DNA of 64,000 bases from NCBI GenBank assembly GCA_009676745.1, contig CP046062.1, positions 1 to 64,000 of the forward strand, in the 5' to 3' direction. The position numbers were made by a program, and so were the translations under genes. Source of the stretch: Leuconostoc mesenteroides subsp. mesenteroides. Lineage in GTDB: Bacteria > Bacillota > Bacilli > Lactobacillales > Lactobacillaceae. Below are positions 1 through 64,000 of this stretch, one piece after another; position 1 is the stretch's first letter; each line of letters starts with the position of its first letter. Below the pieces are notes generated by a model. The model saw only the letters and a program-made list of their open reading frames with translations, ran no database searches and had not been told where the DNA came from.

Positions 1-60
1 CCTAGCAATCTTAGAAGTGAGCCAACTCCTCTATTATTACGTGATACAATGAAAGAATGA
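1..60 (+). CDS. C-terminal end of an unidentified protein (partial)
   Basis: One frame is open from the left edge and stops with TGA at 58-60; the last residues read LLLRDTMKE. The gene starts outside the window. The tail is too short for me to assign a family, and the reading is supported only by the open frame and its tandem position before rqcH. Confidence 0.45.
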   Translation, partial: PSNLRSEPTPLLLRDTMKE

Positions 61-141
61 TAAATTAAACAAATAAAATGTTTATAACAATGATATAAAT
101 ATTAACTCGACTGCAACAAATAATAAAAGGAAGTACTCAAA

Positions 142-1839
142 ATGCCCTTAGATGGTCTCTTTACGCACGCGATTGTGCATGAACTAAATGATTTAATTAC
201 AGGTGGCCGTATCACCAAGGTGCACCAACCTTATCCAAATGAAATTGTACTCGTAGTTCGTAATAATGGGCAGAATTATCCGCTCCTACTGAGTGCTCAC
301 CCCAGCTACGCACGTGCCCAAATCACACGTATTCCCTACGAAAACCCGCAAACTGCACCAAACTTCGTAATGTTTTTACGACGCTATTTAGAGGGGGCTA
401 AATTACAAAAAATTGAGCAAGTTGAAAACGATCGTATTATTAATTTTTACGTTAATGCCCGTAATGAATTAGGGGACATACAAGAAATCCGTTTAACTTT
501 AGAGATGATGGGACGCCACTCAAATCTATTTTTAGTTCGTGAAAGTGGTGCCCACATATTAGAACTAATTAAACATGTTCCTGCTGACCAAAACCGCGTC
601 CGTTCTTTGATTCCTGGTGCGACTTATGTTCTACCCCCCGCTCAGAATTTAAAAAATCCCTTTACTACAGGTCTAGATGGCTTAGCACAAATGATTCTAG
701 ATATCCCTTTCGAAGAATGGCCGAAATATATTCAAAAAACATACCAGGGATTTGGAAGAGAATCCGCAGAAGCATTGGCTCGCGCAATTAATCAGACAGG
801 TGATCAATTAGCACATGCTCGTGAATGGTTGGCTCATTTTGACCATCTCGCGCCCACACTTTTCACTTCAAAAGATGGTTCTCTTAGCTATGCTGCCTTT
901 GACTGGTTGCAAGACAGCGTGTCACAGGAATCGTTCCCTACGTTAGGGGAAATGCTCGATGCCTATTACATCGGAAAAGCAGAAAGAGAACGTGTCAACC
1001 AACAAGCTGGTACCCTCGTTCGAGTCGTTAAAAACGAATTGAAAAAAAATACAGCTAAGCGAAAAAAATTATTAAAAACACTTGAAGATGCTGAAAATGC
1101 TAACGATCTAAAAGTCAAAGGTGATTTGTTAATTACTTATCCGCACCTTGTTCAAAAAGGAATGACAAGTGTATCTATTGAAAATTATTATGATAATAAT
1201 AATTTACTAGAAATTCCCTTAGATCCAAAACTAAACGGTCTTAAAAATGCTGAAAAATATTTCAACAAATACCGCAAATTACGTACAGCCGTAGATTTTG
1301 TTAATGAACAAATTGCATTGACCGATGCAGAAATCGATTACTTTAATAATATTGTCGCACAGTTAGATGTTGCTTCTCCAAAGGACGTAGAAGATATCCG
1401 CCTCGAATTAACCGCTGAGGGATATATTCGCGCCAATAAGAAAAATAAACAGAAACCAAAAGTTTCAAAACCTGATAAATTCGAAAGTTCCGATGGCACG
1501 TTGATTGAAGTTGGAAAAAACAACTTGCAAAATGAAAGACTTTCATTAAAACAAGCTGATCGTCGAGATATTTGGTTACACGTCCAAAAAATACCTGGAT
1601 CACACGTTATTATTCATGATTCTAATCCTTCAGATACAACACTTATTGAGGCAGCAAAACTCGCAGCTTATTTCAGCAAGGCACGTGAGTCTGCCAATGT
1701 TCCAGTTGATTATTTACCTGCCGGAAAACTGCGCAAACCAAATGGTTCAAAACCGGGGTTTGTCATTTTTGAAGGACAGCAAACCCTATATGTTACACCC
1801 GATGCTAATTTAGTTTCAAAACTGAAAGTTAAAAAATAA
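142..1839 (+). CDS. rqcH: RqcH/Rqc2-type NFACT protein (ribosome quality control; FbpA family)
   Basis: 565 aa, the usual length for bacterial NFACT proteins. Family knowledge: RqcH binds stalled 50S subunits carrying peptidyl-tRNA and recruits tRNA-Ala to add C-terminal alanine tails; older annotations call it fibronectin-binding protein. The N-terminal NFACT-N domain begins with GLFTHAIVHELND and GGRITKVHQP; a charged helical middle (about 280-420) fits the coiled coil; the C-terminal NFACT-R domain (about 450-560) carries DIWLHVQKIPGSHVII. The start is set by AAAAGGAAG eight bases before ATG. The stop codon lies inside the 5' arm of the terminator shared with argF. The only plus-strand gene in the first 11 kb apart from the fragment at 1-60. 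Confidence 0.93.
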   Translation: MPLDGLFTHAIVHELNDLITGGRITKVHQPYPNEIVLVVRNNGQNYPLLLSAHPSYARAQITRIPYENPQTAPNFVMFLRRYLEGAKLQKIEQVENDRIINFYVNARNELGDIQEIRLTLEMMGRHSNLFLVRESGAHILELIKHVPADQNRVRSLIPGATYVLPPAQNLKNPFTTGLDGLAQMILDIPFEEWPKYIQKTYQGFGRESAEALARAINQTGDQLAHAREWLAHFDHLAPTLFTSKDGSLSYAAFDWLQDSVSQESFPTLGEMLDAYYIGKAERERVNQQAGTLVRVVKNELKKNTAKRKKLLKTLEDAENANDLKVKGDLLITYPHLVQKGMTSVSIENYYDNNNLLEIPLDPKLNGLKNAEKYFNKYRKLRTAVDFVNEQIALTDAEIDYFNNIVAQLDVASPKDVEDIRLELTAEGYIRANKKNKQKPKVSKPDKFESSDGTLIEVGKNNLQNERLSLKQADRRDIWLHVQKIPGSHVIIHDSNPSDTTLIEAAKLAAYFSKARESANVPVDYLPAGKLRKPNGSKPGFVIFEGQQTLYVTPDANLVSKLKVKK

Positions 1840-1862
1840 CAGCCTTACGGCTGTTATTTTAA
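1833..1862. terminator. Bidirectional terminator between rqcH and argF
   Basis: Stem AATAACAGCC/GGCTGTTATT with a TTAC loop, A-rich on one side and T-rich on the other, so it can serve both convergent genes. It includes the rqcH stop codon. Confidence 0.85.
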
Positions 1863-2869
1863 TTAGGAATAAACATATTTCCCAAAGTAGCTGCCATGAC
1901 AGCTTTAATTGTATGAAGCCGGTTTTCTGCTTGCTCAAATTGATGCGCATAAGAAGCATGAAAAACCTCATCAGTAATTTCCATCTCTTTAATACCAAAT
2001 TTGTCATAAATATCTTGAGCCATTTTAGTATTCAAATCATGAAATGCTGGTAAATCATGTAAAACAATCACCTGATTATTGTTCGTTTTTTTAACTAATG
2101 TTGCATTAATTTGATAAGGTGATAATAACTTGATTCTTTCTTCAAACGTATCTTCTTCGCCCATCGAAGCCCACACATCTGTATATAAGACGTCAACACC
2201 AGCAACACCAGCATTAATGTCATCTGTAACAAATAATTTTGCCCCTGATTCAGCAGCCTTCTGGTTAGCTATTTTTAGAATGTCTTCACTTGGTTGCAAA
2301 CTTTTTGGCGCTACAATATGTATATTAACCCCTAATATGGCCCCTGTTACCAACAGAGAATTGGCAACGTTATTTCGACCATCACCCATATAGGCTAAGG
2401 TAACACCCGCTATATGACCTAACTGTTCTTTAATTGTAAGAAAATCAGCTAGCATTTGTGTTGGATGCCAATCGTCTGTCAGCCCATTCCATACTGGTAC
2501 ACCGCTATAAGTGGCTAATCCTTCCACTGTAGCTTGTGAAAATCCGCGATATTCGATTGCATCGTACATACGTCCAAAAACTTTTGCCGTATCTTCCAAA
2601 GATTCTTTTTTGCCAAATTGAATATCATTTTTACCTAAAAACTCGGGATGAGCGCCTAAGTCATTTGCGGCAACAGTAAATGAAGAACGCGTACGTGTTG
2701 AAGTTTTTTCAAACAACAAGGCAATATTTTTCCCCTCAAGGTATTTGTGCGGTATATTATTTTGCTTTAAATATTTAAAGTGAGCCGCCAAATCAATAAG
2801 CGTCTCTAGCTCTTTTTTTGTAAAATCAATTTCTTTAAGAAAAGATTTCCCCTGAAAATGTGAATACAT
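1859..2869 (-). CDS. argF: Ornithine carbamoyltransferase
   Basis: 336 aa. Makes citrulline from ornithine and carbamoyl phosphate, or the reverse in arginine catabolism. Visible motifs: carbamoyl-phosphate loop STRTRSSF (about 56-63), HPTQ (HPTQMLADF), and the ornithine SMG loop DVWASMGEE. The C-terminal ornithine motif, normally HCLP with a conserved Cys, reads HDLPAFHD here; the DNA codon is unambiguous (GAT). It overlaps the argH stop by one base (TAATG), so the two are translationally coupled and the gene is the last of argG-argH-argF. The operon context favours ArgF over the catabolic ArcB name. Putrescine carbamoyltransferase is less likely because the SMG loop is present. Confidence 0.88.
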
Positions 2870-4260
2870 TACCTTGCCTCCAAAATGTTCTTATTACGTA
2901 CAATTTCTTTTTTAACATTTTCCACAGCTGTACCGCCTAACGAAGTACGTCGGTTAACTGCTGTTTCAGATTGTAATTTCTCGTAAATATCTTCATCTAT
3001 TTGTGGGGCGACAGCTTGCAAATCAGATAGAGACATTTTTTGTAGTGGTGTTTTTAATTGAATGCCTGTCAAAACTAATTGTCCCACAATTGCATGGGCT
3101 TCACGGAATGGTACACCTTTAGTGGCCAAGTAATCTGCTAGTTCAGTCGCATTTGAAAAATCATCTTGTGTTGTGGCTAGCATTCGTTCCTTATGAACAG
3201 TCAAACCACTTAGCATGCCTGTAAACACCTTAACAGAAGCTAGAACCGTATCCATCATATCAAATACTTGCTCTTTATCCTCTTGCATATCTTTATTGTA
3301 AGCTAAGGGTAATGATTTCATTGTTGTCAAGAGACCCATTAATGCACCGTAGCTTCTTCCTGTTTTTCCACGAACTAGTTCAGCAAAATCAGCATTCTTT
3401 TTTTGTGGCATAATTGATGAGCCAGTTGAAAAATCATCTGATAGTTCAATATAATTAAATTCGTAAGTTGACCACAAAATTAATTCTTCTGCCATTCTAG
3501 ACAGATGCATCATTAGTATAGCAGCGTTTGACAAGAATTCTAAAGCAAAATCACGATCTGACACGGCATCTAATGAATTGTGATAGATACTGTCAAAACC
3601 CAGTTCTTTAGCAACAAATTCACGATCAATCGGGAAAGTTGTTCCAGCTAAAGCTGCTGCTCCTAGCGGTAAAATATCAGTGTGCTTTTGGTTAAATTCG
3701 AAACGTTCATAATCACGTTGAAACATTTCAAAATACGCAAGAAGATAGTGACCATAAGTTATTGGCTGCGCATGTTGCAAATGTGTATATCCAGACATGA
3801 TAGTGCCTGCATGATCTGTCGCCAAAGTTAATAATTCCTCTTGCAATTCAGTTAGCGATTCTAGCACGTGGGGCAACCGATGCTTGACCCATAAATGAAA
3901 ATCTGTGGCTACTTGATCATTACGGGAACGAGCCGTATGCAATTTTCCAGCTACAGGGCCTATTTTTTCGGTCAATAATGATTCAATATTCATATGGATA
4001 TCTTCGTTTTTAACGTCAAACTCAATTTTTCCAGCAATGAGTTCTTTATTAATAATTTTCAAACCAGCAACAATTTGTTCTGATTCTTCCGTACTGATAA
4101 TGCCTTGTTTGCCAAGCATTTTCGCATGTGCTATCGAACCTTCAATATCTTCAGCCGCCATTTTTTGATCGAAGTGAATTGAAGCACCAAATTCATCTAC
4201 CCATTCTGCAGCTTTAGCGGTAAAACGACCACCCCATAATTTATCACTCATATTATTCAT
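2869..4260 (-). CDS. argH: Argininosuccinate lyase
   Basis: 463 aa, full length for the fumarase/aspartase superfamily. Splits argininosuccinate to arginine and fumarate. Seen: N-terminal [15 protein letters not shown] (about 110), and the signature [12 protein letters not shown] (about 283-294). Middle gene of argG-argH-argF; 46 bases separate it from argG, with a small hairpin (ACGAGC/GCTCGT). The start is ambiguous: AAAGGGAG lies just before ATG 4260, and an alternative ATG at 4251 gives MSDKLWGG, the more usual N-terminus. Confidence 0.95.
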
Positions 4261-4306
4261 TACTCCCTTTATTACTATCTATGTACACGAGCTAAGCTCG
4301 TTTTGC

Positions 4307-5533
4307 TTATTTCACTGTGTTCTTTTTCTCTTGTGAGTGGACATGGTTAACTTGTTCATAAACCGTGTTACTTAGTGTCCACAATTTGATAAATCCTACG
4401 GCAGATGCCTGATCAAATGATGATGATGAAGTATATGTTGCCAAATCTTCATCATATAGTGAGTTGTGTTCCGATTGACGTGCTACTGCAGTGGCATTCC
4501 CCTTAAACAACTTCATCTTAACCACACCATTAACGTTTTGTTGCGTGCTATCGATAAAGGCCATTAAGCTATCAAATAATGGTGATACCCACTTTGCTTC
4601 ATAAACTAGGTTAGCTAGCTGTTGTTCTACAATTGGCTTGAAATGAGCAACATCGCGTTCTAATGTCAAATCTTCCAAATCCTTATGTGCTGTCATCAAA
4701 ACAGCTGCAGCTGGTGCTTCATAAATCTCACGTGATTTAATACCAACCAAACGATTTTCAATATGATCGATACGACCAATGCCATGCTTTCCAGCGATTT
4801 CATTAACCGTCACAATGAGCTTTTCTAATGACAATACTTCACCATTAAGCGCAACTGGCACACCACCTTCGAAAGTAACATCGATAAATTCTGGTGTATC
4901 TGGTGTTTCTTCAATGGCGGTTGTCAAGGCAAATGCATCTTCTGGCGCTTGGTTCCATGGGTTTTCTAATATACCAGCTTCATTGGCACGTCCCCATAAG
5001 TTTTCATCGATTGAGTATGGCGAATCCAAATCAATAGGTACCGGAACATCATGTTCTTGTGCGTATTGAATTTCTTCTTCACGTGACCATTGAAAATCAC
5101 GAATTGGTGCTTCAATCTTCATATCAGGATCCAATGCATGAATCGCAGCTTCGAAACGTACTTGATCATTACCGTGACCCGTTGATCCATGTGCAATCGC
5201 AACCGCGTCATTTTCATGTGCGATGTCAACTAATTTTTTGATGATTAATGGACGAGACAAGGCTGATACCATTGGATATTCGCCTTCATACATCATGTTA
5301 GCTTTAATAACTGGTGCAACATATTTATCCGCAAATTCAGCTTTTGCATCAATAACGATTGATTGTTTGGCTCCAACTTTTAGTGCCTTTGCTTGAATTT
5401 CATTTAAATTCTTACCATGTTGCCCTACATCCAAAACAACTGCGATAATATCGTACCCTTTTTCCTTTAACCAAGGAATGGCTACTGAAGTATCTAAACC
5501 ACCGGAGTATGCTAATACTAATGTGTCTGTCAT
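4307..5533 (-). CDS. argG: Argininosuccinate synthase
   Basis: 408 aa. Joins citrulline and aspartate with ATP to form argininosuccinate. The N-terminal ATP-pyrophosphatase P-loop [12 protein letters not shown] (about 8-19) is intact, as are [17 protein letters not shown] and the [12 protein letters not shown] region typical of the family. First gene of the arginine operon, preceded by GAGGG and a good candidate ArgR box overlapping a -35 element, so arginine repression is the likely control. Confidence 0.95.
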
Positions 5534-5571
5534 AATTTTTCCCTCATCATTTTTTCTTTAGTTATTCGATG

Positions 5572-5606
5572 ATTATATATTAGTCCTCTTTGCGTAAATA
5601 TGCAAC
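5572..5606 (-). promoter_or_regulatory. Candidate argG promoter with ArgR box
   Basis: On the minus strand, positions 5606-5589 fit the Gram-positive ARG box (TNTGNATWWWWATNCANA) at all but two fixed positions: TGCAT, ATTT, ACGCA. It overlaps TTGCAT (5605-5600), usable as -35, with TAATAT 17 bases downstream (5582-5577) or TATAAT slightly further. Box identity is inference from consensus; whether an ArgR is encoded elsewhere is not visible. Confidence 0.5.
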
Positions 5607-5665
5607 TTTTTTTCGTTTATATACAGTCAAGAAGTGAATATATGCTATTTTATTGTATATTTAGC

Positions 5666-5711
5666 AAAAAAAGCAGATAAAACGAATTCATTCATCTTAT
5701 CTGCTTTTTTT
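5666..5711. terminator. Terminator overlapping the purA 3' end
   Basis: Arms AAAAAAAGCAGATAA (5666-5680) and its exact complement (5697-5711) form a 15-bp stem with a 16-base loop. The purA-side arm encodes the last PurA residues KKSR and the stop codon. T-tracts are present in both directions. Confidence 0.85.
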
Positions 5712-7007
5712 AATTGTAATGTTTATTCCCCAAACTGGGTGCAATAAATGTGTCTGTTCCGGCTTAGGGCCAACGGCGAAACTTAATAAATCGACTTCTA
5801 ATAATTCAGAAATTCTATTCAAATAGTTTTGTGCATTAATTGGTAACTCATCAAACTTCTTGACATCAGTAATATCTTCATCCCAACCAGGCAATGTCTC
5901 AAAATTAACATCTAACCCTTGGAACCAAGTATCTGATGCTGGGAAATGATGAATTTCTTCACCTTTATAAGTATATGATGTTGCGATTTTAACTTCTTTT
6001 AACCCAGATAAAACATCTAATGAATTAATAGCTAGCTTGGTTAAGCCAGATACTTGCACTGCATGACGCAATGCAACAGCATCTAACCAACCAATTCGAC
6101 GTGGGCGCTTTGTCACAACACCATATTCATGACCAATTTCACGAATATGATCCGCTGTATCATTAAACAATTCTGTAGGGAATGGTCCTGAACCAACACG
6201 TGATGTATAAGCTTTAATAACACCAACAACATCTTGAATTTGCTTTGGTCCTACACCCGCACCATTCATAACGCCACCAGCAGTCGGATTTGAACTAGTC
6301 ACAAATGGATATGTGCCGTGGTCCACATCTAACATGACCCCTTGGGCTCCTTCGAAAACCACACGTTTGTTTTCTTTCATTTGTTGACCTAGTAAATAAG
6401 ATGTATCAGTGACATACGGCGCCAATTGGCGGCCATATTCGACATACTTTTCATATATTTCATTATAGTCAAGCGCTTCTTCACCGTATAACTTGGTTAA
6501 TTGCGCATTCTTGAATGGTAAGTACTCTTTTAATAACTTACCAAAAATTTCAGGATCAATTAAATCAGCGACACGAATACCAACACGTGAAATTTTATCT
6601 GTATAAGCTGGGCCGATACCCTTTTTAGTTGTACCAATACGATTATTTGATGCTGTTTCAGATGCTTTGTCTAATGCGATATGATAAGGCATAATCACAT
6701 GCGCACGATTTGAAATAATCAAATTTTCAACTGTAACACCTTGAGATTCAACTTCTTTTATTTCTGCTAACAGTGCCTCTGGATTAATAACCACACCGTT
6801 ACCCAAAATAGCAAGTTGCCCTTTTGTGACAATTCCTGATGGCAATGCTGATAACTCAAATTTTGTATCACCATGCCAAATTGTGTGCCCTGCGTTATTA
6901 CCACCTTGATAACGCACTACTGCGTCCGCATGTTCCGCGAAAAAGTCAACAATCTTTCCTTTTCCTTCATCACCCCATTGCGAACCAACAACAATTACAC
7001 CAGACAT
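5697..7007 (-). CDS. purA: Adenylosuccinate synthetase
   Basis: 436 aa. Converts IMP and aspartate to adenylosuccinate using GTP, the first committed AMP step. Seen: N-terminal [14 protein letters not shown] (8-21), QGGNNAGHT (34-42), GIGPAYTDK, and the GTP/IMP region [31 protein letters not shown] precedes ATG by six bases. The mRNA has an unusually long structured leader in which TTTTCTCC can pair with exactly this ribosome-binding site, and PurBox-like sequences lie upstream, so dual control by purines is plausible. Confidence 0.96.
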
Positions 7008-7012
7008 ATATT

Positions 7013-7111
7013 TTTTCTCCTATAACACTAATAGCTGCTTTCAGACGGGATAGGCTTGTCGGAGAAAACTAACTATTACAAAAAATAGTTAATCTGTTTG
7101 CACCTATCCGT
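7013..7111 (-). ncRNA. Structured purA mRNA leader with anti-Shine-Dalgarno segment
   Basis: Helix 1 pairs ACGGATAGG (7111-7103) with CCTATCCCGT (7054-7045), one bulge. Inside it, helix 2 pairs AACTATT (7090-7084) with AATAGTT (7077-7071). Between helix 2 and the closing strand lies TTTTCTCC (7068-7061), an exact complement of GGAGAAAA (7020-7013), the purA ribosome-binding site. The arrangement resembles an aptamer that could switch translation. I do not recognise it as a known riboswitch class. Confidence 0.45.
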
Positions 7112-7124
7112 GAGTGTCCCTCTA

Positions 7125-7191
7125 TTAATGTTGTTTTTTTAGTAAAAAACGAACATTAAATGCGTTAATCGCTTTTTACTTATCCATTTTA
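7125..7191 (-). promoter_or_regulatory. Candidate purA promoter and PurBox-like repeats
   Basis: An extended -10 (TGGTAAAAT, -10 at 7191-7186) lies upstream of AAAAAGCGATTAA (minus 7177-7165). The plus strand at 7144-7159 reads AAAAAACGAACATTAA, close to the PurBox consensus AWWWCCGAACWWT. A near-perfect inverted repeat joins 7125-7140 and 7144-7159. PurR control is inference from consensus. Confidence 0.45.
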
Positions 7192-7320
7192 CCATACTTA
7201 TAATTTATATTTTGAGAATATTACTAATTATTTCTAACATTTATAGTGTATGGCTTTGTTTATTGCTTTTTTAGTAAAATATAAAAGACAATTATTGTCC
7301 CTTTTAAAAAACATGATATA

Positions 7321-7346
7321 AAAAAATACATCCATAGATGTATTTT
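7321..7346 (-). terminator. Terminator after yebC
   Basis: Stem AATACATC/GATGTATT, loop of four, followed on the minus strand by a run of T, immediately after the yebC stop. The rest of the 7112-7320 intergenic region is AT-rich and also holds the perfect palindrome GACAATTATTGTC at about 7287-7299, function unknown. Confidence 0.75.
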
Positions 7347-7351
7347 CTTAA

Positions 7352-8074
7352 CTAATCAGCAGTTGTGTAAACCGCCAAAACGTCTTCATTGTCTTCTAAT
7401 TCATCGACTAACTTATCCAACTTCTCACGTTCTTCTTCTGAAATATCCATTGGATTTTGAGCAATCATTGTTACCTCTGCCTCTTCAAAAATATATCCAG
7501 ATTCTATCAAAGCTGATTCAACAATTTGGAAATCGGCTGGTTCTGTGTAGATTTCAAAAACATCATCAGAAGTTTGTACATCCTCAGCACCTGCTTCCAA
7601 CGCATCCTCTAGGACTGTGTCTTCGTCTAGAGTGGGAAACGCATTACGATCAATAGCCAAATAACCCTTACGATCAAACTGGAATGCTACTGAGCCCGAA
7701 GTTCCTAATGCACCGCCTGCGTGCTTGAATGAGTTACGAACGCTCGATACTGTGCGGTTAATATTATCTGTAGACGCTTCAACAAGAACAGCTACACCAG
7801 CTGTACCATAGCCTTCGTAAGTGACTTCTTCAAACTTAGCACCATTTGCGCCAGAGGCCTTATCTAATGCACGTTGTATGTTTTCCTTAGGCATGTTAGC
7901 AGCCTTAGCTTTTTCAACAACTAATCGCAATGATGCGTTCATATCTGGATCTGCACCGCCGGCTTTTGCAGCAACATATAAGTCGTGCGCTATCTTTTGA
8001 AAAATTTTACCACGCTTAGCATCTTGGGCGTTTTTACGACCTTGAATGTTATGCCATTTACTATGTCCTGACAT
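7352..8074 (-). CDS. yebC: YebC/PmpR family protein
   Basis: 240 aa, family length. N-terminal [25 protein letters not shown] is diagnostic; the acidic C-terminal domain ends [17 protein letters not shown]. The family was first described as DNA-binding regulators; recent work links members to relief of ribosome stalling at proline stretches. Which role applies here cannot be read from sequence. Single gene with its own terminator; GGAG lies eight bases before ATG. Confidence 0.93.
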
Positions 8075-8158
8075 TGTGTCATCTCCTTGAAATTAATGAA
8101 TAACGCTTCTATTTTAACAAAAAACAACTGCAATTTCCAGTAAGCTTAGTTCAAATCA

Positions 8159-8647
8159 TTAATATTGATTACCACCCAAAAGCTCCAAATATGACATTGC
8201 TGAACTAGCAATCAAAGCTGCCAAAATATCGTCCAAGTAAACATTAATACTATCAGTCTTATCGTTAATTTCTCCAATCAACCCTGGTTTTAAGTCATCT
8301 AACAAACCATAATGCACTGTTGCTGCTGCAGAAAATTGTTGCGTAATTGCAATGGCCAAAATTTCATCGACATTATGACCGTTGGCATCGCGCTGCAAAC
8401 GTGCTTTTAAGGGTTGGTCATCGGACATAACTTCTGCTTGCTCATCAAGATATACTGCAGTCAAAATAATGTCAGCTACTTCATCTTTGTAAAGAACATG
8501 TGCAATAGATTTGGCTAATACTTCTTCATTAATGGCATCTTTGTATTTGTCACTCAAAAATGTACGTGTGCCTTCAGCGATATCATTGGTAGTCACACCT
8601 CGACGTGCAAGCGTTGTGATTGCTGATTCTTGTAATTCTTTAGTCAT
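8159..8647 (-). CDS. PgpA/YutG-like phosphatidylglycerophosphatase A family protein
   Basis: 162 aa. The pattern LARRGVTTNDIAE near the start, VDEILAIAI (about 94-102), a GLLDDLKPG segment and the acidic C-terminal VYLDDILAALIAS match B. subtilis YutG-type members of the PgpA superfamily as I remember them. The family dephosphorylates phosphatidylglycerophosphate, but the short soluble Gram-positive form is less well characterised. AAAGGAA precedes the start. It follows serA after 17 bases on the same strand, so it may be co-transcribed with serC-serA. Confidence 0.65.
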   Translation of the reverse strand: MTKELQESAITTLARRGVTTNDIAEGTRTFLSDKYKDAINEEVLAKSIAHVLYKDEVADIILTAVYLDEQAEVMSDDQPLKARLQRDANGHNVDEILAIAITQQFSAAATVHYGLLDDLKPGLIGEINDKTDSINVYLDDILAALIASSAMSYLELLGGNQY

Positions 8648-8664
8648 TTTGATTTTTCCTTTTT

Positions 8665-9843
8665 TTATATTCTTGGGTTAACGTAACGGCGAGTTAAGAT
8701 AACATGTGGAATTTCATCCAGTGCTGTTTTCACCAACTCTTGTTGTTCATCAGTAAAGTCATTAATTGCCACCATAGTGTAAGCATAATTTCCAACAGCA
8801 CGATTACTTAGCTGTTCAATGTTAATATTATGGTCGCCAAAGAACTTTGAAATTTGTCCCAACATATTCGGTACATTTTCGTGAATAATGCCGACACGAT
8901 AATTGGTCGTGAAAGGTTCATTAATATCTGGATAATTAACTGAATTGACAATATTTCCTGTTGTTAAATACTCATCCAGTTGATGTGCAGCCATCAAGGC
9001 GCTGGTGTCTTCTGCTTCAATAGTTGATCCACCAATGTGTGGGGTAATAATAACCTTAGGATTATCAAACAGAACGCTGTCAGCAAAATCAGTGATATAA
9101 ACGCGTAACTGATCATTATCTAACGCTGTTTTTGCAGCTTCATCATCAACAATACCGCCTCTTGACAAGTTGAGTAATGCAGCCGTTGGCTTCATTAGAT
9201 GTAATTTATCCGCATCAATAAAATGACGATTTTTTTCTTCTAGTGGAATATGAATGGTTACATAATCAGCTTGTTCTAATACCTCTTCAACACTTCTAGC
9301 ATGGACAATATGACGATCAACACGCCAAGCCGTATTAGCATTCAACCCTGGATCATAACCAATAACATCCATATCAAGAGCTAAAGCTGTATTAGCAACT
9401 TTTGAGCCAACGTTTCCTAAACCAATAACACCCAGTTTCTTTCCGGATAGCTCTGTGCCACGGTAACCACCTTTATTTGACTCGGTGCGTAAAGACACAT
9501 CCCCGCCCCGTGTATCATTAGCAAATTGTATAGCACCAACTACTGGTCGTGCTGCTAAAACTAGTGATGCAATTGTTAATTCTTTCACGGCATTTGCGTT
9601 CCCACCAGGGGTATTAAAAATAGCAATACCACGTTTTGATAATTCCTCAACAGGAATATTATTAAAACCGGCACCAGCACGAACAATGGCACGAACATTA
9701 TCATCTATTGGTTCATCATGTAAATTTTGTGAGCGTAATAAGATGCCTTTCGGTGCATCATTACCGTTAATATCGTAATGATGATCTTTTAAATAGTCTA
9801 GTCCTTTAGGACTAATAGCATTATAAGTTTTAATATTTGTCAT
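8665..9843 (-). CDS. serA: D-3-phosphoglycerate dehydrogenase
   Basis: 392 aa. Oxidises 3-phosphoglycerate to 3-phosphohydroxypyruvate, first step of serine synthesis. Rossmann signature GLGNVGSKVANTAL (about 142-155), catalytic region PLEEKNRHFI and LNLSRGGIVDDEA, and a C-terminal ACT-like domain (about 315-392, VGIIHENVPNMLGQISKFF) that usually binds serine as feedback inhibitor. The ATG overlaps the serC TGA by four bases, so it is translated with serC and shares the serine-codon attenuator upstream. Confidence 0.93.
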   Translation of the reverse strand: MTNIKTYNAISPKGLDYLKDHHYDINGNDAPKGILLRSQNLHDEPIDDNVRAIVRAGAGFNNIPVEELSKRGIAIFNTPGGNANAVKELTIASLVLAARPVVGAIQFANDTRGGDVSLRTESNKGGYRGTELSGKKLGVIGLGNVGSKVANTALALDMDVIGYDPGLNANTAWRVDRHIVHARSVEEVLEQADYVTIHIPLEEKNRHFIDADKLHLMKPTAALLNLSRGGIVDDEAAKTALDNDQLRVYITDFADSVLFDNPKVIITPHIGGSTIEAEDTSALMAAHQLDEYLTTGNIVNSVNYPDINEPFTTNYRVGIIHENVPNMLGQISKFFGDHNINIEQLSNRAVGNYAYTMVAINDFTDEQQELVKTALDEIPHVILTRRYVNPRI

Positions 9844-10928
9844 TTGTAATTATTTTCTGCTTTCTTCAAAAATGTAATTAGGGCATCAACAGCTTCAATA
9901 GGTTGTGCATTGTATAATGAAGCACGGAAACCACCGACCGACCGATGACCATTTAAATTAAATAAGCCTTCTTTAGTTGCATCTTTGGCTATTGCTTGAT
10001 CTCGTTCTAAGTCTGCTGTAGTAAAGACAACATTTGTCAGTGAACGTGCTGATTCATCGACTGAGGCATGATAAAATGTTGAGTTATCTAGATAATCATA
10101 CAATTTTGCAGACTTCTCAATATTTTGCGCGTACATGCTGTCAACGCCTCCCTGCTCTTGTACCCACTCCAGTACTAAGTTGAGCGCATAAATTGAAAAT
10201 ACTGGCGGTGTATTATACATTGAATGCTTGTCTAAATAGTTTTGATAACGCAACATCGAACCAACATTTTCAATATTTTGTTCTTTTAACCAATCTTTTT
10301 TAACAATAGCAACCGTAACACCAGCGGGTCCAAGATTCTTTTGCGCCCCCGCAAAAATGGCATCAAAATCACTGACATCATATGGTTCCGCCAAAATATT
10401 TGAACTCATATCCGCTGTCAGTCTACCGCTAGTTTTAGGCACAAATGACCGGTGGTAAGTGGCGCCCTCAATTGTATTATTGGTCGTTAGATGTAGGTAA
10501 TCATACTGATCAGCGTTAAAATCGCTAGATAGCATAGGTAAATGATGATAGTGATCTGCCTTAGAGCTGTCCAAAATTGTTGCTTGTTTGCCTATTGCAA
10601 TCGCTGCCTGTGCTGCTTTTGAGGCAAAATTACCTGAATCTAACACAGCAATGCTATTCTTATTATTGGCAAAGTTAAGTGGCAACATTTCAAATTGTGT
10701 GGATCCCCCACCTTGAATAAATGCAACACCATAATCATCTGATATATTCATCAAATCACGCAAACGTTCTTCAGCGCTGTTAATAATTTCTTCAAATTGG
10801 GTAGAGCGATGCGAAATTTCTATGATGGACATATGTGTAAATTCATTTTTGATGAATTCATTTTTAATCTTGGTGAGAACTGGCGTTGGTAGCACACCTG
10901 GACCAGCAGAAAAATTATAGTTTGTCAT
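9840..10928 (-). CDS. serC: Phosphoserine aminotransferase
   Basis: 362 aa, a PLP class V aminotransferase. Converts 3-phosphohydroxypyruvate and glutamate to phosphoserine. Seen: N-terminal NFSAGPGVLP, FIQGGGSTQFE (about 70-80), the PLP-lysine segment FAGAQKNLGPAGV (about 191-203), and C-terminal GHRSVGGFRASLYNA. Start fixed by GAAAGG eight bases upstream. First gene of serC-serA; an intrinsic terminator ends just before its ribosome-binding site, so expression depends on antitermination. Confidence 0.95.
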   Translation of the reverse strand: MTNYNFSAGPGVLPTPVLTKIKNEFIKNEFTHMSIIEISHRSTQFEEIINSAEERLRDLMNISDDYGVAFIQGGGSTQFEMLPLNFANNKNSIAVLDSGNFASKAAQAAIAIGKQATILDSSKADHYHHLPMLSSDFNADQYDYLHLTTNNTIEGATYHRSFVPKTSGRLTADMSSNILAEPYDVSDFDAIFAGAQKNLGPAGVTVAIVKKDWLKEQNIENVGSMLRYQNYLDKHSMYNTPPVFSIYALNLVLEWVQEQGGVDSMYAQNIEKSAKLYDYLDNSTFYHASVDESARSLTNVVFTTADLERDQAIAKDATKEGLFNLNGHRSVGGFRASLYNAQPIEAVDALITFLKKAENNYK

Positions 10929-10949
10929 TAAAAATACCTTTCAATATAC

Positions 10950-10984
10950 AAAAAGACAACACAAGTATACACACCCATGTTGTC
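10950..10984 (-). terminator. Attenuator terminator before serC
   Basis: Arms GACAACATGGGT (10984-10973) and ACTTGTGTTGTC (10966-10955) pair over 12 positions with three G-T wobbles and a six-base loop, followed by TTTTT (10954-10950). The serC Shine-Dalgarno begins eight bases after the T-run. Confidence 0.8.
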
Positions 10985-11032
10985 CGTCATTTCTACGTTA
11001 TCTGCACGCAAAGAATCCCGATCACATGAGTG
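10972..11032 (-). promoter_or_regulatory. Predicted antiterminator helix of the serC leader
   Basis: CACTCATGT (11032-11024), at the end of the leader ORF, pairs with ACATGGGTG (10980-10972) over nine positions with one wobble. The second arm overlaps the 5' arm of the terminator, so the two helices exclude each other. Confidence 0.6.
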
Positions 11033-11075
11033 GTCGAGTGGAGGATGATGTTTGGTTAAAGAATAATTTGTTCAT
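11022..11075 (-). CDS. Serine-codon leader peptide (17 aa) of serC-serA
   Basis: Reads MNKLFFNQTSSSTRPLM then TGA. Three consecutive Ser codons (TCA TCC TCC, 11048-11040) sit about 27 bases before the stop, which overlaps the 5' antiterminator arm. An AGGG element lies before the ATG. Role inferred: ribosome stalling at Ser codons when charged tRNA-Ser is low leaves the antiterminator arm free and allows serC-serA transcription; a ribosome at the stop would cover the arm and permit termination. The product itself is probably not functional. Confidence 0.65.
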   Translation of the reverse strand: MNKLFFNQTSSSTRPLM

Positions 11076-11104
11076 GGTACATCCCTGTTTCTTTGAGTAA
11101 TTTA

Positions 11105-11132
11105 ATAGTACTATATTAGAAAAATTTGTCAA
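11105..11132 (-). promoter_or_regulatory. Promoter of the serC-serA leader
   Basis: TTGACA (11132-11127), 16-base spacer, TACTAT (11110-11105). The transcript would start near 11098, about 23 bases before the leader ORF. Its -35 overlaps the -35 of the divergent tRNA-Leu promoter. Confidence 0.7.
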
Positions 11133-11154
11133 CCCTTACTTTTTAAGGTATAAT
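11126..11154 (+). promoter_or_regulatory. Promoter of tRNA-Leu
   Basis: TTGTCA (11126-11131), 17-base spacer, TATAAT (11149-11154), 14 bases before the mature tRNA 5' end. Confidence 0.75.
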
Positions 11155-11168
11155 AAAAAAGTTGAATT

Positions 11169-11252
11169 GCGGATATGGCGGAACTGGCAGACGCGTACCG
11201 TTCAGGTCGGTATGGTGGCAACACCGTGCAGGTTCGATTCCTGTTATCCGCA
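11169..11252 (+). tRNA. tRNA-Leu (anticodon CAG)
   Basis: Acceptor GCGGATA/TATCCGC (7 bp) with discriminator A. Anticodon stem TACCG/CGGTA encloses loop TTCAGGT, giving CAG for codon CTG. A long variable arm (TGGTGGCAACACCG) is typical of class II tRNA-Leu, and the T loop reads TTCGATT. The 3' CCA is not encoded. Single tRNA with its own promoter and terminator. Confidence 0.95.
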
Positions 11253-11254
11253 TA

Positions 11255-11283
11255 AAAAAACCTAACTTTTAGTTAGGTTTTTT
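11255..11283. terminator. Terminator between tRNA-Leu and pta
   Basis: Symmetric AAAAAACCTAACT/AGTTAGGTTTTTT with loop TTT, serving tRNA-Leu on the plus strand and pta on the minus strand. Confidence 0.88.
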
Positions 11284-11291
11284 CTATATGT

Positions 11292-12272
11292 TTACAATGC
11301 TTGCGCAGCGGTAATAATAGCTACTTTATAGACATCCTCTTCATTAGCTCCTCGCGATAAATCAGAAACTGGTTTAGCCAACCCTTGTAAGATTGGCCCA
11401 ATCGCTTCGAATCCGCCCAAACGTTGCGCAATCTTATAGCCAATGTTTCCAGCTTCTAGACTTGGAAAAATAAATGTGTTTGCTTTACCTGCAACTTTTG
11501 AATTGGGTGCTTTAGAGGCAGCCACAGACTCAACAAACGCCGCATCAAACTGTAACTCTCCATCAATTGAGCCTGCAAGCTCTGGTGCTAACTTTTTAGC
11601 CAATGCAGTGGCCGTTGCTACCTTATCGACCAACGGTGACTTTGCGGAGCCTTTGGTTGAAAATGAAAGCATTGCTACTTTTGGTTCAATATCAAACACT
11701 TGAGCTGTATGTGCTGATTGTATTGCAATTTCAGCCATTGTGTCTGAATCAATGTCAATATTAATGGCAGCATCTGCAAATACATAACGCTCTTCACCTT
11801 TTTGCATAATGAATGCACCAGAGATACGTGATGAGCCAGGTGCCGTTTTAATAATTTGCAGCGCAGGACGAACTGTATCACCAGTTGGATGTACGGCACC
11901 TGATACCATGCCATCAGCTTTACCAGTATAAACTAACATGGTCCCAAAATAATTAACATTTTGTAGCCATTTAGCAGCTGTCTCGGCGTCTGTTTTTCCT
12001 TTACGCCTTTCGACAAGTGACGCATTTAATTTAGCTAATTCATTCTTATCGTATGATGCAGGATCTATCGTCTCTATATTCGACAAATCAAAGTTATGCG
12101 CTTGGGCTGTTTTTGAAATTTCCTGTGCATTCCCCAATAGTATTGGCTCGATCAAGCTGTCAGCTGCTAATCTGATAGCTGCGCCTTGTATACGAGGATC
12201 CTCACCTTCCGGGAATACAATTGTCTTATTTTGACCGGTTATTTTATTTTTTAATTGCTCAAAAAGTTCCAT
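11292..12272 (-). CDS. pta: Phosphate acetyltransferase
   Basis: 326 aa. Interconverts acetyl-CoA and acetyl phosphate, central to ATP or ethanol formation in heterofermenters. Seen: VFPEGEDPRIQGAA near the N-terminus, GTMLVYTGKADGMVSGAVH (about 110-128), the PGSSRISGAFIM segment and AKSPLVDKV. The start is ATG 12272, five bases after GGAGG; a TTG four codons upstream would include the Shine-Dalgarno in the coding sequence. Upstream lie a Rex-like site and a promoter with a palindromic spacer. Confidence 0.93.
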   Translation of the reverse strand: MELFEQLKNKITGQNKTIVFPEGEDPRIQGAAIRLAADSLIEPILLGNAQEISKTAQAHNFDLSNIETIDPASYDKNELAKLNASLVERRKGKTDAETAAKWLQNVNYFGTMLVYTGKADGMVSGAVHPTGDTVRPALQIIKTAPGSSRISGAFIMQKGEERYVFADAAINIDIDSDTMAEIAIQSAHTAQVFDIEPKVAMLSFSTKGSAKSPLVDKVATATALAKKLAPELAGSIDGELQFDAAFVESVAASKAPNSKVAGKANTFIFPSLEAGNIGYKIAQRLGGFEAIGPILQGLAKPVSDLSRGANEEDVYKVAIITAAQAL

Positions 12273-12302
12273 AAATTCCTCCAAATTCGCTGTTACGAAT
12301 TA

Positions 12303-12331
12303 ATTATTTACAATTTAATTGTAACAGACAA
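12303..12331 (-). promoter_or_regulatory. Candidate pta promoter with palindromic spacer
   Basis: TTGTCT (12331-12326), 17 bases, AATAAT (12308-12303). The perfect palindrome TTACAATTAAATTGTAA (12324-12308) fills the spacer, a usual place for repressor binding; I cannot name its factor. Confidence 0.5.
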
Positions 12332-12361
12332 ATACACAAAAGTCTGTGTATTGAGCAATAT

Positions 12362-12379
12362 TTGTGAATTTATTCACTC
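12362..12379. promoter_or_regulatory. Rex-like operator upstream of pta
   Basis: TTGTGAATTTATTCACTC agrees with the Rex consensus TTGTGAANNNNTTCACAA at all fixed positions except the last two. It lies about 30 bp upstream of the pta -35 and touches the ung stop codon. Rex senses NADH/NAD and often controls fermentation genes; the assignment is inference. Confidence 0.45.
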
Positions 12380-13040
12380 ATTTTAACCAATCAATAGGTT
12401 GTCGCCCCTTAGCAACTAAAAAGTGATTTGCTTTTGAGAATGGTTGGCTGCCAAAAAAACCACGGTAAGCTGATAGTGGGCTGGGGTGCGCACTCATTAA
12501 AACAAGATGCTTAGACTCATCAATAAATTGCCGTTTCGACTGGGCAAACTTTCCCCACAAAATAAAAACTTTCGGTGCATCATCCTCAGAAGCGATTTGG
12601 ATCAAACTGTCCGTCAGCGGCTCCCAAATTTTCCCTTGATGTCCATTAGCTTGCCCTTCTGGAACTGTTAACACAGCATTTAATAACAGTACCCCCTGTG
12701 TGGACCAACTAGTTAAATCATGCGATTGACGAGACCCAATATCTGTCGAAAGCTCTTTTAAAATATTCTGTAAGGAAGGTGGCGCTGGCACGTTTTCAGG
12801 AACTGAGAAGCTCAGTCCTTGTGCCTGACCCATATTATGATATGGATCTTGCCCCATGATGACCACTTTTGTCTCGGGTAAAGGTGTTTTCTCAAGAGCA
12901 GCAAATATATTTTTTTGTTGTGGAAAAACATGCGTATCTTCCCGATAGGTTGATTGAATAAATCGCGCGACCTGTTTTAAATACTCCGGATTTAACTTGG
13001 CTTTAACAGCGGGTGCCCAAGTTGTGTGTGATAATGGCAT
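12378..13040 (-). CDS. ung: Uracil-DNA glycosylase
   Basis: 220 aa. Removes uracil from DNA. Motifs: catalytic water-activating GQDPYHNMGQAQGLSFSVP (Asp/Tyr/His intact), the LLLNAVLTVPEGQANGHQGKIWE block, and HPSPLSAYRGFFGSQPFSKAN near the C-terminus. ATG 13040 (MPLSHTTWAP) is chosen because it gives the family length and follows a GAAAGAAGA purine run; upstream in-frame codons would run into the divergent promoter region. Confidence 0.94.
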   Translation of the reverse strand: MPLSHTTWAPAVKAKLNPEYLKQVARFIQSTYREDTHVFPQQKNIFAALEKTPLPETKVVIMGQDPYHNMGQAQGLSFSVPENVPAPPSLQNILKELSTDIGSRQSHDLTSWSTQGVLLLNAVLTVPEGQANGHQGKIWEPLTDSLIQIASEDDAPKVFILWGKFAQSKRQFIDESKHLVLMSAHPSPLSAYRGFFGSQPFSKANHFLVAKGRQPIDWLK

Positions 13041-13088
13041 TTTTTTCTTCTTTCGTGATAAACTTGTATTTGAATACGAGGTTTGCAA

Positions 13089-13628
13089 ATGACAAAATAT
13101 TATTTACGTCAACGACATAGTGTTAATGATGGCGTCAACATTGTTTTCGACCAAGATTTCAAAGCGTCTTATTTAGTGTCTGGTCGTTCTGGTAAAAAGT
13201 CTGACGAAATTCAAGTGCAAGACATGTCTGGTCGCGTTTTGGTACGCATTCGCCAAACATCTTATGGTATTATTCCAAGATTTACCCTCAACTATCGTGG
13301 ACATATCGTCGGCTCCATTAGTTTTACACTAGGCCATATTAGTGACTTTGTTTATGTTCGACATTTAGGTTGGTTAATATCTGGCAATTTTATTGCAAAT
13401 CGATACTTCATATACCACAATACCAAAAAATTGCTTAGTGTGAAACCGGAAAGTCGACCAGATGGTCTATATAATCAATTGAATGTCACATTTGATGCGC
13501 AAGCTCCTGTTCATATTGCAATTGCAGCTTTACTCGATATTTGGGGCGTAAAGTCAAATCCATTAAAAAATTTTAACTGGCTCAAAGGGCCAAATAACTT
13601 ATCCTATCGCTCTACATACACAAAATAA
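13089..13628 (+). CDS. LURP-one-related (YxjI-like) protein
   Basis: 179 aa from ATG 13089, seven bases after GAGG. The alternating beta-strand pattern with VRIRQTSYGIIPRFTLNY and GSISFTLGHISDFVYV resembles the LURP-one/tubby-like fold proteins common in Lactobacillales. No enzymatic motif, signal peptide or membrane segment is seen; function unknown. Divergent from ung with only 48 bases between starts, in which CTTGTATT/AATACGAG forms an imperfect palindrome. Confidence 0.6.
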   Translation: MTKYYLRQRHSVNDGVNIVFDQDFKASYLVSGRSGKKSDEIQVQDMSGRVLVRIRQTSYGIIPRFTLNYRGHIVGSISFTLGHISDFVYVRHLGWLISGNFIANRYFIYHNTKKLLSVKPESRPDGLYNQLNVTFDAQAPVHIAIAALLDIWGVKSNPLKNFNWLKGPNNLSYRSTYTK

Positions 13629-13667
13629 AAAAGCATGATGTCTCAATTAGCGACTCATGCTTTTTTA
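13627..13667. terminator. Convergent terminator after the YxjI-like gene
   Basis: AAAAAAGCATGA pairs with TCATGCTTTTTT around a 16-base loop; usable on both strands for the gene ending at 13628 and the PTS-IIC-like gene ending at 13670. Confidence 0.8.
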
Positions 13668-13669
13668 TA

Positions 13670-14812
13670 TTAAATCATCTCCAAGTGCAATTGTTGTGGC
13701 TTTGCCCAACCCATTTTACGCATGAAACGATAACCAACAAATGAAACAATCACCGGAACACCTACACCGATAATCATGTAAGCAGCAAAGGCAGCAGGGT
13801 TTGATCCCGCCAATGCCAACGGAACGATAAACGAATTAAATCCAATACCAGCCATTGAGAAAGGTGCAGTAACATTAAATACAATTGTTGCAATTGGGGC
13901 GGCAATTGCTGCGCCAATCATTGGCGGAATAATCAAGGCAGGATTTTCAGTCAAATTTGGAAATTGAATTTTTGGCGTGACGATACCCTGAGCAATTGTT
14001 GCACCAATTTTATTTTCGTGAAATGACATTGCAGGAAAACCAACGAATACAGCCGTTGTACCAATTAAGATTGCTCCGGCAGCCTCTGGTGAAGTTACAC
14101 CAGTTGCACCAATTGCTACAGCTAAAGCCGCTGCAGAAGCTGGCGTCATAGTCATTGCACCAAAAGCCATGGCAACAATGGCTGTACCAATAATTGGGTT
14201 CACTGCAACACTTGAAGCAATAAACTTTCCGACTGCAACCAAGGCTGGCGTTGTAACAGCAGCCAAGTAGTATCCAGACACCGTCCCAACAATCGTTGTT
14301 GCCGCTGGAACAATAACCATATCTAAGGGCGTCTTGCCACTTAACCACTTACCAAACAATACAGCAATCACACCCGCCATAACAGCTGAAATTGGTTGCC
14401 CAGTGGTCATTATAGCTGACCCAGCAGCTTGTGTACCAGCGTATCCAGTTGCTGTCACACCCGCCACCGCTTTATCTGTGAAGAAAACAGCGTTAGCACC
14501 AACTGCTGAGGCAGCCATCGCACTAAACATAACCATTGTATTCGTTTTCATTTGTGATGCAATTGCTGCGCCAAATGCTGCTGGCAACATAATTTTAGTA
14601 ATTGCGCCCATTTGAACCATTGGTGCCCAGTGGATAAATCCCGCAATTGTCTGCAACAATAGTCCCATACCCAAGGTGACTAAAATGGCGTTTGAGACAG
14701 CTGCACTGACTTTATAAACAGTATCACGAACTGACTCTTTTTCTTGAGTCATTTTTTCTTTAATTTGATCCGTATCAATTTTATGTTGTGGTGTAATTGC
14801 GTTTTGTGCCAT
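13670..14812 (-). CDS. PTS EIIC-like membrane protein (PTS_EIIC_2 type), leucine-attenuator controlled
   Basis: 380 aa, very hydrophobic, roughly ten membrane segments, with a charged 35-residue cytosolic N-terminus. Recognised by general resemblance to the PTS_EIIC_2 family (small-residue-rich helices, TPASAAALAVAIGATGVTSPEAAG, FPAMSFHENKIGATIAQGI). No IIA or IIB domain or PTS partner gene is nearby, so sugar transport is unsupported. GGAG and ATG 14812 set the start; an in-frame upstream codon lacks a site. The upstream leader peptide is packed with Leu codons and ends in an attenuator, which suggests a role tied to leucine or branched-chain compounds rather than sugar. Confidence 0.7.
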   Translation of the reverse strand: MAQNAITPQHKIDTDQIKEKMTQEKESVRDTVYKVSAAVSNAILVTLGMGLLLQTIAGFIHWAPMVQMGAITKIMLPAAFGAAIASQMKTNTMVMFSAMAASAVGANAVFFTDKAVAGVTATGYAGTQAAGSAIMTTGQPISAVMAGVIAVLFGKWLSGKTPLDMVIVPAATTIVGTVSGYYLAAVTTPALVAVGKFIASSVAVNPIIGTAIVAMAFGAMTMTPASAAALAVAIGATGVTSPEAAGAILIGTTAVFVGFPAMSFHENKIGATIAQGIVTPKIQFPNLTENPALIIPPMIGAAIAAPIATIVFNVTAPFSMAGIGFNSFIVPLALAGSNPAAFAAYMIIGVGVPVIVSFVGYRFMRKMGWAKPQQLHLEMI

Positions 14813-14868
14813 GTTATTTCTCCTGTATAATAACTTAATTCCGATATGAGCTACTAACAATCGCTGGC

Positions 14869-14907
14869 AAAAACAAAACGTCCCAACGATTGCTCGTTAG
14901 GACGTTT
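14869..14907 (-). terminator. Attenuator terminator of the leucine leader
   Basis: A 14-bp stem AAACGTCCTAACGA (14907-14894) with TCGTTGGGACGTTT (14889-14876), one G-T wobble, loop GCAA, then a T-rich tail to 14869. The gene starts about 57 bases later. Confidence 0.88.
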
Positions 14908-14985
14908 CCTACCTAACCAGCTACTCTGACTCTTTTAGTAAAAGTCCAGTAGCTGATTATTGCTCAAATAACAACCTACTAGACT
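14896..14985 (-). promoter_or_regulatory. Competing helices of the leucine attenuator
   Basis: Three exclusive pairings: B:C, AGTCTAGTAG (14985-14976) with CTACTGGACT (14952-14943), 10 bp with one wobble; C:D, TAATCAGCTACT (14959-14948) with AGTAGCTGGTTA (14925-14914), 12 bp with one wobble; D:E, GTTAGG (14917-14912) with CCTAAC (14901-14896), which takes the terminator 5' arm. B begins at the leader stop codon. Confidence 0.65.
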
Positions 14986-15047
14986 CAAATGAGAAGAAGG
15001 TTGAGGAGAAGTACGTTATTTTGTTGTGCTTGTATATTTTTAGCCAT
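14985..15047 (-). CDS. Leucine-codon leader peptide (20 aa)
   Basis: The 20-residue ORF ends VLLLNLLLI before TGA; six Leu codons (CTT CTC CTC, AAC, CTT CTT CTC) occupy 15011-14991. GGAG (15058-15055) lies seven bases before the ATG. Stalling at Leu codons would leave segment B free to pair with C, freeing D to hold the terminator 5' arm; a ribosome at the stop would mask B and allow termination. Such composition is very unlikely by chance. It is too short to be a conventional gene. Confidence 0.8.
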   Translation of the reverse strand: MAKNIQAQQNNVLLLNLLLI

Positions 15048-15097
15048 AATGCGTCTCCATTTTTTGAGCGAATTACTCGCTTATTTCTATGAATATT

Positions 15098-15126
15098 AAT
15101 ATACTCCAATAACATTTTTATGTCAA
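15098..15126 (-). promoter_or_regulatory. Promoter of the leucine leader
   Basis: TTGACA (15126-15121), 17-base spacer, TATATT (15103-15098). Transcription would begin near 15090 and include the leader peptide. Confidence 0.8.
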
Positions 15127-15166
15127 TACTTTTTTATAAATCTAATAAATCTCTTTAAAACTGTAG

Positions 15167-15172
15167 TATAAT
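15167..15172 (+). promoter_or_regulatory. -10 element of the small membrane protein gene
   Basis: TATAAT preceded by TGTAG, about 20 bases before the ribosome-binding site; no convincing -35. Divergent from the leucine leader promoter. Confidence 0.45.
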
Positions 15173-15191
15173 AAACAAGGAGGAAAATATA

Positions 15192-15512
15192 ATGAAACAG
15201 ATATTTCAATTGATTGGCGCCGTGGTTACAGTGATTATTGGACTGCTAATTTTTATTCCCATCATTCTAACGATTATTGGTGTAGCGGTTCCAGTCGTAC
15301 TTAGCATTATTGGTATTGCGTTTTTCGTTGTCTTAATTATAGCCGCTGTTGCCGGTATTATTGGATTAATTACATTTTGGCGTTTCAGAAAAAATATTAA
15401 GGATAACGAATTTGAGTTTGTTAGAAATGGTAAACATTTCAATATACATATTAGTAAGGACGGTGCCGATGTAAACAATCGGCGTGACGTAACAAATGAC
15501 GATGCGGATTAA
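15192..15512 (+). CDS. Small membrane protein of unknown function
   Basis: 106 aa. A long hydrophobic N-terminal part (residues about 6-60) could form two membrane segments, followed by a basic stretch WRFRKNIKD and a polar, acidic tail ending NDDAD. AAGGAGG lies seven bases before the start. It overlaps the next gene by 17 bases, so the two are coupled. I recognise no family. Confidence 0.7.
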   Translation: MKQIFQLIGAVVTVIIGLLIFIPIILTIIGVAVPVVLSIIGIAFFVVLIIAAVAGIIGLITFWRFRKNIKDNEFEFVRNGKHFNIHISKDGADVNNRRDVTNDDAD

Positions 15513-16200
15513 ATTAGAACAGTATGCTCGGCAATTTTCCGACAGCCCAGATACGTTGATTAAAATAAATGCAGCGCGCAAGGCATTAGAGTCCCTTTCG
15601 CAGCATACTTTACCCACTCATCCCCTACCTCAGCTTAGTTTTTCTAGTCAAAACATTCTATCCGATTTGCGACTAATGCCTCTTGATGATTTATTTTCTG
15701 AATTTCGACAAACAATTATTAAGTCTTTTGGCATTTGGCATTTACCCAATCAGCTTTGGTTATCGGACTTAAATCAGGTTATTAATGGTCGACGAGTTTT
15801 AGAAATTATGTCAGGAAACGGTGTTATTGCTAGTCAATTGCGAATTCTAGGAAATGATGTCATCGCAACAGATAACTTCGACTGGCATGGCCAAGATATA
15901 CAGCATCCTGATTTATGGACAGAAGTTATCTGTCTAGATGCATTGGAATCTATAAAAAGAATGTCCTATGATGTGGTTATTCTAAGCTGGGCCCCTGATA
16001 CAGATGAAACGGACTGGCAAATCCTACAAATCTTACGTGCGCAACACTTTAATGGTGATTTTATTGTTATTGGAGAAAAAGATGGTGCAACCAATTCACA
16101 ATTATTTTGGCAAAATGCAAAGCTATCACGTCCAAAAAAGTTAAATCAACATCATCAACCATTTGATTTTATTAATGATCAAGTTTGGTTAGTACAATAA
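15496..16200 (+). CDS. SAM-dependent methyltransferase-like protein
   Basis: 234 aa. The central part (about 100-190) shows a class I methyltransferase pattern: VLEIMSGNGVIASQL as motif I, VIATDNFDW as the acidic loop after strand 2, and YDVVILSWAPDTDE as motif IV. The first 90 residues are helical and unassigned. Substrate unknown. Start ATG lies inside the preceding gene with no clear Shine-Dalgarno, so translation is probably coupled; ATG 15502 is an alternative. Confidence 0.6.
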   Translation: MTMRIKLEQYARQFSDSPDTLIKINAARKALESLSQHTLPTHPLPQLSFSSQNILSDLRLMPLDDLFSEFRQTIIKSFGIWHLPNQLWLSDLNQVINGRRVLEIMSGNGVIASQLRILGNDVIATDNFDWHGQDIQHPDLWTEVICLDALESIKRMSYDVVILSWAPDTDETDWQILQILRAQHFNGDFIVIGEKDGATNSQLFWQNAKLSRPKKLNQHHQPFDFINDQVWLVQ

Positions 16201-16242
16201 AAAAACGATCTGATGATAGAAATTATCATATGATCGTTTTTT
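16199..16242. terminator. Bidirectional terminator
   Basis: AAAAAACGATC and GATCGTTTTTT flank an inner ATGATA/TTATCAT stem. It closes the methyltransferase-like gene and the convergent DUF368 gene. Confidence 0.85.
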
Positions 16243-17077
16243 ATTTGTACTTTTCTTCTAGGCCACTCATCCAATGACCAATCCATACACCGAGAATAAA
16301 TAAGATAAAGCTTATAAATCCGCTCATCATATTAAAGCCACTATAATCAGCGACTGGTGGAACAACAATTAGAAGCGTCGAAACAAGAACAATACCTAAA
16401 ATAAAATGATACACTTTAGCATAATAATGATGTAAAAGATAGTTCATTAATTTTGAAAAAAGAATTAATGTCAACATACCACCAAGTGCTATTGGCAGAA
16501 ATACACTTACATCAGCACGTTTAAATCCGGATAACATTGGATCAAACAATCCCAAGTATAGCAACAGGTTGGATGGACTTAATCCCGGAACAATAACACC
16601 TAAAGCGATTAGTGCCCCAGCCAACATCCAAGAAAAGAAATTAATTGGCATCGTCCCAAAAATAGCTGTCATATTATATAGGAATAATCCACCCACAACT
16701 ATTGTGACGATGAACACTATCCAGTCGCTTAGGCTTCGCCCACGCTTACCACTCTCTTTTGCCAGGGATGGTAAAGTACCAACAATGGCACCAGCAAAGC
16801 CCCATAAAATAATTGCTTTATATTCAACAAGCAAAAATTCTAATGGTCGGCTCAATAAAATAATACCAACGATACCACCCAAACCCACTGGTAGAAAAAA
16901 CCAAAAATCTTTCTTAAAATTCTGCCTCAAATGCGCCATAAAATTCAGCATTCGTTCATATAAACCAAGGATTGCTGCTAATACGCCACCGGATACACCT
17001 GGCAGAATAAATCCTAGAGCAATGAATATTCCTTTAAAAAAACGTACAAACCACTCTTTAATGTTACTATTGTTCAT
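16241..17077 (-). CDS. DUF368 membrane protein (PopT-type polyprenyl-phosphate translocase candidate)
   Basis: 278 aa, about eight hydrophobic segments. The N-terminal FFKGIFIALGFILPGVSGGVLA and the second, repeat-like ALIALGVIVPGLSPSNLLLYLGL are the paired motifs of DUF368. Family knowledge: DUF368 proteins (PopT) have been implicated in recycling undecaprenyl phosphate across the membrane in S. aureus and V. cholerae. The function here is by homology only. ATG 17077 follows GAGG by eight bases and is preferred to the GTG three codons upstream. Confidence 0.8.
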   Translation of the reverse strand: MNNSNIKEWFVRFFKGIFIALGFILPGVSGGVLAAILGLYERMLNFMAHLRQNFKKDFWFFLPVGLGGIVGIILLSRPLEFLLVEYKAIILWGFAGAIVGTLPSLAKESGKRGRSLSDWIVFIVTIVVGGLFLYNMTAIFGTMPINFFSWMLAGALIALGVIVPGLSPSNLLLYLGLFDPMLSGFKRADVSVFLPIALGGMLTLILFSKLMNYLLHHYYAKVYHFILGIVLVSTLLIVVPPVADYSGFNMMSGFISFILFILGVWIGHWMSGLEEKYK

Positions 17078-17157
17078 CAGTAGCACCTCAATATGATATA
17101 TGTTATTGTTCTAAGTATTTTACTGTATACTGCCAATTACATTAAGATTAAAAATAA

Positions 17158-17688
17158 TTAGTATTCCATTAAAGCCAGAAATGGCACTTCGCCAGCTTTC
17201 ATAATTTTTTCACGACCTTGCAAGCTTTCTAGTTCTATAATAAAAGCTACGCCAGCAACAACACCACCAAGTTTTTCAATAATTTCACGTGTAGCATTAA
17301 TTGTGCCACCTGTTGCTAGCAAATCATCAACAATCAACACTCGTTGTCCTGGCTTAATAGCATCCTTATGAATTTCTAACTCATTAACACCACCATACTC
17401 CAATGTATAAGATGCTGATACAGCTTCACGCGGTAATTTACCACCTTTACGAGCTGGGACAAAGCCAATATTCATCGCATATGCCAGCGGAGAACCTACA
17501 ATAAATCCACGTGATTCAGGACCAGCAATTAAGTCAACGTTTAAGTTTTTAGCAAAATCAGCAATAGCATCTACTGCTTGCTTATAGGCTACACCATCAC
17601 CCATTAATGGTGAAATATCACGAAAACTAACACCTGGTTCAGGGTAATTTTCAACTGTTGCAACAAAATTATGTAAATCTACTGTCAT
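17158..17688 (-). CDS. apt: Adenine phosphoribosyltransferase
   Basis: 176 aa. Salvages adenine with PRPP to AMP. Motifs: [27 protein letters not shown] (about 60-75), and the PRPP loop [19 protein letters not shown] (about 118-136). Follows recJ after 34 bases, the usual recJ-apt pairing in Firmicutes. Confidence 0.95.
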
Positions 17689-17722
17689 TCTAAATCTCAG
17701 AGCTATCGCTCATACTTTCTTT

Positions 17723-19690
17723 TTAACGATTTGCCAAATATTTTTGGTATGTTACTGAGGTAGTTAAAGGTTTTTGTGCTGCTCCCGAAATAATTGTAAC
17801 AAATCCATTGGTAACATGCACGAATCCTAATTCAATAAATACTTGAATCATAATATTTAAATCGTTCTTATTGATATTTAACTGCTCCGCTATTTTATCC
17901 AAGTTCTGCGCAAAATTCAAATCCTGATGTGCGTAAATAAATTTATATACTTGAGCAAAAAATTTTTTATGAGCAGCATTTTCAGTAGTCGTCTCTGGCG
18001 TGTTAATAGCTGTTAGTAGAAGTTGTACCGTTTTGCGCCCGCGGAAATAATTAATGCCAATAGTGGCAGCAAATGACAACCCTACGGGATTAGCAACCAT
18101 AGGCACCCAGTCCGGATGGTTAAAGCCAACTGCCTCAACATTATTTTCTAAAACTAACTTAATATGTTGCTTTAAGTTTCCCATCGTTGTTACTTTATTA
18201 ATTTTTGGTTGTTGCAATCCAAACACTGGTTGCTGATTTCCAGTACCGAAAGGTTCAAGCAGGCGTAATTCTTCATACGTTTCAGCGCTAATCTCATTAA
18301 CTGACAATTTCGTATTAATAGTAATTGGTTTAGCATGAATTTGTAATTTAGCTGAGTTCAGACGAACTTGCTCTTTCAATACATCCATTTGCTCTGGTGA
18401 AATAGATAATCCTAATGCACTGGCATGCCCACCAAATGTATCATACAAATCATGAAAGGCATTCATAAATTGATAGAGATCAAAATCACCAAAAGTTCGC
18501 CCAGAACCTTTATACACACCATCTGTTAAACTTAAAACAATTGCCGGCTTTTGTAATAGCTCCACTAATCGACTAGCTACAATACCCAAAATGCCTTGAT
18601 GCCAATCTTGACCAGCAATAACCAATACTTGATCATTCTTATATTCATCTGATAACGCGAGTTGTTTTGCAGACCCAAATACCTCTTCAACAATTTCTTG
18701 ACGTTGTGCATTAATTGCCTCAACTTCAGAAGCAATTGCAGTTGATTCTTCTGGATCTTGACTCAATAAAAGTTTTAGAGATAAGCTAGCATCTCCTAAT
18801 CGACCGACAGCATTTAAGCGCGGAGCAATCTTGAATGAAACAGTTTCTGAAATAACTGGTTCATTATCTTTCTTACCCGCATTTTTTAAAACAGCAGTTA
18901 AACCTGGGCGTGGCGAAACATTGATTTGTTTCAGTCCCCATGCGACTAACACTCTGTTTTCGTCGGTCAAAGACACCATATCAGAAATTTCACCTAACGC
19001 AACGAGATCTAATAGTTCAGTTGGTAACTCTGTTTGATCTTCAATTGGTTGGCCTTCATTTAATAGCGCTTGAGCAACTTTGAAAGCAACACCAGCACCA
19101 GACAAATCACCAAATGGATACTGGCCTTCTGGATGTCTTGGGTGAATAATGGCATAAGCATTTGGCAGTGTGGTAGGCATTTCGTGATGATCGGTGATAA
19201 TGACATCAATACCTTGACTCATCGCATATTCAACAGCTTCTTGACCACTAACGCCATTATCTACTGTCACAATTAATTGTGCACCGTCAGCAATAAGTTG
19301 TTTATACGTATCAATGTTTGGTCCATAACCATCTGAAAAACGATTAGGTATGTAGGGTGTTACATCTGCACCCAACACTTCTAAAGCCTCCACCATAACT
19401 GCCGTACTGGTGACACCATCCATATCATAGTCACCGTAGACAACAATCTTTTCACCACCAAAAGCTGCTTCCTGCAGACGCTCAATAGTTCTATCCATAT
19501 CATGAAGTAACATGGGATCGTGCAATTGTTCTACACTTGGTTGTAAATATTTAAAAGCTGCTTCTGGATCTGTATAGCCTCGTTGAGCCACGATTGTTGC
19601 CATAAATTGACTAATATTTAGTTGTGCACTTAACTGTCGAACAACCTTTTCACTTGGTTGTGGCAGAATGTTCCAATTACTTTGATTCAT
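17723..19690 (-). CDS. recJ: Single-stranded-DNA-specific exonuclease RecJ
   Basis: 655 aa from ATG 19690. 5'-3' exonuclease for recombination and mismatch repair. DHH domain: [16 protein letters not shown] (motif I), [14 protein letters not shown] and ITDHHEMP (DHH). DHHA1: GHASALGLS with [13 protein letters not shown]. An OB domain near 440-540 and a Lactobacillales-type C-terminal extension (about 560-655) follow. The start lies within the last codons of rnz (14-base overlap); upstream in-frame codons lie deeper inside rnz. Confidence 0.94.
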
Positions 19691-20633
19691 TACTATCTTT
19701 CTTAAAAGGAATATCAATAATGTCGAAGTCGCGTGCTACATGTGTGTTAGCAAAGTTGCGACGGACATCGTGTATTAATTCTTTAACCATCGGACCAATA
19801 TAGCGAGCTGAAAGATGTGTCAATACTAGCTTATTTACATGTGATCGACGAGCCACGCTTGCAGCATTTGCACTTGTTGAATGGGCATGGGCTCTGGCCA
19901 TTTTTGCCTCTTCTTCGTTTGCGCCATAGGTACTCTCATGGACCAAAACGTCGGCATCCTTTGCTAGCCACTCTACATTATCATTGGGACGGGTGTCTAA
20001 AATGAAAGTTATTATACGACCCTTTTGAGCTTTACCAATGAAGTCCTGACCATTCACAATACGCCCATCTGGTAATGTGACTGTTTTTCCTGCTTTAAGT
20101 TTGCCATAAATTGGCCCAGAAGGAATATTTTCTTGCTTTAGTTTATCAACTAATAGTTCCCCTGGATGATCTTTCTCTATCACACGAAATCCCCAGGTTT
20201 CAATACGATGGCGCATTGGAGCGGCAATCACTTGAAAAGTGTGATCTTCAAAGATAACGCCTTCAGTTAAGTTAACATATTCAATTGGATACGATAGACG
20301 TGTTTCGGAAATTCGTAGCGCCGTTTGAACAAATTCTTTAACACCCTTAGGTCCATATATAGTTAAAGGTTCATTCTTATCAGCACCTTGAAAAGATCGT
20401 GAGCTTAAGAACCCTGGTAATCCAAATATATGATCACCATGTAAATGTGTAATAAATATTTTTTCAACTTTACGTGGTCGCAAAGTAGTTTTTAAAATTT
20501 GATGTTGCGTTGCTTCACCAACATCAAAAAGCCACACAGCATTGCGTTCGTCTAACAGGCGAAGAGCAATGCTTGTAACATTTCTAAATTTAGATGGTTG
20601 GCCAGAGCCAGTACCGAGAAATTCAAGTTGCAT
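19677..20633 (-). CDS. rnz: Ribonuclease Z
   Basis: 318 aa. Endonuclease that trims tRNA 3' ends, required for tRNAs lacking encoded CCA such as the tRNA-Leu in this window. Metallo-beta-lactamase motif [13 protein letters not shown] (about 62-74), then LVHESTYG and [14 protein letters not shown] with the further metal ligands. Start preceded by GTAGG; first gene of rnz-recJ-apt. Confidence 0.95.
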
Positions 20634-20687
20634 TCATTTTACCTACTGAGCGCTTTCTTTATAACGTTCATAACTAGTCAATTATAA

Positions 20688-20712
20688 CAAAAAATGAGCG
20701 TTCCCGCTCACT
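20688..20712 (-). terminator. Terminator after msrA
   Basis: On the minus strand GTGAGCG, GGAA loop, CGCTCAT, then TTTTTT. Confidence 0.75.
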
Positions 20713-20758
20713 TTCATATCATTTAAATTGAATTTATCTTAAAATATACTGGTCGAAT

Positions 20759-21274
20759 TCAATTCCACTTATCAGCTTTAAACTGCAGACGCTGTGCCAT
20801 TTCTAATGCTTCACGTTTCGGATCTTTCTTATAAAAATCTTGGTGATATTCTTCTGCTTCATAAAATGGTTTGGCGTCTTCAATTTTCGTCACGATGGGT
20901 TCATCAAAGCGGTTTGAAGCTACTAATGCGGCTCTAGATTCTTCAGCAATTTCACGTTGTTCGGGACTATTTACAAAAATCACTGGACGGTAATTATCAC
21001 CACGATCTTGGAATTGTCCCATTGCATCGGTTGGGTCAGTCTGTTCCCAATATATTTCAACTAGTTCACGATAACTTATTTTTTCGGAATCAAACCAAAT
21101 TTTAACAGCTTCTGTGTGTCCAGTCGAGTGTGTCAGCACTTGTTCATAAGTCGGATTTTCAACATGACCACCTGTATAGCCTGAGCGAACCTTTTCGATA
21201 CCATTCAAAGAATCAAATGGTTGAACCATACACCAAAAGCAGCCTCCAGCAAATATCGCAGTTTCTGTTGCCAT
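20759..21274 (-). CDS. msrA: Peptide-methionine (S)-S-oxide reductase
   Basis: 171 aa. Repairs oxidised methionine. Catalytic GGCFWCM at residues 10-16, then [19 protein letters not shown] and YHQDFY, all typical of MsrA. No MsrB domain is fused and none is adjacent. AAGGAG precedes the start; monocistronic. Confidence 0.95.
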
Positions 21275-21334
21275 GTTATTTCTCCTTACAAATTAAAAGT
21301 AAAAGTCGTCACACTCATTTTACTTTATTTGAGA

Positions 21335-22288
21335 TTAAATTTCAAAAGTTTCCTGTTTTTTAGCTAACTTGGTTCGTTCAATATCTTCTTTGGCATGAAT
21401 TAATCTGGTTACCAAAGCATTAAAAGGCATATCCACATCACGATCAGATCCTAATTTAGCGAAGTAACCGTTTAAGAAATCGATTTCTGTATGTTTACCA
21501 GCTTTAATATCTTGATACATTGATGGATAATGATTCCCAGCATTTTCAGGTCGTATGAGTAAGGATAAATCTTTCATAATCGCGTTTATATCAACGTTAA
21601 TGCCCTCTAGCTCACCAATTGTTTTGATTTCACTCAGAATATTTAATGATAAATCCATACCATTTCCAGCCGTACCGAATTCCGCAATATTTGCATCTAA
21701 CAAAACTGTTAACGGATTGAGGACAGAATTAATCCCCGCTTTATGCCAAATTGCTTCAATAACATTTTCCGATAGTGTCACATTAAGACCAGCTTTATTC
21801 AGGGCTGATACAACTGGTTTAGCATCAGCCTCACCAATTGCTTGTAATTTGATCGATCCAGTACCTGTCACTCGAATTTCACCAGGATTAATTAATTCTG
21901 ATGTCCATAAAGTTACCCCCGCCAAAATTTGATCGCGATGAACATGTTTTTCCATAACCTCAATATTACCAAGACCATTAGAAAGAACCAGCAGTTTGGT
22001 ATGCTTAGTAATAATGTGCTTGATATCTGTTAGCATCGTATCTAATTGAGGCGTCTTCGTTAATAAAATAATAAGGTCAAACTTACCATCAATTTCTTTA
22101 GCTGTCATAACAGGAATATAATATTTTTTTGTTGTCCCATCATCTTGATGGACTGTCAATCCATCTGTGCTTATGGCGGCAATATGTGCAGCCCAGCCAT
22201 CAATTCCTGTCACTTCATGGCCAGCTTGTTGTAGCATCACGCCAACTCGAGCGCCTAAAGCACCAAATCCTGCTATTGCTATTTTCAT
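21335..22288 (-). CDS. panE: 2-dehydropantoate 2-reductase family protein
   Basis: 317 aa. NADPH-binding AIAGFGALGARVGVMLQQAGHEV at the N-terminus; C-terminal ketopantoate reductase domain with WHKAGINSVLNPLTVLLDANIAEF and HYPSMYQDIKAGKHTEIDFLNGYF, carrying the catalytic Lys/Asn/Ser/Glu regions. Could act in pantothenate synthesis or on other 2-oxoacids. Its ATG has no Shine-Dalgarno; the nearest strong one (GGAGG, 22355-22351) lies about 60 bases upstream, before a hairpin and a 10-codon mini-ORF. Confidence 0.85.
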   Translation of the reverse strand: MKIAIAGFGALGARVGVMLQQAGHEVTGIDGWAAHIAAISTDGLTVHQDDGTTKKYYIPVMTAKEIDGKFDLIILLTKTPQLDTMLTDIKHIITKHTKLLVLSNGLGNIEVMEKHVHRDQILAGVTLWTSELINPGEIRVTGTGSIKLQAIGEADAKPVVSALNKAGLNVTLSENVIEAIWHKAGINSVLNPLTVLLDANIAEFGTAGNGMDLSLNILSEIKTIGELEGINVDINAIMKDLSLLIRPENAGNHYPSMYQDIKAGKHTEIDFLNGYFAKLGSDRDVDMPFNALVTRLIHAKEDIERTKLAKKQETFEI

Positions 22289-22298
22289 AATTTTAGAA

Positions 22299-22355
22299 GC
22301 GTGAGCAATCAGATATTAGTTCACAATACCTGAAAAAGCTGAACGCATTTCCTCC
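22299..22355 (-). promoter_or_regulatory. Hairpin and mini-ORF between a strong Shine-Dalgarno and the panE start
   Basis: GGAGGAAATG (22355-22346) opens a mini-ORF (22348-22316, MRSAFSGIVN then TAA). Hairpin: GCGT (22346-22343) with ACGC (22302-22299), an inner AGC/GCT step, and TCAGGTATT (22333-22325) with AATATCTGA (22317-22309). panE follows the AT-rich TTCTAAAATT. Compare the gls24 leader. Confidence 0.4.
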
Positions 22356-22396
22356 ATACCTGTTTGCTAGTTCTGTTACTTTTCGCACAAAACCTT

Positions 22397-23128
22397 TTAC
22401 TGTTCTTCGCTCTTTATATCATCTAACAAGTCACGCTCTTGTCGCGTTAACTGCCGTTTTTCTAATAAATCAGGTCGACGTAAATAAGTACGACGCAATG
22501 ATTCCTTTAACCGCCACTCTGCAATTTTGGCATGATTACCACTAGTCAAGACTTCAGGAACCTTCCGCCCCCTAAAATCAGCTGGCCTTGTGTACTGTGG
22601 AAATTCTAGCAAACCATCTTCAAAAGAATCCCCTTCAGCACTTGCCGCATTACCCAAAATTTCAGGTAGAAAACGTACTGTGGCATCAATGATAACCATT
22701 GCACCGAGTTCTCCGCCTGTCAAAACATAATCACCTAGTGAAATTTCATCATCGACTAGTTCTCGAATACGCTCATCGTATCCTTCGTAATGACCAGCAA
22801 CAAAAGTCAAATGGTCATAGGAAGCTAATTCTTGAGCCACTTCGTGATTAAACTGTCTACCGGCAGGATCTAGCAGAACCACATGGCCCTTGTCTCCGGC
22901 TTCTTTTTCAACAGCGGCCATCGCATCAAATATCGGTTGAGGTGTTAATAGCATACCAGCACCACCACCAAATGGATAATCGTCTACGTTATTATGCTTA
23001 TTTTCGGTAAAATCGCGAAAATCAGTTACTTGAAAATCTAACGCCCCTTTATCAATCGCTTTGCCTATAATTGATTGACGCATTGGTGCAAACATATCGG
23101 GAAATAAGCTTAAAACATCTATTCTCAT
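22397..23128 (-). CDS. trmD: tRNA (guanine-N1)-methyltransferase TrmD
   Basis: 243 aa. Methylates G37 of tRNAs to hold the reading frame. SPOUT knot motifs [13 protein letters not shown] and [18 protein letters not shown] are intact, followed by the [22 protein letters not shown] loop. The ATG overlaps the rimM stop. The gene pair sits about 11 kb from rpsP, unlike the common rpsP-rimM-trmD operon. Confidence 0.96.
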
Positions 23129-23649
23129 TAATCTAATAACCCTTCTAAAGCGTCAATTGTAATTAATTTGGCATCAACATCAACTGTTTTAACAACATCA
23201 TCAATCATAGGAATCAAGGCATCTGCTTGACCGTCACGTTGAACTATCCAAACGTCGTTCGCTCCTGTTTCCATAATTTCCTTGACAACGCCGATTTCGT
23301 TACCATCCAAATCAACCACAGTACTATCGATAATTTCGTCGTAATAGTATTGATCGTCTTCTAATTCCGGACGCTCTGTACCTTCTATATATACATCATC
23401 ACCTTTATACTTTTCAATTTCATTAATGTTGGTTACTCCAACAAACAAAACCAACCACATGTTTTTATGTAGTCGTGATGATTGTACCTTTACAGGGATA
23501 CGTCCCTGTTTTGTATCAATAAATAAATCAGCTCCCTTTTTGAAGCGATCTTGAGCAAAATCAGTAATCGCCATGATTTTCACTTCACCACGAATACCGT
23601 GTGTGTTTACAATTGTGCCAACTTTAAAATAATTTTCTGTATTAGTCAT
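23128..23649 (-). CDS. rimM: Ribosome maturation factor RimM
   Basis: 173 aa. Assists 30S head assembly near S19. N-terminal [19 protein letters not shown] is diagnostic; the PRC-barrel domain includes [13 protein letters not shown] and [17 protein letters not shown]. First gene of rimM-trmD. Confidence 0.95.
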
Positions 23650-23730
23650 AAGTCTATTGTATCAGGTTTTACAAACGGAAATACAAAAAAAGTACGTTGC
23701 AAAATTTTACTGACGCACTGTTTCTCACTT

Positions 23731-24207
23731 CTATAATAGGTTTTCTAATACTAGTAACTTTCTTTTAATCTCAGTACCGTATCTATACTTGCCTACCCCT
23801 CCGCTCTTAGGCAAAATATGATGACAAGCATTAATGATAGGAATAGGGTTTTTACCAACCGCTGTCGCTACAGCACGAATAGCGGTTGGATGATTAATTC
23901 TTTTTGCCAACTGTTCATACGTTATTAATTCATGACAAGTATTTAGGGCTTGCCACACCTCTCTTTGAAAGGGGGTGGACTTAAGGTATCCAATCTTGAT
24001 TCGCGAGAAATCAATTTTTTTACCATCAGCATAAGCTCGAAAAAGGTTTGTTTCTGGCAATAGTTGCTGTTTTAAGTCATATCCTGGAAAGTCATGTAAA
24101 AATTCACTAACACCATCATCAGCCAGGCTAATACACACAATTTGATCGCTTTTCTTAAATACTGTCAGTTTGCCGTTTAAAAAAGAAATTGTTTCATATT
24201 CAATCAT
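23731..24207 (-). CDS. ogt: Methylated-DNA--[protein]-cysteine S-methyltransferase
   Basis: 158 aa. Transfers O6-alkyl groups from guanine to its own Cys. TPFQREVWQAL, ITYEQLAKRI and RAVATAVGKNPIPI fit the family. The active-site motif, usually PCHRV, reads ACHHI; the acceptor Cys and following His are present, so it is not an alkyltransferase-like (Trp) protein. Start ATG 24207 follows AAGGTGA; an upstream in-frame start would place this site inside the gene. Confidence 0.85.
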   Translation of the reverse strand: MIEYETISFLNGKLTVFKKSDQIVCISLADDGVSEFLHDFPGYDLKQQLLPETNLFRAYADGKKIDFSRIKIGYLKSTPFQREVWQALNTCHELITYEQLAKRINHPTAIRAVATAVGKNPIPIINACHHILPKSGGVGKYRYGTEIKRKLLVLENLL

Positions 24208-24257
24208 TACTTCACCTTGACATTCTTGTGTATAAACCAATAAGAAAAATTTGCTGT

Positions 24258-27200
24258 CTATTTTACACCAATTACTCGACCAACATTTAACGCAATTAAT
24301 TGTGGTTCACCAACCTGATAACCAACATATTCCCGTTGAAGTGCTTGTTGATACAAATGAAGTTGTCCCTTATATCGTTCCTGCAATTTAGCCAAGTCTT
24401 CATCTATCTGATTACTTCGAACAAAGTCGGTTTTATAATCAAACAACGTGATTGTTCGTGATGTTTCATCGATAAAATACCCATCAATAATACCATGAAT
24501 TAAAACTGGCGTTGAATCCTCTAGTGTGTCATAAATATTCTTTGCTGGCATAATCATAGCAAAAGTAGCTTCTCTGTGAAGTGTCTTCTGGTGAGCAATG
24601 ATTTGTTTGGCAAAGTCAGATTGCAAAAATACAAGAATTTCATCAATTTGAATTAGTGGTGCTACGCTAGGTAAAATCCTTCTATTTTCAACCAATTTAT
24701 CACGTAATTTTTCTATACTCTGTACTGTGTTAACTTGGGTAAAATCAATCAACTGTAAAATCAAATGTGTTGCCGTTCCTACAGCGGAGCTTGATGGCTT
24801 TTGCGAACCGTCATTCATGAAATCTGGTAAAGGTAATTCGTCAACCTTCAAAACATTAGCAGGTTGTAATTGTCCATTTTCAGTAATAATGGTCTTCTGC
24901 ATTTGAGCAACATCTGGGTCTTCAAAGACTTGTTTGATTTCACTGACAGATTGATACGCAGCCGTTTGCGTTGCTTGCAAGTTAGCATACTGATAGTTCA
25001 AAATTTTTTTAGCTCGGTCAAAATCTGATGGTGAGTAAGTTTCGTTCTCAACTAAATCGCTGCTTTCAGTATCAGCTATTGGTGCATGAATTTCGTTTTG
25101 ATTTGTGAGTTTAACAACCACTTTCCCTGTTAATGGTGTTTCAGAACCTACTAACCGCGGTAATTGACCATCACCAAGCCAATCCTCTAGTACTTTATTT
25201 TTTGTACGAGCTAAACTCATAATAGTCCATTTTAAATAGGAGTCGGCTTGTAAACGCAAAAATTCAGGTAAAAACTGCCCATTGGCGTTCTTAGATTCCT
25301 GCCACAGAGATTTTAAGGATTGATTTCCAGCTTCTCCCTTGACTTTCACCGAACCAACAATAAATAATTGCTGTTCGGCTCTTGTCAAGGCAACGTATAG
25401 CAGGCGCATTTCTTCAGACCAACTCTGTCTTTTTAATGCCTCCTGCACGACAAGTTTTTGCAATGTAGGTATCATGACCAAAGCGTCTGGTTGAATATAC
25501 TCTAATCCTATGCCTTGATTTTTTTGAATCAATAGGCCACCCTTTAAATCCTGAGTATTAAATGATTTATCGAATTCTGGCAAAAATACAATTGGAAATT
25601 CTAATCCTTTTGATGCATGGATGGTCATAATTCTTACAGCTTGAGCATCTGTTTCTTGTGCCGCTTCGCCTAAATCGCTGTCACCAGACTGCAACTGCTC
25701 GATATATCTAATAAAACGGAACAAACCGCTATGCGTATTATTTTGATAGGTACGCGCATATTCGTATAACGCATGCAAATTTGCTTGTCTTTGTGCACCG
25801 CCCGGCATACCAGCAACGTAATCAAGCCATGCCGTATCATCATAGATAGCCCAGATTAATGCTACTAAGTCATTTTGTGTAGCAACTGCATGCCACTTTT
25901 CAATTAAATCAAGAAAGTCTTGCGCTTTTTGATTTTGTTGCGCGTATACTTGCAAAGCTGTCCAGTAATCATGAATCTTATCTGCAATACGAATTGCCGC
26001 CAATTCATTCTCATTAAAGTTAAAAATTGGAGAACGTAACACCGCAGCTAATGGAATGTCTTGATGTGGATTATCTATAACGCGTAATACATCTAGCATC
26101 AGATAAACCTCCATCGTCTGAAAATAATTACCGACACCTTCCACTTGAACAGGAATCCCAGCCGCACGAAGAGTTGACACAAGGTCAATGTAGCCAGACT
26201 TAGCTCGTGTCAAAATGGCAATATCACTATACTGCACTGGGCGAAGACCGGCTGGGTCGCCTTTACGATCAAATATTGAAGTCTCACGTAACTTTAGTAT
26301 TCTTTCGGCTAGCAAAGCATATTGAGCCTGCCTTTTCTCAAATACTTCCGTATCAGTTTCCAAATCTTTTTCAGTGTCTTCAACAATAATGTCCATATGA
26401 AATACAGCAGGTACATCATCTGGATAAGCGGCTTTTGGGACTAGTTTTGCCTCACCCGAGTAAGCAATATCGCCAAGTGCTTCATCCATTATTTGTGTAA
26501 AAATCAAATTCGTAATATTCGTGACGTTATTTTGCGATCTAAAATTATCCGCTAAATCAATACGAATACTATCGCTTTCTTTTTTTGCAAACTGTTTATA
26601 TTTATTTGTGAACAGAGATGGTTCTGCTTGGCGAAAGCCATAGATACTTTGCTTTACATCACCAACCATATACATATTATGACCGTTCGAGACACTAGTT
26701 AACAAAGTTTCCTGCAATTGATTAATGTCTTGATATTCATCAACTAAAATTTCATCAAATTGCCCTTGGATTGTTTGTTTGGTGACATCGTCTGATAGTA
26801 TTGCTAACGCCAAAGTTCCTAAATCGGGGAAATCCAGTAATTTATCTTCGCGCTTGCTTTTTCTAAATGATTCTCGAAATGCTTGCGTGACGATAATTAA
26901 CGTATCAATTAGTTGATACGATTCTTTTTGTACTAGTTGCCAAGACTTTTCATCAAGTGCAAAATAAGAGGTTGTTAATGAATTTATTTGCGATTTGACA
27001 CCAACAACCTGCCCTTTAATCTGTCGAGCCATTTCCAGTGTCGCTGACAAATCCGGATCTTCTTTAATCACCTTTGTTTGCGAATTAATTTTACCACTGG
27101 GTGTGTCTAAAATAACTTCACGAAGTTCGTCCCAAGGTCCAGACATCGCTTTATCTTGAATTAATAATAAATAATCTTGAAGCTCAAAGAAAGCATCTTG

Positions 27201-27950
27201 CGTTTTTTTCAGTTCATCAATTCCTGTAATAGTAAGTTGTACTTCTTCGACTTTTTTAATCAAATCCTTGATAGTTTCTAGGATAATTGGGCGAATACTG
27301 TCTACATATAAAGCTGTTTCAGTAATCGGTTCGCCTGTTACTTTATAAGGTTCACGCAGTTTCTCTAACCATTCATTTCCGTCAGCGCGAGCTTCTGCAA
27401 AATCTGATAATCTCAAAATGATTTTTTGTAACTGATCATCTTGATTTGGGTTACCAAAATTATTTACTAGTGTTAAAAATTGTTCATGATAAGTATTATT
27501 TTCATCATAAAAATCAGCTAAAACATCAGTCAACACATCTTGCTGTAATAATTTACGTTCCGCCGTATCTGACAATAATCGAAATTGTGGATCTAACCCA
27601 ATAACATGGTAATACATTTCAATAATTCGTAAAGCATACGCATCGATGGTCGAAATGTTCGCTGCCGGTAATATCAAAAGTTGCTCTTGTAAAAAACGTT
27701 TTTGATTTTCATCAGCTACCTTTAAACGCTTTTCAATAGCTACCTCCAAACGCTCCCGCATTTCTTTTGCTGCAGCATTTGTGAAAGTTACAATTAAAAA
27801 TCGTTCGACACTAACACCACTTAAAATTTTTTGAATAAGACGCTCAATTAAAACAGTTGTCTTTCCCGAGCCGGCTGACGCGGCAACTAAAATATTATGA
27901 TTTTTTTCTTCAATTGCACGTTGCTGATTTTGTGTGAATTTGGTTGCCAT
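24258..27950 (-). CDS. addA: ATP-dependent helicase/nuclease subunit A (AddA/RexA)
   Basis: 1230 aa. UvrD-like helicase fused to a C-terminal RecB-family nuclease; with AddB it resects double-strand breaks. Walker [16 protein letters not shown] (about 24-38), LVDEYQDIN (motif II), [15 protein letters not shown] (motif III), [18 protein letters not shown] (motif V), [14 protein letters not shown] (motif VI). The nuclease part shows the GIIDGYF and LFDYKTD signature. The ATG overlaps the addB stop by one base. Confidence 0.95.
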
Positions 27951-30900
27951 TAAGCTTGACCACCTTTCAGTAATTTAATGATTGAATTTTTATCAGCTGG
28001 AGACTGTACTTTATAAGTATCACCCAAAGCTCGATCAAAACGAATGATATCAAGATAGGGCGAATAAGTTAATCCATCTTCAACCGGCAAAATTGGAAAA
28101 TACCCAGACAAAATGAGATCGCCCGCAGTAATAATATTTTCACGGTTATGCTGTAGTAATAAAGCAAACTCATCTGGATCAACTGCATCCACACCAATAT
28201 TTCCTAATGCTCCGCTTTTCAATAATACTACTGGATAGTGAGCCGATTTTTCTTGTGGTTCTAAAGTTGTCAACGCAGAAACATACGCTGGCTCAGAAAT
28301 AAAAAGACCACGATATTTAAAAGTTTCTGGTATTATTTGACCAGTAAATAGCATATTAAGATCTGTTTTATCCGTTAATCTTGTTTTTTCCGGAGATATT
28401 TTGGCAAAAAAGGCGCCTCCAATAGCCGCAACGCCAAGCTTATCTGCGCTTTGTTGAGCAGCATCCCAATAAGTTAACAATTGCATTTGCAACCCATCAT
28501 AAGCTTGCCCCCAACTAAAGGTTTTCCCATTTGATTTATAATCAATAATTGTACCGAATTCACCTTGCATATCTTGCTTATCAAAACGATCAAGTTTACC
28601 ACGCACTTGCATATGTGCAAAAGAAAGTGGCGGTAGTGAGTCCTTTGAAAAACCAAATAGTTGCTCAACTGCTTCTGGCTTACTTGTATTTTCACGTGCC
28701 GCAGCTTGTAAATTCAGCACTAACATCTCACAAACACGTGTCAAATAGCTTGTAGTTGCTCGCATTTTTCCAGAGTCATTTAATATTTCAAACGCTGGTA
28801 ACGCTAATTGATTCTGCATATGCTGTCGCACTAAGGCGCGTAGCTCATCCCCAGTGACATCGCGTAAACTTTTATTTTTTACAATTAATTCATGGAGTAC
28901 ATTTTCAAAAATCGCATGATATAGTGTGCCAGTTTGAGCTACGTTCAGTTCGTTCGTTACCCGCTCTTGCAATCTCAAACCGTACTGAAGAAAGTAAGCA
29001 AACGGATTACTATAATAACTTTCCAACTGTGATATAGAGACATTTAGTCGTTTACCAAATAAAGCCGAGATGAACTCTGGTTTTAATTTAATAGTATTAT
29101 TTTGATAATTGGGTGCTGATAAAACACGTTCAAGTCTGTCTTTCATTGTATTGGAAATAACATTTTGCACGGCTTTAAACGCAGCTGTTTGGCCGTAAAC
29201 AGGTAAAATTTTAACTAAATCAGACAAAGTTGCTCTGGCCGTTCCAACGTATTGCTTTAATAGCGATGCTGCACTACTTGGTATACTACCGATTACTTCT
29301 ACTTCACTATTAAATGTATCTACTAATCGTTTGAAAAACGGTGACATTTCTGCTAGTTGTCCACTTGGTTCCAAAATTGGGTAAGAAAGTGTTATTGATC
29401 CGACGGAGCTCATCAAACTGCCGTAAAAAAGAAGATTTTCTTCTGCCATTTGCTGTTGCGCAGTGTTTTGCAAATAACGCGGATTAGTTCCAGACTGCAA
29501 AGCAGGTTGCACAATTGACCGCTCAGCATCATTAATCAACGCTGTAGTTTTTGCTTGTGCAGGTAAATTCTGACGTGTACCACCGATAAAATAAAGGTGT
29601 TTATACTGCGTATTTTGAACAATTCCTGCTTCTGAAATCGTTAATTGATCTAAATTATTCGGTATACCAGAGAATTTTGCACCAGACAAGCCAGCTTGTA
29701 ATGTGGTCACTATATCAGCGAGTGCCACGCTACGCTCACCATCAATTTCAACCATCTCATCTAAAGTTTTGGTCAACATTTGCCAGACTTCTTCACTCTG
29801 CTGTGCACGAGATAAATTTCCTGTTGCAATAAACTCATCACGCTGTTCTAAAAGAGCATCGGTTACGTGATATTTTTGTAACCATAACACGAGATGTGTC
29901 ACCGACTGACGTAAATTTTTAGCCCTCGTAAACCCATTATCCAACTCATCAAAAGCTTCGACAATAAAATGTCGTAGATATTCCAAGCGATTGTTAACCT
30001 TTTCGTCTTCTGAAATTTCTGTATCATCGTTATCTCGTGTCACTTGAAAAAGTTTAAATGGCCGTGAAAAATCTCGCCACCTTGATTCATATGGTCGATA
30101 AGCATATAGATAGTTATCCATGTACGAAACAACATCAAAAAACTCATCGTGTGAAACAATTTTATTTTCAAAAGTTGGTCGTAATAATCCTGTCTTTAAG
30201 ATTGCTAACATCGTCTGATATTGGAATTTGTTAGGTGCTAACAAGTTTAATACTAACTCTACCAAGGGATGATTCATCATATTCACATCCATATCTAAAA
30301 AATATGGTAATTCAAATTGCGACATGACTGCTTCTATATGTGCTTGGTAGGGCGTTAAATCTCGTGACAAAATAATAATATCGCGTAAATGTAATGTTGG
30401 GTCATCAACTAGTGAGCGCCTAATACGTCGCGCTACTTCTTTAATTTCAGTAATTGGGTTTTCGGCCGCAAAAACATTCAATTGTACCTCATCTCGTGAG
30501 CCAGTAAAATTACGGTACTCACCCAAATACTCCCAAGCACCTAAAACCTGTTGTGCTGTTCTTGATAATGGTCTCAATTTTGTAGCAGCCGTAATCGTCA
30601 CATCTTGCTGTGCATTACGTGCTGTTATAGATAGTTGTTCAACCGTTGTCATTGGTTTAAAAAACACATCACCTTCTTGTTGTTGACCAATTTTTTCAGG
30701 ATCACCGAGTACAGCCATTGTCACAGGATAAGTAGCAATTAATTGATTGACTACCATCATTTCTGCACTTGTAAATCCATTAAACCCATCAAAACAAAAT
30801 GCAACGTTCGATAGTTTAAGATTAGCTAACTGCTGTGCAAAAGCAATCAGTGTTTCCTGTCCTGTAATTTGATTCTCACCCATGCGAGCATTAAAATCAT

Positions 30901-31429
30901 CAGCCACGATTGCCAAATCATGTAACTTGGCATTCAATGTTTGTCTCAGAAATATATTATCTGCAGAGCTTTCAAGAATTTCTAATAAATTTTCTGGCGT
31001 GACATTACTAGCGCGTAACTCGACCAGTTGGGCAACCAATGCAGACACAAAGCCACTTTTTGTCTGCATCCGGGAGAACACTGGTAAATTATCAGATTGT
31101 TCACGTAAAATATTTGAAACAATCATAAATAATCCTGTTGGTTCGATGATATCTGGTTGCCGATTTGGTGTGTTTTTCATTAATGCCCAAGCTAAACGTG
31201 TTAATGAGTAGACTTGCAGACGACTCTGCGCATACAACTCACTCTCGTCGTTACCATTCATTATTGAAAAACGCTGTAGTACATTGACCTCACTATCAAA
31301 TTTCACATGATTAGGGACAATATAAAAAACTGTCAGCAACTCATTTTGACGAAACTGCTGTTGAATCATTGTCAGCATTTCTGATCTTAAGTCATGTTGG
31401 CCATTACCCATTACAACATTGAGTGACAT
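27950..31429 (-). CDS. addB: ATP-dependent nuclease subunit B (AddB/RexB)
   Basis: 1159 aa. Partner of AddA. The N-terminal inactivated-helicase part lacks a clear Walker A; the C-terminal nuclease domain has [11 protein letters not shown]...[15 protein letters not shown] and [10 protein letters not shown] do not see the four-cysteine iron-sulfur arrangement of B. subtilis AddB, which favours the RexB type of lactic acid bacteria. Order addB-addA with overlapping ends; the esterase gene overlaps its start by one base. Confidence 0.92.
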
Positions 31430-32220
31430 TAACTCAATCTCTCTTCCTGAACGTAGTTAATTGGCAACCATTCTAACACGCGTTCAATTTGTTTATTCCA
31501 ATAATACCATTCGTGTGTACCTGGCGCTGTTTCGTATGTAATATCGTAATCTAATTGCTGCAAAGTTGATATGGTCGCATCATTAATAGGCTTCAAAAAA
31601 TCTTGTTCTCCTATCCACGCATACAGTTTAGGTCGCTGATGACAGGTCTTGGCGAGGGTTAAAATATCATTTTTAGAGCCCTTAAAATCATCAAATTCGC
31701 CAAAAATTCCTTGCCAATATGAGAGCTTTCCCATGTTTAAAAAGTCTTCTTTTCTCGGATTGCCTACTAATGCGCCGGAAAGAGACGCAGCATAGCTAAA
31801 TTGATTTGTTCCTAAGGCCAACTTAAACGCACCGTAACCGCCCATTGACAGTCCGGCTACGAAATTTTTTTCTCTTTTAGTGGATATTTGCGGAAACAAG
31901 CTAGCTATTTTTTCAGGTAGCTCACGCGCTAATGCATCAAAGTAGTTTAACCCATAGGTTGTATTCGTATACCAGCCTAAATCAGTGGACGGCATTATAA
32001 TTGCTACAGGTGTTTGCCTTACTAAACGTTCAATGGATGTCCGACGTTGCCAAATTGTATGGTCACCTGACATACCATGAAGAAGGTACAATACAGGAAT
32101 ATCCTTCAAGGTTTCTGTTGTCCAAGTTGGGTTGTGATCTGATAGTTCAGGTAGAATAACATTCATCACACGATCCATACCAAGTACTTTTGAATAATAA
32201 TTAACTTCTAAAAAAGCCAT
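31429..32220 (-). CDS. Alpha/beta hydrolase, tributyrin esterase (EstA)-like
   Basis: 263 aa. Nucleophile elbow GLSMG (about 124-128), oxyanion region YLLHGMSGDHTIW (about 46-58), and a C-terminal catalytic His in PGTHEWYYW match the esterase-D/EstA family that hydrolyses short-chain esters in lactic acid bacteria. No signal peptide. Preceded by AAAGAGG; apparently leads the esterase-addB-addA transcript, though no functional link is evident. Confidence 0.82.
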   Translation of the reverse strand: MAFLEVNYYSKVLGMDRVMNVILPELSDHNPTWTTETLKDIPVLYLLHGMSGDHTIWQRRTSIERLVRQTPVAIIMPSTDLGWYTNTTYGLNYFDALARELPEKIASLFPQISTKREKNFVAGLSMGGYGAFKLALGTNQFSYAASLSGALVGNPRKEDFLNMGKLSYWQGIFGEFDDFKGSKNDILTLAKTCHQRPKLYAWIGEQDFLKPINDATISTLQQLDYDITYETAPGTHEWYYWNKQIERVLEWLPINYVQEERLS

Positions 32221-32259
32221 ATCACACCTCTTTCCATTTGCTATTAATGTTATTTTAAC

Positions 32260-32293
32260 AGAAAAAGCGCACGATTGTTCGTACGCTTTTTCT
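32260..32293. terminator. Terminator between the 593-aa gene and the esterase gene
   Basis: AGAAAAAGCG and CGCTTTTTCT flank an inner ACGA/TCGT stem; T-rich on both strands. Confidence 0.8.
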
Positions 32294-32308
32294 ACTCACC
32301 ATAACGAT

Positions 32309-34090
32309 TTACTTTAATCCGTCAATCGTTATTTTCTCGATTGTCGCAATCTTCGCATCATCTAACATATTTGCTGTGAAACTGACTTTATCGCCTTCTT
32401 TTAAGAACACGACCTTAGGTGCATTATCTGCATCAATTTTAAAGACGGCAGACTGTCCTTCGACCATAAAATTAATAATTGTGTTTTTACCATCATTGAT
32501 CAATGCAACACGTGTTACATTACCGCTAATCTTTTTATCATACTTTTTATTCGTTGAATGATTGTTTGTGCTATTTGAAGCCAAATCATTACGATAGTCA
32601 TCAAGTGCTTCTTGGGCGTTATCACTATCAACAACAATGTCGTTATCAATAGCATTAATATATACGTACTTTTTAAAGATTCCCTTACTATCTAATAATG
32701 AAACAACCCATGTCGGTGTGCCATCAATATTATATAGTATTGGCATTTGCGCTACCCATTTTTTCTCGGGATATATTTTATCTGCAATACTGATTGCACC
32801 ATCTGAATCCATTAATCCTGAATGTGTGTCACGATAATAAGTCAATTCACCCGTTCGAGCATTAATTAATGAATAACCAAGTGCAGAATCCTGATTATTA
32901 TTACCAGATGTGAAATCAGTGAAGTACAACAAGTTTCCCTTTGAATCGATTAATGGTGTGATTTGACCCGAAGCATAAATACCATTATCAGTTGGAATTT
33001 TCACATCACGTTTTGCACCAAACGCTGTTTGGTTCCACCAACCTTTTTGATATCGACCATAAAATTCATTCATTTTATTTGCTGCGGAACTTGTAATAGG
33101 CGCATCAATAAATTTGGGTGCCTTATTGGCCGCGTAAATTTTAACTTCACCAGTTTGTGCGTTCAACACAGCTGTTTTAAATTCGTTAAATTTCATTCGT
33201 CCAGAAACACCATATTCACGGTATAGTGTTTGAATATAATAAGGTGTACCATTTTCATCAATTTCTAAATTCATGTTGCCCATGCTGGCATAAGTTGGTG
33301 CTGACGCATATATTTTACGAGCAGCATCATTATTTAGATACGCCGATGGGCTGTACTTTAATCGTTCTTTAATAAATCTTGGTTGTGCATTAACATCAGT
33401 GGCACTAATAATAAAATATCCTGGGACTGATTTATTCTTTAACCATTTGAAAAAACCATTAAACTCTACTGTAGCTACATAGACATATTTGCCATTAACT
33501 ACTTGAGCAGTAATCCCATCCAATTCATACATGTTTGAATTGGGAATAACGCTAAACTTTTGTTGCATTTTCCTTTTGGCAGTATCAGGCGCTAGCGCAA
33601 TTGGCATATCCTTAGCGGATGTCAGCAACTCGGAAGAACCCTCTGTTTTAGCCGGTATTGAACTGTAAACATTGTTAATGCTCGTTAGCTTTGTAACAAA
33701 AGATACGGCTCCTACTGCTATCCACAACACTAGTGGTGCTATTGCAACAAAAATATAGCGTCGAAAAAAATATGTTTTTGTACGATCACTCACATCTTTA
33801 GCGTGATTTTGACTTCCCCAATCACGAATTTTATCAAAAGAAGCTATTCCAGCATAGACAATTAAATTAATAATTGCTGCAACAAATGCAAACAAAATAT
33901 TGATGTTGATTAGCGTTGTCATATTCTTTGGTGGCAATTGAATATACAGCACAACATAAGCCAAAGTAAATTCAATCAAGGTACTAAAAATGAACCATTT
34001 TACTCTACGATTTAACGCCACTGCGATGATATTAACAAGTAATGTTCCAATCAAAAATACCAATGTAACATTTACAAAACTTAGTAACAT
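32309..34090 (-). CDS. Membrane-anchored protein of unknown function
   Basis: 593 aa. Residues 1-90 hold about three hydrophobic helices; after the basic DKIRDWGSQNH loop a fourth (about 112-133) precedes a large, probably extracellular region (135-593). That region repeats elements with GEVKIYAANKAP and GELTYYRDTHSG (conversion of stored NAQTGE/NARTGE phrases), suggesting duplicated beta-rich PepSY-like modules, and ends in a small beta domain. I recognise no named family. GGGAG precedes the ATG. Single gene between two terminators. Confidence 0.75.
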   Translation of the reverse strand: MLLSFVNVTLVFLIGTLLVNIIAVALNRRVKWFIFSTLIEFTLAYVVLYIQLPPKNMTTLININILFAFVAAIINLIVYAGIASFDKIRDWGSQNHAKDVSDRTKTYFFRRYIFVAIAPLVLWIAVGAVSFVTKLTSINNVYSSIPAKTEGSSELLTSAKDMPIALAPDTAKRKMQQKFSVIPNSNMYELDGITAQVVNGKYVYVATVEFNGFFKWLKNKSVPGYFIISATDVNAQPRFIKERLKYSPSAYLNNDAARKIYASAPTYASMGNMNLEIDENGTPYYIQTLYREYGVSGRMKFNEFKTAVLNAQTGEVKIYAANKAPKFIDAPITSSAANKMNEFYGRYQKGWWNQTAFGAKRDVKIPTDNGIYASGQITPLIDSKGNLLYFTDFTSGNNNQDSALGYSLINARTGELTYYRDTHSGLMDSDGAISIADKIYPEKKWVAQMPILYNIDGTPTWVVSLLDSKGIFKKYVYINAIDNDIVVDSDNAQEALDDYRNDLASNSTNNHSTNKKYDKKISGNVTRVALINDGKNTIINFMVEGQSAVFKIDADNAPKVVFLKEGDKVSFTANMLDDAKIATIEKITIDGLK

Positions 34091-34143
34091 ATTTATTCTC
34101 CCTTAGTACTGATACGATTATCGACAAACGGTATTCGATAAAT

Positions 34144-34179
34144 AAAAACAGTCGCTTCAAATTATAGAAGCGACTGTTT
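34144..34179 (-). terminator. Terminator after rpsP
   Basis: AACAGTCGCTTC pairs with GAAGCGACTGTT, then T-rich sequence on the minus strand, directly after the rpsP stop. Confidence 0.82.
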
Positions 34180-34190
34180 CGTCAGTTATA

Positions 34191-34610
34191 TTAAACAAGT
34201 GCTAATAAATCAGCCTTCTTAGCAGATGAAGTATATGCAGTGCCTTGGGCATCTAAATATGCTTTGATTTCTGCAACAGTATTCTTATCTGTAGGCTTCT
34301 TAGCTGAAGCTTCCTTAGTTGTTGCTTTCTTAGCTGGCTTCTTACCTGACTTTGATTCGTTGTACTTTGCTAAAATACCAGCATTGCTCAACAAGTTACG
34401 AACTGTGTCAGATGGTTGTGCACCATTACCCAACCATGACAAAATCTTTTCTTCATCCAACTTAATTTCTGCTGGTTGTGAGATTGGGTTGTATGTACCG
34501 ACTGTTTCGATAAAACGACCATCACGTGGTGAACGTGAATCAGCAATAACGACACGGTAGAATGGACGCTTCTTTGCACCCATACGCTTCAAACGAATTT
34601 TAACTGCCAT
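34191..34610 (-). CDS. rpsP: 30S ribosomal protein S16 with C-terminal HeH-like extension
   Basis: 139 aa, about 50 longer than usual S16. The first 85 residues are canonical ([35 protein letters not shown]). Then comes a Lys/Ala linker ([18 protein letters not shown]) and a terminal [13 protein letters not shown]...[12 protein letters not shown], which resembles HeH/SAP-type helix-extended-loop-helix nucleic-acid-binding motifs. Monocistronic, with strong GGAGG and a promoter lying in a perfect inverted repeat. Confidence 0.95.
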
Positions 34611-34665
34611 TGTGGTAGTCCTCCAATTTTCTTTTGTGCTTTTTACACTTTTAATTTACTATATA

Positions 34666-34694
34666 ATTATGCCATATACCCATATATATGTCAA
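34666..34694 (-). promoter_or_regulatory. rpsP promoter
   Basis: TTGACA (34694-34689), 17-base spacer, CATAAT (34671-34666). The -35 is inside the inverted repeat. Confidence 0.75.
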
Positions 34695-34722
34695 GTAACA
34701 CACCTTGACATATATATGGGTA
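34677..34722. repeat. Perfect 19-bp inverted repeat on the rpsP promoter
   Basis: TACCCATATATATGTCAAG (34677-34695), eight-base spacer TAACACAC, then the exact complement (34704-34722). No T-run follows, so it is not an ordinary terminator; position suggests an operator. Confidence 0.85.
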
Positions 34723-34745
34723 ATCAAAAGATTATTATTTCAGAG

Positions 34746-34949
34746 TTACTCTTCATTATTGCTATGACGGGCTTTATTAATTTCTTCGCTCAAAATAATT
34801 AAATTATCTAGTGCTCGACGCGCCATCATTGAATCGTGCTTACGATTTGCTGGGTTCGTAATGCCACCAAGTGTATGTGGTGTGTTTAAATCGTTAATAA
34901 TTTTTATCAATTCATCTTGCCAAATTTTAAGTTGATCTTTTTCGCCCAT
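34746..34949 (-). CDS. Small conserved-looking protein of unknown function
   Basis: 67 aa from ATG 34949 (MGEKDQLKIW), preceded by AGGAG. Soluble, helical, with GGITNPANRKHDSMMARRALDNLI in the middle. I do not recognise the family. Longer in-frame readings start without a ribosome-binding site. Lies between ileS and rpsP on the same strand; the upstream ileS terminator suggests its own promoter or read-through. Confidence 0.6.
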   Translation of the reverse strand: MGEKDQLKIWQDELIKIINDLNTPHTLGGITNPANRKHDSMMARRALDNLIILSEEINKARHSNNEE

Positions 34950-35052
34950 AAGCCCTACTCCTATAAACACTTTATCCATTATTTTATCAAAATTACAACT
35001 AAATAACAAATCAATTACTAAAAACTCACCTTCATTAAACAAACGATCGCTC

Positions 35053-35091
35053 AAAAAAAACATTACACATGAATAAAAGTGTAATGTTTTT
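35053..35091 (-). terminator. Terminator after ileS
   Basis: AAAAACATTACAC pairs with GTGTAATGTTTTT around a ten-base loop, followed by a T-run on the minus strand. Confidence 0.85.
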
Positions 35092-35094
35092 AAT

Positions 35095-37887
35095 TTACTC
35101 CAAACCTTCTGTTACAGCTTCTGGGTAAAACTCACGTATGATTTCAGCTTCATGTTTTGATAATTCTGGGAAAGCTGGATCGGCACCTAAGTCCTCATGG
35201 AACATACGATCTCTTAGAGAAACACCGCCTGTTGCATGAGCCACTGCTAACTGCCAGTCATCATAATCTTTAGCATTCTCAGCTTCTTGAACATCTTGAA
35301 CATGCAATTGCGATACCATTAGAAGTAAACGTACATCGGCATGCAATTCTGCCAACCAGTTTTGTTGTTCAGCCGTCAAGTACATTGTCAAAGCCGCCTC
35401 AGCATTTTTACCAATCAAATCTGCTTCACGTGCTTCCTCTAATGCTTTGTTAACTGCATCGCGTAGCTTCATAAATACTGACCACTGATCAAACAACGCC
35501 GTCGTGTCACCCAAATCCTCTACCTCTGGCATATCTGTCAAGTAAGCAAATTCAGCTGTTTCATGTGGCAAATACTCCCAAACTTCTTCAGCCGTATGTG
35601 GTAATACTGGCAATAATAATCGTACAAGATCAGTTAATGTTTTATAAAATACGGTTTGCATAGAGCGTCGAGCATGACTTGTAGGGGCTTCAACATACAC
35701 GACATCTTTAGCAATATCCAAATAAAAGGCTGATAAATCAACATTGACAAAATTAATAACACGCTTGAAAATATCATTTAATTGATAGTTATCATAGTCT
35801 TTGCGAATATCTGCAACAAAATTATTTTCTAAAGCGTAGAAATACTGATCATGTGCAGATAAATCACTGTAAGCAATTGCATCTTTTTTCGGATCAAAAT
35901 CAGCTGTATTGGCCATCAAGAAACGTAATGTATTACGTAACTTACGATAATTTTCTGAAACCTGTTTCAAAATTTCATTTGATACAGGCATATCTTGCGA
36001 TGTGTCAACAGAAATTGTCCACAACCTTAAAATTTCAACACCAAGTTTGTTGGCTACTTCAATAGGAGAAATCGTATTGCCCAATGACTTTGACATCTTA
36101 TTGCCTTTACCATCAAGAGTAAATCCTTGTGATAAAATGGCCTTGTATGGTGCTATACCATTAACAGCAACTGATGTTATTAATGAAGAATTAAACCAAC
36201 CACGATATTGATCAGATCCTTCTAGATACATATCAGCTGGATAGTCTAACTGTGGACGTGTGTTCAATACGCCATTCCATGAAGAACCAGAATCAAACCA
36301 CACATCCATGATATCTTCTTCTTTAGTAAATTCGCCATTTGGAGAATGTTCATTAGTATAGCCTTCAGGCAATAAATCCTTCGCTTCATGTTCAAACCAG
36401 TAATTCGAACCATGTTCTGCAAATAAATCGGCAACATGGTTAATGATTGCTTCATCTAAGATAGCTGTCCCATCTTCTGCATAAAAAATTGGTAATGGTA
36501 CACCCCAAACACGTTGACGTGAGATTACCCAATCACCACGATCACGAATCATATTATGAAGACGCACCTTACCCCATTCTGGGAAATAAGTAACTTTATC
36601 TAATTCTGATAAAATTTCACTACGGAATTTTTCAACAGATGCAAACCATTGTGGCACAGCTCGCCAAATGATAGGTTTTTTTGTACGCCAGTCAAATGGA
36701 TATGAGTGTGTAATTTTCTCTTTTGCCAAGAATAAGCGCGCATCAGTTAACTTATTAATCACTGTACCAACAACATCATCATAAAACTTACCTTCAAAAT
36801 CAGGACCAGCATCAGACGTCATAAATCCTTTGGCATCAACAGTAACATCAGCAGGCAAACCATATTTTTTACCAACATTATAATCATCTTCACCAAAACC
36901 AGGAGCTGTGTGGACCAATCCCGTTCCAGAATCCAACGTAACATGATCGGCATTCATAACTAATTCTTCTTGGTCACTATCCCATGGATGGTATGCAGTC
37001 ATCTTATCAAGTTCTTGTCCCTTGTAAGTAGCTACAGTTTCCCATGATTCCCAGCCAAACTTTGGTGCCACTGTTTCCAGCAATTCTGTGGCCACGACGA
37101 ATTTGCGGTCATCCCCAGCTGGCTTCACCACTGAATAATCAAAATCGGGACCTAAGGTAATTCCCCGAGAAGCAGTTACTGTAAAAGGTGTCGTCGTCCA
37201 AACCACAAAGTACGTATTCTCATCCAAGAGATCATGGCCATCTTTGACTTTGTTTGCATAAAACAAAGACGTTGAATCAATATCATGATATTCAATTTCA
37301 GCTTCAGCTAAAGCAGATTCAGAAGACCATGACCAATAAACTGGCTTTGCACCTTTAAAGATATAGCCTTTAGAAACCATAGTACCAAAAACTCGAACTT
37401 GTGCTGCTTCAAATTCAGGTTGTAACGTTATGTATGGATTATCCCAGTCACCTAATACACCAAGTCGCTTAAAGTCAGCACGTTGTGTATCAACTTGTTT
37501 TAGAGCAAAATCTTTAGCCAAATTACGCCATTCATGCTTTGGCATACTTTTGCGATCGTGCCCTAGCTTTGTCAATTGTTGCTCAATTGGTAAACCATGT
37601 GTATCCCATCCTGGGACATATGGTGCATGAAAACCAGCCATATTCTTATAACGGATAATAATATCCTTAGTAATTTTATTCAACGCATGACCAATATGAA
37701 TATTTCCATTCGCATATGGTGGTCCATCGTGCAAATTAAAATGTGGTTTCAATTCATTTTGAGATAATCTTTTCTGGTATAGATTCTGTGCATACCATTT
37801 TGCTTGACGTTCGGGTTCAGTTTTAGGAAGCGAACCACGCATTGGAAACCCTGTTTTCCCAAGATTTAATGTATCTTTATATTTCAT
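35095..37887 (-). CDS. ileS: Isoleucyl-tRNA synthetase
   Basis: 930 aa, bacterial type. HIGH motif as [17 protein letters not shown] (about 53-69), KMSKS as [12 protein letters not shown] (about 593-604), with the editing domain ([22 protein letters not shown]) between. The usual C-terminal Cys zinc finger is absent and the protein ends [12 protein letters not shown], as in shorter lactic-acid-bacterial IleRS. Last gene of the division cluster but with its own T-box leader. Confidence 0.96.
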
Positions 37888-37943
37888 TGATAAATTCTCC
37901 TTTTTATCATTTTAAACAAATTTATTTAAACCATAATAAATAT

Positions 37944-38150
37944 AAAAAATCCCTATGCTTAAAAGCATAGGGACGCAATAGCGTGGTACCACCCAATGTT
38001 TAGCAGTACAAAATACTGCCCTTCACAGAGTTTTAACGATCCTCACCGGCTTAGCTTACTAGATATTTATATTCAGCTAAACAAAATAGTAACTGATCTA
38101 GTCAACATCAGGGACGATCATCTCTAACCACCATGACTCGCTGCACGTAT
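37944..38150 (-). ncRNA. T-box leader of ileS
   Basis: Canonical T-box GGGTGGTACCACG at 37994-37982, followed by terminator TCCCTATGCTT/AAGCATAGGGA and TTTTTT (37973-37944). A long upstream stem I region lies at about 38130-38050; ATC in CTAGATCAG is a candidate Ile specifier but I could not fold it with certainty. It senses uncharged tRNA-Ile to allow read-through. Confidence 0.92.
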
Positions 38151-38184
38151 GAATGCTAACCTTACTGTGTTACGCTTTTTATAA

Positions 38185-38847
38185 TTATTTATCGTCTTCG
38201 TCTTGTTCCGATCCCGGAAACACTACCACAGGGCCTTGCTCTTCGCTTGACACCGCATCGTTTTGTTCTTTATCAGGTTCAGGGATAACAACTGGCTCAG
38301 CCTTTGCAACTTCGCCAACACGATGGGCAGTTACTTGTCCCATCGGTAACCGATGAACCGCTTCTGCTAACTCATCGCTTTCTAATAGTTTACGCTGAGA
38401 TTCCAACAATTGCAAGAATGAATTTTTAAAATCTTCAACTTCAGTACGCAATTGATTTTGTTCATTCGTTAATTCAGCATTTTCTTGGGCCAAACGAACA
38501 GCATCTGCATCTGCCTTTGCTCGAGCATCATTAATAATTTTTGTTGCTGCTTCTTGGGCATGAGTTAACTGTTTTTTCACTTCTACATCCGCATCTTGCT
38601 TCAAGCGGTCAGCTGCTTCTTGGGCAACAAAGATTGATTGATTCACTTGATCACGTTTTGATTCAAGCTCTTCAATTTTAGCTTGAGCTAGCTCATTTTG
38701 ACGCTTTAATTCATCGCGTTCTGCAATCAATGCTTCATAATCACCATTAATTTGATCTAAAAAGGCATCGACATCTGTAGCAATGTAAGCTTTACTGCCT
38801 TTTTTTGTAAATTCATGATTTAAAATTTCATCGGGTGTTAACGCCAT
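38185..38847 (-). CDS. divIVA: Division-site/pole protein DivIVA
   Basis: 220 aa. Membrane-curvature-binding coiled-coil scaffold. N-terminal LTPDEILNHEFTKKG...VDAFLDQI is the lipid-binding domain, then a long coiled coil (about 30-165) and an acidic tail ending EQDEDDK. Conserved place after ylmH in the division cluster; AAGGAGAAAAAT precedes the start. Confidence 0.94.
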   Translation of the reverse strand: MALTPDEILNHEFTKKGSKAYIATDVDAFLDQINGDYEALIAERDELKRQNELAQAKIEELESKRDQVNQSIFVAQEAADRLKQDADVEVKKQLTHAQEAATKIINDARAKADADAVRLAQENAELTNEQNQLRTEVEDFKNSFLQLLESQRKLLESDELAEAVHRLPMGQVTAHRVGEVAKAEPVVIPEPDKEQNDAVSSEEQGPVVVFPGSEQDEDDK

Positions 38848-38907
38848 TATTTTTCTCCTTTAAAATGGTTTGTGTATGCTCAACTCCAGGTGTTTCATAG
38901 TGGTTCA

Positions 38908-39705
38908 CTATCTCCGGATAATATTGACAATAGCTTTTATCTTGCCTTTTTTGCTTATTCCGTCAAGCAGTTTAATCTGAACTCGACCATGCTTTCTGAC
39001 TGAAATAACATCACCAATTGCTAATTCTACATCTGGTTTAGCTATTTCGCTCCAATTTACGCGCACCTGATTTTCTTCAATTAGATTTTTAGCATCAGAA
39101 CGCGATAGGTCAAATCCAGCTGAAATTACCGTGTCAAGTCGTAAAGAAGATAACAACAAAAATTTTTCTTCCCAGTCACTTATATGAGGGAGTACGTTGT
39201 GAAAATCACATTCTACTAGAGACACTTGTACATGACCAATTTTGGTAACTATCTGTTGCATGTAACGTTGCATCTTTGAGTCAATGACGATTTGCCACCG
39301 ACTGTGTGTTTGATTATATAAAATATCACCGAAAACACTTCTACTAATGCCACTATGCATCATTGATCCTAAAATAGTTGAGTGATGCAGATTATCAAAT
39401 TTAGTAGGATACTTTATCTCAAGTAATGCTATCTCAAATGCCAAATCATCTTGAGGATATTCTTTGGGCATAAGGATAGCACGTTGGCTCTCCGCACCTT
39501 GGACACCACCATTAAAGTAAACAGCTAAATCAGTAGCTTGATTTACTAAAACATTTAAAATGTATTGTTCCCGTGGATTAAGAAATCGCGTTAAAATACT
39601 CCGGTACTCATTTCTTGATTGTTGAATCCAACCATCAACTTGCTTTATAAACGATTGTTCATTTAAACGAAAATGTTGACTGATTGTTGATACCTTGCTC
39701 GTCAT
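38908..39705 (-). CDS. ylmH: S4-domain RNA-binding protein YlmH
   Basis: 265 aa. The C-terminal S4 domain (about 185-260) reads VISAGFDLSRSDAKNLIEENQVRVNW and GDVISVRKHGRVQI. YlmH homologues have been linked to 50S ribosome quality control, which would parallel RqcH in this window. The ATG overlaps the yggT stop. Confidence 0.88.
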   Translation of the reverse strand: MTSKVSTISQHFRLNEQSFIKQVDGWIQQSRNEYRSILTRFLNPREQYILNVLVNQATDLAVYFNGGVQGAESQRAILMPKEYPQDDLAFEIALLEIKYPTKFDNLHHSTILGSMMHSGISRSVFGDILYNQTHSRWQIVIDSKMQRYMQQIVTKIGHVQVSLVECDFHNVLPHISDWEEKFLLLSSLRLDTVISAGFDLSRSDAKNLIEENQVRVNWSEIAKPDVELAIGDVISVRKHGRVQIKLLDGISKKGKIKAIVNIIRR

Positions 39706-39965
39706 AGGAACAAATTAACCAAATGGAATAAACCATTACGAGCAAAATTCAAAGCAATTATGGCAACAATTGGCGAGAAATCAATCATCGCTATAGGTGG
39801 AATAAAACGAAACATACTTAAGTAAGGTTCAACAATTTTTCCAAGGAAACGCCCTAAGCCAGATTCACGTGCGCCAGGAAGCCAAGACATCAAAATATAA
39901 ATGACGATGGCATATTCATAATATTGAATTAGGTTAAAAACCCATCTAATAATTTCTATTATCAT
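39702..39965 (-). CDS. ylmG: YggT family membrane protein (YlmG)
   Basis: 87 aa with two hydrophobic helices (about 5-28 and 63-84) separated by the family loop SWLPGARESGLGRFLGKIVEPYLSMFRFIPP. Conserved between sepF and ylmH in Gram-positives; role in division or membrane organisation unclear. Overlaps ylmH by four bases. Confidence 0.88.
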   Translation of the reverse strand: MIIEIIRWVFNLIQYYEYAIVIYILMSWLPGARESGLGRFLGKIVEPYLSMFRFIPPIAMIDFSPIVAIIALNFARNGLFHLVNLFL

Positions 39966-39970
39966 GTGTA

Positions 39971-40420
39971 TTAGTACCGACTGTTTGGTTCAAGGTTATC
40001 CGTCAATGTACCAGAAATTTCAAACGTATTTGGCGTTACCAAAAAAATCGATTGCCCGATACGTTCAATTTCCCCATTAACAGCGTATATTGTACCACCC
40101 AAGAAATCTAAAATACGTTTGGCTTGTGCTTCATCAATTTGAGTAAAATTAACGATTGCAGCTTCACCGCCAAGTATTTGCGACGCAATTGAACGGGAAT
40201 CTGAATACACTTTAGGTTCAAATAAGGCAATTTTACTGTTAGCGCTGTTTAATCCTGCAGGAGTTTGTGACTGACTAGTTTGCCTAACAAATCGTGGTTG
40301 TGAAGAAGTTTGTTGTGTCGCCTGTTGCTCTTGCTGTTGACTTTGTTCATACCCATCTTCTTCGTAATAGTCGTCTTCTTCATTGCTGAAAAGGCGTTTA
40401 ATTGTATCACCTAATGCCAT
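39971..40420 (-). CDS. sepF: Cell division protein SepF
   Basis: 149 aa. Membrane-binding FtsZ anchor. N-terminal amphipathic [18 protein letters not shown], Gln-rich linker (about 25-60), and the SepF core [21 protein letters not shown]...[34 protein letters not shown]. Preceded by AAGGAG, ten bases after ftsZ. Confidence 0.94.
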
Positions 40421-40429
40421 AAGTTCTCC

Positions 40430-41734
40430 TTAACGCTTCTTGAAAAATGGTGGTTGATCATTATCATCATCATTTGACAAATCAACAGATGCACTTGAAG
40501 TTGGTGTATTAAACACATCAAAAGACTGCTTTTGAACATCGTCAAAGCGCTTTTCCTCAGAGAATACATCTTTTGTATCATTCGTAATATTCCAGTCTGC
40601 AAATGGATCATTTTGTGCCATTGTAGGCTTGGAGGTAACATTTGACGGTGCTGGCTTTTCAAATACAGAATTATTGTTTACTGGTGCTTCATTTGTTGTA
40701 CTACTTGTACTGACATTAGAACCAAAAACATTTGCAGCTGAGGTTGCCGTGTTTTCCGTCATCTTAGGTTTTTCAGTCACATTTTGTAAGCCAGTAGCAA
40801 TCACTGTAACTCGAATTGAATCTTCCAAATTTTCATCAATTGAAGTACCAAAAATAACATTGACATCGTGACCAGCTTCTTGGCTAATCACTTCTGATGC
40901 CGTTTGCGCCTCAAACAATGACATATCAAGACCACCTGTGATGTTTAGCAGAACATCTTCAGCTCCTGCCATGTCAACTTCCAACAATGGAGAAGAAATA
41001 GCTTGCTTGGTTGCATCAGCTGCACGCGTTTCACCACTGGCTTGCCCAACACCCATCAAAGCAGGCCCGGCATCTTGCATAACTGTTTTAACATCAGCAA
41101 AATCCAAATTAATAAAGCCTGGGTTGGTAATCAATTCTGAAATACCACGAACACCCTGTGCCACTACTTCATCAACTACTTTGAAAGCTTCTGACAATGG
41201 TGTGCGCAAATCAATACGATCTTTCAAACGTTCGTTTGTAATAACAATCAAAGAATCGACAGATTCTGAGAGTGCTTGAAGACCTTCAGCAGCATAACGA
41301 CCACGCTTTGGACCTTCCCACTTAAATGGACGAGTAACCACTGCAACGGTTAGAGCGCCTTGTTCCTTGGCAATTCGTGCTACAACTGGAGCAGCGCCAT
41401 TACCAGTTCCACCACCCATTCCAGCTGTAATAACTACCATATCAGCCCCTGTCATTGCAGAAGCAATTGCTTCTGATGATTCTTCAGCGGCTTTGGTTCC
41501 CCTTTCAGGGTTAGAACCTGCGCCCAATCCGCCAGTCAATTTAGGACCAATTTGAATTTTTGTATCTGCTTTTGATTTGTCTAGTGCTTGTACATCAGTG
41601 TTGGCAACGATAAATTCGACACCGCTAACACCTTCTTCTATCATATGATTAACAGCATTGGAACCACCGCCTCCAACACCGATAACCTTAATGATTGCGC
41701 CTGCTTGTTGCGCGTCATCAATTGAAAAATCCAT
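40430..41734 (-). CDS. ftsZ: Cell division GTPase FtsZ
   Basis: 434 aa. Tubulin-like ring former. GTP-binding [13 protein letters not shown] (about 105-117), [16 protein letters not shown] near the N-terminus, T7 loop [15 protein letters not shown]. Long variable linker (about 320-420) and a basic C-terminal peptide QPPFFKKR, shorter than the usual conserved tail. GGAGACAACTC before the start. Confidence 0.96.
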
Positions 41735-41757
41735 GAGTTGTCTCCTTAAATGTTCGA

Positions 41758-43089
41758 TTATTCTTCATTAAATAAATTGCTAAGTTTTTGGCGCATTTTA
41801 CCAAACCAGCTTTGTTGGGGATCATTTACAATTTCACCATTATACTGAAAACCTTCTACAGGCTGTTGCACAACTTCATCCGCATACTCTTCTGGTAGCA
41901 TGGACGGTTGCTGTGCAACTACATGACGTTGCATAATAGTTTGCTTGATTACTTGTTGTGTCATACTTTCACGAGAAGCAAACATCGCATACGATAGTGA
42001 ACGAGAATAGGCCGGATGCCGTAAACCAATTTGATCTGGTACAAATAGGCGGACATTATCACCCAAGACTCGCTTTGCAAAGTCTACCATTTTTGGTAAG
42101 GCGGCGTTACCACCAGTTAGAACAAAACCACCTGGTAGATTCAACGCACCAATTTGCTTTAACTGCGCAAACAACCGCGTATACATCTGTTCCAAACGTG
42201 CAGCGATAATCTCTGAAAGATACTGTTCATCAAATTGCTTAGTAAATTCTTCGCCGATAACTTCTACTGGAAATTCGTTAGATGACAAAGTTTGTGTGGG
42301 GTCTGCATATCCATAGTCTCGCTTGATTTTCTCAGCGTTAATATATGATGTTCCTAAAACAGTTGATATATCTTTAGTTATATTGTCTCCGCCTTCTATG
42401 TCGACAAAGGTGAATTTGAGCTTTCGATCATGAATAACTGAAGTACTCGTTTGCCCACCACCAAGATCTATAAGAACAGTTCCAAAATCCTGCTGTCCAT
42501 CATTTAAAATGATAGATCCCATGGCTAATGGCGCTAATACAAATTCTCGTAAAGTTAAGCCTGCTTTTTGAATAGCCATCTGTGTGTTATCTAAAACTTT
42601 TTCCGGTCCAACATAAGCAATTCCATGCATCTCTAATCGAACACCAATCATTTCATGTGGATCTTTGATGCCATCAAAGCCGTCGACTACAAATTCCTCG
42701 GCGACCAATTCAATTACATCATGGCCAGCTGGCAATCCACTGGACAAGGCCTGTGCTGCAACATTTTGTACATCTTGATACGTAATTCTTTTATTCTGAT
42801 TAGCAATCGATACTAAACCATCGACATTAATAATTTTAATTTGATTAGCTGGAATACCAACTACAACTTCACTGATTTGAATATTTGCTTTTTCTTGTGC
42901 TTGGTCAATCGCTTCACGAATTGCACTTGCAGTCGCATCAATGTCAACAATGACTCCACGTCTTAAGCCCCGTGATGGGGCATTTCCTGCACCAATTACA
43001 TTGAACTGATTACCAGTCATTTGTGTAATGACAACCTTGATTGAAGTAGTTCCGATGTCTAATCCAACCGTCACGCCTGAATTATTCAT
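41758..43089 (-). CDS. ftsA: Cell division protein FtsA
   Basis: 443 aa. Actin-like membrane tether of FtsZ. N-terminal [16 protein letters not shown], phosphate-2 [18 protein letters not shown], adenosine region [15 protein letters not shown]. The C-terminal [16 protein letters not shown] forms the amphipathic membrane helix. AAAGGGG precedes the ATG. Confidence 0.95.
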
Positions 43090-43147
43090 GCGTTGTGCCC
43101 CTTTATAAATTATTTTTTAAAATATACCTAATACTAATGGTACCATA

Positions 43148-43174
43148 CAAATGAGGTGTTTTACCACTCATTTG
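43148..43174. other. Hairpin between divIB and ftsA
   Basis: CAAATGAG (43148-43155) and CTCATTTG (43167-43174) form an 8-bp stem without a T-run; it sits just after the divIB stop within the operon, possibly an mRNA-processing or stability element. Confidence 0.4.
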
Positions 43175-43179
43175 CCGTT

Positions 43180-43884
43180 CTATTTAGAACCATATCCGTA
43201 GGAATATGCGCCATATTGTAAATCGATTATTCCCTTAGTTTGCATTTGCGCTGCAATGCCTGGATAATAAATCATTTTTTTTCCAAATGTTTTCAGTGTA
43301 GCCAAAACTGTATTGCCATCAGTCATAATAATCTTCAAACGATTATCGTTATCCTTGGTTGGCGAATATATGATTTGACTTATATTCTGCCTTAGGGATA
43401 ATTCAAATTGTGAGAAGGCTTGGGCTGTGTTACTCAGTTGCTCACTATTTTTGAAATTACTATACACCGGCGCATTTCCATTAGGACTATTAACTTTTTT
43501 TGTTTTTCCTTGACGGTTAAGCGCATACCATTGACCATTTTTTTTCACAAATCCGGCATTAATATTTTCAACAACTTTAATCGAAACGACATTGCGGTCT
43601 AAATCAATATCAGCAGAATAAATTTTGGCATCTTTTTTTATTAATTCATGTGCGATGAAAGACGTTTGTCCAAGAACACGCCAGCGTGGCGTTTTATCGT
43701 TAAGACCCACATATTTTTCAACTTGTTGCTTGGTTAACATATTCGAATCAATATTGACTGAACTAATTGTACGCCATGGTTGTAAACTCAAGATTAAACC
43801 GACAATTAAAACAACAAAAGCCGCCAAACTAAGCCAAAGTTTTAGCGGTCGTCGCTTCATAAATTGTGATTTGATTTTCTCCAT
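43180..43884 (-). CDS. divIB: Cell division protein DivIB/FtsQ
   Basis: 234 aa. Short basic cytoplasmic N-terminus, one membrane helix (about 17-34), then a POTRA domain (SSVNIDSNMLTKQQVEKYVG) and the beta domain. Part of the FtsL-DivIC-DivIB divisome complex. Its ATG overlaps the murG TAA by one base. Confidence 0.9.
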   Translation of the reverse strand: MEKIKSQFMKRRPLKLWLSLAAFVVLIVGLILSLQPWRTISSVNIDSNMLTKQQVEKYVGLNDKTPRWRVLGQTSFIAHELIKKDAKIYSADIDLDRNVVSIKVVENINAGFVKKNGQWYALNRQGKTKKVNSPNGNAPVYSNFKNSEQLSNTAQAFSQFELSLRQNISQIIYSPTKDNDNRLKIIMTDGNTVLATLKTFGKKMIYYPGIAAQMQTKGIIDLQYGAYSYGYGSK

Positions 43885-44975
43885 TATTCACCGATTGCAT
43901 CTAATATTAACGCGTATAAACGATCTCCAGCATCTCTGATACCAACATTTTTGGCTTGTTCTGTCATTGTTTTGCTAACAGATTGATTTAATAACAGTGA
44001 ATCCGCTGCTAACAATAACGCTTTTCCTGACAAAGCTGGTTCAGTAATCATTAATGCGGCACCTGCATCAACTAGACTTTGTGCATTTTTTGTTTGATGA
44101 TCACCAGTAACATAAGGGCTTGGCACTAGAATTGATGGGATACCCAGTGCAGTAATTTCCGCAATAGACGTTGCACCAGCTCGTGATACAATAGCTGACG
44201 TTTTTGCTAATACCTCTGGCATATTGTCAATGTAAGGTAATATTCGAATATTATCTGCTGGCTGTGTAGTCAAACGATTTAAAACATTGTCATATCGCTT
44301 TGGACCAGTCACAATAACAACTTGATAGTTTCTTTTATTGAACTCCTGCATAGCTTCAATCACAGCTAGATTGATTGGCGGTGCTCCTTGTGAGCCACCA
44401 AATATCAATAGTGATGGCTTTTCATCACTCAATCCAATTTGTTGCCACGAAAAACTAGACTTAATAGATGCCACTTGTTGTGCACGAGGATTTCCTACAA
44501 CAAACACTTTGTCTTTGGGAAACTGCGACAGGGCAGCATCAAAAGCGACACCTATCTTAGTCGCACCGCGTGACAAAAACTTATTTGTAACGCCAGCCAC
44601 TGAATTTTGCTCATGTATAACAGTTGGGATGTGCAACCTTTGGGCAGCATAGACAACAGCGCCACTAACATATCCACCTGTTCCAACTACCACATCAGGA
44701 TTAAAATCCTTAATAATCTTTTTAGCCTCTTTAACCGCTTTTAAGAATAGTGATACTGTTTTGATGTTTTCTAATGAAAAAGATCTTTTAAAGCCTTGAA
44801 CAGTTAATTTTTCAAAAGGCATGCCTGTGGCCGGCACAATGTTTGATTCTACACCACGTTCTGAACCAACATACAAAAATTCTGTGTCCGGCTCATGTCT
44901 ATGAATGACTTCAGCTAATGCTAATGCTGGGTAAATATGACCACCAGTACCACCACCCGATAGAATTATTTTCAT
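43884..44975 (-). CDS. murG: UDP-GlcNAc transferase MurG
   Basis: 363 aa. Adds GlcNAc to lipid I giving lipid II. N-terminal [34 protein letters not shown] and [32 protein letters not shown] are all canonical. Follows murD after ten bases. Confidence 0.96.
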
Positions 44976-44985
44976 TTTAATCCTC

Positions 44986-46335
44986 TCATGAATTCAATGT
45001 TTCTTTTAGTGACGCAACAAAATTATCACCACGCTCTTCAAAGCTACTATATTGATCCCAACTTGCTTGTGCCGGAGAAAGCAATACTACATCTCCTGGT
45101 GAAGCTAATTGAACAGCCACCGGCGCAGCATGTTCGACATCAGTCACAGCAATCACTGGTTTTCCAGCCTCACGAGCAAGTGTTACAATTTTTTGTTGCG
45201 TCTCTCCAACAGCAATAACTGCCTTCACATTTTTTAGGTTTGGTAGCAAACGTTCCAACTCATCCCCACGCTCTAAACCGCCACCAATCCATATCGTTGG
45301 ACAATCAAAACTATCCAAAGCGGTTTGAGTAGCTTCAATATCTGTTGCTTTAGAATCGTTGTAGTATTTAACATCACCAACTGTAAACAGATATTGCAGT
45401 CGATGCGCTACACCACTAAACGTTTTTAAAACTTCTCGAATAGCTGGTTTAGACACACCGGCTAAGTTAGCTACTGTTACAGCAGCTAAAATATTTTCCT
45501 GGTTGTGTGGCCCGACTAACTTAATATCTTTAGTCGGCATCAAAATTTCATCTGTCATTGTCAAATTACCATTCGAAAATGCAACTGGAAAATGATTTTT
45601 TGTTCTAGAAAATTCTAAAATTTGGGCTTCAGTTTCGTTTTTAAACTTTTCTGTGTCTCGCCCATCAGCATTTAAAACCAAGTATTGGTTAGCATTTTGA
45701 TTACGTGTAATCTGGAATTTAGCAGCAACGTAGTTTTCACGTGTCTTATGATAATCTAAATGATTTGCAAAAATATTAGTAACCAACGCAATATCTGGTT
45801 GGATATCAGGTAACCCTAATAATTGGAAGCTAGATAATTCCAATAATAAAGTATCCTCTCGAGTCAAATTATAAACCACCTCACTAACTGGAACACCAAT
45901 ATTTCCCGCAGTTATTACATTTTGACCATCAGCCTTCAACATATCACGAATTAGTGATGTAGTTGTTGTTTTTCCGTTCGAACCAGTTACTGCTATCAAA
46001 CGACCATTGAAAGTGCTCAAGGCAACCTCGACTTCTGACAGTATAGGAATATTAAGTTTTTCAGCTTTTTGTACTAAAGGGTGATCATAATTAATACCAG
46101 GATTTTTAATCAGGTAATCATATGTATCATCAAGCGTTTCGGAATTGTCCGTACCAACTAATGCTACATCGACAGCTAATAAAGATTGATAAATAGCATC
46201 TTGCGTATCAAATTCACTACCATTGACTACTGTAACTTTGCTACCTAGTTTTGTTAATAGTTGTGCTGCCGCTTTTCCTGAGCGTGCCCAACCAAATACC
46301 ATTACTTTTTTGTTTTTAAAATCTGTTGCTTGCAT
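44986..46335 (-). CDS. murD: UDP-MurNAc-L-alanine:D-glutamate ligase MurD
   Basis: 449 aa. ATP loop [15 protein letters not shown] (about 115-129), [27 protein letters not shown] (carbamylated-Lys region) and [19 protein letters not shown] are conserved. Between mraY and murG, the usual place. A small hairpin GCGGT/ACCGC overlaps the end of mraY upstream. Confidence 0.96.
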
Positions 46336-46380
46336 AACTAACCTGATTTCTATATTAATATGTACGCGGTCATAACCGCT

Positions 46381-47343
46381 TTAACTCATATACAAAATGC
46401 CGATAATGCCGATAATTGCCGTTACAATCCAGAATAATGCATCAATTTGCCATTCATTCCAGCCAAACTTTTCAAATGAGTGATGTATTGGTGCCATGGG
46501 GAAAATTCGCTTTTTCCAGAAATGGTAGCCGGTTGTTTGAATCACGACTGACAAGGTCTCGATAACAAAAACCAACCCAAACCATAGCAATGAAAATGGT
46601 ATACCCAATACAATAGACTCAATAGCTAAACCTGCGCCCAATGCCAGAGAGCCTGTATCACCCATGAAAATTTTAGCTTTTGGTTTGTTAAATAACAAAA
46701 ATCCGGCCAATGCCCCTATAATTGAGGCGTTAAAAATCACAATGATATGATTATGAACGTCTAAAGCAATCCACGTATATACGAGATAGACAATAAGGCT
46801 TGTGCCAGTTAATAGCCCATCTAAGCCATCTGTTAGGTTTGTCGCATTTGACCAACCCACAAGCCAAAACCATAGAAAAATAAAGTAAAAGATTCCTAAA
46901 TTAAAAACACCAATAAAAGGTATATTTAAGACGAGTGGTATGTGCATGAACCACATAATAAGCATGATAGCACCTGCACAAAGAGTTTGTGCCAGAAGCT
47001 TTGGAAGAAAACGGAAACCATCATCCGCATGATGAATCATTTTTAGCGCATCGTCAATACCACCAATGACTGCATAGGCAGCTACTGCCAAAATAGGTAT
47101 AAGCGCCATAATAAACCCAAGTCTACCTGCATAGGCAACACTCCCAATCAACGCACTTAATACTGCTGCTAGGATAAACAATGCCCCACCCATACTTGGC
47201 GTACCAGCTTTAGATTGATGATCTGGCCCTAATTTACGAATTACCGCCTGTTCTTTAGATTGTTTTAAAAATTTAATCACCGCTGGCATGAATATTACAG
47301 TAACAATAAACGCACGGGTGAATGCCCAAAAATACTCTGTCAT
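46381..47343 (-). CDS. mraY: Phospho-MurNAc-pentapeptide transferase MraY
   Basis: 320 aa, ten membrane helices. Forms lipid I on undecaprenyl phosphate. DHQSKAGTPSMGG (about 41-53), NATNLTDGLDGL, FMGDTGSLALG and PIHHSFE carry the catalytic Asp and His residues. GGGAG before the start. Confidence 0.96.
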   Translation of the reverse strand: MTEYFWAFTRAFIVTVIFMPAVIKFLKQSKEQAVIRKLGPDHQSKAGTPSMGGALFILAAVLSALIGSVAYAGRLGFIMALIPILAVAAYAVIGGIDDALKMIHHADDGFRFLPKLLAQTLCAGAIMLIMWFMHIPLVLNIPFIGVFNLGIFYFIFLWFWLVGWSNATNLTDGLDGLLTGTSLIVYLVYTWIALDVHNHIIVIFNASIIGALAGFLLFNKPKAKIFMGDTGSLALGAGLAIESIVLGIPFSLLWFGLVFVIETLSVVIQTTGYHFWKKRIFPMAPIHHSFEKFGWNEWQIDALFWIVTAIIGIIGILYMS

Positions 47344-47352
47344 TTTCTCCCA

Positions 47353-49491
47353 TTACTCCTTCTCTTTTAAAGCAATTGACACAACACTACTTTTTACAAT
47401 CAGTTGGTTCTCAGCTATACTTTGGCCTGAAATAAATCCAGAACCTTTCCACGTTAATTTGAAACCTATTTTATTAGCAAATGTTTGTGCATCAACCAAA
47501 CTCCAACCAATCATATTTGGCATATATGTATTTCCTTTTGCAGTCAAAATGACCAATTGATTTGTCAATGACTTTTGATTAGCTAACAATGACTGGCCAG
47601 TAACTTTGCCCTTTGAACCAACAACTGCAACTCTAAATCCTGCCTCAGCCATTGTAGACTTTGCGCTGGAAATGGATTGTCCAACTACATTAGGAACCGT
47701 TTGTTTAGTTGTCTTTGATTTTACAGCACTATCACTGTCATTTAAAGCTTGTAGCATTAAAGGTTTAAATATTTTACTCAGTGTTGGTTGAATATCCCCA
47801 TCTGGTAATTGTGATGGTTGCTTGACGGCCATATAGTATATATATTTAGGATTTTTTTCTGGCGCTAAAGCTATCACTGAGTGAATCGCATTCTTATAGG
47901 TTTGTGAATACTGCCCGTTCTCGCTAATTTGGGCTGTACCTGTCTTTGCGGCGACCTGGTAACCATCATCACTAAGATCAAATTCTTTAGCAGTTCCATC
48001 TGACTTATTCACAACATCTATCATATACTTTCTAACTTGCTTTGCTGTACTAGCTTTTATGGGATACCCAACTGTCTTTGTTTTACCTTGTTTAACTATT
48101 TCACCAGTTGATGAATTAACAATTTTATCAATGAAATAGGGTCTAATTTCCTGTCCATTATTTGCAATTGCTGAATATGCCTGTATCATCTGTAGCGGTG
48201 TGACACGAATAGCCTGTCCAAATGCTGTATTAGCTTGATCAATCGCATATGAAAATGCAAATGACCCTGCTTCTTCACCGTTGAGGCCTGACTGTGTTGA
48301 CTGTAAAAATTTGAATTTTTCTAAATAGTTTTTCCATGTTTGAGAGCCAAGTTTTTGTTCTGTTTTTGCAAAAGCAACGTTCGATGAACGCCAGAACCCC
48401 TCTCGATATGTCATTTGCCCCTGATCATTACCAAAGGAATCTGTTACTTCCTTTCCGTCGATCAGATACGTTCCTGACTGAAATGTTGCATTAGGCTGCC
48501 ATTTATCAGTATCAATCGCAGCAGCCATCGTTATGCCTTTCATCGTAGAACCAGGTTCAAAAGCACCTTGATTTAACAAATTAGACCAAACCGTTGGTGG
48601 CTTTGCCTTATTGTTCGGATTAAAATTAGGTCGTTGTGTTGCTGCGACAATACGACCTGTTTTAGCTTCCATTAACACGGCAACTGCTGATGTTGGCTTA
48701 GTAGCTTTCACGAATGTGTCCATTCGTGTTTCTAAGGTTGTTTGTAGCGAGGAATCTAATGTTAGATATACGTCATCTCCATTTTTAACACTTTTACTGC
48801 TATCGGTTTTTTGCCCCTGGTAACTCTTGATGCCATTTTTACCTGATAACAGCGTATTCTCTGCTGCTTCAATGCCCATTATGCCAGATATAGTTGACTG
48901 ACCACTGCTACCTTCAACCATATTCACATTTCCAATTAGGTGAGAAGCCATTTGATCATTAGGATATGTTCGAGCTTGATGTGAAGTAAATGCAATGCCT
49001 GAGAGTTTCATTTTCTCAATTTTATTATGCTGCGCAATCGTCAAGTTTTTACCCGCAGTACCAAATTCGACTTGAAATTGTTTACTGGACAAACGTTTAT
49101 AGATTTCTTTCTCTTTTAGATTGATTACCTTACTTAATTCCCGAGCGACTTTAGCTTTGTCCGTAATATACAATGGCTTACCATCAGTGTCTTTTTGATT
49201 TTTATTCAATATCGCGTACATGTTATAGACCGTGGTATTTTCTGCCAACACTTGTCCGTCCGAGTCGAATATTTTACCACGAGAGGCAATAATGTTTTGC
49301 TCTCCCACAAAAGCTTCACGTGTGGCTTTTGTAAGATTATGACCATCTACCGATTTATTACCCGCGATAATAAAAAGACGTACACCAAGTCCTAAAATCA
49401 CGATAATCGTTGCGATAAGCAGCAGAACACCAAAAGTCTTGGCATTTTCCGTGATTTTTTTTTGTGGTATCCGTCTCACTTTATTTTTCAT
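47353..49491 (-). CDS. pbpX: Penicillin-binding protein 2X/FtsI-type with two PASTA domains
   Basis: 712 aa. Division transpeptidase. One N-terminal membrane helix (about 18-42), PBP dimerisation domain (ASRGKIFDSDGQVLA), then the transpeptidase with PGSTMKGIT (SxxK), RSSNVAF (SxN) and AKTGTAQI (KTG). Two C-terminal PASTA repeats (about 600-710: VPNVVGQSISSAKSTMAEAG and MPNMIGWSLVDAQTFA). Starts two bases after the ftsL stop without a strong own site, so probably coupled. Confidence 0.93.
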   Translation of the reverse strand: MKNKVRRIPQKKITENAKTFGVLLLIATIIVILGLGVRLFIIAGNKSVDGHNLTKATREAFVGEQNIIASRGKIFDSDGQVLAENTTVYNMYAILNKNQKDTDGKPLYITDKAKVARELSKVINLKEKEIYKRLSSKQFQVEFGTAGKNLTIAQHNKIEKMKLSGIAFTSHQARTYPNDQMASHLIGNVNMVEGSSGQSTISGIMGIEAAENTLLSGKNGIKSYQGQKTDSSKSVKNGDDVYLTLDSSLQTTLETRMDTFVKATKPTSAVAVLMEAKTGRIVAATQRPNFNPNNKAKPPTVWSNLLNQGAFEPGSTMKGITMAAAIDTDKWQPNATFQSGTYLIDGKEVTDSFGNDQGQMTYREGFWRSSNVAFAKTEQKLGSQTWKNYLEKFKFLQSTQSGLNGEEAGSFAFSYAIDQANTAFGQAIRVTPLQMIQAYSAIANNGQEIRPYFIDKIVNSSTGEIVKQGKTKTVGYPIKASTAKQVRKYMIDVVNKSDGTAKEFDLSDDGYQVAAKTGTAQISENGQYSQTYKNAIHSVIALAPEKNPKYIYYMAVKQPSQLPDGDIQPTLSKIFKPLMLQALNDSDSAVKSKTTKQTVPNVVGQSISSAKSTMAEAGFRVAVVGSKGKVTGQSLLANQKSLTNQLVILTAKGNTYMPNMIGWSLVDAQTFANKIGFKLTWKGSGFISGQSIAENQLIVKSSVVSIALKEKE

Positions 49492-49493
49492 AA

Positions 49494-49862
49494 TTATTGA
49501 TTAATATTGCGTACACTGCTGTCAGACAGTGTCATGCCATATTTTTTTGCAACCTTATCTAGATTTTTTTTACTCATGGCTGTTTGTACCTGTGTACGTA
49601 AATCATCATTATTTTGCTTAGTTTCATCAATTTTAGTTTGAACTGCGTTGACATTAGCTGTTGTTTTGGTTGTCTGCATGCTCGTGTAAACAACACCAAC
49701 CATCAATGCTAAAACAATAATGGCAACAATTGCCACCATTATTCGCTCCTTTCTTGTCCAGGCAGCGACTTTGTATTTGGTACGACTATGAGTACGCGGC
49801 TGAGATGCTGTTATAGGTCCTCGCTGTGCTGAAGGTGTATATTGATATGCATTTTGTGCCAT
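49494..49862 (-). CDS. ftsL: Cell division protein FtsL
   Basis: 122 aa. Basic N-terminal 45 residues, one membrane helix (IMVAIVAIIVLALMVGVVYT, about 41-60), then a short coiled coil. Identification rests on position between rsmH and the PBP gene as well as topology. TTGGAGAA precedes the start. Confidence 0.88.
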   Translation of the reverse strand: MAQNAYQYTPSAQRGPITASQPRTHSRTKYKVAAWTRKERIMVAIVAIIVLALMVGVVYTSMQTTKTTANVNAVQTKIDETKQNNDDLRTQVQTAMSKKNLDKVAKKYGMTLSDSSVRNINQ

Positions 49863-49920
49863 GTAATATTCTCCAATTTATTTATCATTGCTGATTTCAT
49901 GTAAGACCACAGCATCTAGT

Positions 49921-50859
49921 CTACTTTTTTCTTATACCACGTAGTTTTGCCGATTCTGCACGATGATTGATGGCCATCTCTTCTATGCTAGGTAAAATTG
50001 GTTTGCGCGTTAATAACTCATAATCTGCTTCAAACTGCCCCGGTAGAACCGGCAAACCAACTGGTAATTCTGGTGCAGAAGATTTTTCACGAAACATTTG
50101 CTTTACTAAGCGATCTTCTAATGACTGAAAAGTAATGACACTAATTTTGCCATCAGTTGCTAACAAATCGAGTGCTTGAGTTAATGAATCTTCTAAGGCA
50201 CCTAATTCGTCATTGACAGCAATACGAAATGCTTGAAATGAACGTTTTGCAGGATGTCCACCCTTTCGGCGAGCGGGTGCTGGAATAGCTTCCTTAATAA
50301 TGTCAACCAACTCAAAGGTCGTATTAATCGGTGCATTTTCACGATGTTGTTCAATCTTTCGAGCAATTTGCTTAGGAAATCGGTCTTCCCCATAACGGCT
50401 CAAAATGCGCATTAATTCATTAAACGGCCACTCATTAACAATTGTTTTAGCTGTTAATGCTTGTCGTTGATCCATACGCATATCAAGTTCAGCATCATAT
50501 TTATAACTGAACCCTCGCTGTCCATCATCGAATTGCACAGAACTAACGCCTAAATCGTAAACAATACCATCAACTGCTGTCACACCATAATCTGATAGTG
50601 CGGAAGTTAACGTGCGAAAGTTTTTATGGATTAGAACTAATTTACCAGCATTGATTTCATCTGCGTATTGTTCAGTATTATATTGGATAGCTGTATCATC
50701 TTGGTCAAAACTATAAAGTGTACCGGTTGTAAGTTTCTTTAAAATTTCGCCAGTATGCCCACCGCCACCTAATGTAGCATCGACATAAATGCCTTCTGGT
50801 TTAATGTTTAATAGAGCAATAGCCTCATGTAAGAGTACTGTTACATGTTCGAATGGCAT
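49921..50859 (-). CDS. rsmH: 16S rRNA (cytosine1402-N4)-methyltransferase RsmH
   Basis: 312 aa. Canonical [17 protein letters not shown] motif [47 protein letters not shown], and C-terminal [14 protein letters not shown]. Second gene of the mraZ operon; GAGGGC before ATG. Confidence 0.96.
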
Positions 50860-50896
50860 AGTAGCCCTCTTTCTTAAAACTGTATTATTAATTCGT

Positions 50897-51328
50897 TCAA
50901 AGGTCGAAGTCTACCAACCCTTCAGCAATATTATCAAAATTATCCGCAGTTTCAGCCGTATATGCTGACCAATTCTCTGCACTCCATATTTCGAATGAAT
51001 CACCAACACCGGTAACTACAACACTTTTTTCTAGTGACGCGTATTCTCTTAAATTACTAGGAACAACAATTCGTCCCTGTTTATCAAACTCGGTTTCTAA
51101 TGCACCAGCCATAACAAATCGTTTAAAAGCACGTGCATCTTTCTTACCTAATGGCAATTGATTTAACTGCTCTTGCAATTTTTCCCAAACTGCCATTGGC
51201 ATCGCACGAAGTGATTTCTCCATCCATTTTGTAATAATGAATTGATCACCGAGTTGATTGCGAAATTTTGCCGGAATGATTAAGCGACTCTTTGTATCAA
51301 GCGTATGTGAGTATTCACCCATGAACAT
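50897..51328 (-). CDS. mraZ: MraZ transcriptional regulator
   Basis: 143 aa. Double AbrB-like ring protein that represses its own division operon. Starts [23 protein letters not shown]; second half [20 protein letters not shown] repeats the fold. The operator boxes lie 36 bases or more upstream of the ATG. GGGGGTG precedes the start. Confidence 0.95.
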
Positions 51329-51363
51329 AGAGTCACCCCCATTAAAATTTCTATACTATTAAT

Positions 51364-51392
51364 TTACCACATTTCCCCACTTCGCTCCACCC
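51364..51392 (-). promoter_or_regulatory. MraZ operator boxes
   Basis: On the minus strand GTGG occurs three times at exact 10-base spacing (GTGGAGCGAA, GTGGGGAAAT, GTGGTAAATT; 51390, 51380, 51370). Direct repeats of this kind ahead of mraZ are the known binding pattern of MraZ. Confidence 0.7.
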
Positions 51393-51431
51393 AAATTAAT
51401 GTTTTGTCACAAACTAGTAAATTTTCATCAC

Positions 51432-51466
51432 AAAAAAAAGCGTAGCTATACAGAATAACTACGCTT
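51432..51466 (-). terminator. Terminator upstream of the DUF3397 gene
   Basis: AAGCGTAG/CTACGCTT stem with a run of eight T on the minus strand. It directly follows the DUF3397 stop... read on the minus strand, it lies between the DUF3397 gene and mraZ and ends the former. Confidence 0.78.
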
Positions 51467-51480
51467 GAAGGATGTGGGGA

Positions 51481-51822
51481 TTAGTGGAAAATCAACCCAA
51501 TAATTGTTATCAAAATGGTCACTATTGCAGCTAATAAACCACTCCATTGCCAGTACTTTCGCCAAAAAGTGTGCCATCGCCAGTTATTTTGCAATAAAAA
51601 CCAAGCTAAAACCATGCCCACAATCAGCCATATGAGTAAAAACCAAGGGACAAAGCTAATACCAAATAGATACCCCATCGTTTGATGTAAGACTATCCAA
51701 TTAGGAATTGTAATAATATCTAATGTTTTAATTGATAATTGTTTTAAAGCTGTCCATTTCTTAAATATAACGACAACTGTCCAAAAAATAAAACCACTAA
51801 GTGGCCAAATCCACCATTGCAT
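51481..51822 (-). CDS. DUF3397 family membrane protein
   Basis: 113 aa with about four hydrophobic helices (WWIWPLSGFIFWTVVVIF; FGISFVPWFLLIWLIVGMVLAWFL; LLAAIVTILITIIGLIF). Resembles DUF3397 proteins found next to mraZ in Lactobacillales; function unknown. ATG 51822 lies eight bases after GAGG; ATG 51828 is too close and longer readings lack a site. Confidence 0.65.
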   Translation of the reverse strand: MQWWIWPLSGFIFWTVVVIFKKWTALKQLSIKTLDIITIPNWIVLHQTMGYLFGISFVPWFLLIWLIVGMVLAWFLLQNNWRWHTFWRKYWQWSGLLAAIVTILITIIGLIFH

Positions 51823-51922
51823 TTTCATTACCTCGTATCTAACTTTAACGAATTCGCTTAGAAATTTCAATTATTTTATAAGATATGATAGACTAGAAAG
51901 TAATATATTAGAGGTGATATCA

Positions 51923-52129
51923 ATGACTGACGAACAAAACCACCAACCAGTTAACACAAAGTTACAAGCTGAAATAGAATCAAAGTTAAACCAACATAAG
52001 GTACCAAAAATTGATAAAAAACCACGGACACGTCTCGAAAAAATGACGTTAGTTATGTCATGGTTTATGGTTATCTTAATGGCTGGATCTGTAATATACG
52101 CTGCCATTAGTGCATTAGGTTGGCTATAA
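51923..52129 (+). CDS. DUF4044 (MacP-like) single-pass membrane protein
   Basis: 68 aa. Polar N-terminus, then KKPRTRLEKMTLVMSWFMVI and one membrane helix (about 43-66) at the C-terminus, the DUF4044 layout. In S. pneumoniae the DUF4044 protein MacP activates the class A penicillin-binding protein PBP2a and is phosphorylated by StkP; a StkP-type kinase (PrkC) is encoded at 57-59 kb here. ATG 51923 follows GAGG by eight bases. Divergent from DUF3397. Confidence 0.6.
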   Translation: MTDEQNHQPVNTKLQAEIESKLNQHKVPKIDKKPRTRLEKMTLVMSWFMVILMAGSVIYAAISALGWL

Positions 52130-52131
52130 AT

Positions 52132-52174
52132 AAAAAGATGTCAATTCAGTACGACACTGAATTGACGTCTTTTT
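52132..52174. terminator. Strong bidirectional terminator
   Basis: AAAAAGATGTCAATTCAGT pairs with ACTGAATTGACGTCTTTTT around a five-base loop, between the DUF4044 gene and fakA. Confidence 0.9.
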
Positions 52175-52175
52175 A

Positions 52176-53882
52176 TTATTCAACTGATATGAAGAATGGA
52201 TACAACGGTTGTCCACCATCGTGAACTTCGACTTCTAGATCGTCATCTAGTTCTTCCACAAATGCTTTTAACTTTTGCGCAACTTTAGCTTTTGTACCTT
52301 CACCAAAAATGATTGTCACAATTTCCGAATCCTCATCAATCATTTTTTGAATAGATTCTTGTGCAGCCGATTCAACATTCTGAGTTACGACTTCAATGTC
52401 ACCATCGATAATCCCCATCCAGTCACCATGATGAATTTCGTGACCATTAAATTTAGTTTCACGAACTGCCTGCGTAATTTGTGCCGACTTTACATCAGCC
52501 ATCATTTCTGACATTTCTGTAGCATTTTGTTCCAAATCGGCATCAGGGTTATAGCCCATCATCGCTGTTAGCCCTTGCTGAATTGTACGTGTTTTAACAA
52601 CTTTTACTGGGATTTCTGCTAATGTTATCGCCTGTTCTGCTGCCATGAAAATATTACTATTATTCGGTAAAATAATAATCTTTTTTGCACCGCTCTCTTC
52701 AATAACTTTCATAATATCAGCAGTTGATGGATTCATTGTCTGACCGCCAGAAATCACAGTATGAACGCCCAGACTTTTGAAAAGTTCTGCAATACCATCA
52801 CCAGCGGCAATGGCAATTACCGCTGTATCAGATACTGGAACCTGCATATTAGCAATTTTTTCAATACGTGCTTCTTCTGCGCGTTGCGCATCAATAACTG
52901 TTTGCTGTTGATCACGCATATTGTCAACTTTCACTTTAACTAGTGAACCAAAATGCGTTCCCCAACTAATTACTTTACCAGGATTTTCAGTATGCACGTG
53001 TACTTTAACAATTTCATCATCGTTGATAACTAATAAAGAATCACCTAATTCTGCTAAATAATCGTAAAACTTTTGGTAGTCAAAATCATGATCATATGTT
53101 GTCCCTTTACCGATCTGAACCATAATTTCAGTACAGTAACCATACTGAATATCTGCCGGATCCAAGCTGTTACTAGCTTGCGCTCCCGCATGAAGTTCTT
53201 TAACCATTTGATCAAGCTCAGCATTATCAGGTGCTTTAATATCTTCTTCATTAAAATCACCACTGATCACTTGATAGAAGGCTTGCAACACGAAAACAAG
53301 TCCTTGCCCACCAGAATCAACAACACCCACTTCTTTTAAGACCGGTAACAAGTCAGGCGTTGAATCCAGCGCTACTTGTGCCGCTTCCTGCACAGCAGCC
53401 ATCAGTTCGACAATATCGTCTGTTTGATCTGCTATCTTGTTCGCTTTAGCTGCCGCCTCACGAATAACCGTCAAGATTGTGCCCTCAGTAGGCTTCATCA
53501 CTGACTTATATGCTACTTGTGCCCCACTCATTAATGCATCAGCTAAATCCCGTGCTGATAGTGTTTCTTTTCCAGCCATGCTATTAGAAAAGCCACGGAA
53601 AATTTGTGATAATATTACGCCTGAGTTACCACGCGCCCCCATTAACAGGCCTTTGGAAGTTGCTTTGGCCAAAGCACCAATTTCTGTTTCTAGTGAGTCA
53701 CGTTCATATTGCGCACCGCTCGCCATTGAAAGGCTCATGTTTGTTCCTGTGTCGCCATCAGGAACCGGAAATACGTTTAATTTATTGATTTTATCTGCAT
53801 TAGCAGCAAGCACAGCTGCTGCAGCGTTAATCATCTTACCAAATTCAATATTGGTAATCTTTGTTAGTGAATTAACTGACAT
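52176..53882 (-). CDS. fakA: Fatty acid kinase catalytic subunit FakA (DAK2-domain, YloV)
   Basis: 568 aa. N-terminal DAK2/DhaL ATPase domain with FPVPDGDTGTNMSLSM (about 41-56) and GARGNSGVILSQIFRGF, a middle domain, and C-terminal FakB-binding region (GGQTMNPSTADIM). Phosphorylates FakB-bound fatty acids. Follows gls24 after eight bases, a conserved pair. Confidence 0.9.
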   Translation of the reverse strand: MSVNSLTKITNIEFGKMINAAAAVLAANADKINKLNVFPVPDGDTGTNMSLSMASGAQYERDSLETEIGALAKATSKGLLMGARGNSGVILSQIFRGFSNSMAGKETLSARDLADALMSGAQVAYKSVMKPTEGTILTVIREAAAKANKIADQTDDIVELMAAVQEAAQVALDSTPDLLPVLKEVGVVDSGGQGLVFVLQAFYQVISGDFNEEDIKAPDNAELDQMVKELHAGAQASNSLDPADIQYGYCTEIMVQIGKGTTYDHDFDYQKFYDYLAELGDSLLVINDDEIVKVHVHTENPGKVISWGTHFGSLVKVKVDNMRDQQQTVIDAQRAEEARIEKIANMQVPVSDTAVIAIAAGDGIAELFKSLGVHTVISGGQTMNPSTADIMKVIEESGAKKIIILPNNSNIFMAAEQAITLAEIPVKVVKTRTIQQGLTAMMGYNPDADLEQNATEMSEMMADVKSAQITQAVRETKFNGHEIHHGDWMGIIDGDIEVVTQNVESAAQESIQKMIDEDSEIVTIIFGEGTKAKVAQKLKAFVEELDDDLEVEVHDGGQPLYPFFISVE

Positions 53883-53890
53883 AATCTCTC

Positions 53891-54250
53891 CTAGTCACTG
53901 ACACGAACACCCTGGACAATCACGTTAACCTCAGAAACGTGAATACCCAAAAACGCGTCAAGATTATACTTTACTTTACCTTGAACTGATTTTGAAATCT
54001 CGGACAATTTGGTACCGTACTGTGCAACTAAGTAGACATCAACCGCAACACCACTATCTTTTTGATGAACTACAACGCCTTTAGCGTAGTTTTCTCGATT
54101 CAGAATTTGGTTAACCCCATCGCGAAAAGTTGCTTTAGATGCCATCCCAACAATTCCTGGGTTTTCAATTGCAGATCCACCAACGATTGTAGCAATAACA
54201 TCATTTTCAAGGCTAATATCACCATTGTTTGTTTTAATTATAATTGCCAT
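53891..54250 (-). CDS. Asp23/Gls24 family protein (YloU/AmaP-partner type)
   Basis: 119 aa from ATG 54250 (MAIIIKTNNGDISLENDVIATIVGGSA), the usual family start; ATG 54265 in the same frame would add five residues. The core VVHQKDSGVAVDVYLVAQYGTKLSEISKSVQ and VNVIVQGVRV are typical. Function unknown, conserved ahead of fakA. Neither ATG has its own Shine-Dalgarno; GAGGAGG lies about 65-80 bases upstream across a hairpin. Confidence 0.85.
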   Translation of the reverse strand: MAIIIKTNNGDISLENDVIATIVGGSAIENPGIVGMASKATFRDGVNQILNRENYAKGVVVHQKDSGVAVDVYLVAQYGTKLSEISKSVQGKVKYNLDAFLGIHVSEVNVIVQGVRVSD

Positions 54251-54263
54251 AAAATTTAAGAAC

Positions 54264-54335
54264 ATTTATTGTTGTGGTTTAGGATAGCTTGTCTCAACAT
54301 CCTTAAAGTATCACAATAAATGCATTTCCTCCTCA
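54264..54335 (-). promoter_or_regulatory. Hairpin between a strong Shine-Dalgarno and the gls24 start
   Basis: GAGGAGGAAATG opens a four-codon ORF (54326-54312, MHLL). Directly after its ATG, CATTTATTGT (54323-54314) pairs with ACAATAAATG (54273-54264); inside, TTTAAGGAT pairs with ATCCTAAA. The coding region follows TTCTTAAATTTT. An extended -10, TGGTAAAAT (54361-54356 for the hexamer), lies just upstream. Confidence 0.5.
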
Positions 54336-54406
54336 CAAAGAGTTTACTAAGTACATTTTACCATACATAAATTGAGTTGCATTGAGAGGTGTTCTATCTA
54401 TTAATA

Positions 54407-54432
54407 AAAAAGACCACCTTATGGTGGTCTTA
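54407..54432 (-). terminator. Terminator after rpmB
   Basis: AAGACCACC, ATAA loop, GGTGGTCTT, then a T-run on the minus strand. Confidence 0.88.
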
Positions 54433-54461
54433 CGACGTTAGCAAGCTAACGAAATGCTAGC

Positions 54462-54662
54462 TTAAACGCGTTCGATAGAACCGTTCTTCAATCCAGCCTT
54501 CAAAGTACGTGCTGTCAAGTAAACTTTCTTTGGTGCAGCACCATTAATTTTAACCGTAACTTTTTGCAAGTTTGGCTTCCAGCTACGACGACTTGAGTTC
54601 AACGCGTGTGAACGTTGGTTACCAAAGCGTGTACGCGCACCAGTAATAGCATCTTTTGCCAT
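54462..54662 (-). CDS. rpmB: 50S ribosomal protein L28
   Basis: 66 aa. [33 protein letters not shown] and the [11 protein letters not shown]-terminus are canonical. No zinc-binding CxxC pairs are present. GAAGGAGG lies upstream. Single gene with its own terminator. Confidence 0.95.
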
Positions 54663-54752
54663 GTTTAACCCTCCTTCTTCGAGCTGTTTATTTTTTAAAA
54701 GCTCTTTCTACAACAATATTAAATTTTACCAGAAACTCAACCCTTTGACAAG

Positions 54753-55067
54753 TTAATTTGTATATTTCGCTAAAATCTTTGCTAATTGTTCTTTATTATG
54801 AAAACCTGTCAAGCGATCCATCACTTTCCCATCTTTTTTAATTAGTAGTGTGGGAATAGCACGAATACCAAATTCGGCCGGTGTTTCAGGATTAGCATCA
54901 ACGTCCATTTTAACAAATTTTACATTATCAATTTCATCTGACAAAGCATCTAAAACTGGTGATTGCATACGACATGGACCACACCAAGTAGCCCAGAAAT
55001 CCGTAATACTGACACCAGTATTTGTTTCTTCAACAAAAGTTGCATCTTCTACTGTTTTAACTGACAT
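54753..55067 (-). CDS. trxA: Thioredoxin
   Basis: 104 aa. Active site WCGPC within DFWATWCGPCRMQSPVLD, cis-Pro at IRAIPTLLIKKDG. Reduces protein disulfides. ATG 55067 (MSVKTVEDATF) follows GGAG; upstream ATGs at 55082 and 55076 are possible but closer to or inside the site. Its start region overlaps the end of thiN. Confidence 0.93.
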   Translation of the reverse strand: MSVKTVEDATFVEETNTGVSITDFWATWCGPCRMQSPVLDALSDEIDNVKFVKMDVDANPETPAEFGIRAIPTLLIKKDGKVMDRLTGFHNKEQLAKILAKYTN

Positions 55068-55068
55068 A

Positions 55069-55716
55069 TTATTCATCTCCATCTACTGACTGTGTAATCA
55101 TTATGATTCCTGTATCAAAGGATATGTGAACAGAATCCGAAACAAATTCATTTGATGACCACATTTTATACTTATTTTTCGTTAGTGTCAATGGGTACTT
55201 AGCATCTCTTATTTTGAAGTTCTCAACATTATTAAGTGGCATAAATCCTAAGTACTTTGCGTTAGAATACTTTACAATCTCACTTAAACCTGGTGTAGCA
55301 TAGCTTACGCTGTTTGTATTATCAATAAAACTCGTTTTTTCAACAATATTTTCAAATTTCTCATCCGCCATTAACCACAAATTACTTAACATGTGATCAA
55401 TTCTCGCACCAGTAGCGCCAAATATTTTAATAATGTCTGGGTCTTTTTTTTGAGCGTACATTAAGGCTAATTCGGTGTCTGTTTCATCCTTTTCAGCCTT
55501 GACATGAATAACTTTCTGCTTGGCTAAATGGTTTTGAATTGTGGTTAATTCAAAATCTGTCAAGGAATCAAAATCACCAACCGCCATGATCATTGGTATA
55601 TTTTTTTGGTATAAATACCAAGCACCTCTATCAGCACCAATCCACACCCCTTGTTCTTGAAATAAGTTTTTGGGCCATAATTCCGTTGGTCCACCAGCTA
55701 AGATATTAATCTGCAT
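55069..55716 (-). CDS. thiN: Thiamine pyrophosphokinase
   Basis: 215 aa. Makes thiamine diphosphate from thiamine and ATP. Seen: GADRGAWYLYQ, AVGDFDSLTDFE, KDETDTELALMYA, and GATGARIDHMLSNLWL, the catalytic blocks of the family. Overlaps rpe by one base; the rsgA-rpe-thiN order is common in Firmicutes. Confidence 0.94.
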   Translation of the reverse strand: MQINILAGGPTELWPKNLFQEQGVWIGADRGAWYLYQKNIPMIMAVGDFDSLTDFELTTIQNHLAKQKVIHVKAEKDETDTELALMYAQKKDPDIIKIFGATGARIDHMLSNLWLMADEKFENIVEKTSFIDNTNSVSYATPGLSEIVKYSNAKYLGFMPLNNVENFKIRDAKYPLTLTKNKYKMWSSNEFVSDSVHISFDTGIIMITQSVDGDE

Positions 55717-56372
55717 TATTTGATCAAATCTTTCAAAATACTGATTTTTGCAGCAGGATCTACTTTATCGTAGACATACGATCCAGCCACGAAAACGTTT
55801 GCACCAGCATCATATGCCGACTTAATCGTCTCATTATTTACGCCACCATCAATTTCAATGTCGAAGTCAAAGCCACGTTCCTCACGAAATGTTTGTAGTT
55901 GCTCAATTTTTTGCAATGTTGATGGCAAGAACTTTTGTCCACCAAATCCTGGATTCACAGTCATAACAAGTACTTGATCAACCATATCCAGTACCGCTTC
56001 AATTGCAGATACTGGTGTTCCAGGATTGATAACAACTTCTGCTTTGACACCTTTATTCTTAATCATTTGTAACACACGATGAATGTGCGGCGTTGCTTCG
56101 ACATGTACACCAATAATGTCTGCTCCAGCATCTGCAAATTCTTCAACAAAACGTTCTGGATTTTGAATCATTAAGTGAACGTCTAACACTAAATCAGTTT
56201 CTGGACGTAATTGCTTAACCCAATTTGGTCCATAAGATATAGCGGGTACAAAATTACCATCCATAACATCGATGTGCAAATATTCTGCACCAGCAGCTTC
56301 AACAAGCTTGACGTCACGTTCCAAATTTGTATAATCTGCGCTCAAAATTGATGGTGCAATGATTCCTGACAT
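55716..56372 (-). CDS. rpe: Ribulose-phosphate 3-epimerase
   Basis: 218 aa TIM barrel. IAPSILSADYTNLE, YLHIDVMDGNFVPAISYGP, VLDVHLMI, MTVNPGFGGQKF and EIDGGVNNET are intact. Works in the pentose phosphate/phosphoketolase pathway central to heterofermentation. GAGG lies upstream. Confidence 0.96.
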   Translation of the reverse strand: MSGIIAPSILSADYTNLERDVKLVEAAGAEYLHIDVMDGNFVPAISYGPNWVKQLRPETDLVLDVHLMIQNPERFVEEFADAGADIIGVHVEATPHIHRVLQMIKNKGVKAEVVINPGTPVSAIEAVLDMVDQVLVMTVNPGFGGQKFLPSTLQKIEQLQTFREERGFDFDIEIDGGVNNETIKSAYDAGANVFVAGSYVYDKVDPAAKISILKDLIK

Positions 56373-56385
56373 GATATACCTCTTT

Positions 56386-57273
56386 TTAATTGTCTGTTTT
56401 ATACTTTGGTTTTTGCGCTTTAATCAATTCATAAAACGCCTTATAACTATTATACCTTGACTGTGTGATTGTGCCAACTGCTACCGCTTCTTTGACAGCA
56501 CATCCTGGTTCATTAAGATGTAAACATCCACGGAAGCGACAATCTTGCCGATTTTCCACAAACTCTGGAAAATAATCATCTAATTCTTCAACAGAAAAAT
56601 CAAACACCTCATACGAAGAAAATCCTGGTGTGTCAGCAATCAAAGCCTCATCTACCTCAATCAACGTCACTTGTCGTGTTGTATGTTTTCCTCGACTCAA
56701 CGCCTTCGAAACTTCGCCTGTTTCAAGTCCAAGTTGTGGCGATAGGTGATTCAGTAATGTTGATTTACCAGCACCTGTTTGCCCCATAAAAACCGAAACA
56801 TGACTTTTTAGCACCTTTTTAAGCGTTTCGAAAGCATTATCTGAATCTGAAACAATAACATCATAACCAATACTTTGATAATCACTAGCGATGCAATTTA
56901 TTTTTTCGTGTTCAGATTTTTCCAGTAAATCCATTTTAGAAAAATAGATTAGTGGTCTTACGTTTGCAGCTTCAAGTGCCACTAGCTGACGATCTAATAA
57001 GTTTGGTGCAAAATCAGGTTCCTTGGCAGCTGTTACAATAACGGCAATATCAATATTTGCTATTGGTGGGCGAACTAAAACGTTCTCTCGTTCATGGATT
57101 GACCAAATAAAGCCCTCGTCATTTTCACTCTCAAAATCCACAAAATCACCAACTAACGGTTTTTGCTTAGACTTCCGAAATTCACCGCGAGCTCGCGTTC
57201 GTTGAATGTTACCACTGGGTAACTGTATATCGTAATAACCGCTGAGCGATCTAATAATTCGTCCTGTTTTCAT
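56386..57273 (-). CDS. rsgA: Ribosome small subunit GTPase RsgA
   Basis: 295 aa from ATG 57273 ([14 protein letters not shown]). N-terminal OB domain, circularly permuted GTPase with [14 protein letters not shown] (G1), [11 protein letters not shown] (G3), YFSKMDL (G4 equivalent), and the C-terminal zinc motif [14 protein letters not shown]. 30S maturation factor. No clear Shine-Dalgarno precedes either ATG (57285 or 57273), and a terminator hairpin lies directly upstream. Confidence 0.93.
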
Positions 57274-57288
57274 ACCATTAATCATAAC

Positions 57289-57314
57289 AAAAAAAGCCGA
57301 TAATATCGACTTTT
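57289..57314 (-). terminator. Terminator between prkC and rsgA
   Basis: GTCGAT/ATCGGC stem with loop ATT, then seven T on the minus strand; short stem, so probably partial read-through into rsgA. Confidence 0.65.
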
Positions 57315-57321
57315 AAACACG

Positions 57322-59247
57322 TTATTCTTGACTCGAAGAGCTTTCAGATGTGGAGCTGTCTGATGATGTAGTACTGGAATTCTCACTACTTGTTGAACTG
57401 CTTGAGGAACTGCTACTAGAGCTAGAAGACGATGAACTACTACTCGAGCTCGATTGTTCTGGTCCCTGTGAAATCGTTATTAACAAGGTATTATCTTTTG
57501 TAATCTTTGATCCACCACGAATTGATTGACTAATTACGTGGTCTTTCTTGACAGAATTGGAATAAGTTGTATTAAAATTAACAGTGACATCGTTTTGTGA
57601 TGCCCAATTTTGAACATCACTTTGTGTGCTACTTTTAGTGAAGTCAGGAACATTAATCTTAACCGGCCCTGTTGATACAGTGAAAGTTACTTTTGTAGCT
57701 GTAGGATCTACTTTACCATTAGCATTAATAGATTGAGCAATAATTATACCCGCAGCTACACTATCTGAAGCTTGTTGCTCTCTTTGAATTTCGTATCCTT
57801 GCGAGCGCAATTGTGCTGCCGTAACATCATAATCCGACCCCACATAATCTCCAAAACGCACTTTTGCCTTGCCAGACGAAATAACCAAGTTGATACTGTC
57901 CCCTTTTTTTACGTCAGTTCCTTCTTTAGGCGTTGAACGCACAACGCTACCCTTTTTGACAGTGGTCGAAGTTGTCGAAGTCACACTACCAACATTTAAG
58001 CCAGCATCTTGAATTTTCTGTTCAGCCTTGATTCTTGTTAGGTTGGATAAACTTGGCACAGTAATTTGACTAGCCTGAATCTGAATAAACGCAAAAATAG
58101 CAATGATAGCAACAATAAAGAGAGTTGTAAAAGCCAAAATTTTCGGTAATTTGTTTTCACGGTACTTGATGCCATTGCCTCGAAGGACACTTCTAACATA
58201 ATTAGGTGTTCGATCAACGATTTTTGCAATGCTCTTAACAGCGTAACCTTTTTTACCATACTCAATAATCAAATCTTTTACTGACGGTTCCTCAGGAACT
58301 TCCTCCGGTAAAACATTAACAGAGGAAACACCATTCTTGAGCTGGTCTTGAATCTGTTCCATCGGAATAATACGCGTTTCATTTTCAATATCTGCAGTTG
58401 GCGCAAATCTTTGTTCATTTGAACGACGTGGTGATAGAACCGTTTTTAAATCTTCAGCCATAACTGAGGCATCTGAATATCGATCCTGTGAGTTCTTAGC
58501 TGTGGCTTTTAAAATAACATTTTCTAGTGCTTGGGGAATTCTTGGATCAAAGTCACGTACTGAAGGCATATCGGCAGTTGCATGTTTTAATGCTATTGCG
58601 ACTGGTGTATCTCCTTCATACGGTACTTGTTTTGTTAGCATTTCATATAACATAACACCAAGTGCATAGATATCAGACTTTGCCGATGCCATACCCCCAC
58701 GTGTTTGTTCTGGTGACAAATAATGAACTGAACCAATCACAGTATGTGTTTGCGTTAAATCTTGCTCCGATTTAGCAATTGCAATCCCAAAATCGGTAAT
58801 TTTCACCTGATCTTTTCTGTTGATTAAAATATTTTGTGGCTTTAAATCACGATGAATAATGCCTGCATTATGCGCAGCCTGGACTGCGTCTAATATTTGC
58901 ATCATAATATCAACAACTTGTTGATATGCGATTGGAAAATGTTCACTAATGTATGATTTGAGATTTGTACCATCAACATATTCCATGACAATATACTGTG
59001 AACCTTGGTATTCACCAACATCGTATACTTGAACAATATTGTCATTAATTAGTTCTGTTACGGATAAGGCTTCACGCTGAAAGCGTTTTGCCAAATCTAC
59101 ATCATTTTTCATATCAAGACGCATCATTTTAAACGTTACATCACGATTAAGAAATTCATCATGCGCCAAATAAACATTGGCCATACCGCCATCGCCAAGC
59201 GATTTTATAATACGGTATCGATTGTCAACTAGTGTATCTGGTAACAT
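57322..59247 (-). CDS. prkC: PASTA-domain Ser/Thr protein kinase PrkC/StkP
   Basis: 641 aa. Cytosolic kinase domain (about 10-275): SLGDGGMANVYLA loop, HRDLKPQNI, DFGIA, GSVHYLSPEQ. A juxtamembrane segment (about 328-366) reads like a helix-turn-helix (KGYAVKSIAKIVDRTPNYVRSVL). One membrane helix follows, then three PASTA repeats, then a Ser-rich tail containing about 20 consecutive Ser. Senses muropeptides or lipid II and regulates wall growth. Starts three bases after pppL. Confidence 0.95.
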   Translation of the reverse strand: MLPDTLVDNRYRIIKSLGDGGMANVYLAHDEFLNRDVTFKMMRLDMKNDVDLAKRFQREALSVTELINDNIVQVYDVGEYQGSQYIVMEYVDGTNLKSYISEHFPIAYQQVVDIMMQILDAVQAAHNAGIIHRDLKPQNILINRKDQVKITDFGIAIAKSEQDLTQTHTVIGSVHYLSPEQTRGGMASAKSDIYALGVMLYEMLTKQVPYEGDTPVAIALKHATADMPSVRDFDPRIPQALENVILKATAKNSQDRYSDASVMAEDLKTVLSPRRSNEQRFAPTADIENETRIIPMEQIQDQLKNGVSSVNVLPEEVPEEPSVKDLIIEYGKKGYAVKSIAKIVDRTPNYVRSVLRGNGIKYRENKLPKILAFTTLFIVAIIAIFAFIQIQASQITVPSLSNLTRIKAEQKIQDAGLNVGSVTSTTSTTVKKGSVVRSTPKEGTDVKKGDSINLVISSGKAKVRFGDYVGSDYDVTAAQLRSQGYEIQREQQASDSVAAGIIIAQSINANGKVDPTATKVTFTVSTGPVKINVPDFTKSSTQSDVQNWASQNDVTVNFNTTYSNSVKKDHVISQSIRGGSKITKDNTLLITISQGPEQSSSSSSSSSSSSSSSSSSSSTSSENSSTTSSDSSTSESSSSQE

Positions 59248-59249
59248 TT

Positions 59250-59984
59250 CTAATCCTTTTCATGTGTGACGAGTACCGCCGTCACGTTATCTGGTGCGCC
59301 TTTTTTATTTGCTTGCTGAATCATATCAAAAACTTTAATATCAAGTGGTTCTTCGTAACGCATTATTTGCTTAATTGTTTCATGGTCTAACACTTTTGTA
59401 ATCCCATCAGATGTCAAAAATAAAATATCATCCGACACAAAATTGTGTTGAGAAATTTCAATATCTACGTGTTCATCAACACCTAAAAATCGTGTCACAC
59501 TATTAGCATGTGCCATATTACTAGCATCCGCGCTGGCCATAGCTCCTCTGCGGACGATTTCATTTTTCAAAATATGGTCATTGGACAGTTGTGTTAATTG
59601 GCTATTATGCAACAAAAAAGCCTTAGAATCACCTAAATTAGCAATCACAACTTTTTCGTCAAACAACACAGCCAAAACAACGGTTGTTGCCATCTGTGAT
59701 AATTCTTGGAAGCGTTGTCCGGCCTGGATAATAGTATCATTCTCAATTTTGGCTTGTTTTTTTAACCACGTAATTGTAGGGACAATTGTCTCTAAATCAT
59801 TAATTTCCCAAGCATGTCCAAAGTGCTCGACAGTCATTGCACTGGCAACCTCACCGCCTTCATTCGAAGTAACACCATCAGCAACGATAACCATTGTCCG
59901 TCCAGCTTTATTTATAAAAGAACCTACATAATCTTCATTGTCGTGGCGTTTGGACCCTGGATCCGTACGATAGGCAATTGCCAT
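59250..59984 (-). CDS. pppL: PP2C-type protein phosphatase (PppL/PrpC)
   Basis: 244 aa. Metal-binding motifs RHDNEDYVG, VIVADGVTSNEGGEVAS, LTSDGITKVLDHE and GAPDNVTAVLV are complete. It normally dephosphorylates PrkC substrates. Overlaps rsmB by one base. Confidence 0.95.
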   Translation of the reverse strand: MAIAYRTDPGSKRHDNEDYVGSFINKAGRTMVIVADGVTSNEGGEVASAMTVEHFGHAWEINDLETIVPTITWLKKQAKIENDTIIQAGQRFQELSQMATTVVLAVLFDEKVVIANLGDSKAFLLHNSQLTQLSNDHILKNEIVRRGAMASADASNMAHANSVTRFLGVDEHVDIEISQHNFVSDDILFLTSDGITKVLDHETIKQIMRYEEPLDIKVFDMIQQANKKGAPDNVTAVLVTHEKD

Positions 59985-61330
59985 TAATCATTTTTCCTCA
60001 ATGTAGCAACGAAAAAACCATCTGTATGGTAGTCATTGGGATACACATGTAAGGCTTTTTCGCTATGATCTAATTTTAATTTATACGTTGTTTCCGTTGG
60101 AATTAATTCAAAATTTGGATGTTTTTCCAAAAACTTTGTTACAACATCGTCATTTTCTTGACGCAATATTGTACAAGTACTGTAAACCATGATACCATTT
60201 TTTGCAAGGTTTTGGCTAACTGAGTCCAAAATTTGTGTTTGTAAACCAGCTAAACTTTCGACATCTTTCAAGGTTTTATCATATCTAATTTCAGGTTTTC
60301 GGCGTAATAAACCAAATCCTGAACATGGTGCATCAACTAGAATTCGATCAAATTTCTTGTCAATCTGTTCAGGAACCTTTCTTGCATCTAGAACACGTGC
60401 GTGAATTTTATCAGCAACATGCAATCTTTCGGCATTGTTATTAATCAACTTAATTTTATGATCATGAACATCTAAGGCCGTAATGACTGCATCGGGTGCG
60501 CTGTATTGTGCAAGCTGTGTGGTTTTTCCACCAGGTGCTGCCGCTGCGTCTAAAATACTTTTAACATCAGGCGTCAAATGTAAACTTTCTACTGGTAGCA
60601 TCGCACTTTCATCCTGCAATGTTAACCAGCCATCATGGTATGCTTTAGAACTAGCCACATGCCCACCGTCGACTAAAAATGCATGTGCAGCCACGCTCGA
60701 CGCTGAAATGGTGAAATTTTCTGATTCTAGCGAAGTAACCACCTCTTGATCATTAGCTAATGTCGTATTCACACGGATGGATTGCTTAGGTGCATCATTA
60801 ATTGTTGCAATGATTTGGCGGGCTTGTTCATCCCCATTTTGCTTAATTAACTCTTCAACTAACCAAATCGGCAAACTCGCTTCAATAGAAAGGCGTTGTA
60901 TGTCATCATCAATATCGGCAACACTACGAAGACCTTTACGACTAATGCTATGCAAAATAGCAGTAACAAATTTACCAGTTCCAACGTGTCCTAGAATTTT
61001 AGCTACTTCAATTGATTCATTAAAGATAGCATGCTGCGGTATCTTATCAAGGTATTCCATTTGAAAAATAGCTGTATAAAGTAGTTCTCGGACCCACGGA
61101 TCAATCTTTTTGCTACCTACGAAAGGTTCAAGCCAATACTCAAAAGTTAAGCGATGCTGAATGACCCCATAAACCAGAGTCGTTAATAGACGGGTATCTG
61201 CTTCACCCAACTTATGTTGCTTGATTACTTGATTTAATTGCAGATTAGAATATGCGCCATTTTTTATTTTGGCTAATGTTTGTACTGCTAAAACACGTGG
61301 ATTATCACTATAAACTCGTTTATCACTCAT
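59984..61330 (-). CDS. rsmB: 16S rRNA (cytosine967-C5)-methyltransferase RsmB
   Basis: 448 aa. N-terminal NusB-like RNA-binding domain (about 1-135), then methyltransferase with LDAAAAPGGKTTQLA, VDAPCSGFGLLRRKPEIRY (catalytic PC) and YSTCTILRQENDDVV (TC cysteine). Overlaps fmt by eight bases. Confidence 0.95.
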   Translation of the reverse strand: MSDKRVYSDNPRVLAVQTLAKIKNGAYSNLQLNQVIKQHKLGEADTRLLTTLVYGVIQHRLTFEYWLEPFVGSKKIDPWVRELLYTAIFQMEYLDKIPQHAIFNESIEVAKILGHVGTGKFVTAILHSISRKGLRSVADIDDDIQRLSIEASLPIWLVEELIKQNGDEQARQIIATINDAPKQSIRVNTTLANDQEVVTSLESENFTISASSVAAHAFLVDGGHVASSKAYHDGWLTLQDESAMLPVESLHLTPDVKSILDAAAAPGGKTTQLAQYSAPDAVITALDVHDHKIKLINNNAERLHVADKIHARVLDARKVPEQIDKKFDRILVDAPCSGFGLLRRKPEIRYDKTLKDVESLAGLQTQILDSVSQNLAKNGIMVYSTCTILRQENDDVVTKFLEKHPNFELIPTETTYKLKLDHSEKALHVYPNDYHTDGFFVATLRKND

Positions 61331-62285
61331 TAATTGTTGCCCATTTCTGACCTACTTTGAGATCCTTTCCAGCGCCATTTAAATAGGCACTGATCGCCAT
61401 TTCTGATTTACCTGCTGGCTGCAGCCGATTAATTTGAACAACTGTACCATTGGCGGATGCCACTTTAAATTGTTTTTTGCTTTTCTCAACAATGGTACCT
61501 GGTTCTTGCACCGTTAATTCAGACAAAGGTGTCACATCAGTGATTTTCACACGTTGATCAAAAACCTGCACAAAGGCCGGATGAGTTGGATATAAACCGC
61601 GTATATGCCAATCTAGTTCTTGGGCTGTTTCCGTTGCAAAATTAAGATTCTGCATGTCATGCGGTATATTTGGTGAAAAAGTAACCTCTTCTTCATTTTG
61701 TTTCATTGGATCAATATCACCGTTTGCGATTTTAGGGAGTGTCTTTATTAGCAAGTCACGTCCTGCAATGCTTAATTTTTCAAACATCGTACCAACATTA
61801 TCAGTACTCGTAATTGGAACCTTTATCGTATCAATTACATCGCCAGCATCCATTTTTTTAACCATGTACATAATTGAAACACCGGTTTCTTTATCACCAT
61901 TCATAATGGCATAATGAACTGGTGCACCCCCTCGATATTTTGGCAACAATGAAGCATGCGTGTTAACTGCAGCAATTTTGGCCGCATCTAATAATTTTGT
62001 AGGTAAGAATTGTCCAAATGCCGCGGTCACAATGAAATCAGGATTAATATCAATCACTTCTTGCATTTCAGGAGAACCACTTATTTTTTCTGGTTGTAAC
62101 ACCGGCACATCATACGCCAATGCTGCCACTTTAACAGGACTCGGCGTCAGAGCATGCTTACGTCCCTGCGGCCGATCGGGTTGTGTCACAACAGCTTTCA
62201 CATCATAATTATCACTTTCCTGAAGCGCTTCTAATATTGGAACTGCAAAACTTGGAGTGCCCATTAATACTACTGAATATGTCAT
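61323..62285 (-). CDS. fmt: Methionyl-tRNA formyltransferase
   Basis: 320 aa. VVLMGTPSFAVPILEAL start, the NTHASLLPKYRGGAPVHYAIMNGDKETGVSIMYM block with catalytic Asn/His, and C-terminal OB domain. ATG 62285 follows GAGAGG by seven bases; the in-frame start six codons upstream lacks a better site. Follows priA across a terminator. Confidence 0.95.
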   Translation of the reverse strand: MTYSVVLMGTPSFAVPILEALQESDNYDVKAVVTQPDRPQGRKHALTPSPVKVAALAYDVPVLQPEKISGSPEMQEVIDINPDFIVTAAFGQFLPTKLLDAAKIAAVNTHASLLPKYRGGAPVHYAIMNGDKETGVSIMYMVKKMDAGDVIDTIKVPITSTDNVGTMFEKLSIAGRDLLIKTLPKIANGDIDPMKQNEEEVTFSPNIPHDMQNLNFATETAQELDWHIRGLYPTHPAFVQVFDQRVKITDVTPLSELTVQEPGTIVEKSKKQFKVASANGTVVQINRLQPAGKSEMAISAYLNGAGKDLKVGQKWATINE

Positions 62286-62343
62286 TTTATACCTCTCAAA
62301 CATCTGTGTTAAGGTGTTTTATTTTTTATTCGCACGATAACAC

Positions 62344-62367
62344 AAAAATGTCCGAGCAATCTCGGAC
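62344..62367 (-). terminator. Terminator between priA and fmt
   Basis: GTCCGAG/CTCGGAC with a four-base loop, then ATTTTTG on the minus strand. Confidence 0.8.
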
Positions 62368-62392
62368 AGTTATCAGTATTTATTATAACACA

Positions 62393-64000
62393 TCACATAA
62401 ATGAGACAGGATCACGATCAATACTTAGTTGCAAACCATCTTTAGCCTGTTGTGCGCGATTTTGTAGTTCCTGTAGCAAAGTATCCATTTGATTACGTTT
62501 TTTAAACTTCAGAATAATTTGAAAGTAATAACGCTTACGCATTTTAGCAATTGGCTTTGGCGAAGGTCCTAAAATAATCACATCTTTCGCAGCATGCGTC
62601 CGTAGCCAGCGTGCAACTTTTAACATCTGAATAGCGGCTTGATTTTCATCTGAATGGCTAGCCTGTATCTGAACTGTATAAAAATAAGGTGCGTAATTTC
62701 CGGCATGACGAACGGCCATCTCTTGTCTATAAAAGCCTTCATAATCATGATTTTGGGCATAAGTAATAGCATAGTGCTGCGGATTAAACGTTTGCACCAA
62801 CACCTCTCCAGCTTTTTTAGACCGACCTGCTCGCCCACTGACTTGGGTTAACAATTGAAATGTACGTTCACTGGCATGGAAATCTGGCAATCCTAGAGAT
62901 GTATCTGCATTCAAAACACCCACTAACGTAACATCTGGAAAGTCAAGTCCTTTAGCAATCATTTGCGTACCTAATAAAATATCTGCCTCATGATTACCAA
63001 ATTTTTGAAGCATCTTATCCATACTACCTTTTTTGCGTGTCGTGTCTTGATCCATACGAATCACCCGTGCATTAGAAAATAATTCTTTTAACTCAGCTTC
63101 AACCTTTTCTGTACCAGTCCCATAATAACGTATACGTTTAGAACCACATTGTGCACAAACGGTGGGGATTTTTTCTTCATGACCACAGTAGTGGCACTTT
63201 AGTGTATGTGTATCCATGTGCAATGTCATAGCTAAATTACAATTAGGGTCACATGGAACATCACCACAGTCTCGGCACATCACGAAGCTTGAAAATCCTC
63301 GACGATTAAGCATTAACACACTTTGTTCACCTTTTGCCAGACGGTCGGCTAATTTGATACGTAATTCTTCCGAAAAATTGGTCTCCGGCCCTTGTGACAG
63401 TGTTTCTTTCATATCAATCACATTGACACTTGGTAGTTTTGCACCACCTGCCCGCTGTGTTAGGGTTAACAGTTCATAAACACCACGTTGCGATCGTGCG
63501 CGGCTCTCCAAAGAAGGTGTCGCTGAGCCCAAAATGACCGGTATTTGATGATATTGGCCTCGCCAGAGGGCGATATTTCTAGCATCATACCGTGGATTAT
63601 CTGACTGTTTATAAGTTGTTTCATGTTCTTCATCAACAATAATTAAACCAATATTTGTCAATGGCGCAAACACGGCAGAACGTGCACCAACAACAATTTT
63701 TACATCACCACGCTCAATTCTACGCCATTCATCATAGCGTTCACCATCACTCAATCCTGAATGTAAAACTGCTGTCTGGGCACCAAAGCGTCCTTTGACC
63801 CTTCTAACCATTTGTGGCGTGAGTGCAATTTCAGGTACCAAAAATAAGACCGTCTTGCCTTGTTCAAAAACATGTTGTGCGACCTGCAGGTAGACCTCAG
63901 TTTTACCCGATCCAGTAATACCTTCAAGTAAAAAAGGTTGAAACTTTTGTGCATCAAATGTATCACAGATACGTTCATAAGCCGCTTGTTGCTGTGTATT
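62393..64000 (-). CDS. priA: Primosomal helicase PriA (N-terminus outside window)
   Basis: 535 C-terminal residues are visible and the frame is open to the right edge. Walker A GITGSGKTEVYL, VDEEHETTYKQ (DEEH box), GSATPSLESR, eight zinc cysteines in CRDCGDVPCDPNC...CHYCG...CAQCG, and DILLGTQMIAKGLDFPDVTLVG. Restarts collapsed replication forks. An internal TTG at 63841 is not the start, because the Walker A lies upstream of it. Confidence 0.96.
   Translation of the reverse strand, partial: NTQQQAAYERICDTFDAQKFQPFLLEGITGSGKTEVYLQVAQHVFEQGKTVLFLVPEIALTPQMVRRVKGRFGAQTAVLHSGLSDGERYDEWRRIERGDVKIVVGARSAVFAPLTNIGLIIVDEEHETTYKQSDNPRYDARNIALWRGQYHQIPVILGSATPSLESRARSQRGVYELLTLTQRAGGAKLPSVNVIDMKETLSQGPETNFSEELRIKLADRLAKGEQSVLMLNRRGFSSFVMCRDCGDVPCDPNCNLAMTLHMDTHTLKCHYCGHEEKIPTVCAQCGSKRIRYYGTGTEKVEAELKELFSNARVIRMDQDTTRKKGSMDKMLQKFGNHEADILLGTQMIAKGLDFPDVTLVGVLNADTSLGLPDFHASERTFQLLTQVSGRAGRSKKAGEVLVQTFNPQHYAITYAQNHDYEGFYRQEMAVRHAGNYAPYFYTVQIQASHSDENQAAIQMLKVARWLRTHAAKDVIILGPSPKPIAKMRKRYYFQIILKFKKRNQMDTLLQELQNRAQQAKDGLQLSIDRDPVSFM

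Follow-up and report, generated by a model that had tools for sequence, protein, structure and literature searches.

The window analyzed here, a 64,000-nt stretch of Leuconostoc mesenteroides subsp. mesenteroides (CP046062.1, positions 1–64,000), contains a gene for a 380-aa protein matching PF13303 (PTS_EIIC_2; 13670–14812), preceded by a promoter, a leader ORF, mutually exclusive helices, and a terminator in this order, with the whole element located on the minus strand. The promoter (15098–15126) consists of TTGACA (15126–15121) and TATATT (15103–15098) with a 17-nt spacer and matches the consensus at 11 of 12 positions, in agreement with an earlier sequence-only reading of the locus, which had called it a good promoter; the number of promoter-like matches was not above the chance level (1 found and 1.4 expected). 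The same reading had described a 20-codon ORF with a ribosome-binding site and six Leu codons in two blocks, and the sequence bore this out: the leader ORF, MAKNIQAQQNNVLLLNLLLI (14985–15047), starts with the ATG at 15047, has a Shine-Dalgarno GGAG (15055–15058) seven bases ahead of this ATG, carries CTT CTC CTC and CTT CTT CTC on either side of AAC, and ends with the stop codon at 14987–14985. A small hairpin 5′ of the leader ORF (AGCGA/TCGCT, 15067–15081, minus strand) takes the form AGCAA/TTGCT in many other Leuconostoc species, a two-sided change that was read from the alignment and left uncounted; the hairpin is possibly a protector of the 5′ end.

The helices are formed by segments A to G. 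Segment A is the CAACC within the Leu codons (14999–15003), which pairs with the GGTTG of segment B (GTCTAGTAGGTTG, 14972–14984); segment B begins at 14984, immediately 3′ of the leader stop codon, so that the stop codon touches B as previously claimed. Segment C (CAGCTACTGGAC, 14944–14955) has B and D as alternative partners, and segment D (AGTAGCTGGTTAGG, 14912–14925) pairs either with C or, as the antiterminator, with segment E (CGTCCTAACGA, 14894–14904), the 5′ arm of the terminator. The 3′ arm, segment F (14879–14889), was located by the pairing and a terminator scan, and it is followed by the U-tract (14869–14878) and by segment G (CCAGCGATTGT, 14857–14867), whose partners are F and the terminator loop. 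Segments A and G, with their A:B and F:G pairings, had been missed by the sequence-only reading, whose exclusive helices were recovered with partly different lengths: B:C comprises 12 pairs with one bulged base instead of 10 bp, and the 12 bp given for C:D are reached only when the 8-pair core is extended by the free fold. The D:E antiterminator consists of 6 + 3 pairs flanking one mismatch. The terminator is present, with 11 E:F pairs, or 15 when the A/T flanks are counted in the scan, instead of the 14 bp originally given. The terminator scan detected 2 sites over both strands (0.1 expected), placing an intrinsic terminator between the leader and the gene, and the leader RNA fold was better than all 200 dinucleotide shuffles (200/200; z = −6.85, and −5.82 for a longer piece).

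Conservation was assessed in two overlapping orthologue sets, namely, 60 genomes, 23 of which (the window genome included) had an orthologue with at least 76% identity, and 29 loci, 28 of which had at least 73% identity. The closest protein found to the product of the regulated gene was 98% identical and also from L. mesenteroides. A Leu-rich leader was observed 5′ of the orthologue in all 23 genomes and all 28 loci; at the remaining locus (L062; 49% identity; 1 of 29), no Leu leader was found before the gene. After identical leaders were dropped, 33 distinct leaders remained over both sets. In Leuconostoc and Periweissella, the C-terminal end of the leader was LLLNLLLI (exactly so in 17 of 20 leaders) or close to it, and in Fructobacillus, Convivina, and two further relatives, the block was LLLSLL, LLLNLL, LLRSLL, or LLRNLL. 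Across the leaders, TTG mostly takes the place of the CTC/CTT codons, with Leu itself retained; of the 1709 Leu codons in 48 mechanically called ORFs of the window, 52 are CTC, the least used of all. Overall, the comparison of orthologous leaders proposed by the sequence-only reading showed that both the helices and the Leu codons were kept, with one block Leu replaced by Gln or Arg in 5 of the 33 distinct leaders (L012, L013, L021, L026, and L061).

Helix pairing was examined in alignment A1 (20 Leuconostoc/Periweissella leaders) and alignment A2 (12 leaders of Fructobacillus and relatives, with quite different sequences). Across A1, 96–100% of the cells were paired: 100/100 for A:B, which is invariant there, 240/240 for B:C, 155/160 for C:D, 179/180 for D:E, 213/220 for E:F, and 212/220 for F:G. 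The corresponding A2 values were 132/132 for B:C (372/372 in total), 132/132 for C:D, and 120/120 for E:F. When the partners were slid by 1 to 3 columns as a control, pairing fell to 10–61%. Two-sided changes occurred at 4 pairs of A:B + C:D + E:F in A1 (2 of them in E:F), at 4 pairs (8 cells) of F:G in A1, and at 9 pairs of C:D + E:F in A2, numbers that were reached by none of 500 shuffles in each case. For B:C + D:E in A1, 1 such pair was found and 32 of 500 shuffles reached the same number, which is weak, and B:C in A2 had one-sided changes only, equaling the shuffles in every measure; the case for B:C therefore rests on the 372/372 pairs formed and the slid controls. The measure of further pair types was not above the shuffles in any test (54, 500, 130, and 500 of 500 reached the observed value). 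The A:B pairing persisted in A2 in different bases, each of the 12 leaders having 5 or 6 of the 6 pairs, which explains why Asn stands between the Leu blocks in A1 and mostly Ser (AGC) in A2. The leucine attenuation logic that had been proposed for the leader thus gained comparative support, as Leu codons and mutually exclusive helices persist in the orthologous leaders, and pairs of C:D, E:F, and F:G have changed on both sides.

The script parsed 22 of the 33 leaders, and their D:E duplex energies ranged from −13.6 to −16.8 kcal/mol, compared with a mean of −7.2 kcal/mol for shuffled segments. Among the 11 unparsed leaders (L013, L025, L026, L048, L052, L053, L055, L056, and L058–L060), seven had 9 of 9 D:E pairs (L026, L052, L053, L055, and L058–L060), L025 and L048 had 5 of 9 pairs in that register and by eye seem to use GGTTAGG:CCTAAC, L013 was counted in the A1 pairing, and L056 runs into N. 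L061 also had 5 of 9 pairs, although it was parsed for the duplex energy.

A covariance model (R1) was built from 24 leaders and run on the 60 genomes. It matched the leader in the same 23 genomes that have an orthologue, with one match each, and these matches are uninformative, being training leaders or near copies. The informative matches are another 28 (E ≤ 0.001), which came from 15 of 19 Leuconostoc genomes; the 37 genomes without an orthologue yielded none. In the window genome, one sister copy lies 5′ of a gene for a NicO-family (nickel/cobalt type) permease (gene, L193:1600–2622; attenuator, L193:2803–2948 = C1:499302–499447), with the leader MNKKIKKMNYSLLYLLLS containing SLLYLLLS. Another copy (L193:17788–17932 = C1:514287–514431; leader MNKNARKPNNILSNLLIN) precedes a gene whose 280-aa product has a weak HTH_3 match (19.8, below the cut-off of 23), and attenuators of a related type, containing both Ile and Leu codons, were found at this gene in L193, L194, L195, and L197 (for example, MNKNIKKLNNILIILLIS in L194). 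The third copy is located before leuA of leuABCD, with the leader MSSTAIQHMNNHEVLLLNLLSVYLTS containing VLLLNLL; its E-value was 3e-4 over the 70,567 bases searched, which is too weak in the 60-genome search. A copy 5′ of leuA was present in 4 of 5 stretches examined, the leu genes having been tested by family models in the window genome only; the three other genomes have ALLLNLL, ALLLNLL, and VLSLNLL before a leuA-like gene judged from its translated start only. The leuA leaders share the Leu block and differ elsewhere. Since this sister copy ties the attenuator to leucine without recourse to the PF13303 gene, it independently supports the leucine specificity that had been read from the codons.

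The leuA gene of the window genome (L193:9093–10271) encodes a short protein of 393 aa whose 2-isopropylmalate synthase matches are below the model cut-offs, while leuB, leuC, and leuD are above theirs. LeuA_dimer (PF08502), a domain with a role in feedback control by leucine, had no match in the 37 genomes of the window's taxonomic family among the 60, including the window genome. The missing PF08502 first suggested an absence of leucine synthesis, before the short leuA was found along with leuB, leuC, and leuD; given that this leuA is short and lacks PF08502, attenuation may replace feedback control by leucine. In Periweissella beninensis, a leuA start is fused in frame to a later part of leuC (L046:1334–2266) beside an intact-looking leuD, and to judge from the sequence, this appears to be a leu operon remnant next to the attenuated permease gene.

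We consider it very likely that the element attenuates transcription through the translating ribosome in response to charged tRNA-Leu, with the PF13303 gene as its target, and that it represents one copy of a leucine regulon including leuABCD. The positions fit the classical scheme because the stop codon abuts B, the Leu codons lie over A, and D pairs over the terminator 5′ arm; the his attenuator follows the same A–F segment logic. When leucine is plentiful, the ribosome would reach the leader stop codon and cover B, so that C:D and E:F would form and transcription would stop before the gene. When leucine is short, the ribosome would stall at the Leu codons and cover A, B would pair with C, and D, once freed, would capture E before F is made, allowing the gene to be transcribed. 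Without translation, A:B would leave C:D and the terminator in place. On the window sequence, A:B + C:D + E:F had an energy of −31.9 kcal/mol and B:C + D:E had −25.4 kcal/mol; because the closed state is thus better by 6.5 kcal/mol at equilibrium, switching must be kinetic, with the open state winning by timing, as it does in other attenuators. The F:G helix would form only after read-through and would keep the read-through transcript open. As segment G is transcribed after the termination decision, it cannot take part in that decision, and it may act either by locking the read-through form or by influencing mRNA stability. No G-like stretch was seen in the Fructobacillus group, in which only a short distance separates the terminator from the gene start.

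Leader-peptide attenuation is already known, including in Gram-positive bacteria, according to earlier papers (PMC5794164, PMC9413887, PMC2965389). As described in PMC9413887, the his, leu, and trp attenuators of Escherichia coli and Salmonella have in common with the present leader a short ORF, tandem regulatory codons, alternating ordered segments, and a decisive ribosome position, whereas the leader here has an additional downstream segment G pairing with the terminator 3′ arm, a PTS-like permease as the target, and no Rfam family match. The Staphylococcus aureus ilv-leu attenuator shares a Gram-positive host, a Leu-rich leader, a terminator/antiterminator, and a target related to branched-chain amino acids (BCAAs), but it has a 26-aa leader with Leu and three Ile before ilvD and a biosynthetic target (PMC5794164). 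The leu-phe_leader of Lactococcus lactis (RF01743; PMC2864571) is likewise a Leu/Phe leader RNA of a lactic acid bacterium; it was rejected as the identity of our element, with no match in the window or in any of 41 genomes including the window genome under stricter filters, while the L. lactis control matched. The Leu T-box (RF00230) responds to leucine supply, as the leader here would, but it senses the tRNA directly and without translation, and neither RF00230 nor any other Rfam family gave a covariance-model match at the leader. Among open-license PMC papers, nothing was found on the PF13303 gene or its attenuator, and one paper names PF13303 in passing. As a leucine attenuator, the element belongs to a known type of switch with a known mechanism, its RNA has no Rfam match, and the protein is the part that could be new biology.

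PF13303 was the sole domain match in the 380-aa protein, whose predicted fold over residues 28–374 is that of PTS EIIC (glucose superfamily); no PDB relative was found by sequence. Members of this superfamily carry a GITE motif, including its Glu, as well as an invariant His, and cooperate with EIIA and EIIB in phosphotransfer. The protein shares the predicted fold with MalT, PtsG, and ChbC but differs in having PF13303 only, no GITE, and BCAA-type regulation. The motif was found in none of 52 homologues (alignment A6), in which no Glu or His column exceeded 0.83, and its letters occurred in 1 of 16 rows of alignment A3 (L028, near the N-terminus, at residue 42), while 3 of 4 PF02378 proteins of the window genome had GITE at residues 364–395. 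Because hhalign of the protein against these four proteins gave nothing useful, the comparison was made by motif only.

Several observations point to a link between PF13303 genes and BCAAs. A 45%-identical paralogue in the window genome is preceded by MNSLSSTNFTQIIKINVVIII, a leader in which Ile and Val codons occur. In Ile/Val-type leaders (n = 8), the B:C duplexes and C:D hairpins had energies of −12.2 to −24.3 and −13.1 to −20.2 kcal/mol, respectively, and a terminator with a D:E duplex (−12.4 to −19.4 kcal/mol) was present in 7 of 8, with L177 left out because its terminator was misplaced by the script. A second PF13303 copy in tandem was observed in L050, L051, L056, and L061, and the tandem copy in Fructobacillus has an Ile-rich leader (e.g., MYKLMQTNQAQSQVIIIVSLLNN). 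Among 106 upstream regions of distant homologues, which were chosen from longer listings and are non-independent where the genomes are related, 33 contained a short, Shine-Dalgarno-led ORF rich in Ile, Leu, or Val, compared with 5.7 on average and at most 10 across 40 shuffling rounds and 4 on the reverse strand; by the same rule, the other 73 had no BCAA leader. Other residue triples gave 0 to 14, the top ones containing I, L, or F (KNI 14, SLF 12, and FIY 11). All 33 were counted, including five that resemble chance, as they begin with TTG or GTG and lack a codon run (L094, L098, L129, L143, and L154). A homologue with 54% identity (L093) instead has a T-box (73.6 bits, Rfam cut-off 93, E = 8.5e-15), whose specifier we read from the alignment as a putative CUC, that is, leucine. 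Rfam scans of 79 upstream regions of distant homologues at E ≤ 0.01 yielded this T-box together with two matches to plant microRNAs, both on L134 and taken as chance, and 15 further loci gave one rRNA and no regulatory RNA at the gathering threshold.

The gene neighbourhood points in the same direction at some loci. In 7 of 28 loci, livK and livH lie within 100 bases 3′ of the gene, with brnQ about 1.1 to 2.2 kb upstream, and two others of the 28 have a BcaP-like permease gene directly 3′ (9 of 28 combined). The BcaP-like neighbours reached 440 and 443 bits, short of the cut-off of 690, and are accordingly named by best match; LivK and LivH were below the NCBIfam cut-offs and above the Pfam ones for PF13458 and PF02653, and BrnQ was above both. 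The other 19 loci had no liv, brnQ, or BcaP-like gene in the stretch examined, save for a gene of L047, some 440 bases 3′ of the PF13303 gene, that encodes a remote permease with 21% identity to the BcaP-like one. In the window, the next gene downstream of the PF13303 gene is on the opposite strand.

The leader itself could in principle be a chance ORF ahead of an ordinary terminator, with helices that have no regulatory role, given that short Leu-rich ORFs do occur (from the local Leu frequency, an ORF has a probability of about 0.006 of containing at least 6 Leu among 19 residues); this explanation is refuted by the cross-genus conservation, the two-sided changes, and the sister copy before leuABCD, and its probability is negligible. 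The near invariance of the C-terminal LLLNLLLI might alternatively reflect nascent-peptide arrest or general ribosome slowing instead of tRNA-Leu charging. However, RNA pairing accounts for the Asn codon, which lies in segment A and is mostly replaced by Ser (AGC) in the sister group with the pairing to B kept; moreover, the residues flanking the Leu block vary among groups, other paralogues use Ile/Val in the same design, and the leuA leaders have the Leu block but not the remainder in common. Arrest is therefore improbable, and sensing of tRNA-Leu charging is the preferred reading.

For the protein, the sequence-only reading had proposed that it moves or senses leucine or a related compound, which gains support from the regulation and the gene neighbourhood and is still inferential. 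In our judgement, the protein probably imports leucine or a closely related branched-chain compound, and the family is best read as misnamed branched-chain amino acid permeases; BrnQ is encoded in the window genome, so the PF13303 protein is not the sole candidate importer. A true leucine attenuator might instead control a protein that exports or senses a compound, or that carries a sugar or another solute needed at leucine shortage. This possibility appears doubtful though of some weight, because the window genome has one paralogue with a Leu leader and another with an Ile/Val leader, the 9 loci noted above have livKH or a BcaP-like gene immediately 3′, and GITE is missing from the 52 homologues but not from 3 of 4 PF02378 proteins of the window genome. 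With regard to the wider import reading, we lean slightly toward the view that the Lactobacillaceae PF13303 lineage (named PTS sugar transporter IIC or toxin regulator) comprises BCAA permeases on a PTS EIIC fold freed from phosphotransfer, with paralogues split between leucine and isoleucine/valine and each attenuator reading the codons of its own substrate. Should this hold, proteins now annotated as sugar PTS permeases would need a new family name, the EIIC fold would turn out to support phosphorylation-independent uptake of amino acids, and the leader codon content would directly predict the substrate of each paralogue. Likewise, if the regulon is as proposed, Leuconostoc gains a leucine attenuator regulon of a permease, leuABCD, a NicO-type permease, and a helix-turn-helix regulator.

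T-box matches were also present in the window genome (23, of which 6 were above the Rfam cut-off), including one in the window at 37966–38186 on the minus strand (68.7 bits, below the cut-off of 93). A tRNA-Leu gene with the anticodon CAG is located at 11168–11253 on the plus strand of the window; since this tRNA reads CUG, not the CUC/CUU of the leader, its nearness is probably due to chance.
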